Assembly (NCBI GenBank): GCA_029240055.1
Contig: JARBTT010000009.1
Coordinates: 1-34,849 of the forward strand
Source of the DNA: Anaerosinus sp.
GTDB lineage: Bacteria > Bacillota > Negativicutes > JARBTT01
Direction of reading: 5' to 3'
Length of the DNA stretch: 34,849 bases
Of the stretch, positions 1-34,849 are shown piece by piece (position 1 is the first letter of the stretch; the number at the start of each line of letters is the position of its first letter). Both the position numbers and the translations under genes were made by a program. A model generated the notes under the pieces. The model ran no database searches and was not told where the DNA came from. It saw only the letters and a list, made by a program, of their open reading frames with translations.

Positions 1-344
1 AATATACAAATATTCAAGATAATGCTACTGTACATGTGATGGGGGATCATCCTGCAATTATTGGTGATTATGTTACTGTTGGACATAATGCCGTAGTACA
101 TGGTTGTACGATTGGGAATAACTGCTTGATTGGTATGGGAGCTATTTTATTAGGTTATTGCAAGATTGGTGATAATTGTATTGTTGCTGCTGGAACATTA
201 ATAACTGAAGGAAAAATAATACCTGCTAATTCGATGGTAATGGGAACTCCTGGTAAGATTGTTCGTACGCTTACGAATGAAGAAGTTAAAGCAATTAGAG
301 AGTCTGCAATCAACTATAATTTAGTTGCGCAAGAATATATGTAA
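1..344 (+). CDS. Gamma-carbonic-anhydrase-family hexapeptide protein, 5' truncated
   Basis: Only the C-terminal part is present; the frame is open from the left edge, with the first full codon at base 3. The visible ~113 residues show the left-handed beta-helix hexapeptide pattern (repeats such as IGDYVTVGHNAVVHG and IGNNCLIGMGA). The paired His residues in VGHNAVVHGC and an upstream His in TVHVMGDHP fit the metal ligands of the YrdA/PaaY gamma-CA family. Family members are trimeric metalloproteins, but carbonic anhydrase activity is shown for few of them, so the exact reaction is uncertain. The short C-terminal helix after the beta-helix is typical. The stop lies 22 bp before ndk, so the two may share a transcript. 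An acyltransferase of the same fold is a less likely alternative because the His pattern is gamma-CA-like. Confidence 0.85.
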   Translation, partial: YTNIQDNATVHVMGDHPAIIGDYVTVGHNAVVHGCTIGNNCLIGMGAILLGYCKIGDNCIVAAGTLITEGKIIPANSMVMGTPGKIVRTLTNEEVKAIRESAINYNLVAQEYM

Positions 345-366
345 GATAGGGAGAAATTTATTTATT

Positions 367-783
367 ATGGAAAGTACTTTAGTTCTAATTAAACCTGATG
401 CATTTGGCAAAAATTATACTGGTGAAATCATTAAACGTTATGAAGCTAATGATTTGAAATTACAAGCTTTGAAACTATTAAAGATGACACCTGAATTAGC
501 TTCAAAGCATTATGTAGATCATATCGAGAAACCTTTTTATCCTTCGTTGGTAGAGTTTATGACTTCTGGGCCAATTGTTGCGATGGTTTTAGCTGGTGAA
601 AACGCAATCGGAAAAGTAAGGGCTTTAAATGGAGCTACTAATCCTGAAAAAGCAGAAGCTGGCACAATTCGTGCTGATTTTGCCGAAAGCGTGACCTGTA
701 ATGCTGTACATGCTTCTGATAGTAAGGAAAATGCTGCTCGTGAAATTGATATATTCTTTGATAAAACAGAAGTATTCGCTTAA
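367..783 (+). CDS. ndk: Nucleoside diphosphate kinase
   Basis: Transfers the gamma phosphate of ATP to other (d)NDPs through a phosphohistidine and so balances cytosolic nucleotide pools. The protein is 138 aa, the normal bacterial length. It opens with the family signature STLVLIKPDAF and carries the catalytic His115 in NAVHASDS; RALNGATNPEKA is the nucleotide-binding stretch. I chose the ATG at 367 because it gives the standard N-terminus. An upstream in-frame ATG at 325 would overlap the preceding gene and add 14 non-family residues. A GGGAG ribosome-binding site lies about 13 nt upstream, rather far. It follows the gamma-CA-like gene closely and precedes the cobalamin adenosyltransferase by 29 bp, so all three may be co-transcribed. 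Confidence 0.96.
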   Translation: MESTLVLIKPDAFGKNYTGEIIKRYEANDLKLQALKLLKMTPELASKHYVDHIEKPFYPSLVEFMTSGPIVAMVLAGENAIGKVRALNGATNPEKAEAGTIRADFAESVTCNAVHASDSKENAAREIDIFFDKTEVFA

Positions 784-812
784 TCATTATTAATGCTATA
801 GGAGATGCTTTT

Positions 813-1307
813 ATGAGTGTTTATACTAAGACTGGTGACAAGGGAAGTACTGGACTATTGACGGGTCAACGTGTAGATAAAGATTGTTTACGTGTAGATG
901 CGTATGGTACGGTTGATGAAATCAATGCTACTTTAGGTGTAGCTCGCTCATTTTGTGAAAAGGCTTTGGTAAAAGAGGCAATTTATAAGTTGCAGAAAAT
1001 TAATATGCTACTTATGGCAGAATTGGCAAGTGATTCAGATGCTAAGTATATTACTATAGACCACATTGCTTCTCTAGAGGAGATCATTGATAAGGTGGAT
1101 TCAAAGTTGCCCCCTTTAAAGAGCTTTTTAATATCAGGAGATAATAAAGGTGGAGCTACACTAGATTTAGCAAGAACGGTAATTCGTAGGGCTGAACGTA
1201 AAGTTTGGCGTTTGTCAAAAAGTGAACATGTGAATAATGAAGTACTTGTAGTATTAAATCGTTTATCTGATTTATGTTTTGTATTGATGCGCTTAGAAGA
1301 ACAATAG
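813..1307 (+). CDS. PduO-type corrinoid adenosyltransferase
   Basis: ATP:cob(I)alamin adenosyltransferase of the PduO/ACA family. It attaches the 5'-deoxyadenosyl group of ATP to reduced corrinoid to make adenosylcobalamin. The 164-aa length fits the family. The N-terminal ATP-binding signature is clear (YTKTGDKGSTGLLTG, residues 4-18), as is VDAYGTVDEINA soon after. The C-terminal helix motif ARTVIRRAERKVW supplies the conserved Arg residues of the active site. A GGAGATG ribosome-binding site precedes the ATG. No cobalamin-biosynthesis or B12-dependent enzyme genes are visible nearby, so it probably serves a pathway encoded elsewhere. No riboswitch is seen upstream; the gap to ndk is only 29 bp. 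Confidence 0.93.
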   Translation: MSVYTKTGDKGSTGLLTGQRVDKDCLRVDAYGTVDEINATLGVARSFCEKALVKEAIYKLQKINMLLMAELASDSDAKYITIDHIASLEEIIDKVDSKLPPLKSFLISGDNKGGATLDLARTVIRRAERKVWRLSKSEHVNNEVLVVLNRLSDLCFVLMRLEEQ

Positions 1308-1381
1308 TAGTAGCCGATGCTTTATTATTTACATAGTCTATAGTAAATTTGCTGTGTAGGTGTAATAAGGGGGCGATTAGG

Positions 1382-1459
1382 GTGAAAGCTTTAAAGATCT
1401 ATGTTTTATCTGTGCCAAAATCATTACGTAAATTTATGCGTACATTTTACAAAGCATAA
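1382..1459 (+). CDS. spoVM: Tiny SpoVM-like amphipathic peptide (candidate)
   Basis: A 25-codon ORF starting with GTG, preceded by a strong ribosome-binding site (AAGGGGG at 1367-1373, 8 nt away) and followed 6 bp later by an intrinsic terminator, so it looks like a genuine monocistronic gene. The peptide aligns with Bacillus SpoVM (26 aa) as K-[IF]-Y-[VT]-[LI]-x-[VL]-P-K-x-L, followed by a basic/hydrophobic helix ending near a Lys. Pro12 would match SpoVM Pro9, the residue needed for recognising forespore membrane curvature. In Bacillus, SpoVM anchors SpoIVA and the coat to the forespore. The main differences are three extra N-terminal residues and a more basic, Gly-poor helix. No sigma-E promoter is convincing in the 74 bp upstream. 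The rest of the 1308-1644 gap holds a terminator and AT-rich leader only. Confidence 0.6.
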   Translation: MKALKIYVLSVPKSLRKFMRTFYKA

Positions 1460-1465
1460 TATTAG

Positions 1466-1498
1466 AAATAACCGCTATAAAGGCGGTTATTTTTTTTT
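1466..1498 (+). terminator. Intrinsic terminator after the spoVM-like ORF
   Basis: A 10-bp perfect stem (AAATAACCGC at 1466-1475 with GCGGTTATTT at 1483-1492), a 7-nt loop, and a run of nine T starting inside the 3' arm. It ends any transcript covering the spoVM-like ORF and separates it from the EF-G-like gene. Confidence 0.9.
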
Positions 1499-1644
1499 AT
1501 CTGTTATATAATTTTTAAACATTTAAAAATAAATATTATTTATGTAAAGTTGAAACAAGGAACTTTTTATTGAGTTAGAGAATTATAAAAACTAATAAAA
1601 ATATTATTAGCTGTAGTAACAAGTAAAGCAGCTCAGGAGGGATA

Positions 1645-3714
1645 ATGGTGAAAGAGTACAGCGGTCGTAATTTAAGAAACATAGCAATTGTAGGACATGG
1701 AAAGGCTGGAAAAACGTCATTAACAGAATCGCTTTTGTTTAATGCAGGACTTGTAAATAGGTTGGGAAAGGTTGACGATGGAACGTCATCTTCAGATTAT
1801 GAGGCGGAAGAAATAAAAAGAAAGCTTAGTATTAGTAGTGCACTTGTTTCGTTTGATTGGCAAGGTTATAAACTAAATTTTATCGACACACCTGGCTATC
1901 CTGATTTTGTGGCAGAAGTCAAATATGCTTTGCAAGCTGTAGATAGTGTTTTGGTTGTGGTTTCAGCGGTGGCAGGAATTGAAGTTGAGACCGAAAAAGT
2001 TTGGCGATATTCCGAGAATTTAAGTTTGCCACGGGCGATTTATGTAAATAAAATGGATCGTGAATATGCTGATTTTTATTCTGCTGTAGAACAGATGCGT
2101 GTGAAATTTGGCAATGGCGTAGTACCCATTCAGATTCCAATAGGAAAAGAAAATTCTTTTCATGGAGTTGTAGATCTTTTAACCATGCATACAAAAATAT
2201 TGGCAAGTGATAATAAGTTTCTTGAGGGTGAAATACCAGAATATTTAAAATCGGAAGTAGAAGATGCTCGTCAAAAATTAATTGAAGTTGTAGCAGAATA
2301 TAATAATGAATTATTAGACAAATACTTGGAAGGTAAAGAAATTACTGAAATAGAAGTTGCTGCTGCTTTGATTGATGGAATTAATTCAGCAAAGATTTTT
2401 CCTATATTATGTGGCTCAGCTATTAAGAATATTGGATCAAAAAAATTGATGAACGCTATTGTAGAATATATGCCAACTCCATATTTTAAAACTTCTATCG
2501 GGATGGAGCCAGTGACAGGAAATATTATAGAAAGAAATACGGAAGATTCTTTTTCAGGTATAGTTTTTAAGACCACCGCAGATCCGTTTGTTGGTCGTTT
2601 GAGTTATATTAAAATTTTATCAGGTACCATGAAAGGCGAGAATTTAGTTTACAATGCAAGTAAAGAAAAATTGGAGCGCATCAATAGTGTTTTTACGCTG
2701 TATGGAAAACAACAAAGTAGTATGTCGGTTGCGCATGCTGGTGATATTGTTGTTGTAAATAAGTTACAAGAAACTTGCACAGGTGATACCCTTTGTAGTA
2801 AAGATGCATTAATTGTATATGAAACTATAAAATATCCTAAGCCGATGTTAATGATGGCTTTAAAGGCGAAAAATAAAGGCGATGAAGATAAAATCGGCAA
2901 TGCACTTAGTAAGATTATTGATGGGGATCAAACAATTAAAATTGATAAAGATATGGAAACAAAAGAGTTGTTAATCAATGGTATTGGCGAGTTACATTTG
3001 GAGATTACGGCTGAAAAGTTAAAGAGAAAATTTGGTGTAGAGATTTTTTTGAGTAAACCGGCTGTGCCGTACCGGGAAACGATAAAAGAAAAAGTAAAAA
3101 TTGAAGGGAAGCACAAAAAACAAAGTGGCGGACATGGCCAATTTGGTCATGTATGGTTAGAGCTAGAACCTTTATCGTCAGGTAGCGGTGTTGAGTTTAC
3201 AGAATCTATTTTTGGTGGTTCTGTTCCGAGGCAGTATATACCTGCAGTTGAAAAAGGTACTCGTGAGACGTTAAGTGAAGGAGTATTGGCTGGATATCCT
3301 GTTGTTGATATTAAAGTCAATTTATATGATGGTTCTTATCATAATGTTGATTCTTCAGAAATGGCATTTAAGGTCGCAAGTGCACTTGCAATTCGTAAAG
3401 GAGTTATGCAGGCAGCGCCAGTGCTGTTAGAACCAATTTATAATGTGAAGATAAGTGTTCCAGAATATTATATGGGTGATGTTATTGGCGGATTGAACTC
3501 AAAACGGGGGCATATTTTAGGCATGGACACTGGCGAACGGGGGATGGGGATTGTTACTGCACAAGTTCCAATGGCTGAGTTATTTAAATATGCAACTGAT
3601 TTACGTTCGATTTCACAAGGGCGCGGAAGTTTTGATATGGTTTTTTCGCATTATGAAGAATTGCCAGTACGCTTAGCGACAGAAATTATTACTGCAAAAA
3701 AGAATAAGGATTAG
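1645..3714 (+). CDS. Elongation factor G-like translational GTPase
   Basis: A 689-aa EF-G-type protein with all GTPase motifs: P-loop GHGKAGKTS (17-25), DTPGYPDF (81-88), NKMD (135-138) and a SAIKN-type G5 near residue 260. EF-G domains II-V follow, including a domain IV/V region with GGHGQFGHVWLELEP and the C-terminal RGSFDM motif. The P-loop is not the canonical AHIDAGKTT of ribosomal EF-G. The switch I region reads RKLSI instead of RGITI. Both features mark the EF-G-like paralog group that includes mycobacterial FusA2 and Thermus EF-G-2, whose cellular role is unsettled. It is not next to rpsL-rpsG-tuf, which also argues for a paralog. The ATG at 1645 has GGAGGG about 6 nt upstream. A weak promoter-like pair (TTGAGT 1570, TAATAA 1593) is seen. 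Confidence 0.92.
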   Translation: MVKEYSGRNLRNIAIVGHGKAGKTSLTESLLFNAGLVNRLGKVDDGTSSSDYEAEEIKRKLSISSALVSFDWQGYKLNFIDTPGYPDFVAEVKYALQAVDSVLVVVSAVAGIEVETEKVWRYSENLSLPRAIYVNKMDREYADFYSAVEQMRVKFGNGVVPIQIPIGKENSFHGVVDLLTMHTKILASDNKFLEGEIPEYLKSEVEDARQKLIEVVAEYNNELLDKYLEGKEITEIEVAAALIDGINSAKIFPILCGSAIKNIGSKKLMNAIVEYMPTPYFKTSIGMEPVTGNIIERNTEDSFSGIVFKTTADPFVGRLSYIKILSGTMKGENLVYNASKEKLERINSVFTLYGKQQSSMSVAHAGDIVVVNKLQETCTGDTLCSKDALIVYETIKYPKPMLMMALKAKNKGDEDKIGNALSKIIDGDQTIKIDKDMETKELLINGIGELHLEITAEKLKRKFGVEIFLSKPAVPYRETIKEKVKIEGKHKKQSGGHGQFGHVWLELEPLSSGSGVEFTESIFGGSVPRQYIPAVEKGTRETLSEGVLAGYPVVDIKVNLYDGSYHNVDSSEMAFKVASALAIRKGVMQAAPVLLEPIYNVKISVPEYYMGDVIGGLNSKRGHILGMDTGERGMGIVTAQVPMAELFKYATDLRSISQGRGSFDMVFSHYEELPVRLATEIITAKKNKD

Positions 3715-3721
3715 CTGAAAT

Positions 3722-3753
3722 AAAAATAGCTACCCATCTGGATAGCTATTTTT
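3722..3753. terminator. Bidirectional terminator between EF-G-like gene and tRNA-Gln
   Basis: An 11-bp stem (AAAAATAGCTA at 3722-3732 with TAGCTATTTTT at 3743-3753) has T-runs leaving in both directions. It lies just after the EF-G-like stop on the plus strand and about 30 bp beyond the tRNA 3' end on the minus strand, so it can end both converging transcripts. Confidence 0.85.
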
Positions 3754-3783
3754 ATTTATTTTATCGTTATTTATTTTTAAATA

Positions 3784-3859
3784 TGGCTGAGGCGGCTGGA
3801 TTCGAACCAACGAATGCGGGAGTCAGAGTCCCGTGCCTTACCAGCTTGGCGACGCCCCA
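3784..3859 (-). tRNA. tRNA-Gln (anticodon CUG)
   Basis: Read on the minus strand, the 76 nt fold into a full cloverleaf. The acceptor stem is TGGGGCG with CGCCTCA (one G-U), and U1-A72 is typical of tRNA-Gln. The D arm contains CTGGTAAGG. The anticodon stem CGGGA/TCCCG encloses loop CTCTGAC, giving anticodon CUG, which reads CAG. The T arm contains GGTTCGAAT. The discriminator is G73 and CCA is encoded. It has its own promoter just upstream and lies downstream of the DUF4127 gene in the same direction. The more common tRNA-Gln(UUG) is not in the window. Confidence 0.95.
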
Positions 3860-3863
3860 ATAC

Positions 3864-3892
3864 TGTCAGATAAATCAAATGATCATCTGACA
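3864..3892 (-). repeat. Inverted repeat in the tRNA-Gln 5' leader
   Basis: Perfect 8-bp arms TGTCAGAT and ATCTGACA are separated by 13 nt. They sit immediately upstream of the mature tRNA 5' end (3859). The repeat begins about where transcription from the tRNA promoter should start, so it would form a hairpin covering nearly the whole pre-tRNA leader. No T-run follows, so it is not an intrinsic terminator. Confidence 0.6.
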
Positions 3893-3899
3893 ATAAATA

Positions 3900-3928
3900 A
3901 TTATACAGGGGTAATTTCATTAAGTCAA
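3900..3928 (-). promoter_or_regulatory. Sigma-A-type promoter of tRNA-Gln
   Basis: On the minus strand, TTGACT (3928-3923) and TATAAT (3905-3900) are separated by exactly 17 nt, close to full consensus. The predicted start is about 3893, some 34 nt before the tRNA 5' base. It lies in the short gap after the DUF4127 stop (3937). Confidence 0.85.
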
Positions 3929-3936
3929 GATTTTGA

Positions 3937-5598
3937 TCAATTATTTTCGAGTTTTTCAAGTGTGATTTTAGAATCAAGATAAATTTCAAAAGTTCTACTC
4001 CAAGGAAAGTAAGTGGTTATTCTTAAATTAGAGGCTTTTACGGCAATTATTTGATCTTGAGTTTGTATTAGTAATGGTATATTAAAAGCTTTTCTACTGC
4101 TTAGTAAATAAGCATTTTTATTCATTTCAATATTTAATTGGTCATTGGCCATGTTGTAATGCTCGTTTAAATCATACACATTGATATTGGATTTTTTTAA
4201 ATTGTTATTTATATTATCTATCACATTTTTTAAGTAATACCAATCCTCTAGATAGCGAGAAATTAAAAAATTCAGATTGTTTTTGTATAAGGAAAGTATG
4301 TCATTGGTCTCTACGGCAGAGTTTAATCTGGCAGTAAAAATTGTAGCTTGTGTAACAGCTGTTCCGATTGAATTACTTGTTGTATTCCAGCCAGCATAAG
4401 CGATGAACTGATTGATTGGAATATCGTTTTTTAGCAACATAGGAAATATAGTTTCTTTATAGGAAAAATGTTCACTTAAATCAACAAGTGCAACCTTATA
4501 GTTTTTTTTCAATAATGATTGGATTTGTTTACTCACGGTGGAACGATTCGCGTTGTTTTTTTCTGTTCCTATATATACAAATAAAATAAAATCTGCATCA
4601 TCTGGGTTATTTACTAAGTTACCTCCGAGCATAGCAACCTTTTCTTTTACTGTAGTAGCAACAGAATTGGGCATATATGGCATAACAATACTAGATGCTT
4701 CAGTATCAGAATATTGAACGTTAATTTTAGGATGATAATGATTGAGCTTATTTGCTATATCACCTAATAAAGTGAGTGCTACTTCATCGGCTCCTCTTGT
4801 TATAACTACGTTATCTGACGTAAGTTGCTGGTTATTCAGATAATGTAGTAATTGTTTCTTTGAAATATTTGGTATACCAAATATTTGCCCATCGTCTTGT
4901 CCGATAACTAGTTTTTCAAATACTCCTCGCTTAGTTAATTGGATTAATTTTTTGTTTAAATCAACATTTTCTTGATATAAATTTTGGTATTGAGTTAATA
5001 CTTGAGAAGGAATTTTGCTTTCTAAATCATTGAGTTTTTTTATGTCTTTAGGATTTTCAAAGGTATATACTTGATCTTTTAGCTTTGAATATTCTAAAAT
5101 TAACTTTTCGTATTTCGAATTTTCATTACTATCAGCTAACCATAAACGGGGCAGAATATTAAAAGCGTATATAGGCATTTGGGGATATTGCATGTGGATA
5201 GATTCTAATATCTGTAAAGTTTCGTTTACGTCGTTATCTGTTTCAGTAAAGTGCCTTGACGCTAAAAGACTACCGTGAATTAGCATGTCTATAGAAACGA
5301 TAGTAGCATTGACATTCTGTATGTTTTCAGACATCCATATTCTTAGAACATTTGTTTTTGCGGTTTTTTTATAGTTATCTAAAAGTTCTTTTGGCGGCAT
5401 GATAACTTTGATATTTGCAATTTTACCTAAATCAACGATAAATTTTGTACAGGCAGGTCTGCTGTCTAATGGTAATAAAAGCACTGTATACTGGTATTCT
5501 TGCTTGGTTTCTAATGTCGTTGTCTTAGGAGGTCGCTGCGTAAATATAATACATCCTATCAATGATAAAATCGTTATAAGTATAAAAAAATTTTTCAT
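3937..5598 (-). CDS. DUF4127 family putative lipoprotein
   Basis: About 553 aa. The start at MKNFF is preferred because the AAAGGA ribosome-binding site is 8 nt from it and almost touches two upstream ATG codons (5607, 5604). The N-terminus is a lipoprotein-type signal: basic K2, a hydrophobic stretch, then lipobox L-I-G-C with Cys16 as the likely lipidated residue. The mature part starts with LLLPLDSRPACTKF and MPPKELLDNY, the pattern of the DUF4127 family found in Firmicutes. That family has no established activity. A probable catalytic region holds FGIPNISKKQLLHYL and TRGADEVALTLLGD. The protein likely sits on the outer face of the cytoplasmic membrane. It appears monocistronic, with its own promoter and a palindrome at its -10. 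I assign no function. Confidence 0.8.
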   Translation of the reverse strand: MKNFFILITILSLIGCIIFTQRPPKTTTLETKQEYQYTVLLLPLDSRPACTKFIVDLGKIANIKVIMPPKELLDNYKKTAKTNVLRIWMSENIQNVNATIVSIDMLIHGSLLASRHFTETDNDVNETLQILESIHMQYPQMPIYAFNILPRLWLADSNENSKYEKLILEYSKLKDQVYTFENPKDIKKLNDLESKIPSQVLTQYQNLYQENVDLNKKLIQLTKRGVFEKLVIGQDDGQIFGIPNISKKQLLHYLNNQQLTSDNVVITRGADEVALTLLGDIANKLNHYHPKINVQYSDTEASSIVMPYMPNSVATTVKEKVAMLGGNLVNNPDDADFILFVYIGTEKNNANRSTVSKQIQSLLKKNYKVALVDLSEHFSYKETIFPMLLKNDIPINQFIAYAGWNTTSNSIGTAVTQATIFTARLNSAVETNDILSLYKNNLNFLISRYLEDWYYLKNVIDNINNNLKKSNINVYDLNEHYNMANDQLNIEMNKNAYLLSSRKAFNIPLLIQTQDQIIAVKASNLRITTYFPWSRTFEIYLDSKITLEKLENN

Positions 5599-5646
5599 GG
5601 GCATCATCCTTTATTTGAGATTGATATATGTATTAATACCTAGTTA

Positions 5647-5661
5647 ATAGTATCATACTAT
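5647..5661. repeat. 15-bp perfect palindrome at the DUF4127 promoter
   Basis: ATAGTAT, a central C, then ATACTAT: 7-bp arms with one central base. It touches the minus-strand -10 (5665-5660) and covers the expected start of the DUF4127 transcript, a position suited to a repressor operator. No candidate regulator is adjacent. Chance occurrence in AT-rich DNA is possible. Confidence 0.45.
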
Positions 5662-5688
5662 CATAAGATAAATATTTAAGAATGACAA
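5660..5688 (-). promoter_or_regulatory. Promoter of the DUF4127 gene
   Basis: On the minus strand, TTGTCA (5688-5683) and TATGAT (5665-5660), each 5/6 to sigma-A consensus, are 17 nt apart. The predicted start is near 5653, giving a leader of about 55 nt to the ATG at 5598. Confidence 0.65.
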
Positions 5689-5691
5689 TAG

Positions 5692-5720
5692 TTCACTATA
5701 TGACTGAAATATGTTAATAT
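5692..5720 (+). promoter_or_regulatory. Possible promoter of rsmD-coaD
   Basis: TTCACT (5692-5697) and TAATAT (5715-5720) at 17-nt spacing, each 4/6 to consensus, sit 30 bp before rsmD. It is the best pair in this gap but weak. It would make the region back-to-back with the DUF4127 promoter. Confidence 0.3.
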
Positions 5721-5750
5721 TATATTCGATAAAAAGTATAGAGGTATATT

Positions 5751-6332
5751 ATGAGAATTATAACAGGAATTGCAAAGGGATTTAAGTTAAAAGCACCAAA
5801 AGGATTAGTAACTAGACCTACTGCTGATAGAGTAAAGGAATCGTTGTTTAATATTTTGGGCTCAGATGTTTATGATGCAGAAGTATTAGATTTATTTGCT
5901 GGTACTGGTAATCTTGGTTTGGAGGCTTTGAGTAGAGGGGCTACAAGCGCTGTTTTTGTTGATCAGGATAAAGATAGTATGCAGGTTATTAAAGAGAATG
6001 CTATACATACAAAATTGATAGAAAAAGCAGAAATATATAAAACTGACGTTTTTTTTGCATTAAACAAGTTTAATATTACAAAAAAAAATTTTGATTTGGT
6101 TTTTTGTGACCCTCCTTACAACAAAGGCTTTGTTGAACGTGTTTTAGAAAGCTTGGATAAATTATCTATAATGGAGGATAGGGGGCTGATTGTTATTGAA
6201 CATTCAAGAAAAGATAAGATCGATGCTGAATGGAAGCATCTGAGATTGATACGTAGCCAACGTTATGGTGCGACAATAATCAGTTTTTTTGTCTTTGAAA
6301 AATTGAATAGTAAACAAATGGAGGAATTATAG
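5751..6332 (+). CDS. rsmD: 16S rRNA (guanine966-N2)-methyltransferase RsmD
   Basis: A Rossmann-fold methyltransferase that uses S-adenosylmethionine to modify G966 of 16S rRNA in the assembling 30S subunit. The 193-aa length is normal. It starts with the family N-terminus MRIITGIAKG and RPTADRVKESLFNIL. It has SAM-binding motif I (LDLFAGTGNLGLEALSRGA, about 47-65) and the amino-MTase motif IV DPPY (120-123). It is the ylbH equivalent of the Bacillus ylb cluster. GAGG lies 6 nt before the ATG. Its TAG stop shares one base with the GTG start of coaD, so the two are translationally coupled, an arrangement widespread in Firmicutes. Confidence 0.95.
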   Translation: MRIITGIAKGFKLKAPKGLVTRPTADRVKESLFNILGSDVYDAEVLDLFAGTGNLGLEALSRGATSAVFVDQDKDSMQVIKENAIHTKLIEKAEIYKTDVFFALNKFNITKKNFDLVFCDPPYNKGFVERVLESLDKLSIMEDRGLIVIEHSRKDKIDAEWKHLRLIRSQRYGATIISFFVFEKLNSKQMEEL

Positions 6333-6826
6333 TGCAAATTGCAGTATGCCCAGGAAGTTTTGATCCGGTTACGAATGGACATGTTGATATTTTTGAACGT
6401 GCTAGTGTAATATTTGATGAAGTTGTAATCGGTGTATTTCATAATCCTAATAAGAAGCCGATGTTTACCATGGAACAAAGAGTGGAACTATTAAAAGAAT
6501 CTACAAAACATATTAAAAATATTCGAGTTGATTCTTTTTCTGGCTTATTAAATGAATATGTGAAACGACAGAATGCGAATGTTATCATTAGAGGGCTTCG
6601 TGCCACTAAGGATTTTGAGTATGAGTTTCAAAGAGCACTACTAATAAAAAAAATTGATTCTGAAATAGAAACGATATTTATGATGACAAGTAGTGAGTAT
6701 TCCTTTTTAAGCTCAAGTGGAATTAAAGAATTGGCAAAGTTTAATGGAAATATTAAAGGACTTGTTCCAGAATGTGTAGAAATAAAGATAAAGCAACGTA
6801 TGAATGAAAATAGTTATAATATATAG
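6332..6826 (+). CDS. coaD: Phosphopantetheine adenylyltransferase
   Basis: Catalyses 4'-phosphopantetheine + ATP to dephospho-CoA + PPi, the penultimate step of coenzyme A synthesis. It is 164 aa, the family size. The nucleotidyltransferase motif is CPGSFDPVTNGH (H17 of the T-x-G-H box). The conserved IIRGLRATKDFEYEFQ stretch and the C-terminal SSSGIKELA (ISSTxVRE equivalent) are present. The start is GTG at 6332, overlapping the rsmD stop by one base, with GGAGG at 6320-6324. CoA also feeds acyl-carrier-protein activation, so it links loosely to the fatty-acid operon downstream. Confidence 0.95.
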   Translation: MQIAVCPGSFDPVTNGHVDIFERASVIFDEVVIGVFHNPNKKPMFTMEQRVELLKESTKHIKNIRVDSFSGLLNEYVKRQNANVIIRGLRATKDFEYEFQRALLIKKIDSEIETIFMMTSSEYSFLSSSGIKELAKFNGNIKGLVPECVEIKIKQRMNENSYNI

Positions 6827-6855
6827 TGTGTTTATGCGAAGGAGGTTTAAATGGA

Positions 6856-7305
6856 ATGGCTATTGATGAAATTTTAGATGAGATTGAACATTTATTGCTT
6901 GAGGCAGGCCGAGTTCCTTTTACGAATAAGCGAGTTATTGAAGAAGATGATATGGTTCGTTTAATTGATGAGTTGCGAGATGAATTACTGAAAGAAATTC
7001 AAGAAGCTAATAGCTTGGTTAGAGATAGAGAACAGATTATTGCTGATGCAAAACGTGAAGCGAATAATATTGTAGAACAGGCTAAGATGTATGCGATAAA
7101 ATTAACAGATGAGCATGAAGTAGTTAAGATAGCGCAAACACAAGCGAAAGAAATTGTTGAAAAATCTATGCAAAATTCAAAAGAATTAAAAGAAAATTCT
7201 TTAGAATATGCTGATGAAGTATTTAAACATTTGGCTTCAAATATCAGTAGCGCTTTAGATGTGATTCAGAAAGCTCATGCAAATCTAAATCAAAATAAAA
7301 AATAA
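6856..7305 (+). CDS. Coiled-coil protein of the coaD neighbourhood
   Basis: About 149 aa. The N-terminal ~40 residues form a conserved-looking head (IDEILDEIEHLLLEAGRVPF and a following DDMVRLIDELRD), then a long charged helical coiled coil runs to the C-terminus. Similar proteins commonly follow coaD in Clostridia and Negativicutes. They are often labelled ATPase or F0 subunit b-like on coiled-coil similarity alone; there is no P-loop here. The head vaguely recalls DivIVA/GpsB-type scaffolds, but that is speculation. The ATG at 6856 is in frame, 10 nt after GGAGG. Another ATG at 6851 is closer to the ribosome-binding site but opens an 8-codon ORF in another frame. It ends the rsmD-coaD transcript, with a terminator right after. 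Confidence 0.8.
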   Translation: MAIDEILDEIEHLLLEAGRVPFTNKRVIEEDDMVRLIDELRDELLKEIQEANSLVRDREQIIADAKREANNIVEQAKMYAIKLTDEHEVVKIAQTQAKEIVEKSMQNSKELKENSLEYADEVFKHLASNISSALDVIQKAHANLNQNKK

Positions 7306-7313
7306 TAGCAAGT

Positions 7314-7342
7314 AAAGCCACCTTTTTTTGAGTGGCTTTTTT
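7314..7342 (+). terminator. Terminator of the rsmD-coaD operon
   Basis: An 8-bp stem (AAAGCCAC 7314-7321 with GTGGCTTT 7332-7339) and a loop rich in T are followed by further T residues. It starts 8 bp after the coiled-coil gene stop. Confidence 0.85.
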
Positions 7343-7370
7343 ATCAAATGCATAGTATTTTACATACATA

Positions 7371-7412
7371 TACAAAAAGATAAGAGAAGGTACCTTCTCT
7401 TATCTTTTTGTA
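7371..7412. terminator. 42-bp perfect palindrome, terminator of ylbJ
   Basis: Two 21-bp arms are exact reverse complements with no loop, centred on a GGTACC hexamer. Each arm ends in a T-run on the outgoing strand (TCTTTTTGTA), so the hairpin can terminate in both directions. It overlaps the last codons and the stop (7400-7402) of ylbJ on the minus strand, and lies 30 bp beyond the terminator of the opposing operon. It most likely ends ylbJ mRNA and backs up the plus-strand terminator. Confidence 0.8.
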
Positions 7413-8647
7413 TAAAGGTAGATTTTTTTTGTTAGATGTATAATCAGCGAGATACTTAGTAAAATAAATAAAACTAAGATCAGTTGATTGAAGGTTTGCG
7501 CTAATCTGTTAAAACAAAAAAAGATTGAACTTGTATCATTTGTCATGACGGGTAAGGTGAATAAGTGCATTACGCTTTGCCAAGGGCCTAAAAAGAGTAG
7601 CGTTAATATAGCAGCTAATAATGAATGTAATAGGCGAGCTAACATATATGGCATCATATTTATTCCAGCTTCAATTACGATGCTAGCCACTTGCCCGTGG
7701 ACACAAAGACCACTCCAAGCAATAATGGCGCTAGCAATGGCTACTTTGTCATTTAATGGGGCGATCGCTTGGCTGGCAGCCAAAGTTCCTAAGTCTATTT
7801 CAAATAAGCCGACACTTAATGATTGTGCAAGATTTGTACTGATTCCTATTACATCAAGTAAGAGTGAAAAAAATGAGTCAAGATAGGTTGTAACCCCAAC
7901 TGTTGATAAAATCCTTAAAAACACAGAGAATACTATAATAAATCCACCGATTAATAGAATTGTATTCATCGATGATTTTATTGAATCTCCTAGCAATGCG
8001 CTAAAAGAACGATTATCTTTCTTGCGGGATTTATATAGTTCTTGAAATGCGCGAATGAATATATTTTTAGATTCTATAATTTCGTTATCAAGAGAATACT
8101 GATCACGATTTCTTCCGTAAAAACGATAGATCAGTCCAACCAATAGGCTTGCTAAGTAATGAGCGATTGCTAGTGTTGCGCCAAGTTCGGGCAGCGCAAA
8201 CATGCCAACTGCAACAGCCCCGAACATGAATAATGGATCGGCGGTATTTGTAAATGCCAATAATCTTTCAGCTTCAACCTTGCTACAAAGATTGTCTTTT
8301 CGGAATTTACATGTAATTACTGCATCCATTGGGTATCCAGAAGCAAGCCCCATTGAAAGGGCAAAAGCTCCAATACCAGGTACATTGAAGATAGGACGCA
8401 TAAGTGGCTCTAATAAAATGCCTAAGGCATGAACGACGCCAATACCCATAAGAATTTCTGATAATATAAAAAAAGGTAATAATGATGGGAAAACTACATT
8501 CCACCATAGATTTAGCCCTATAATTGCAGAGTCAAAAGTTTCTTTTGGATATTGGATCATCGCTATTGTAAGAAATAAAGTAAAAGATGCAATAGAATAG
8601 GTAATTATTTTAGAATGATATTGTTTTTCTTTTGGTAATGTAGACAA
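7400..8647 (-). CDS. ylbJ: Sporulation integral membrane protein YlbJ
   Basis: A 415-aa multi-pass membrane protein of the nucleoside-recognition (Gate) domain family. In Bacillus, YlbJ is made in the mother cell under sigma-E and is needed for normal heat-resistant spores; the transported molecule is unknown. Recognisable stretches are WNVVFPSLLPFFILSEILMG, SGYPMDAVITCKFRK, LLAFTNTADPLFMFG and the later GLFEIDLGT. Hydrophobic segments occur throughout, including one near the C-terminus. The start is TTG at 8647, supported by GGAGGA 7 nt upstream. It is the ylbJ position of the ylb cluster but is reversed relative to rsmD-coaD and to the patatin gene. No convincing sigma-E promoter was found. 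Its stop lies inside a perfect palindrome. Confidence 0.92.
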   Translation of the reverse strand: MSTLPKEKQYHSKIITYSIASFTLFLTIAMIQYPKETFDSAIIGLNLWWNVVFPSLLPFFILSEILMGIGVVHALGILLEPLMRPIFNVPGIGAFALSMGLASGYPMDAVITCKFRKDNLCSKVEAERLLAFTNTADPLFMFGAVAVGMFALPELGATLAIAHYLASLLVGLIYRFYGRNRDQYSLDNEIIESKNIFIRAFQELYKSRKKDNRSFSALLGDSIKSSMNTILLIGGFIIVFSVFLRILSTVGVTTYLDSFFSLLLDVIGISTNLAQSLSVGLFEIDLGTLAASQAIAPLNDKVAIASAIIAWSGLCVHGQVASIVIEAGINMMPYMLARLLHSLLAAILTLLFLGPWQSVMHLFTLPVMTNDTSSIFFCFNRLAQTFNQLILVLFILLSISLIIHLTKKIYLYTKR

Positions 8648-8743
8648 AAAAATTTCCTCCTCATTCTAATATATTCCGTTTATAATATATATGAACGCAG
8701 GGGGAAATTATAACTAAATAGACGATATCTGTGGGGTGTTTGA

Positions 8744-9523
8744 ATGCGACTTAAAATTGGTCTGGCTCTTGGTTCTGGGGGCTTGAGAGGCTTAGCCCAT
8801 GTTGGTGTGCTAAAAGTATTAGAAAAAGAAAATATAACGATTGATTATGTTGCTGGATGTAGTATTGGTAGTTTAATTGGTGCCTTATATTGTAGTGGAC
8901 ATAGTGCTGATACGATTTTAAAATTAGCACAAAACTTAGGAAAACGGCATTGGCTTGATTTTCTTGTCCCGAAAATGGGGCTATTTTCAGGTGAAAAAGT
9001 AATAGAAACGATGAATCTATTAACAAAACAAAATTGTTTTTCAGAGCTAGATATACCCCTATCTATAGTAGCTACAGATTTGAATAAAGGGAAAGAAGTT
9101 ATTTTTACTGAAGGGTTAGTAAGTAAAGCTGTAAGAGCAAGTATTTCAGTGCCAGGAGTGTTTGTTCCTTATCAAGTAGATGATATGTTATTAGTTGATG
9201 GAGCGGTACTGAATCCTACGCCAACCGATGTTGCTTTAAAAATGGGTGCTGATATCGTAATTGCAGTCGACTTATCTCATACCAATTCTAATTGTAAAAT
9301 AAATAATATGTTTGATGTAATTATTCAATCTATTGATATTATGGAAAGAGAATTAATGAAATATAGACATGAGGAAAATAACGTTATTTTAATTAAACCG
9401 GATGTAGCGCATATATCACCTAGTTCATTTGAACATATTGATGAATGCGTTACAATAGGGGAAAAGAGTACTTATGACAGTTTAGATCAATTATATAAAA
9501 TAATTGAAAAGATAAAAGCTTAA
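8744..9523 (+). CDS. Patatin-like phospholipase (YlbK/RssA-type)
   Basis: A 259-aa patatin-fold serine hydrolase with the complete Ser-Asp dyad machinery. The oxyanion loop is GSGGLRG (10-16), the nucleophile elbow is GCSIG with Ser40, and Asp152 lies in the VDGAVLNP motif. The family hydrolyses acyl esters of phospholipids or related lipids; the substrate here is unknown. It corresponds to ylbK of the Bacillus cluster. No signal peptide is visible, so it is probably cytosolic or peripheral. A GGGGTG ribosome-binding site precedes the ATG. It ends one base before the stop of tmcAL on the opposite strand, leaving no room for a terminator. Confidence 0.92.
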   Translation: MRLKIGLALGSGGLRGLAHVGVLKVLEKENITIDYVAGCSIGSLIGALYCSGHSADTILKLAQNLGKRHWLDFLVPKMGLFSGEKVIETMNLLTKQNCFSELDIPLSIVATDLNKGKEVIFTEGLVSKAVRASISVPGVFVPYQVDDMLLVDGAVLNPTPTDVALKMGADIVIAVDLSHTNSNCKINNMFDVIIQSIDIMERELMKYRHEENNVILIKPDVAHISPSSFEHIDECVTIGEKSTYDSLDQLYKIIEKIKA

Positions 9524-9524
9524 T

Positions 9525-10763
9525 TTATTTTATATAAATAGGAGAATGGATAAAATCTAAACCTCCAGGGTGGTTAGGTGAATACGCAAGTGCGTAAATA
9601 TCTGTGGCATAAGTATCAATTGCTAACATTTTTTCTAAATCGTTTAATTGCTTGGTATTGCGTTTGGTAGTATTTAAAAATTTTGTTGTTTTGCTGATTA
9701 AGGGAATCGAACTTGTCTTTTTTAATTCCTTTATAATTTGGCGTCCTCGATCATTAAATGCTAAAATTCTAGCATAGAGTGGTCCTGTTTTATCAAAATG
9801 AGCGATTGTTTCTTTGGTTGTTCCTAAAATCGAATGGATTAATACTCTTTGTAGCCTGCTTAAAGGATATCGTTTGGTTTTCGTTAGCGTTAATAAATTT
9901 TCTAAGTTTATTGCGTTGGATGAATGATTTATTAGCTTATTTTCTAATCCTTCTGAAATTCCGATGATTTTTTCTAAGTCGTTAGCGTTCGTTGTTCTAA
10001 GTCTGTAAAGAAAAATAGAAGACAAATTATTCAAACAGGGAAAGCTTTTGTTGGTGAAAAATGATGCTTTTAATAGATCATAACTGTAGGTAGGCATAGC
10101 ACTTTTTAATGCCGAAATATCGCAATCTGGTGATTGTAAGTGTGCTCTAATTGCAGTTGCGCTGGCAATTGTATTGGAAATTTCAGTATCATGATAATTG
10201 GCTATAATTCTATTAATAGGAATAGGGACTATGGTTAAGTCATATTTGTTAATTGCTTTAATATATTCTATGGCTAATATATTATTAGGTGAACTTAATA
10301 TTTTTGTTGGAATGCTATAAATTGAGGCAATTGCAATACTCATGGCAGCCGCATAGCTTTTTCCAGCCAATAGATTTTCATGAAATAAATTTATTACTGC
10401 TGTATCCGTTGAAGCATTGGCGATTTTATTAAGAAGATGATACTCTGCATTTTCAGCACCAAAACATACTTCTTTTACGACGCCTAAAGCGTTTAATAAG
10501 CGGATAGATCCCGCCGCAAAATGCTCGGCGCTACGAACTGCGAACACAGTAGGAAGTTCTATAACTAAGTCTACACCTGCTTTTACAGCCATAGTAGCTC
10601 TTGCCCATTTATCAGTAATCATTACATCGCCACGTTGCGTGAAGTTACCACTCATAATACAAATGGTATTTTGATTTTTAGAAGTTCGTTTAGCTTCTTC
10701 TAAGTGGTATTTATGTCCATTGTGAAATGGATTGTACTCAGAAATAAGTCCGATAGCTTGCAT
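9525..10763 (-). CDS. tmcAL: tRNA(Met) cytidine acetate ligase TmcAL
   Basis: 412 aa. TmcAL uses ATP and acetate to form N4-acetylcytidine at the wobble position (C34) of elongator tRNA-Met, which keeps AUG reading accurate. The N-terminal nucleotidyltransferase domain shows AIGLISEYNPFHNGHKYH with the HxGH-type box (14-17). TDKWARATMAVKAGVDLVIE and LPTVFAVRSAEHFA, typical of the family, follow. The start at 10763 gives this exact N-terminus and has AGGTGA 5 nt upstream; a longer frame to 10784 adds only seven unrelated residues. It is the ylbM equivalent but is inverted here, convergent with the patatin gene and divergent from DUF177-rpmF. A 21-bp palindrome lies about 30 bp before its start. 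Confidence 0.94.
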   Translation of the reverse strand: MQAIGLISEYNPFHNGHKYHLEEAKRTSKNQNTICIMSGNFTQRGDVMITDKWARATMAVKAGVDLVIELPTVFAVRSAEHFAAGSIRLLNALGVVKEVCFGAENAEYHLLNKIANASTDTAVINLFHENLLAGKSYAAAMSIAIASIYSIPTKILSSPNNILAIEYIKAINKYDLTIVPIPINRIIANYHDTEISNTIASATAIRAHLQSPDCDISALKSAMPTYSYDLLKASFFTNKSFPCLNNLSSIFLYRLRTTNANDLEKIIGISEGLENKLINHSSNAINLENLLTLTKTKRYPLSRLQRVLIHSILGTTKETIAHFDKTGPLYARILAFNDRGRQIIKELKKTSSIPLISKTTKFLNTTKRNTKQLNDLEKMLAIDTYATDIYALAYSPNHPGGLDFIHSPIYIK

Positions 10764-10792
10764 GTAATCACCTGCATTGCACAAATTTTATA

Positions 10793-10813
10793 TTCCTATG
10801 GTTACCATAGGAA
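10793..10813. repeat. 21-bp perfect palindrome upstream of tmcAL
   Basis: TTCCTATGGT, a central T, then ACCATAGGAA: 10-bp arms with one central base. It lies in the ~200-bp divergent spacer, 30 bp from the tmcAL start and 100 bp before the DUF177 promoter. No T-run follows, so it looks more like an operator or a leader hairpin of tmcAL mRNA than a terminator. Confidence 0.55.
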
Positions 10814-10912
10814 AGATACTTAATAGTTTAACATTTTATGACTAATAATATATACTGTATTTGACGAAAGATAAATACTTTATGATTTATATTTTAAAAC
10901 GAATTAATAATC

Positions 10913-10941
10913 TTGACAAATACTAGCTTCATAGCTATAAT
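10913..10941 (+). promoter_or_regulatory. Consensus promoter of DUF177-rpmF
   Basis: TTGACA (10913-10918), a 17-nt spacer and TATAAT (10936-10941): a full sigma-A consensus match. The start should be near 10948, giving a leader of under 20 nt. This placement rules out a TTG start at 10945 for the DUF177 gene. Confidence 0.92.
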
Positions 10942-10965
10942 AGATTGAGGTTGAGGTGGAATATG

Positions 10966-11472
10966 ATGAAAATTAATGTTATACAATCTCAAGAAAATAT
11001 TGGTGAACAGTACATATTTGAATTTGTTACTTCTGCTAATGATCTTGATGTTATTGTTGATCAGTATTCGATTCAGGGTGATATAACAGTAAAAGGTTAC
11101 ATTGTTAATACTGGTAATGCTTTTAAGGTAAGTGGAAATATTGATTTACTGAAGCATTTTCAATGCGATCGTTGCCTAGAAAATTTCACTCACAAACAAG
11201 AGTTTTCTTTTTCGGAGGAATATAAAAGAGTAGATGACATTGTTTTAGATTCTGATGAGATGATTGGTTTTAGTGGCGACTATATAGATATCTCTGATTT
11301 GGTTCGAGAAGCTATATTATTATCACAGCCACTAAATAACATATGTAGTTCTGAATGTCGTGGATTGTGTATTAAGTGCGGTGCTAATCTGAATGAAAAA
11401 GATTGTGGCTGCGATCGACATATTATGGATCCTAGACTTGCGGCATTACAAAAACTTTTTAATAAGAATTAA
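10966..11472 (+). CDS. DUF177 / YceD family protein (YlbN)
   Basis: 168 aa from the ATG at 10966, which is 7 nt from GAGGTG; the adjacent ATG at 10963 is an alternative. The family (YceD in E. coli, YlbN in Bacillus) nearly always precedes rpmF and is thought to act in 23S rRNA or large-subunit biogenesis. Details are unsettled. A central FQCDRCLENF and a C-terminal ECRGLCIKCGANLNEKDC cluster look zinc-binding. The tail DPRLAALQKLF is characteristic. It has a perfect-consensus promoter and is followed by rpmF after 50 bp, so both are co-transcribed. Confidence 0.9.
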   Translation: MKINVIQSQENIGEQYIFEFVTSANDLDVIVDQYSIQGDITVKGYIVNTGNAFKVSGNIDLLKHFQCDRCLENFTHKQEFSFSEEYKRVDDIVLDSDEMIGFSGDYIDISDLVREAILLSQPLNNICSSECRGLCIKCGANLNEKDCGCDRHIMDPRLAALQKLFNKN

Positions 11473-11522
11473 TCGAGAATCGGGGGAGTTTTCACCTGAT
11501 TTGTTTTAAGGAGGTGTAATAA

Positions 11523-11702
11523 ATGGCAGTACCTAAACGCAAAATGTCTAAAGCTCGTCGTGATAAGCGTCGTGCTAATTGGAAATTAACTGTTCCTGGT
11601 CTTATTGCATGTCCGCAATGTCATGAACCTAAAATGCCACATCGTGTATGTTCTGAATGTGGTCACTACAATGGTAAACTAGTTATTGAAGTAGCAGAAT
11701 AA
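11523..11702 (+). CDS. rpmF: 50S ribosomal protein L32
   Basis: A 59-aa zinc-ribbon ribosomal protein. It starts with the signature [17 protein letters not shown]. The Cys pairs CPQC (30-33) and CSEC (43-46) bind zinc. A strong AAGGAGGTG ribosome-binding site lies 8 nt upstream of the ATG. The DUF177-rpmF pair is conserved across bacteria. In many species, as here, the fatty-acid genes plsX and fabH follow, but in this window a strong terminator and a new promoter separate them. Confidence 0.97.
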
Positions 11703-11713
11703 TTTGTTTCGAT

Positions 11714-11756
11714 ATGAGCAAGATATAAGTTAACTTATATCTTGCTCATTCTTTTT
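11714..11756 (+). terminator. Terminator of DUF177-rpmF (36-bp perfect palindrome)
   Basis: Two exact 18-bp arms (11714-11731 and 11732-11749) are followed by TCTTTTTA. The hairpin starts 12 bp after the rpmF stop and ends just before the fapR -35. Confidence 0.9.
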
Positions 11757-11758
11757 AC

Positions 11759-11787
11759 TTGCCTTTTTTATATAGTATGTTTATAAT
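11759..11787 (+). promoter_or_regulatory. Promoter of the fapR-fab operon
   Basis: TTGCCT (11759-11764), a 17-nt spacer and a perfect TATAAT (11782-11787). The start should lie near 11794, directly upstream of the FapR-type operator. Confidence 0.75.
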
Positions 11788-11805
11788 GGTTAATGACAAC
11801 TGGTT

Positions 11806-11822
11806 ATAGTATCTAGTACTAA
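11806..11822 (+). promoter_or_regulatory. FapR-type operator
   Basis: ATAGTATCTAGTACTAA matches the FapR consensus as I recall it (TTAGTA-YCTRG-TACTAA): half sites TAGTA and TACTA flank a five-base centre. It lies about 12 nt downstream of the predicted start and 18 nt before fapR. Bound FapR would therefore block the operon until malonyl-CoA releases it. This implies autoregulation and control of the downstream plsX-fab genes. Confidence 0.8.
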
Positions 11823-11839
11823 AAAAAGGTGATAAGTGT

Positions 11840-12394
11840 ATGATGCGTGTAAAAAAGAAAATTAGACAACAATTATTGTTGAATAATATGAAAGAAAAAC
11901 CTTTTCTTACGGATGAAGAATTGGCGAAGTTATTACATGTTAGTATTCAAACAATACGTTTAGACCGTTTGGAACTAGGTATTCCAGAGCTGCGTGAACG
12001 CATAAAAAAAATGGCTGAAAACGCACAAACTAAAGTAAAGTCGATTGCAAGTGGAGATGTTGTTGGTGAGTTAATTGATGTAGAACTTGGAAAATCAGGG
12101 ATTTCGTTGATGAAGATCACGGAAGAGATGGTTTTTGAAAAGACACAAGTTGCTCGCGGACATCATGTTTTTTCCCAGGCCAATTCATTAGCCCTTGCAG
12201 TTATTGATGCTCCGACAGCAGTAACTGGAGTGGCTAATATAAAATATAAGATTCCAGTACATATTGGAGAAAAGTTAGTTGCGAAAGCTGAAATAGTTAA
12301 AATAAGAGGCAATAAATACTTTATTTGGGTTAAAACTAGAAATGAGACACAAGAAGTGTTTCGAGCGAAGTTTATCATGGTTTCGTTAGAATAA
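11840..12394 (+). CDS. fapR: Transcription factor FapR (malonyl-CoA-responsive repressor)
   Basis: A 184-aa repressor of fatty-acid and phospholipid synthesis genes. In Bacillus and Staphylococcus, malonyl-CoA binds the hot-dog domain and releases the protein from DNA. A DeoR-like helix-turn-helix spans about 22-45 (LTDEELAKLLHVSIQTIRLD). A linker (LRERIKKMAENA) and the hot-dog effector domain follow, with ARGHHVFSQANSLALAVIDA as its core helix. The start at 11840 has AAGGTGA 7 nt upstream; the next codon is also ATG. It is first in the operon, with plsX 16 bp later and a FapR-type box in its leader. Confidence 0.95.
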   Translation: MMRVKKKIRQQLLLNNMKEKPFLTDEELAKLLHVSIQTIRLDRLELGIPELRERIKKMAENAQTKVKSIASGDVVGELIDVELGKSGISLMKITEEMVFEKTQVARGHHVFSQANSLALAVIDAPTAVTGVANIKYKIPVHIGEKLVAKAEIVKIRGNKYFIWVKTRNETQEVFRAKFIMVSLE

Positions 12395-12410
12395 TGGGGG
12401 GACCTAGTAT

Positions 12411-13430
12411 ATGAAGATTGCGGTTGATGCTATGGGGGGCGATTTTGCTCCAGAGCAGATAGTGCTAGGTGTAATAGCAGCTGCCAAGGAATATGATTGT
12501 GAAATCGTTTTAGTTGGAGATGAAATGAAAATTAAAACTGTTCTAGAACAATCGCCTGACTGGAAAAATCTGAAGATTTCTATACATCATGCCAATGATG
12601 TTATAGGCATGGACGAGCATCCAGGTGCTGCTGTAAGAAGGAAAAAAGATTCCTCTATTGTTGTAGCTACTCGTTTAGTGAAAGATGGTATCTGTGATGC
12701 AGTTTTATCAGCGGGCAGTACGGGAGCTGCTGTTGCAGCAGCTTTATTCGGCTTGGGGAGAATAAAAGGTATTGATAGACCAACAATAGCAACACCAATG
12801 CCTAATATTAATGGTGTGACTATGCTTTTAGATTCAGGTGCAAATGTCGATAGCAAACCTCACCAATTGGTGCAAAGTGCAATTATGGGATCTATTTATT
12901 CTGAGTATGTTTTCGGTATAGAAAATCCTAGAGTTGGTTTGTTAAATATTGGTGAAGAAGCGACAAAAGGAAATGAGCAAGTATTAGCTACATATCCATT
13001 ACTAGAAAGCTTAAATACAATTAATTTTGTTGGAAATGCAGAAGGAAGAGACATTCCTAATGGTAGTGTTGACGTTGTTGTTTGTGATGGCTTTGTTGGA
13101 AATGTAGTACTTAAATTTGGCGAAGGTCTTGCGAAAACAATCATTAAATTAATTAAAGATGCAATCAAGGAAAGTAATGTTTTCACAAAATTAGCAGCAT
13201 TAATGTTGGCACCTACTTTGAAGAAGTTGAGTAAAAAAATTGACTATGCAGAATATGGTGGGGCACCGCTCCTAGGTGTTAACGGTTGTTTTATTATTTG
13301 TCACGGTAGTTCCAATGCAAAGGCGATAAAAAGTGCCATAGGCGTTGCAAATGAATATGTTAGTAAAAATGTTTTAGAACATATTAGAGAGAATATTGCA
13401 AAGGAGGAAATATTAGATAATGCAAACTAA
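12411..13430 (+). CDS. plsX: Phosphate acyltransferase PlsX
   Basis: Converts acyl-ACP and phosphate into acyl-phosphate, the acyl donor for PlsY in phosphatidic-acid synthesis. It is a peripheral membrane enzyme. The protein is 339 aa with the family N-terminus KIAVDAMGGDFAPE. Other conserved stretches are VLSAGSTGAAVAAALF, LLDSGANVDSKPHQL, LLNIGEEATKGNEQ and VCDGFVGNVVLKFGEG. The last 11 bases overlap the start of fabH, whose AAAGGAGG ribosome-binding site lies inside plsX. It therefore links membrane lipid synthesis directly to FASII within one FapR-controlled operon. Confidence 0.97.
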   Translation: MKIAVDAMGGDFAPEQIVLGVIAAAKEYDCEIVLVGDEMKIKTVLEQSPDWKNLKISIHHANDVIGMDEHPGAAVRRKKDSSIVVATRLVKDGICDAVLSAGSTGAAVAAALFGLGRIKGIDRPTIATPMPNINGVTMLLDSGANVDSKPHQLVQSAIMGSIYSEYVFGIENPRVGLLNIGEEATKGNEQVLATYPLLESLNTINFVGNAEGRDIPNGSVDVVVCDGFVGNVVLKFGEGLAKTIIKLIKDAIKESNVFTKLAALMLAPTLKKLSKKIDYAEYGGAPLLGVNGCFIICHGSSNAKAIKSAIGVANEYVSKNVLEHIRENIAKEEILDNAN

Positions 13431-14424
13431 AGATATAAGTGTTGGAATTATTGGTACTGGTTATTATGTTCCCGAAAAAGTATTAACAAATTTCGATTTG
13501 GAAAAAATGGTAGAGACAAACAATGAATGGATTGTTGATCGTACTGGAATCAGTGAACGTAGAATTGCTGATGAAAATGTTCCTACTTCGGAAATTGCAA
13601 TCCATGCAGCTGAAAATGCATTGAAAAATGCCGATGTATCTCCGGAAGAAATTGATTTAATTATTTTTGCTACATTAACACCGGATACCGTAATTCCATC
13701 GGCGGCGTGTATCATTCAAAATAAATTAAAGGCCGTGAATGCTGCAGCTTTTGATTTGTCAGCAGCTTGTTCAGGCTTCGTATATGGAATTAGTGTTGGT
13801 AGTCAATTTATCAAATCTGGTATGTATAAAAAAGTGCTTGTAGTAGCAGCGGAAACTTTATCAAAACTTATAAATTGGGAAGATAGAAATACTTGCATTT
13901 TATTTGGTGATGGTGCAGGCGCGGCTGTTTTAAGCCAAGTAGACGACGGCTATGGTATATTAGGAATTGAACTTGGAGCGGATGGTTCTGGTGGAGATTT
14001 CTTAAATGTTCCTGCTAGTGGAAGTTTACATCCTGCTACTACCAAAACGATTGAAGATAAATTGCATTATATTCATATGAATGGTAGTGAAGTTTTTAAA
14101 TTTGCGATAAAAATTATGGGCGAGGCAGCATTGAAATCTTTAAATGTTGCTGGTTTAAAGCCAAATGATATTGATTGTTTAATACCGCATCAAGCAAATA
14201 TTCGCATTATAAAGTCAGCGGCAAAGCGCTTGAATTTACCAATGGATAAAGTTGTAGTAAATGTTGACAAGTATGGAAATACTTCCGCAGCTTCGATACC
14301 GATTGCTTTATCCGAAGCTGTGGAATCAGGTAGAGTTAAAAAAGGTGATGTTGTTGTGTTAGTTGGTTTTGGTGCTGGTCTTACGTGGGCATCATGTGTT
14401 ATGAAATGGGCTAAGGAGGATTAA
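13420..14424 (+). CDS. fabH: Beta-ketoacyl-ACP synthase III
   Basis: Starts each fatty-acid chain by condensing an acyl-CoA primer with malonyl-ACP. At 334 aa it carries the full thiolase-fold triad: Cys117 in DLSAACSGF, His257 in IPHQANIR and Asn287 in DKYGNTSAAS. The N-terminal TNEWIVDRTGI-type motif appears as NNEWIVDRTGISERRIA. Whether it prefers acetyl or branched primers cannot be read reliably from sequence. Its start overlaps plsX by 11 bp and it is followed by fabK after 4 bp. Confidence 0.97.
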   Translation: MQTKDISVGIIGTGYYVPEKVLTNFDLEKMVETNNEWIVDRTGISERRIADENVPTSEIAIHAAENALKNADVSPEEIDLIIFATLTPDTVIPSAACIIQNKLKAVNAAAFDLSAACSGFVYGISVGSQFIKSGMYKKVLVVAAETLSKLINWEDRNTCILFGDGAGAAVLSQVDDGYGILGIELGADGSGGDFLNVPASGSLHPATTKTIEDKLHYIHMNGSEVFKFAIKIMGEAALKSLNVAGLKPNDIDCLIPHQANIRIIKSAAKRLNLPMDKVVVNVDKYGNTSAASIPIALSEAVESGRVKKGDVVVLVGFGAGLTWASCVMKWAKED

Positions 14425-14428
14425 TATT

Positions 14429-15373
14429 TTGTTTAATAGTGATATTTGTAAATTATTAAATATTAAATATCCAATCATGCAAGGTGGTATGGCTTGGATA
14501 GGTACTTCTGAATTGGCTGCTGCTGTATCTAATGCTGGTGGTTTGGGTATTATCGGCGCTGGACATATGCCGCCAGACGCTTTAAGAAATGAAATTAGGA
14601 AAGCAAAATCATTTACTAATAAACCTTTTGGCGTTAATATTATGTTAATGTCGCCATTTGTAAAAGAGGTTATGGCAGTTGTTATTGATGAGAAAGTACC
14701 AGTTGTTACTACTGGTGCTGGCAATCCTGGAGAATATATCCCAGCTTTAAAAGAAATTGGAAGTAAAGTAATACCAGTTGTTGCTTCTGTTGCATTAGCG
14801 AAACGTCTAGCTCGTACGGGGGTGGACGCGGTTATCGCTGAAGGAATGGAAAGTGGTGGACATATTGGAGAAATTACAACAATGGCACTTGTGCCACAGA
14901 TTGTTGATGCAGTAGATATTCCAGTTATTGCTGCTGGTGGAATTGCTGATTCACGCGGAATGGTAGCAGCGTTCGCATTAGGTGCACAAGGCGTACAAAT
15001 CGGATCCCGTTTTGTTGCTTCTGAAGAATGTATTGCCCATGAAAATTATAAAAAAGCTGTTTTAAAAGCCAAAGATCGTTCCACTGTGATTACAGGCGTT
15101 TCGACAGGTCACCCCGTGAGAGTAATTGCCAATAAATTGACTCGTGAGTACCTTGAATTAGAAAAGAATGGTGCGTCTGTCGAAGAACTAGAAAAAATCG
15201 GTGCGGGTAAATTACATCTAGCAACACATAAAGGTGATGTTGATAACGGTTCAGTTATGATTGGACAAATTTCTGGCATGCTAGCTGAGCTTAAGAGTGT
15301 TGATGCTATCGTACAAGATTTGGTAAATGGGATACCTAATGTTATGAATGATATAAAGAATATTTGTAAATAA
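14429..15373 (+). CDS. fabK: Enoyl-ACP reductase II FabK (FMN-dependent)
   Basis: 314 aa, started by TTG at 14429 with AAGGAGGA 8 nt upstream. FabK reduces trans-2-enoyl-ACP with NAD(P)H and FMN in the last elongation step, replacing FabI. The (beta/alpha)8 flavoprotein signatures are present: MQGGMAWIGTSELAAAVS near the N-terminus, SGGHIGE with the catalytic-type His145, and the phosphate-binding PVIAAGGIADSRG and GAQGVQIGSRF. Placement between fabH and fabD matches fab clusters of streptococci and clostridia. A second, related gene lies downstream at 17439. This one is the better FabK candidate because of its position and lack of a Cys cluster. Confidence 0.93.
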   Translation: MFNSDICKLLNIKYPIMQGGMAWIGTSELAAAVSNAGGLGIIGAGHMPPDALRNEIRKAKSFTNKPFGVNIMLMSPFVKEVMAVVIDEKVPVVTTGAGNPGEYIPALKEIGSKVIPVVASVALAKRLARTGVDAVIAEGMESGGHIGEITTMALVPQIVDAVDIPVIAAGGIADSRGMVAAFALGAQGVQIGSRFVASEECIAHENYKKAVLKAKDRSTVITGVSTGHPVRVIANKLTREYLELEKNGASVEELEKIGAGKLHLATHKGDVDNGSVMIGQISGMLAELKSVDAIVQDLVNGIPNVMNDIKNICK

Positions 15374-15395
15374 AGCTTAAATGAGGAGCTGTAAA

Positions 15396-16340
15396 ATGAG
15401 TAAAATTGCTTTTGTATTTCCAGGTCAAGGTTCACAAACTATTGGGATGGGACAAGAATTATTTGAAAAATATGATATAGCGAAAGAACTTTTTAAAAAA
15501 GCTGATGATGTTTTAGGCTTTTCTATTAAAGATATGTGTTTTAATGGACCAGAAGAAGATTTACGTAAAACATTTAATACGCAGCCAGCGATTTTAACGG
15601 TTAGTGTTATTTGTTATGAAATTTTAAAACAACATGGTGTTCTTCCTGAAATTGTTGCCGGACATAGTCTTGGTGAATATTCTGCATTAGTAGCGGCTGG
15701 AACATTGAAATTTGAGGATGCAGTACATCTTGTTAGACAACGTGGTGCTTTTATGCAAGAAGCAGTCCCGATTGGACAAGGTGGTATGGCTGCAATCCTA
15801 GGCTTAGAAAGAAATATTATTATTGACGTTTGTAATAAAGTAAGCGCTGAGTTTGAATTGGTTCAAGCTGTTAACTTTAATTGTCCTGGACAAGTTGTTA
15901 TAGCAGGAACGTCAAGGGGCGTTGAAAGAGCCTGTGAGCTCTTAAAAGAAGCTGGAGCGAGAAAAACTGTTGTATTACCAGTAAGTGCGCCATTTCATAG
16001 TGCGTTAATGAAACCTGCTTCTGAAAAATTAGCTTTAGCTTTGGATAAGATTACATTAAATAATGCATCGATTCCTGTGGTGGTAAATGTTAGCGGCAAA
16101 ATACTAGTAGAAGCTAATGCGATTAAAACGAGTTTGATCGAGCAAGCAGCAAGCCCTGTGAAGTGGGAAGACTGTGTTGCTGAAATACAAAAATTTGGTG
16201 CAGATTTATTTGTTGAGGTTGGGCCGGGGAAAGTTTTAAATGGTTTTAACAAAAAAATAAATAAAGAAATTACAAATTTTAATGTAGAAAATATCGAATC
16301 TTTAGAAAAAACTCTTGATTATTTCAAGGAGGTTCGTTAA
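15396..16340 (+). CDS. fabD: Malonyl-CoA:ACP transacylase
   Basis: Moves the malonyl group from CoA to acyl carrier protein, supplying the extender unit. It is 314 aa from the ATG at 15396, which has GAGGAG 7 nt upstream; an upstream ATG at 15381 overlaps that ribosome-binding site. Motifs are FPGQGSQ at residues 8-14, nucleophile Ser91 in [14 protein letters not shown], and His201 in SAPFHSALM. Because its substrate malonyl-CoA is also the FapR effector, FabD sits at the metabolic control point of this operon. The stop is one base from the start of fabG. Confidence 0.96.
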
Positions 16341-16341
16341 A

Positions 16342-17085
16342 ATGCTTTTAGACGGTAAGATTGCTCTTGTTACTGGAGCATCACGCGGAATTGGTCGCGC
16401 TATTGCACTTCGCTTAGCAGAAGCTGGTGCAACAGTTGTTGTAAATTATGCAGGAAATGTAAAAGCAGCACAAGAAGTTGAAAGTATGATTGTTGATGCA
16501 GGTGGAAAAGCTATGCTTATTCAAGCTGATATCGCAAATACAGAAACTGTTGAGGATATGATTAAAAATATTAGTAAAGAATATGGTAAAATTGATATTT
16601 TAGTTAACAATGCTGGAATTACACGTGATAATTTATTAATGCGTATGAAAGAAAATGACTGGGACGATGTTATAAATACAAACCTAAAAGGTATCTATAA
16701 TACCACTAAGTCAGTATCAAGAATTATGATGAAGCAAAAATCAGGTAGAATTGTAAATATGGCATCGGTTGTTGGCTTAACTGGTAATGCTGGTCAGGCA
16801 AATTATGCAGCTGCAAAGGCTGGAGTTATTGGCTTTTCTAAGTCAATGGCAAAAGAACTGGCATCGCGTGGGATTACTGTTAATACGGTGGCACCTGGTT
16901 TTATTGAAACTGACATGACATCAGTTTTAGCCGATCAAGTTAAAGAAGAATTAGTATCAAGAATTCCATTGGCTAGATTGGGCGATGCTAAGGATGTAGC
17001 AAATGCTGTTATGTTTTTAGTTTCTGATGAAGCATCTTACATTACTGGACAGACATTAAATGTTGATGGCGGGATGGTAATGTAA
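16342..17085 (+). CDS. fabG: 3-oxoacyl-ACP reductase
   Basis: NADPH-dependent reduction of 3-oxoacyl-ACP in FASII. It is a 247-aa short-chain dehydrogenase with TGASRGIG (11-18), NNAG (about 89-92) and the catalytic residues Ser142, Tyr155 and Lys159 in the NYAAAKAG context. It ends [14 protein letters not shown], typical of FabG. The ATG at 16342 has AAGGAGGT about 8 nt upstream, inside the end of fabD; a longer frame from 16315 lacks family residues and a ribosome-binding site. acpP follows after 38 bp. Confidence 0.96.
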
Positions 17086-17092
17086 ATATAAA
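17063..17092 (+). promoter_or_regulatory. Possible internal promoter for acpP
   Basis: TTGATG (17063-17068) and TATAAA (17087-17092) are 18 nt apart at the end of fabG, about 30 bp before acpP. An extra promoter would fit the high demand for acyl carrier protein, but the match is moderate. Confidence 0.3.
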
Positions 17093-17123
17093 TTATTAGT
17101 CTTTTGGGGGGGAGGTGAACAAC

Positions 17124-17354
17124 ATGTCAACATTTGAAAAAGTTAGAGAAATCGTAGTGGAACAACTTGGCGTTGAAGCCGATGATGTTTCTATTGATTC
17201 TACATTTATTGACGATTTAGGAGCAGATTCTCTTGATATTGTTGAATTAATAATGGCTTTTGAAGAGGAATTTAGTGTTGAAATTCCTGATGAAATAGCT
17301 GAAAAAATTAAAACTGTAAAAGATACTGTGACCTACATAGACCAAAACAAATAA
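17124..17354 (+). CDS. acpP: Acyl carrier protein
   Basis: A 76-aa acidic four-helix protein that carries growing acyl chains on 4'-phosphopantetheine. The attachment residue is Ser36 in [13 protein letters not shown]. The ATG at 17124 lies 6 nt after an unusually long purine-rich ribosome-binding site (GGGGGGAGGTG, 17105-17117), which suggests very strong translation. An in-frame GTG at 17115 falls inside that site and is rejected. A hairpin follows the gene before the next reading frame. Confidence 0.97.
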
Positions 17355-17373
17355 GTTTGAGTCTTACTGTATT

Positions 17374-17404
17374 GAAAGTCCCGTGAAAATTTTGCGGGAC
17401 TTTC
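17374..17404 (+). other. Hairpin between acpP and the second fabK-like gene
   Basis: A perfect 10-bp stem GAAAGTCCCG (17374-17383) with CGGGACTTTC (17395-17404) has an 11-nt loop, and no T-run follows. It could be a weak attenuator or a 3' mRNA stabiliser that lets acpP exceed its neighbours. Confidence 0.6.
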
Positions 17405-17438
17405 TAAAGGTAATACGTATTGATTGGAGGAGTTATTC

Positions 17439-18383
17439 TTGAAACTTCCAGAACTAAAAATTGGTACAAAGGTTGCAACAGTACCTATTATTCAAGGTGG
17501 TATGGCAATACGTTTATCAACAGCTCGCTTAGCTGCTGCTGTTGCAGAATCTGGTGGTATTGGACTTATTGCTGCATCTGGTATGACTATGGATGAGTTG
17601 CGTTATGAGATAAGATTGGCAAGATCGCTGACAACAGGCGTTATAGGAATAAATGTTATGGTTGCAGCAAGAAAATTTAGTGAAATAGTTAAGACTGCTA
17701 TCAGTGAAGGTATTGATTTAGTAGTAGCTGGTGCTGGTTTTTCACGTGATATGTTTGGGTTAGGTAAGGAGTCTAATACTCCAATTGTACCTATTGTCTC
17801 TTCTGTAAAATTAGCAAAAATATCACAAGCGCTTGGAGCATCGGCGGTTATTGTCGAAGGAAAAGAAGCTGGTGGTCATTTAGGTACGGATCAATCGATA
17901 AAATCGTTAATTCCTGGAATCAGAGAAGCAGTAAAGATACCGGTTATTGCTGCTGGTGGTGTTATGTCAGGCAGTGATATTGTTGAACTTATAAAACTTG
18001 GCGCAGATGGTGTACAAATGGGTACTAGATTTGCAGCTAGTGAAGAATCTAATGCAGCTCCAGCTTTGAAAGAATTTTATCTAAAAGCAAAAGCTGAAGA
18101 TGTTGTAGTAATAAATAGTCCTGTGGGGCTTCCGGGGCGTGCAGTACGCAACCCTTTTGCTGAGAAAATAATAGAAGGTAATTCGCCAGTTGATTCATGT
18201 GACGCGTGCTTAAAACATTGTAAACAAAATTTTTGTATCATAAAAGCATTAATTCGTGCACAACAGGGTGATGTTGAAAATGGTTTGGTGTTTACAGGCG
18301 AATACATTCATAAAATAAAAGAAATATTACCTGTTAAAGAAATATTTGCTAGACTTCAAGCAGAAGTTGAAGCAATAAATTAG
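17439..18383 (+). CDS. FabK/nitronate-monooxygenase-like flavoprotein with Cys cluster
   Basis: 314 aa from TTG at 17439, chosen because GGAGGAG lies 5 nt upstream; a TTG at 17424 would put that site inside the gene. It shares the FMN barrel of Fab[27 protein letters not shown] with His147, [12 protein letters not shown] and GVQMGTRFA. It differs in carrying Cys254, Cys257, Cys261 and Cys266 ([14 protein letters not shown]), just before the shared [12 protein letters not shown]. Similar Cys-bearing proteins are usually annotated nitronate monooxygenase or flavin oxidoreductase (YrpB-type). Its place between acpP and fabF suggests a lipid role: a second enoyl reductase or a proofreading or isomerase step. 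The Cys set could bind metal or an Fe-S cluster, which is inference. Confidence 0.85.
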
Positions 18384-18397
18384 GTGAGGTGCTTCGG

Positions 18398-19642
18398 GTG
18401 AAAAATAGAGTAGTTATTACGGGGATTGGTGCAATTACACCTATAGGTATAGGTAAGGATGCATTTTGGAATGCCCTTTTAGAAGGAAAATCTGGTATTG
18501 ATAAAATTACGCGCTTTGATGCAACTGAATATACAGCTCAAGTTGCAGGAGAGGTACATGATTTTGATCCTACAGAATATATTGATAAAAAAGAATCAAA
18601 AAGAATGGATAGATGTACACAATTTGCAGTTGCTGCTACTAAGTTAGCATTTGAAGATTCGAAAATGGATTTAGACAGAGAAGATCGTGATCGTATTGGC
18701 GTTATTATTGGTACAGGAATCGGCGGTATTGAGACCTTACATAATCAATACACTACTCTTTTTGATAAGGGACCAGGTCGTGTTAGTCCATTTTTTATTC
18801 CGATGATGATTGGAAATATGGCGGCGGGGCAAACTTCTATTATATTTAAATTGAATGGTCCAAGTAGTTGCGTTGTAACAGCGTGTGCTACTGGTACTAA
18901 TTCTATTGGTGATGCATTTAAGCTTATTCAGCATGGTGAAGCTGAAGTTATGGTAGCTGGTGGAACAGAAGCTTGTATTTCTCCTGCTGCTGTAGCCGGC
19001 TTTTGTTCGATGAAGGCATTGTGTAGTGATTACAATAATGAACCACAAAAGGCTTCTCGTCCATTTGATAAAAAGCGTAGTGGTTTTGTTATGGGCGAAG
19101 GCGCTGGTGTTGTTATTTTAGAGAGTTTAGAACATGCATTGGAACGTGGCGCATATATTTATGCAGAAGTTGTAGGCTATGGTTCGAACTCTGATGCCTA
19201 TCATATTACATCTCCATCACCAGGCGGAGTACAAGCTGCTAAATGCATGGAAAAAGCACTAAAAGATGCTAATCTAAAGCCTGAGCAGATTGATTATATT
19301 AACGCACATGGTACTTCAACACATTTGAATGATTTAACGGAAACTGCAGCAATTAAATCTTTATTTGGTAAGCATGCTTATGAGTTATCAGTGAGTTCTA
19401 TTAAATCTATGACGGGGCATTTACTTGGCGCCGCTGGTGGTATAGAATGTATTGCTACGGCATTAACGATTGATAATAATATTATGCCTCCGACCATCAA
19501 TTATACTGAACCTGATGAAGAATTAGATCTAGATTATGTACCTAATCAAGCTCGTGAAAAAGTAGTAAATGTTGCTTTATCAAATTCACTAGGATTTGGT
19601 GGGCATAATGCATGTCTCATTTTAAAGAAATACGTTAAATAA
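18398..19642 (+). CDS. fabF: Beta-ketoacyl-ACP synthase II
   Basis: Elongates acyl-ACP with malonyl-ACP. From the GTG at 18398 it is 414 aa, the family length; AGGTGAGGTG lies 6-7 nt upstream. An in-frame GTG at 18389 sits in that site and is rejected. The triad is Cys163 ([10 protein letters not shown]), His304 ([12 protein letters not shown]) and His341 ([11 protein letters not shown]). The N-terminus is [14 protein letters not shown]. No fabZ is present in the window, so the dehydratase must be encoded elsewhere. rnc starts one base after its stop. Confidence 0.97.
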
Positions 19643-19643
19643 A

Positions 19644-20375
19644 ATGAATACGCAAAAAGGGTTTAATAAAGATAGACAAGTAGCTTTAATGGAAGTAGCG
19701 AAAGAATTAGGCATTGTATTTAATAATTGGAATTTACTTGATCAAGCGCTTACGCATACTTCATTTGCGAATGAAGCTAAAAAATCACATATTCTTCATA
19801 ATGAACGCTTAGAATTTTTAGGAGATGCTGTGCTTGAATTAGTGATTAGTACGTATTTATTTCAGCATTTTACGAATCTTCCTGAGGGAGAGTTAACGAA
19901 AGCAAGGGCGTCGATTGTATGTGAAGGTACTTTAGCAAAACGGGCAGCAGTGTTAAATGTGGGGAGCTATCTTTTATTTGGTAAAGGTGAATTGGCAACT
20001 GGTGGTAGAGCGCGTGCTTCTATCTTAGCAGATGCTTTTGAATCTATTATCGGGGCAATTTATTTAGATCATGGTATTGATCATGCTACAAATTTTATAT
20101 TAAATCAATTAAAAGGTGATTTGTTAAGTATAAAAAACGGAAATTATATTCAAGATTATAAAACATTATTACAAGAAGTTGTCCAAAGAAATAGCGATAA
20201 TAAGATTAGTTATGAAATAATATCTGAAAGTGGTCCAGATCATAATAAAATTTTTCATATTGCTGTAACTATAAATCATGAACAATTTGGCAGTGGTATG
20301 GGAAAAAGCAAAAAGGAAGCTGAACAAAATTCAGCAAAAGAGGCTTTAATAAAATTAAATAAATTAAGTGATTGA
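19644..20375 (+). CDS. rnc: Ribonuclease III
   Basis: A double-strand-specific endonuclease that processes rRNA precursors and structured mRNAs. 243 aa. The signature NERLEFLGDAVLE (53-65) and the second acidic pair Asp130/Glu133 in ILADAFESIIGAIYLD complete the Mg2+ site. A dsRNA-binding domain occupies about 165-243, ending GKSKKEAEQNSAKEAL. There is no good ribosome-binding site and the gene starts one base after fabF, so translation is probably coupled. acpP-fabF-rnc-smc is a classic Firmicutes order. A hairpin with a T-run directly follows the stop. Confidence 0.95.
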   Translation: MNTQKGFNKDRQVALMEVAKELGIVFNNWNLLDQALTHTSFANEAKKSHILHNERLEFLGDAVLELVISTYLFQHFTNLPEGELTKARASIVCEGTLAKRAAVLNVGSYLLFGKGELATGGRARASILADAFESIIGAIYLDHGIDHATNFILNQLKGDLLSIKNGNYIQDYKTLLQEVVQRNSDNKISYEIISESGPDHNKIFHIAVTINHEQFGSGMGKSKKEAEQNSAKEALIKLNKLSD

Positions 20376-20410
20376 AAAAATGGGTGACTTAGAGGTCATC
20401 CATTTTTATT
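20376..20410 (+). terminator. Terminator-like hairpin after rnc
   Basis: A 13-bp stem (AAAAATGGGTGAC with GTCATCCATTTTT, one G-U pair), a 6-nt loop and T-rich 3' side. It immediately follows the rnc stop and ends only 14 bp before the radical SAM start, so it may end the fab transcript fully or partly. Confidence 0.75.
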
Positions 20411-20421
20411 ATGAGGTTATC

Positions 20422-21474
20422 ATGAAAAATTATATTATTCCTATTTTTATTCCGCATTATGGTTGTCAGAATCAGTGTGTATTTTGTAATCAACACAAAA
20501 TTACTGCGATGCAAACCGATGTCACTGCAGAATTTATTAATGAAACAATAAATCGGCATTTAAGTGGAATTAATAAAGAACGTCATATTGAAGTTGCTTT
20601 TTATGGGGGAAGTTTTACAGCGCTAAATATAAAAAAACAAATTGAGTTATTAACGCCAGCATATCATTTTTTGAAAAATGATAAAATTCATGCAATCAGG
20701 ATATCTACTAGACCTGATTGTATAAGTAAAACCATTTTGGATAACCTTTTGAAGTATGGTGTTAGTATTATCGAATTAGGCGTACAGTCCTTGGATAATC
20801 AAGTTTTAGCTGCTTCTCAGAGAGGACATAATAAGGAAAGTGTTTTTACAGCAGTTCAGTGTATCCGGCAGACAAATTTAAAACTAGGCATTCAACTAAT
20901 GCCTGGATTACCAAAAGACAATTTGTTGCAGATGATGAACACGGTTTATCAAACGTTAAAGTTAAAACCTGATTTTGTCCGAATTTACCCTACTTTAGTT
21001 TTAGTAAATACAAAGTTAGCTACATTATTTTATGAAAAACAATATGTGCCGTTAGACTTAGATACTGCAGTTAAATATTGTGCTATTATGAAATTGCTGT
21101 TTGAGAGGAATCATATTCCTGTCATTCGAGTAGGGCTTCAAGCAACCGAAGCTTTAGATAATCATGAAGTAGTAATTGCAGGACCATATCATTCGGCTTT
21201 CGGTGAAATGGTTGATATGTATCTGTTTAATATCATGATTTCACAATTTTTTGAAGGTCTAAATATAAAAGGTAAGGAAGTTATTATACATCATCATGTT
21301 AAGGATACATCTAAAGTGCGTGGAATGAAAAACACAAATACAAATACATGGTATCGTACATTTCAACTCCAAAATATTCTGTTTAAACAAGACTCAATGA
21401 AAATAGGGCAAATTGAAGTTGAATGTAATGGAGAACAATATATTTTGAATCTCAATATAATAAGTAATATTTAG
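20422..21474 (+). CDS. Elp3-like radical SAM protein
   Basis: About 350 aa from the ATG at 20422, with GAGG 5 nt upstream. The [4Fe-4S]-SAM motif is C15-x3-C19-x2-C22 (HYGCQNQCVFCNQ). Further radical SAM landmarks are AFYGGSFTAL, RISTRPDCIS, IELGVQSLDNQVL, GIQLMPGLPKD and VRIYPTLVL. These fit the group related to the Elp3 radical SAM domain and to HemN-like proteins, with a C-terminal domain but no acetyltransferase domain. The reaction is not established. It occupies the gap between rnc and smc seen in several Clostridia. A frame extending to 20368 would run through the rnc terminator and lacks a ribosome-binding site. Confidence 0.88.
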   Translation: MKNYIIPIFIPHYGCQNQCVFCNQHKITAMQTDVTAEFINETINRHLSGINKERHIEVAFYGGSFTALNIKKQIELLTPAYHFLKNDKIHAIRISTRPDCISKTILDNLLKYGVSIIELGVQSLDNQVLAASQRGHNKESVFTAVQCIRQTNLKLGIQLMPGLPKDNLLQMMNTVYQTLKLKPDFVRIYPTLVLVNTKLATLFYEKQYVPLDLDTAVKYCAIMKLLFERNHIPVIRVGLQATEALDNHEVVIAGPYHSAFGEMVDMYLFNIMISQFFEGLNIKGKEVIIHHHVKDTSKVRGMKNTNTNTWYRTFQLQNILFKQDSMKIGQIEVECNGEQYILNLNIISNI

Positions 21475-21527
21475 CTTGCATTAAGAATAACTTAAAACAA
21501 AGTTCTTATCCCAAAGGAGGTTTCTTA

Positions 21528-21788
21528 ATGGAAGTACTAAAAGTATCTGCACAATCAAATGCAAAAGCAGTAGCCGGTGCGTTATCTGCGGTATTGAGAG
21601 AAAAAGGTGTTGTTGAAATACAGGCAGTTGGTGCTGGAGCAGTAAATCAAACGATAAAAGCAATAGCAATTGCGCGTGGGTTTGTAGCACCAAACGGAGT
21701 TAATTTAATTACGATTCCTGCTTTTTCTGAAATCATAATTGATGGGGAAGAGAGAACAGCAATTCGCTTTATTGTAGAACCACGTTAA
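21528..21788 (+). CDS. spoVS: Stage V sporulation protein S
   Basis: 86 aa, exactly the family length, with the highly conserved EVLKVSAQSNAKAVAGAL start and GAGAVNQTIKAIAIARGF core (Alba-like fold). In Bacillus, SpoVS affects septation and progress of sporulation, possibly through nucleic-acid binding; it is also present in some non-sporulating bacteria. A very strong ribosome-binding site (AAAGGAGG) precedes the ATG. The position directly upstream of smc differs from Bacillus, where it follows rny-ymdB. With ylbJ and the spoVM-like ORF it is one of three sporulation-linked genes in the window. Confidence 0.96.
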   Translation: MEVLKVSAQSNAKAVAGALSAVLREKGVVEIQAVGAGAVNQTIKAIAIARGFVAPNGVNLITIPAFSEIIIDGEERTAIRFIVEPR

Positions 21789-21807
21789 AAATTAATCGTT
21801 TACTATT

Positions 21808-21837
21808 TTGCTCATATTACCCAAATTAGTGTATAAT
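21808..21837 (+). promoter_or_regulatory. Possible promoter of smc
   Basis: A perfect TATAAT at 21832-21837 lies 40 bp before the smc start. The best -35 is TTGCTC (21808-21813) at 18-nt spacing, only moderate. The -10 is convincing; the whole promoter is less so. Confidence 0.4.
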
Positions 21838-21877
21838 TATATTAAATGTTTAGGAAATAATAGGTTGGTGAATATTT

Positions 21878-24800
21878 TTGCAATTACAAAAATTAGAAGC
21901 ATATGGATTTAAGTCTTTTGCAGATAAATTAGAAATTGAATTTGATAAAGGAATTACAGCAATTGTCGGTCCAAATGGTAGTGGTAAAAGTAACATCACA
22001 GATGCGATAAAATGGGTTTTAGGTGAGCAAAATGTCAGAAACTTGCGGGGCATTAAGACGGAGGATATTATTTTCTCGGGGAGCAGTACACGCCGCGCAT
22101 TAGGAGTAGCAGAAGTTTCTTTAACCTTTGATAATAGTGATAGACAATTATCTCTAGATTTTAAAGAAGTTATTGTAACACGGAGAATTTTTCGATCGGG
22201 TGAGAGCGAATATTATATCAATAAGGCGCAATGCCGATTAAAGGATATTCACGAATTATTTGCCGATACTGGTCTGGGAAGAGACGCTTTGAGTGTTATA
22301 AGCCAAAACAAGATTGATCAGGTACTCAATAGCAAACCGGAAGAGCGTAGAGTTTTATTTGAAGAAGCAGCAGGTATTACAAAATATCGCAATCGAAAAC
22401 GTGAATCACTTCGTAAGTTAGATGATACACAGCAGAATATTTTACGTGTTTCAGATATTATTTCAGAAATAGAAAATCAGTTAGAGCCATTATCAGAAAG
22501 TGCAATAAAAACGCAAAAATATAACGAACTTAATGAGAATTTTCGTAGGTCAAAATTAACTGTTTTAATGAATAATTTTGATAAATATAATGACTTTTTA
22601 AGCGATAGCAAAAAACAAAAAAATCTTGTAATTCAGGATGATCAGAATATAAGTACGCAATTAAATTTGCAAGAAGTAGTAAAAGAACAGCTAAACAATG
22701 AGCTTGTTGAAGTTGAAAAATCATTACAATTATTAGTTGAAAAAAATAATGAACTTAATGTGAAAATTGAAAAAAACAATAGTGATATTGCTGTTTGCCA
22801 AGAAAGAATGAGACAGAGCGAAGAAAATAAACTGCGTTTTAAGGCTGATATTGAAGTTACAGAGAAGAAGTATAGTGACACCAAAAGTAAGTTAAATAGA
22901 ATACAGGAAAATTTAGTTCAATTTAAGCAGGAATCAAGTAAAGTCGAGACTTTGTTGTTAGAACAAATGGAAATTGAACAACAGTTAATAGTAAAAATCA
23001 AAAATGCAGAAGATGAAATTACTAGAATAAAAGAAAACTCTTTTATTCAGATGCAAAATCTAGTAAATGAGACAAATAAGCTAAATGTTTTAAAAAGAGA
23101 TATAGAGAAATTAAAAGAGTCTATTTCTTCCTTAGATGACGAAAAATCATTGTATTGTTTGCAAATTGAAACAGAACAATCTAATTTTGCTAAAATTAAA
23201 AATGATTTAGCTAATCTTGTTATAGAAATTCAGAAAAGTGATAGCGTAAGAAAACAATTTGCTTTTAAAATACAGGAATTTACGGATCAGATAAAACAAG
23301 TTAATTTAAAAATCAATACATGGTTACAGATATTAAACGAAGCTAAAACTAGACTGCGCTTTTTAGATGGAATGCAAAAAGAATATGAAGGTTTCGGAAA
23401 AGCGACAAAAATAGTGTTAAAAAACAATTTTTTATGGAATTTGGGAGTTTGTGGTGCAGTTGCAGAAATTATTTCTGTGCCAGATCGATTTATTACTGCT
23501 ATAGAAATTGCACTTGGTGGTAATTTACAAAATGTTGTTACAGAAAATGATTCCATTGCAAAACAAGCAATTGCTTATTTAAAAAAAGAAAAACTAGGTC
23601 GAGTTACTTTTTTACCATTGAATACAATTGTTACGGGAGTAAGATACCAGAATGACAAAAGTATTGCTGATTTTGCAGGCTTTATCGGGTATGCCGATCA
23701 GCTAGTAAGTTCTGAGCCTAAATATAATAAAATAATAGAGTATTTATTGGGAAGAACAATTGTTGTTACAAATATTGATGTTGCTGTTCAATTAGCAAAA
23801 AAACAAAATTTTAAAGTGAGAATTGTAACATTAGAAGGCGAATTACTTAATCCAGGTGGTTCTTTGACTGGAGGTAGTGGTGCTCGACGTGAAGCTAGCT
23901 TTTTAAATAGAGCAAGTGAAATTGAAAGTGTGAAGAAAAAAATAGTAGAAGCAGAACGAAATTTAGAAGAATATCAATTGAAAAAAGTATCATGGGAAGG
24001 TAACTTAGAACAATATCAACAAAAGGTTCTTCTTATTAATAATGAACAGCAACAAATTCAAGTAAAACAAGCTGAACTGAGAGTGTATAGTGAAAAGTCT
24101 AACCTAGAATTGGATCGTAATAAGGCTTTATTAGAAAATTTAAGCAAACAGTTCAGTTTGAGTCAAGGTGAACTTAATAAGATGCAATCTGATATTTTAA
24201 AGGCAGAAGAAAATATTAGTATACTTGAAAATTTAGATTTTGTGCAAAAAACAGATGATGAAAATGCAGTTTTATTATTAAAAGATTTAAACGTAGAAAA
24301 AAATAAGATAACAGAAAATTTAGTCGATGTAAAAATTAAAAGTAGAATGTTACAACAACAAATTCTACAAAATGAAGAAATGAGTCAAACGTTAAGTGAC
24401 GAATTGAAGTTATATCAGCAAAATGTCATAAGCTTGCAAAATGATTTTGATAAAATGCAACATAATTTACATAGTGTAGAAAAGCAGCTAACAACGATAA
24501 ATACTTTAAATATACAGCTTAAAGATTTAAAGAATATTGCAGAAAAAGACTATAATAATTTTCATATGGTAAAACTTGATAAGTTAGCTAAAGTACAAGA
24601 TAATGATAAAGAAATTAGAGAATTGCGCAAGAAAAACAATGAGTTGCAAAATAGAATTCATCAAATTGATATCTTACATACTAAATATCAGTTTGAAGTA
24701 GATAATTGCTTGGAACAATTAGAAAAAATTTATGCAGTATCTATTGAAGAGGCTAAGGCAACAAAGTTAAATGAAGATAATGATACATTAAATAAACAAA

Positions 24801-25438
24801 TTAAAATATTAGAAATGAATATGGCAGCCTTGGGGAATATTAATCCAAATGCGATTCAAGAATACGAAGCATTGAATGAAAGATTTCATTTTATGCAAAA
24901 ACAAGCGAATGATTTAATTATTGCAAAAGAATATTTAGATGGCATCATAAAAGAGATTGATACTACGATGTCAAAACAATTCATTGATGCGTTTGCAAAG
25001 ATTAATGAATTTTTCGGGGATATTTTTATTAAGTTGTTTGGTGGTGGACAAGCTAAATTAGAATTACTAAATGATAACAAAAATGTTCTTGAGGCAGGAA
25101 TAGAGATTAGTGTGCAGCCGCCTGACAAGAAATTGCAAAGCTTATCGGTATTGTCTGGTGGGGAGCGCGCTTTAACAGTAATTGCTTTATTATTTGCTTT
25201 TTTAAGTTTTAAGCCAGCACCTTTTAGCGTAGTAGATGAAATTGATGCTCCATTAGATGAAGCCAATGTAAATCGGTTTGGTTCATTTTTAAAAGAATTT
25301 GCCGGAAATACACAATTTATTGTGGTAACACATCGTAAAGGGACGATGCAAGTGGCTGATGTTATGCATGGTGTTACAGTTCAGGATTCAGGGGTTTCAA
25401 AAGTAATTTCAGTAAAATTAGAAGATGAAATCAGTTAG
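21878..25438 (+). CDS. smc: Chromosome segregation ATPase SMC
   Basis: 1186 aa, full length. SMC dimers with ScpA/ScpB compact and resolve replicated chromosomes. The N-terminal head has QLQKLEAYGFKSFAD and Walker A GPNGSGKS (31-38). A long coiled coil surrounds the hinge (about 500-670, containing VAEIISVPDRFITAIEIALG and, after it, NPGGSLTGGSG). The C-terminal head has the signature LSGGERAL (from 1092) and Walker B FSVVDEIDAPLDEAN. The start is TTG at 21878, which gives the standard N-terminus; the ribosome-binding site GGTTGGTG is weak. ftsY follows after 21 bp, as in many Firmicutes. scpAB are not in the window. Confidence 0.97.
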   Translation: MQLQKLEAYGFKSFADKLEIEFDKGITAIVGPNGSGKSNITDAIKWVLGEQNVRNLRGIKTEDIIFSGSSTRRALGVAEVSLTFDNSDRQLSLDFKEVIVTRRIFRSGESEYYINKAQCRLKDIHELFADTGLGRDALSVISQNKIDQVLNSKPEERRVLFEEAAGITKYRNRKRESLRKLDDTQQNILRVSDIISEIENQLEPLSESAIKTQKYNELNENFRRSKLTVLMNNFDKYNDFLSDSKKQKNLVIQDDQNISTQLNLQEVVKEQLNNELVEVEKSLQLLVEKNNELNVKIEKNNSDIAVCQERMRQSEENKLRFKADIEVTEKKYSDTKSKLNRIQENLVQFKQESSKVETLLLEQMEIEQQLIVKIKNAEDEITRIKENSFIQMQNLVNETNKLNVLKRDIEKLKESISSLDDEKSLYCLQIETEQSNFAKIKNDLANLVIEIQKSDSVRKQFAFKIQEFTDQIKQVNLKINTWLQILNEAKTRLRFLDGMQKEYEGFGKATKIVLKNNFLWNLGVCGAVAEIISVPDRFITAIEIALGGNLQNVVTENDSIAKQAIAYLKKEKLGRVTFLPLNTIVTGVRYQNDKSIADFAGFIGYADQLVSSEPKYNKIIEYLLGRTIVVTNIDVAVQLAKKQNFKVRIVTLEGELLNPGGSLTGGSGARREASFLNRASEIESVKKKIVEAERNLEEYQLKKVSWEGNLEQYQQKVLLINNEQQQIQVKQAELRVYSEKSNLELDRNKALLENLSKQFSLSQGELNKMQSDILKAEENISILENLDFVQKTDDENAVLLLKDLNVEKNKITENLVDVKIKSRMLQQQILQNEEMSQTLSDELKLYQQNVISLQNDFDKMQHNLHSVEKQLTTINTLNIQLKDLKNIAEKDYNNFHMVKLDKLAKVQDNDKEIRELRKKNNELQNRIHQIDILHTKYQFEVDNCLEQLEKIYAVSIEEAKATKLNEDNDTLNKQIKILEMNMAALGNINPNAIQEYEALNERFHFMQKQANDLIIAKEYLDGIIKEIDTTMSKQFIDAFAKINEFFGDIFIKLFGGGQAKLELLNDNKNVLEAGIEISVQPPDKKLQSLSVLSGGERALTVIALLFAFLSFKPAPFSVVDEIDAPLDEANVNRFGSFLKEFAGNTQFIVVTHRKGTMQVADVMHGVTVQDSGVSKVISVKLEDEIS

Positions 25439-25459
25439 TATTTATTGGAGGGTATATTT

Positions 25460-26377
25460 ATGGGTTTTTTTGATAAATTAAAAAATGGATTAGAAACAAC
25501 AAGGAAGAACTTTACTGAAAAAATTGAACAAATTATTGTTGGGTATGCAAAAATTGATAATGAACTTTTAGATGATTTAGAAGAAGCTCTTATTATGGCC
25601 GATGTAGGGGTAAAAACATCGACGAAGTTGATGGAAGAAATTCGTAAAGGAATTAAAAGTAAAGAGATAAAAACACCAGAAGATTTAAGACCATTTATAC
25701 AGGAGAAGATTAGCACACTTTTAAATGAAGATGAAGATACTATCATTATTGCAGAGAACTCACCGACAGTTATTATTGTTGTAGGTGTTAATGGAGTTGG
25801 TAAAACAACGACAATTGGTAAACTTGGTAATTATTACAAGAAACAAGGTAAGACGGTTATGCTAGCGGCAGCCGATACTTTCCGGGCAGCGGCAATTGAT
25901 CAATTAGAAATATGGGGCGAGAGAATTCACGCGGATGTCATTAAACATTTGGAGGGATCCGATCCGGCAGCGGTTGCTTTTGATGCAGTTAAAGCTGCAA
26001 AAGCACGAAATGTAGATATACTCATTATTGATACTGCAGGGCGTTTACATACCAAATTTAACCTTATGGAAGAATTGAAAAAAATTAGTCGTGTTATAAA
26101 ACGTGAAATACCAGATGCGCCACATGAAACATTATTGGTATTAGATGCAACAACAGGGCAAAATGCAATTAATCAGGTTGAGCTCTTTTCAAAAGTCGCC
26201 CCAGTATCAGGTATCGTTCTGACTAAATTGGATGGTACAGCTAAAGGTGGCATTGTTATTGGTATTAAATCAGAATTAAAAATGCCGATTAAATGGATTG
26301 GTGTGGGTGAAGGTATGGACGATCTTCGTCCATTTAATTCAAATGATTTTGCAAAAGCTTTATTTAATGACAAGTAA
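25460..26377 (+). CDS. ftsY: Signal recognition particle receptor FtsY
   Basis: A 305-aa SRP GTPase that docks ribosome-SRP complexes at the membrane. It has a short N-terminal amphipathic segment (GFFDKLKNGL) rather than the long acidic A domain of enterobacteria, as usual in Firmicutes. The N domain is followed by the G domain with GVNGVGKT (109-116), DTAGR (191-195) and TKLD (255-258), ending in GVGEGMDDLRPF. The ATG at 25460 has GGAGGG about 8 nt upstream. Its partner Ffh is encoded 460 bp downstream. A strong promoter for the ylxM-ffh unit begins right after its stop. Confidence 0.96.
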   Translation: MGFFDKLKNGLETTRKNFTEKIEQIIVGYAKIDNELLDDLEEALIMADVGVKTSTKLMEEIRKGIKSKEIKTPEDLRPFIQEKISTLLNEDEDTIIIAENSPTVIIVVGVNGVGKTTTIGKLGNYYKKQGKTVMLAAADTFRAAAIDQLEIWGERIHADVIKHLEGSDPAAVAFDAVKAAKARNVDILIIDTAGRLHTKFNLMEELKKISRVIKREIPDAPHETLLVLDATTGQNAINQVELFSKVAPVSGIVLTKLDGTAKGGIVIGIKSELKMPIKWIGVGEGMDDLRPFNSNDFAKALFNDK

Positions 26378-26383
26378 AAAAGC

Positions 26384-26412
26384 TTGACATGATTAATTCT
26401 CTTATGTATAAT
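26384..26412 (+). promoter_or_regulatory. Consensus promoter of ylxM-ffh
   Basis: TTGACA (26384-26389), a 17-nt spacer and TATAAT (26407-26412): full sigma-A consensus. Transcription should start near 26419, giving a ~60-nt leader that contains two small inverted repeats (ACCT/AGGT and CTGT/ACAG). Confidence 0.92.
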
Positions 26413-26477
26413 AAGTAAGTCAAGTGAATTACCTTGTCAGGTATTTGCTGTATAGAGACAGTGATGGGTGATTAATT

Positions 26478-26849
26478 ATGTTAGATAAATTATTAAAAAT
26501 CAGTGTGCTATTTGATTTTTATGGTGCATTACTTACAGAAAAACAACAACGTTGTCTTGAAATGCACTTTTTAAATGATTTATCTTTGTCAGAAATTGCA
26601 GATCAATTTGGGGTTTCACGTCAGGCTATTTATGATATTATTCATAGGTCTGAACAGGTGTTAGAAGAGTATGAAAAGAAACTTGGTTTGGTAGAACGTT
26701 ATCAACGAGAAAAGCAAGAGATACAGGAAATTTATGATGCTGTTGATAATTTGCCAGCAAGTTTAAACGATAGAGTTGAGATAAGGGACATATTAATAAA
26801 GCTTTCCAAGTTAATTGGTAAGACCGAGGAGGCAGAACATGATTTTTGA
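26478..26849 (+). CDS. ylxM: YlxM family DNA-binding protein
   Basis: A 123-aa helix-turn-helix protein resembling region 4 of sigma factors. LTEKQQRCLEMHFLNDLSLS and EIADQFGVSRQAIYDIIHRS form the HTH, followed by a charged helix. In streptococci and other Firmicutes, YlxM is encoded with ffh and assists or modulates SRP assembly; whether it binds DNA in cells is unclear. GGGTGAT lies upstream of the ATG. Its last 11 bases overlap ffh, so translation is coupled. Confidence 0.93.
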   Translation: MLDKLLKISVLFDFYGALLTEKQQRCLEMHFLNDLSLSEIADQFGVSRQAIYDIIHRSEQVLEEYEKKLGLVERYQREKQEIQEIYDAVDNLPASLNDRVEIRDILIKLSKLIGKTEEAEHDF

Positions 26850-28188
26850 GGGTTTAGCTGATAAATTACAACAGACTTTCAAAAAATTGCGTGGTCATGG
26901 AAAATTAACAGAAGATGATGTAAATGAGGCAATGCGTGAAGTGCGTATGGCACTTTTAGAAGCAGATGTTAATTTTAAAGTCGTAAAAGATTTTATTGCT
27001 AAGATTAAAGAACGCGCAATTGGACAAGATGTTTTAGAAGCACTTACGCCTGCACAAGTTGTAATAAAGATTGTAAATGATGAGTTGACCACTTTGATGG
27101 GTGGAACGCAAAGTCGTATTAATATTTCGTCAAGACCACCAACAGTAATTATGTTGGTAGGTTTACAAGGTGCTGGGAAAACTACTTCAGCAGGTAAACT
27201 TGCATTGTCATTAAAAAAACAAAGCAAGCGTCCGTTATTAGTAGCCGCAGACATTTATCGTCCAGCGGCGATAAAGCAATTACAAGTACTGGGTGAACAG
27301 TTAGATATACCTGTTTTTTCTTTGCCAGAAGGTACAAGCCCGGTTACAATTGCGCAGAAAGCGATTGAACAAGCAAATGCGCATGCTAATGATATTGTAA
27401 TTATTGATACAGCTGGTCGTCTTCATATTAATGAAGAGTTGATGCAAGAACTGAAGTCAATTAAGCAAAATGTTAAACCCCATGAGATTTTATTGGTGGT
27501 AGATGCCATGACTGGTCAAGATGCAGTAAATGTTGCAGAAAGTTTTAATACAGATCTTGGTTTAGATGGTGTTATTTTAACTAAACTTGATGGTGATGCT
27601 CGTGGTGGAGCCGCTCTTTCAGTAAAAGCAGTCACTGGTTGTCCAATTAAATTTGTTGGTATGGGTGAAAAACTAGAAGCTTTAGAACAATTTCATCCAG
27701 ATCGAATGGCATCTCGTATTTTAGGGATGGGTGATGTATTGAGCTTGATTGAAAAAGCTCAATCAACATTCGATTTAGACCAAGCACAAGCAATGGAAAA
27801 GAAATTTCGTAAAGATGATTTTACACTAGATGATTTTCTTGCGCAAATGCAACAAGTAAGAAAACTTGGTTCTATGGAACAAATTTTAAATATGCTTCCA
27901 GGTATGGGAGATTTAAAGAAAAAACTTGGCGATGTTGAGTTTGATGAAAAAGAACTGAAACATATTGAAGCAATTATTTATTCAATGACACCGAAAGAAC
28001 GTCGTGATATTAATATCATCAATGGTAGTAGACGTAAACGTATTGCTTTAGGTAGCGGTACAAGAGTACAAGATGTGAATAAATTATTAAAACAATTTGC
28101 GGAAGCCAAAAAAATGATTAAGAAAATGAAGGGCTTACAAAAAAGTGGCAAAGGTTTTGGCAATTTTAAGTTACCTTTTATGAAATAA
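26839..28188 (+). CDS. ffh: Signal recognition particle protein Ffh
   Basis: A 449-aa SRP54 homologue that binds signal peptides and 4.5S/6S SRP RNA. The NG domain has GLQGAGKT (108-115), DTAGR (about 190-194) and [10 protein letters not shown]. The Met-rich M domain (about 300-449) includes [19 protein letters not shown] and the RNA-binding [18 protein letters not shown]. The ATG at 26839 has GAGGAGG 7 nt upstream, inside ylxM. rpsP follows after 34 bp with a strong ribosome-binding site and no terminator between, so the SRP and ribosomal genes may be read together. Confidence 0.97.
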
Positions 28189-28222
28189 TTTTCTTAAAGT
28201 TTATAAAGGAGGTGAAATTTTC

Positions 28223-28504
28223 ATGGCAGTTAAAATTCGTTTAAATCGTATGGGTGCTAAAAAGAACCCGTTTTATCGTGTGGTTGTAGCTGATTCTCGT
28301 GCTCCACGTGATGGTCGTTTTATTGAAATTTTAGGACATTATGATTCTACTAAAGAACCTGCTATCATCAAAATTGATGAAGAGAAGGCTCTTGAATGGA
28401 TGAGTAAAGGTGCTCAACCTACTGATACTGTTAAATCTTTATTTAGCAAACAAGGTATCATGGCTAAATGGGATGAAGCAAAACGCACTAAGAAAGAGGC
28501 GTAA
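28223..28504 (+). CDS. rpsP: 30S ribosomal protein S16
   Basis: 93 aa. The start [20 protein letters not shown] and [18 protein letters not shown] are diagnostic of S16. A near-perfect ribosome-binding site (AAAGGAGGTGA) lies upstream. It opens the rpsP-khpA-ylqD-rimM-trmD-rplS block conserved in Firmicutes. Confidence 0.98.
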
Positions 28505-28510
28505 TTAACG

Positions 28511-28738
28511 ATGAAAGAAATTGTTGAAGTTATCGCCAAAGCATTAGTACAAGATCCAGAGCAAGTTGTTGTAAAAGAAACAGAAAGTAATAATATTACT
28601 GTTTGTGAATTACATGTTGCTCCGGATGACATGGGAAAAGTAATCGGTAAACAAGGTCGTATTGCTAAAGCTTTACGTACCGTTGTGAAAGCGGCTTCTA
28701 CCCGTGAAAACAAAAAAGTAATAGTTGAAATTATTTAA
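28511..28738 (+). CDS. khpA: KH-domain RNA-binding protein KhpA
   Basis: A 75-aa single KH domain with the GxxG loop GKQG (46-49) in MGKVIGKQGRIAKALRTVV. KhpA pairs with KhpB/EloR/Jag in several Firmicutes and influences cell elongation and small-RNA biology; Bacillus calls it YlqC. It begins 6 bp after rpsP with only a weak ribosome-binding site, so coupling to rpsP translation is likely. A structured spacer follows. Confidence 0.94.
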   Translation: MKEIVEVIAKALVQDPEQVVVKETESNNITVCELHVAPDDMGKVIGKQGRIAKALRTVVKAASTRENKKVIVEII

Positions 28739-28743
28739 ACTAT

Positions 28744-28786
28744 GCGGCAACAAACCTCTTATTTTATAAGTAGGGATTATTGCCGC
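28744..28786 (+). other. Structured spacer between khpA and ylqD
   Basis: An outer stem GCGGCAA (28744-28750) with TTGCCGC (28780-28786) encloses a second hairpin: CC plus CTTAT (28755-28762) pairing with ATAAG plus GG (28766-28774). No T-run follows. The nested stems in a 114-bp spacer suggest an RNA element, for example an mRNA processing or stability site. Confidence 0.5.
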
Positions 28787-28852
28787 TACTTGTTTATCAT
28801 AAATAAAGTGTTAGATATGATTTGATAAAATAATTAAAGGTGGTTTTAAAAC

Positions 28853-29260
28853 ATGGAAAGCATGACTTTAAAATGTCCAATTACGATTAAAGCTAAAGTT
28901 ACTGAAAATTTAAAAAAACAGTTATCTACTGAAATTCAAGAAAATATTCAAAAAGCTGATCTTGAATTACAACAAATTGAATTTCATGCAAAACGTATTA
29001 TGGCTGAACAAGCTAAGCAAGATGCCCAAGGTTTAGTTGGATTAAGACACCAAGTAGAAGGCGAAAAACAAAAACGTCTTGAATTAAAAAATCATCTATT
29101 AGAAAAATTAAAAGAAACTGCTCAATTAGAAATCGGCTCTGAAATTGTTCAAGGAACATTAGAACGTATTGTTGAAATTAAAGTTGGGGATGAATTGCCA
29201 CAATTACTTAATGCTGAGATTCTTTTAGAAGACGGCAAAGTATTGGCTTTTCGTAGTTAA
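28853..29260 (+). CDS. ylqD: YlqD family protein
   Basis: A 135-aa protein of unknown function, regularly found between khpA and rimM. An N-terminal strand-rich part (LKCPITIKAKVTENLKKQL) is followed by a charged coiled coil (about 20-95), then a short beta-rich tail with ERIVEIKVGDELPQLLNAEI. No enzymatic motif is visible. A ribosome-binding site AAAGGTGG lies 7 nt before the ATG. A ribosome-related role is suggested only by its neighbours. Confidence 0.9.
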   Translation: MESMTLKCPITIKAKVTENLKKQLSTEIQENIQKADLELQQIEFHAKRIMAEQAKQDAQGLVGLRHQVEGEKQKRLELKNHLLEKLKETAQLEIGSEIVQGTLERIVEIKVGDELPQLLNAEILLEDGKVLAFRS

Positions 29261-29262
29261 TA

Positions 29263-29754
29263 ATGTCAAAAGTTATTATTGGTAGAATTGGTGCCCCGCA
29301 CGGCGTGCGGGGTGAAGTTCGTATAATTCCATTAACAGATTTTCCTGATAGATTTCAGAATTTAAAGAGTGTATTTATAGATGAGCAGATAAAATTAGAA
29401 ATTAATAATGTAAAATATAATAAACAATTTATTATATTAAAATTCAAGGGGATCGATAATCGTAGTGATATTGACCCATTGAAAGGTAAATTGATTCAAG
29501 TAGATCGTAAAGATGTACCACCGCTAGCGGCTGGCGAGTATTACAACTTTGATATTATCGGATTAGAAGTTTATAATGAAAAGAATGAAAGACTTGGTAA
29601 GATTGAACAAATATTAAAAACGGGTAGTAATGATGTTTATATAGCAAATAATGCTGGAAAACAGACATTGATTCCGGCTTTGAAAAAAGTTGTTACCAAT
29701 ATAGATATTGAAGCTGGTAGAATGGATATTATACTTCAAGAAGAGATGGAATAG
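29263..29754 (+). CDS. rimM: 16S rRNA processing protein RimM
   Basis: A 163-aa assembly factor that binds S19 during 30S head maturation. The N-terminal RimM domain starts VIIGRIGAPHGVRGEVRI, and the PRC-barrel domain follows from about residue 90 (YYNFDIIGLEVYNEKNERLG). It starts two bases after ylqD without a clear ribosome-binding site, so it is probably coupled. About 30 bases into the gene, the conserved APHGVRG codons are GC-rich and form a perfect 8-bp hairpin, unlike the AT-rich codon use around them. Confidence 0.95.
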   Translation: MSKVIIGRIGAPHGVRGEVRIIPLTDFPDRFQNLKSVFIDEQIKLEINNVKYNKQFIILKFKGIDNRSDIDPLKGKLIQVDRKDVPPLAAGEYYNFDIIGLEVYNEKNERLGKIEQILKTGSNDVYIANNAGKQTLIPALKKVVTNIDIEAGRMDIILQEEME

Positions 29755-29756
29755 TT

Positions 29757-30503
29757 ATGCGGATTGATATAGTTTCCTTATTTCCAGATATGTTTACAGG
29801 TCCTTTTGGCTGTAGCATTATTAAACGTGCAATTGATAGGGGAGTATTGGATATCAATCTTGTAAATCCGCGTCAATTTGCATATGATAAGCACCAGATG
29901 GTTGATGATTATCCTTTTGGTGGCGGAGACGGTATGGTATTAAAGCCAGAGCCAATATTTCGCGCAGTTGAACATATTGAGAAAAATACTAATATTTCAA
30001 ATAAAAGAGTCATTTTAATGTGTCCGAGTGGCAAACCATTTTCACAAGAAAAAACAAGAGAACTAGCTACATATGATCAATTGATTTTTATTTGTGGGCA
30101 TTATGAGGGGTTTGATGCTAGAATTTCAAACCATCTTGTAGATGAGGCTATTTCTATTGGTGATTATGTTTTAACTGGTGGCGAGCTTGCAGCAATGGTG
30201 ATTGTGGATGCTACATCAAGAATGATTCCTGGAGTACTTGGTTCGGAACATTCTGCACCGACAGATTCTTTTTATAATGGATTGTTGGAGCATCCACAAT
30301 ATACAAGACCTCGTGAATTTAATGGATTGATTGTTCCAGAAATTTTATTATCAGGTAATCATGCAAAAATTGAAACATGGCGCCAGAAAGAATCGCTGAA
30401 AAACACTTTCATAAATAGACCGGATTTAATTGATCATATTGAATTAAATGATAAACAAAATAAGCTATTAAAAGAAATAAAAGAGGAGCTTGGAGGAAAG
30501 TAA
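29757..30503 (+). CDS. trmD: tRNA (guanine37-N1)-methyltransferase
   Basis: A 248-aa SPOUT methyltransferase that makes m1G37 in tRNAs reading CNN and some other codons, preventing +1 frameshifting. Diagnostic stretches are RIDIVSLFPDMFTGPFG, DYPFGGGDGMVLKPEP, ICGHYEGFDARI, the knot region SIGDYVLTGGELAAMVI and YTRPREFNG. It begins two bases after rimM, the usual rimM-trmD arrangement. Confidence 0.97.
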   Translation: MRIDIVSLFPDMFTGPFGCSIIKRAIDRGVLDINLVNPRQFAYDKHQMVDDYPFGGGDGMVLKPEPIFRAVEHIEKNTNISNKRVILMCPSGKPFSQEKTRELATYDQLIFICGHYEGFDARISNHLVDEAISIGDYVLTGGELAAMVIVDATSRMIPGVLGSEHSAPTDSFYNGLLEHPQYTRPREFNGLIVPEILLSGNHAKIETWRQKESLKNTFINRPDLIDHIELNDKQNKLLKEIKEELGGK

Positions 30504-30505
30504 GC

Positions 30506-31078
30506 ATGCCTGCTGCATATATTGGTTTAGTGCACTATCCTATTTATAATAAACATAATGAGATTGTGACTACCGCTTTGACTAACTTTGATATTCATGA
30601 TATAGCCAGAACTGCGCGTACCTATAATATCAAACAGTATTTTATTATTCATCCGTTGGAAAACCAAGCAAAACTTGCAAATGATGTAATTAATTATTGG
30701 CAAGATGGCTATGGTGGGCAGCATCATCCAGATCGTAAAGAAGCTTTTAGTATTTTAAACTTGGTAAAAGATATTGAAACTGCTGTAAAAGAAATTGAAA
30801 AAATCGAAGGAAAAACACCGTTTATAGTTACCACAGATGCTAGAATCTACCCCAATACAATTTCTTATTCTGATTTAAGAAAAAAAATTGCAACTGAGGA
30901 TTGCCCATATCTCATTTTATTTGGTACGGGTTGGGGGATTGAAAATCAAGTCATGCGTAATTTTGATTATATTCTTGAACCTATCTATGGACCAGGGGAT
31001 TATAATCATTTACCTGTCAGGGCAGCAGTTGCCATCATATTAGATAGATTGCTTAGCGAAAAATGGTGGAGTGAATAA
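30506..31078 (+). CDS. SPOUT-type RNA methyltransferase (Methyltrn_RNA_4 family)
   Basis: A 190-aa predicted alpha/beta-knot SAM-dependent RNA methyltransferase of the family represented by Thermotoga TM1570. It opens AAYIGLVHYPIYNKHNEIV. NFDIHDIARTARTYNIKQYF and the C-terminal knot FGTGWGIENQVM plus YGPGDYNHLPVRAAVAIILD are characteristic. The target RNA is unknown. The ATG at 30506 lies two bases after trmD, with GGAGG upstream. It is the last gene before the rplS promoter. It probably acts on tRNA or rRNA, given its partners. Confidence 0.9.
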   Translation: MPAAYIGLVHYPIYNKHNEIVTTALTNFDIHDIARTARTYNIKQYFIIHPLENQAKLANDVINYWQDGYGGQHHPDRKEAFSILNLVKDIETAVKEIEKIEGKTPFIVTTDARIYPNTISYSDLRKKIATEDCPYLILFGTGWGIENQVMRNFDYILEPIYGPGDYNHLPVRAAVAIILDRLLSEKWWSE

Positions 31079-31104
31079 GAGTATTACAGGAAATTTAAAA
31101 AATA

Positions 31105-31133
31105 TTGAATTTCTTATAAATATATGATATAAT
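31105..31133 (+). promoter_or_regulatory. Promoter of rplS
   Basis: TTGAAT (31105-31110), a 17-nt spacer and TATAAT (31128-31133), with TG one base upstream of the -10 (an extended -10). The start should lie near 31140, giving a ~68-nt leader for rplS. Confidence 0.85.
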
Positions 31134-31139
31134 TTTTAA

Positions 31140-31190
31140 ATGTATATGGACGGTCCTCTGAGTAAAAAAATTGCCATGAACGTCTCAAAT
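31140..31190 (+). ncRNA. L19-leader-like cis-regulatory RNA
   Basis: The rplS leader begins at the predicted start site and holds a GGACGGTCCTCTG core (31148-31160). A distal CGTC (31181-31184) can pair with GACG (31149-31152), and a short GGA/TCC pairing competes within the core. Position and core resemble the ribosomal protein L19 leader of Firmicutes as I remember it, an element thought to give autoregulation of rplS. The match is from memory and the fold was judged by eye. Confidence 0.5.
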
Positions 31191-31207
31191 AAGGAGGAAA
31201 TATATTA

Positions 31208-31549
31208 ATGAACATTATTCAAGCTTTAGAACAAGAACAACTTCGCACAGACATTCCTGAATTTATTCCTGGAGACACTGTACGTGTACACGTAAAAGTT
31301 GTCGAAGGTACCCGTGAACGTATTCAGATGTTTGAAGGCGTAGTAATTACTCGCCAAAGTGGTGGAGTTCGTGAAACTTTCACTGTAAGACGTGTTTCTT
31401 ATGGTGTTGGTGTTGAACGTACATTCCCTGTACATTCCCCTAGACTTGAAAAAATTGAAGTGATTCGTAAAGGCGTTGTACGTCGTGCGAAACTTTATTA
31501 TCTTCGTAACCTTACAGGTAAAGCTGCTCGTATTAAAGAAAGACGTTAG
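31208..31549 (+). CDS. rplS: 50S ribosomal protein L19
   Basis: 113 aa with the L19 signatures [37 protein letters not shown] and [19 protein letters not shown]19 lies at the 30S-50S interface. An AAGGAGG ribosome-binding site precedes the ATG. It has its own extended -10 promoter and a leader with a likely L19 autoregulatory structure, and it ends in a terminator. Confidence 0.98.
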
Positions 31550-31555
31550 TAGTAT

Positions 31556-31590
31556 AATAGGGACTGGTTTCAGTCCCTATTCTTTATTTA
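31556..31590 (+). terminator. Terminator after rplS
   Basis: A perfect 11-bp stem AATAGGGACTG (31556-31566) with CAGTCCCTATT (31571-31581), a GTTT loop and a T-rich tail. It lies 6 bp after the rplS stop. Confidence 0.9.
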
Positions 31591-31606
31591 AGCAGGAGGA
31601 CATTAA

Positions 31607-32134
31607 ATGAATAAAGAATCTCTTGGTGAAGAAATAAAAGATTGGGTAGTATCCATACTTGTAGCGGTTGTGCTAGCCTTTTTTATTAGATACTTTATAG
31701 TTGAATTATATTTAGTTGAAGGACCGTCTATGCAACCAACTTTAATTAGTAAGGAACGTTTGGTGGTCAACAAATTTATTTATCGTTTTAGAGCACCAGA
31801 AAAAGGTGAGATTTTAGTATTTCGTTATCCGAAAGACCCTAGTAGAGACTTTATAAAAAGAGTCATTGCTACGCCTGGGGATACGATTGAAATCAAAGAC
31901 GGTAGAATCTTTGTGAATCAACAATTATTAAATGAAAATTATATTCTTGATAAGACAAGAGGATCATATCCGCTATCAACAGTACCAGAAGGACATATTT
32001 TTGTTATGGGTGATAATAGAAATAATTCGGAAGATAGCCGTTTTAAAGATGTTGGCTTTGTTCCTTTTGATTTAATCAAAGGTAAAGCAATGATGGTATT
32101 TTGGCCATTTGATAATTTAAAAACATTACCATGA
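31607..32134 (+). CDS. lepB: Signal peptidase I
   Basis: A 175-aa membrane serine protease that removes signal peptides from exported proteins. A single N-terminal membrane segment (about 13-33) is followed by the catalytic domain with Ser41 in VEGPSMQPTL, Lys84 in DFIKRVIATPGD, and the C-terminal GDNRNNSEDSR box. The short size and single anchor are typical of Firmicutes SipS-type enzymes. CAGGAGGA precedes the ATG. It follows rplS within 57 bp across a terminator. Confidence 0.97.
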   Translation: MNKESLGEEIKDWVVSILVAVVLAFFIRYFIVELYLVEGPSMQPTLISKERLVVNKFIYRFRAPEKGEILVFRYPKDPSRDFIKRVIATPGDTIEIKDGRIFVNQQLLNENYILDKTRGSYPLSTVPEGHIFVMGDNRNNSEDSRFKDVGFVPFDLIKGKAMMVFWPFDNLKTLP

Positions 32135-32147
32135 GTATGTAATTTGG

Positions 32148-32190
32148 ACGCTAGTATATAATATTATTATGTTTATATACTGGCGTTTAC
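32148..32190 (+). terminator. Terminator-like hairpin after lepB
   Basis: Arms ACGCTAGTATATA (32148-32160) and TATATACTGGCGT (32174-32186) pair over 13 bp with one G-U. The tail TTACTT is only moderately T-rich, so termination may be partial. Confidence 0.6.
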
Positions 32191-32225
32191 TTATATTATG
32201 AAGAACATAGAATAAAGAGGTAAAA

Positions 32226-33089
32226 ATGGACGAGAATATAAATATAAATTGGTTTCCTGGGCATATGGCAAAAGCACAAAGGATGATTAAGGATCACTTA
32301 AAATTAGTTGATGTCGTTATTGAACTATTAGACGCAAGGATTCCTTATAGTAGTGCTAATCCAGCAATTAAGGATATTATTGGAGATAAACCCCGTGTTA
32401 TTGCATTGAACAAAGCGGATCTAGCTGATCCAAAAGTGACTGAACAATGGATTGCTAAATTTCGTAATCAAAATATACAGGTGGTTGCCATTGATTCTAT
32501 GAGTGGTAAAGGGACAAAAACACTTGTCAGTAAGGTTGAGCAATTAGCTAAGGATAAAGTCAATAAGTTAGTAAACAAAGGTGTAAATGCTCGAGCTGCA
32601 CGTGCGATGATTTTAGGGATTCCTAATGTTGGAAAGTCTTCGCTGATTAATCGGTTACTTGGAACAGCAACTGTTAAGACAGCAGATAAGCCTGGTGTTA
32701 CCCGTGGTAAGCAATGGATTAAAGTTAGTAGAAATCTAGAACTCTTGGATACACCGGGAGTATTATGGCCGAAATTTAAAGATATTGAAGTCGGGCTAAA
32801 ATTGGCGTTTACTGGTGCAATTAATGATGAAGTGTATGATATGGAAAAGGTCATGAATGTTTTTTTGAAAATAATGCGCGAGGAATACCCTGAGCGATTA
32901 ATTGAACGATATAATTTAAAAGCAGAATTGCCGCAAGATAGTATCGGAATCTTAGAAATGATTGGTGCAAAGCGTGGGTGTTTACGTAGTGGCGGTATTG
33001 TTGACCATGAAAAAGTAAGGCGGATTCTTCTAAATGAATTTAGAGCTAGCAAATTAGGGTTGATTACTTTAGATAAAATAATAGACTAA
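32226..33089 (+). CDS. rbgA: Ribosome biogenesis GTPase RbgA (YlqF)
   Basis: A 287-aa circularly permuted GTPase required for a late step of 50S maturation. The permuted order is visible: G4 NKAD (62-65) comes before G1 GIPNVGKSS (131-139), and G3 DTPG is at 173-176. The N-terminal NWFPGHMAKAQRMI is the family signature and the C-terminal helical domain ends near the stop. A GAGG ribosome-binding site precedes the ATG. It keeps its conserved position before rnhB. It is followed by a terminator inside the 120-bp gap to rnhB. Confidence 0.96.
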   Translation: MDENININWFPGHMAKAQRMIKDHLKLVDVVIELLDARIPYSSANPAIKDIIGDKPRVIALNKADLADPKVTEQWIAKFRNQNIQVVAIDSMSGKGTKTLVSKVEQLAKDKVNKLVNKGVNARAARAMILGIPNVGKSSLINRLLGTATVKTADKPGVTRGKQWIKVSRNLELLDTPGVLWPKFKDIEVGLKLAFTGAINDEVYDMEKVMNVFLKIMREEYPERLIERYNLKAELPQDSIGILEMIGAKRGCLRSGGIVDHEKVRRILLNEFRASKLGLITLDKIID

Positions 33090-33098
33090 GTGAGATTC

Positions 33099-33140
33099 AA
33101 GGCTGATGAGATTGTAATATGCTCGTCAGTCTTTTGTCGT
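33099..33140 (+). terminator. Terminator after rbgA
   Basis: Arms AAGGCTGATGAG (33099-33110) and CTCGTCAGTCTT (33122-33133) pair over 12 bp with two G-U pairs. An 11-nt loop separates them and TTGTCGTTTT follows. It sits in the leader of rnhB, where a longer GTG-started frame from 33090 would read through it. Confidence 0.75.
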
Positions 33141-33209
33141 TTTAACAGGTTTTTTTTGTATAGTAACGAATATAAGAAATTAAGAAGAATTTTTTGGAGT
33201 GAGTTTTAT

Positions 33210-33974
33210 ATGAATAGTAAAAATTTAGCGGTTGCACACATTAAAGAAATGCTACTACAGAAAAATGTTTGTGAAGAACAAATCAATATATTTCGTAATG
33301 ACACGCGAACCGCTGTTGCCCAAGTGGTTAGAAAATGGGATAAAGAGCAATGTGAATTAGCGCGCGTGCAAAATTTATATTTGAACGAATATGAATATCA
33401 TGAAAAAGGTTATGACATTATTGCGGGAGTCGATGAAGCTGGTCGCGGTCCTTTGGCAGGCCCAGTTGTTGTTGCTGCTGTTATTTTGCCGTTAGGTTTT
33501 CATATACCTAAAATTAATGATTCAAAAAAATTATCAGCGAAGGTGCGTGAGGAAATTTATAATTGTATTATTCAACATGCAATTGCTATTGAAAGAGCGA
33601 TTATTGATGAACAGACCATTGATGAAATTAACATCTATCAGGCTACTGTAAAAGGAATGTATATGGTAATTAACGGGCTTCAGCCAAGGCCTAAAGCGGT
33701 GTTGATTGATGCAGTACCACTAGATCAACTAACGATGCCTTCGTTATCTTTGATAAAAGGCGATGCAATTAGTGCTTCAATTGCAGCAGCTTCTATTATT
33801 GCCAAAGTAGAACGTGACCAATTTATGAATGAGTTAGATGAGAAGTATCCAATGTATGGCTTCGCTAAGCATAAAGGATATGGGACAGCAGAACACCTTG
33901 AAGCAATTCGTAAATATGGACCGTGCCCAGTACATAGGAAATCTTTTGAACCAATAAAATCTTGGAGGGGTTAA
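33210..33974 (+). CDS. rnhB: Ribonuclease HII
   Basis: 254 aa. Degrades RNA in RNA-DNA hybrids and removes misincorporated ribonucleotides. The active-site acids are Asp75 and Glu76 (GVDEAGRGPLAGPVV), Asp167 (LIDAVPL) and Asp185 (KGDAISASIAAASIIAK). NDSKKLS and YGFAKHKGYGTAEHLEAI also mark the family. The ~68-residue N-terminal extension before the catalytic domain is common in Firmicutes RNase HII. The ATG at 33210 has GGAGTGAG about 6-7 nt upstream; an in-frame GTG at 33090 lies before the rbgA terminator and is rejected. Confidence 0.95.
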   Translation: MNSKNLAVAHIKEMLLQKNVCEEQINIFRNDTRTAVAQVVRKWDKEQCELARVQNLYLNEYEYHEKGYDIIAGVDEAGRGPLAGPVVVAAVILPLGFHIPKINDSKKLSAKVREEIYNCIIQHAIAIERAIIDEQTIDEINIYQATVKGMYMVINGLQPRPKAVLIDAVPLDQLTMPSLSLIKGDAISASIAAASIIAKVERDQFMNELDEKYPMYGFAKHKGYGTAEHLEAIRKYGPCPVHRKSFEPIKSWRG

Positions 33975-33976
33975 CA

Positions 33977-34849
33977 ATGGCAATGAAAACGGTTACAACA
34001 ACATCAAGTGTTGGTCAAGTTGATAGAAGTAATCCTACAATTACTACGAATGTAAAAGTTACCAATGATGCTAATGCACCATTTCAACCTCAGACACAAG
34101 TTAACATTGATAATTCTATGAAAAATATGCTGACAATGTTGTCAAAAATTGCGATTAGTGAAGATACCCCAATACAAGAAATACCTGCAGAATTACAAAA
34201 ATTGGTGAATGATATATTGCAAAATGCTTTTTCCTTAGATACTTCGATCTCGCAAGGATTAAGTAATACTCTGCAAAGCCAAAAAGCCAGTATTGATCAG
34301 TTGAATTTATTATCAAAACTATTAGAACAACTTAGTATGGAAGTATCTACAGAGGGAATAGCAAACTTATCAGATACTTTTAAAACGCTTTTAGCAAATA
34401 TAAAACTACTTGATGGGCAAGCCGGAAAAATATTAGATAGTACAGCTTTGAATAAAATGGCAATGCAATTATTAGATGGAAAATCGATGGAGAATATGCC
34501 CGAAGTATTACAAACATTATTAGTGCAAAGTAATCAAAGTAATACTATGTTACAGACACAACATTCTGGCAGCGATATGAATTTTTTAAAACAATTAATT
34601 AAACAATTTATGCCGAGTCCCCAAGAAAATCAAACGACTACTTATGCTAATCAAAACAATACTACTAATCAAACAGTCATGAATGCTCTTAATAATGCAG
34701 TAAATTCTAATTCTAATACTAATACGCAAAATAATACTACTACAAATCAAACAATTACAAATAATAATATAGAAACAAATCCAAATAGCATAAAAAATAA
34801 TGATATACAAAATAATGCGTCAGATACTCAGCAAGCAACAATGGTAAAG
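33977..34849 (+). CDS. Low-complexity FliK/YlqG-like protein, 3' truncated
   Basis: The frame is open from the ATG at 33977 (GGAGGGG 6 nt upstream) to the right edge, 291 codons without a stop. The first half is helical and hydrophobic/polar, with leucine-rich segments such as LNLLSKLLEQLSMEV. After about residue 215 it becomes extremely rich in Asn, Thr and Gln (runs like NQNNTTNQT). No signal peptide is visible. In Bacillus the gene after rnhB is ylqG, a FliK (flagellar hook-length control)-like protein paired with the FlhB-like ylqH. The position and disordered Gln/Asn/Thr-rich middle fit that type. The diagnostic C-terminal domain would lie beyond the window, so the function is inference. 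Confidence 0.75.
   Translation, partial: MAMKTVTTTSSVGQVDRSNPTITTNVKVTNDANAPFQPQTQVNIDNSMKNMLTMLSKIAISEDTPIQEIPAELQKLVNDILQNAFSLDTSISQGLSNTLQSQKASIDQLNLLSKLLEQLSMEVSTEGIANLSDTFKTLLANIKLLDGQAGKILDSTALNKMAMQLLDGKSMENMPEVLQTLLVQSNQSNTMLQTQHSGSDMNFLKQLIKQFMPSPQENQTTTYANQNNTTNQTVMNALNNAVNSNSNTNTQNNTTTNQTITNNNIETNPNSIKNNDIQNNASDTQQATMVK

Follow-up and report, generated by a model that had tools for sequence, protein, structure and literature searches.

The question raised by this locus was whether a frame of only 25 codons, equipped with its own expression signals, is a real gene, and whether its product is a version of SpoVM. SpoVM, a very small peptide, serves as the anchor of the spore coat on the forespore membrane. 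The window, meaning the whole stretch of DNA that was analysed (34,849 nt), corresponds to a single 34.8-kb contig from a draft genome of 2.86 Mb (84% complete). The following features belong to the frame itself.

1367..1375, + strand: ribosome-binding site AAGGGGGCG, assigned from the sequence and from a G-rich or purine-rich site in 27/27 loci
1382..1459, + strand: spoVM-like gene, GTG start and TAA stop, encoding the 25-aa peptide MKALKIYVLSVPKSLRKFMRTFYKA
1464..1498, + strand: intrinsic terminator with a 13-bp stem, a 5-nt loop and a T run

The frame and its GTG start were found exactly where the initial annotation had placed them. The strong, well-spaced ribosome-binding site and the terminator just past the stop that it had described were likewise recovered: 8 nt separate the G5 run of the site from the GTG, and the terminator stem (1464-1494), which precedes the T run, starts 5 nt past the stop codon and has a folding energy of -15.2 kcal/mol (z -4.8). 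Starts further upstream, such as the TTG at 1349, were ruled out because the conserved ribosome-binding site would then fall inside the frame.

The frame is short, and family look-ups with the single 25-aa peptide gave no match, as would be expected of a chance intergenic ORF; a PF08183 search of the same genome returned only a chance match, within a 1101-aa frame. When 60 relatives were searched with the peptide, roughly half of them proved to have it. Named relatives that carry the gene include Pelosinus fermentans JBW45, P. propionicus and a 'Negativicutes bacterium', and the class is accordingly taken to be the Negativicutes. The relatives' loci contained the same short frame at the same start position, opened by ATG, GTG or TTG, and a hairpin followed the stop codon. 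When the 26 distinct sequences (24-27 aa) were aligned, M1, Y7 and P12 were invariant and the consensus was MKxLKIYVMSVPKPLRKxMRxFxK. Nucleotide changes were mostly synonymous per site, with a pooled pN/pS of 0.22 over 12 pairs, and the amino acids are under purifying selection along the whole peptide. Sequence, length, ribosome-binding site, promoter element and place were conserved over approximately 20 family-level groups, and this refutes a chance ORF, a reading that retains almost no probability.

The place of the gene is defined by two neighbours.

813..1307, + strand: PduO-type cob(I)yrinic acid a,c-diamide adenosyltransferase (TIGR00636), upstream marker by synteny
1645..3714, + strand: EF-G-like GTPase (NF009381), downstream marker by synteny

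In nearly all of the 23 larger loci the order was gamma-carbonic-anhydrase-like gene, ndk, PduO, ORF and EF-G-like gene. The initial annotation had proposed a search for short ORFs between the last two markers in related genomes, and had named an unconserved frame in close relatives as evidence against a gene; the search found the frame at the same place, with its start and ribosome-binding site conserved. Other features of the window were also recorded; a DUF4127-like gene, with no NCBIfam match, adjoins the tRNA gene listed first.

3784-3859, - strand: tRNA-Gln (ctg), downstream of the EF-G-like gene
7400-8647, - strand: sporulation membrane protein YlbJ (TIGR02871), the second sporulation gene of the window
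14429-15373 and 17424-18383: two FabK-like enoyl-reductase paralogues (recognised by eye) in one fatty-acid synthesis cluster

A promoter element was sought upstream of the gene. At the -10 position, sigma-E and sigma-K, which act in the mother cell, have the pattern CATANNNTA; by itself it fits both factors alike.

1332..1340, + strand: -10-like element CATAGTCTA, of the sigma-E/sigma-K type by motif only, 50 nt before the start codon

The pattern was present at -34 to -90 from the start in 21/27 loci, compared with 1.0 expected in shuffles, and most of the remaining loci carried near-variants (CATACAATG, CATAGAAT and similar). The extended form AC-N16-18-CATANNNTA occurred in 16 of the 27 loci, compared with 0.18 expected; the -35 'AC' is absent upstream of CATAGTCTA in this genome and present in most relatives. 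In C. difficile, spoVM is under sigma-E control (PMC5607322).

The distribution of the gene was examined by running a Negativicutes profile on 380 genomes of the class, and matches were accepted at E<=1.3e-7, after which there was a gap to 6.7e-5. Two weak matches were taken as chance, namely a 29-aa frame with no SpoVM-like context (in G315) and an intergenic match without start or ribosome-binding site (in G272). The spoVM-like frame was detected in 52/380 genomes, and SpoIVA (TIGR02836), the universal spore-coat ATPase, also in 52/380. Both were present in 51 genomes, each was alone in 1, and 327 had neither (Fisher p ~4e-61, a statistic that ignores shared ancestry). The sole genome with the gene in which SpoIVA was undetected (G036, 93% complete, gene at C120:27908) reflects either an assembly gap or a recent loss; the genome with SpoIVA and without the spoVM-like gene (G316) is 58% complete. 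In at least 10 genomes the spoVM-like gene and the SpoIVA gene were 7-20 kb apart. Six relatives lacking SpoIVA retained PduO, the hairpin and the EF-G-like gene while the ORF was missing, as would be expected if a sporulation gene had disappeared together with sporulation itself.

These loci also bear on a regulatory explanation, in which the frame is a leader peptide or attenuator for the EF-G-like gene and translation of its 25 codons decides termination at the hairpin. The adjacency of ORF, terminator and EF-G-like gene in most loci is what such a role would lead one to expect. However, the survival of the hairpin and the EF-G-like gene after loss of the ORF argues against it, as do the selection on amino acids over the whole peptide and the tracking of SpoIVA by the ORF. 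Furthermore, at the locus of the closest relative (L063, genome G003) the spoVM-like gene is kept and the DUF4127-rsmD-coaD synteny continues, but the EF-G-like gene was not found there, and at three other loci it lies 1.6-1.7 kb from the ORF. A leader-peptide role is thus very improbable.

Whether this sporulation-linked gene is homologous to spoVM was assessed with curated and newly built models. The curated models PF08183, NF033436 and NF011327 (the latter two from NCBIfam) matched 0/26 Negativicutes members at E<=10; the same models recognised 19/19 of the canonical SpoVM members collected. A SpoVM model of our own was built from those 19 members, and it gave the window peptide 20.6 bits, a score reached by 0/4000 composition shuffles (maximum 12.8). 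Among the 512 candidate starts of 20-40 aa ORFs in the window, only the 1382-1459 frame scored with this model, the next-best ORF having 4.6 bits. The family mean was 9.75, compared with -1.4 (sd 0.7) for composition shuffles, and the reciprocal search was likewise far above shuffles. Profile-profile alignment (hhalign) gave P 1.2e-6 and a probability of 91, paired residues 4-24 with SpoVM 1-21, and placed Pro12 on SpoVM Pro9. The SpoVM pattern noticed earlier in the N-terminal half, including Pro-Lys, was borne out by this alignment, in which P12-K13 falls on P9-K10. The comparison with SpoVM profiles that had been proposed had a divided outcome, favourable with the model built from 19 members and negative with the curated ones. 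At the profile level the peptide is homologous to SpoVM.

An alternative is that a sporulation-specific amphipathic membrane peptide of separate origin converged on the SpoVM pattern of a Pro kink and a basic amphipathic helix. Such a peptide would work in the mother cell, possibly in the coat or cortex, and need not bind SpoIVA. The failure of every curated SpoVM model, the different gene position and the differences in several key residues are compatible with convergence, and homology over approximately 21 columns is not provable beyond doubt. Against convergence, when the hydrophobic/basic pattern and the proline were kept in the shuffles, the score was reached by only 3/4000, and the family mean of 9.75 compared with 1.1 for these shuffles. 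Sequences at the classic rpmB site also link the two groups, as described below, and we consider convergence improbable.

At the recognised SpoVM loci that were fetched, rpmB lies alongside and convergent, which is the customary place of spoVM but no requirement for it. In the 11 Negativicutes genomes checked, the spoVM-like gene was not beside rpmB, the two genes being separated by approximately 54-308 kb or lying on different contigs, and a SpoVM-like ORF sought at rpmB itself in Negativicutes spore-formers was not found; the lack of a second SpoVM at that locus is a further point against convergence. The Negativicutes profile, when run over the phylum, picked up MRFYVFRVPRLLRGIIRLFIRNR and its kin, at E 1.7e-5 and weaker, from a family of the phylum outside the Negativicutes (group f90, loci L125-L128 in genomes G479, G741, G701 and G441). 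These bridging peptides scored 23-32 bits on the SpoVM model and their gene is convergent with rpmB. They look like intermediates, the core changing from PKFLGG to PRLLRG and then to PKPLRK. The L125-L128 peptides (MRFYVF[RK]VPR.LR) were absent at E<=0.01 when this genome sample was searched with PF08183, and SpoVM is probably under-detected well beyond the Negativicutes. A further candidate SpoVM, LRFYIITVPKMFRGIVRGLFGFLTKA, was seen at L131:1501-1554 (genome G507), with 26.7 bits on the canonical model; rpmB was not found in its 3-kb locus.

The residues of the peptide were compared with those of known importance. In B. subtilis SpoVM, recognition of positive curvature depends on Pro9, which kinks the peptide; SpoIVA binding requires Ile6, and Lys2 and Ile15 are important for making the cortex (PMC5607322). 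The proline that aligns with Pro9 (Pro12 or Pro11) was invariant in 26 sequences. As read from the alignments, the equivalent of Lys2 is Lys5 (K/R in nearly all members), that of Ile6 is L9 (mostly M/V/L in the family) and that of Ile15 is F18 (nearly always hydrophobic), so that the changes at these three positions would be conservative. The helix after Pro12 was strongly amphipathic, with a hydrophobic moment of 0.60 (p<0.001; family median shuffle p 0.002), and the mean net charge was +6.2 in the family versus +5.4 in canonical SpoVM. Lys7, nearly invariant in canonical SpoVM, is replaced by Ser/Thr in the Negativicutes peptides, and Gly13-Gly14 by Arg-Lys. The earlier description of the peptide as more basic, poor in Gly and longer at its N-terminus was accurate (charge +7 for the window peptide, no Gly-Gly, 2-3 extra residues). 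Its suggestion of a divergent lineage version of SpoVM also held, given the conserved frame at the same locus and a SpoVM-model score that beats both composition and amphipathic-pattern shuffles.

Taken as a whole, the best explanation, and one that we hold to be highly probable, is a real mother-cell sporulation gene whose product is a diverged SpoVM homologue; on the simplest reading it would act by the SpoVM mechanism. Sigma-E and/or sigma-K would transcribe the gene in the mother cell as a single unit. Lying in the convex membrane that faces the forespore, the basic amphipathic peptide of 25 aa, with its kink at Pro12, would recognise the curvature of this membrane. It would recruit SpoIVA, the coat ATPase, and hold it in place, and the basement layer of the coat would thereby form on the forespore. 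The sensing of curvature, the binding of SpoIVA and the timing are proposed here by analogy with B. subtilis and C. difficile. Counting against the explanation are the failure of the curated models, the replacement of Lys7 and Gly13-Gly14, the position away from rpmB and the missing -35 'AC' in this genome. A more far-reaching version is that diderm spore-formers anchor the coat with a peptide class of their own, which has been relocated, is more basic, carries two prolines and is adapted to the membrane facing the forespore in a cell with two membranes; it would work with SipL and SpoIVA in a manner seen neither in B. subtilis nor in C. difficile. This version is rather unlikely.

The curated model cut-offs concern recognition and not biology, and the peptide is outside the family as now defined. 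As judged from its sequence it is a SpoVM-type peptide and a diverged homologue, which is not counted as a member of PF08183/NF033436 because the curated models fail to match and the gene position differs. The 25-residue gene is most likely the long-diverged SpoVM version of the Negativicutes, which appears to form a class-wide clade with no model in current annotation; our verdict is a relocated, divergent SpoVM clade for which there was no earlier model. Galperin et al. 2012 reported SpoVM in all bacilli and only some clostridia, at a time when no complete genome of a spore-forming member of the Negativicutes was available, and raised the question of remote SpoVM versions in genomes where searches come up empty (PMC3533761). 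A distant version has now been found in essentially all SpoIVA-carrying Negativicutes, where it is invisible to current annotation models. Anchoring of the coat thus seems to be a conserved step that extends to diderm spore-formers. No published description of a Negativicutes SpoVM clade was found in a literature search that did not cover the 2022 follow-up sporulation-gene survey. An improved SpoVM profile can be built. The peptide also offers a 25-residue test case for how far curvature recognition tolerates change (Gly-Gly absent, Lys7 lost, a second Pro), and for whether SpoVM matters where SipL is present.

SipL (PF12673) is a clostridial coat protein that interacts with SpoIVA. It belongs to the pathway in which the peptide would act, with the coat basement layer and SpoIVA as partner in common, but is an unrelated, larger domain protein and not a membrane-curvature peptide. 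SipL-family domains are encoded in this genome, and C. difficile needs SpoVM little; SpoVM may therefore not be strictly essential here, as in C. difficile. The bridging f90 peptides share with the Negativicutes peptide the P-[RK]-x-L-R core and a single gene with a hairpin, and have the MRFYVF[RK]VP N-terminus of canonical SpoVM. They differ from it in lying at rpmB, in lacking the N-terminal extension, so that their Pro is residue 9, and in retaining one Gly as well as the basic character of position 7. With SpoVM itself the Negativicutes peptide has in common a length of approximately 25 residues, the K-[FI]-Y and Pro-Lys core, and a basic amphipathic helix that comes after a Pro kink; in both cases a single gene is ended by a terminator, a promoter element that by its motif is of the mother-cell type is present, co-occurrence with SpoIVA is strict and selection is purifying. 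Apart from its altered residues, it differs from SpoVM in its stronger helix amphipathicity, in a second Pro that often follows two residues past the first and in escaping detection by current SpoVM models, and its gene lies between PduO and the EF-G-like gene, whereas that of SpoVM is convergent with rpmB.
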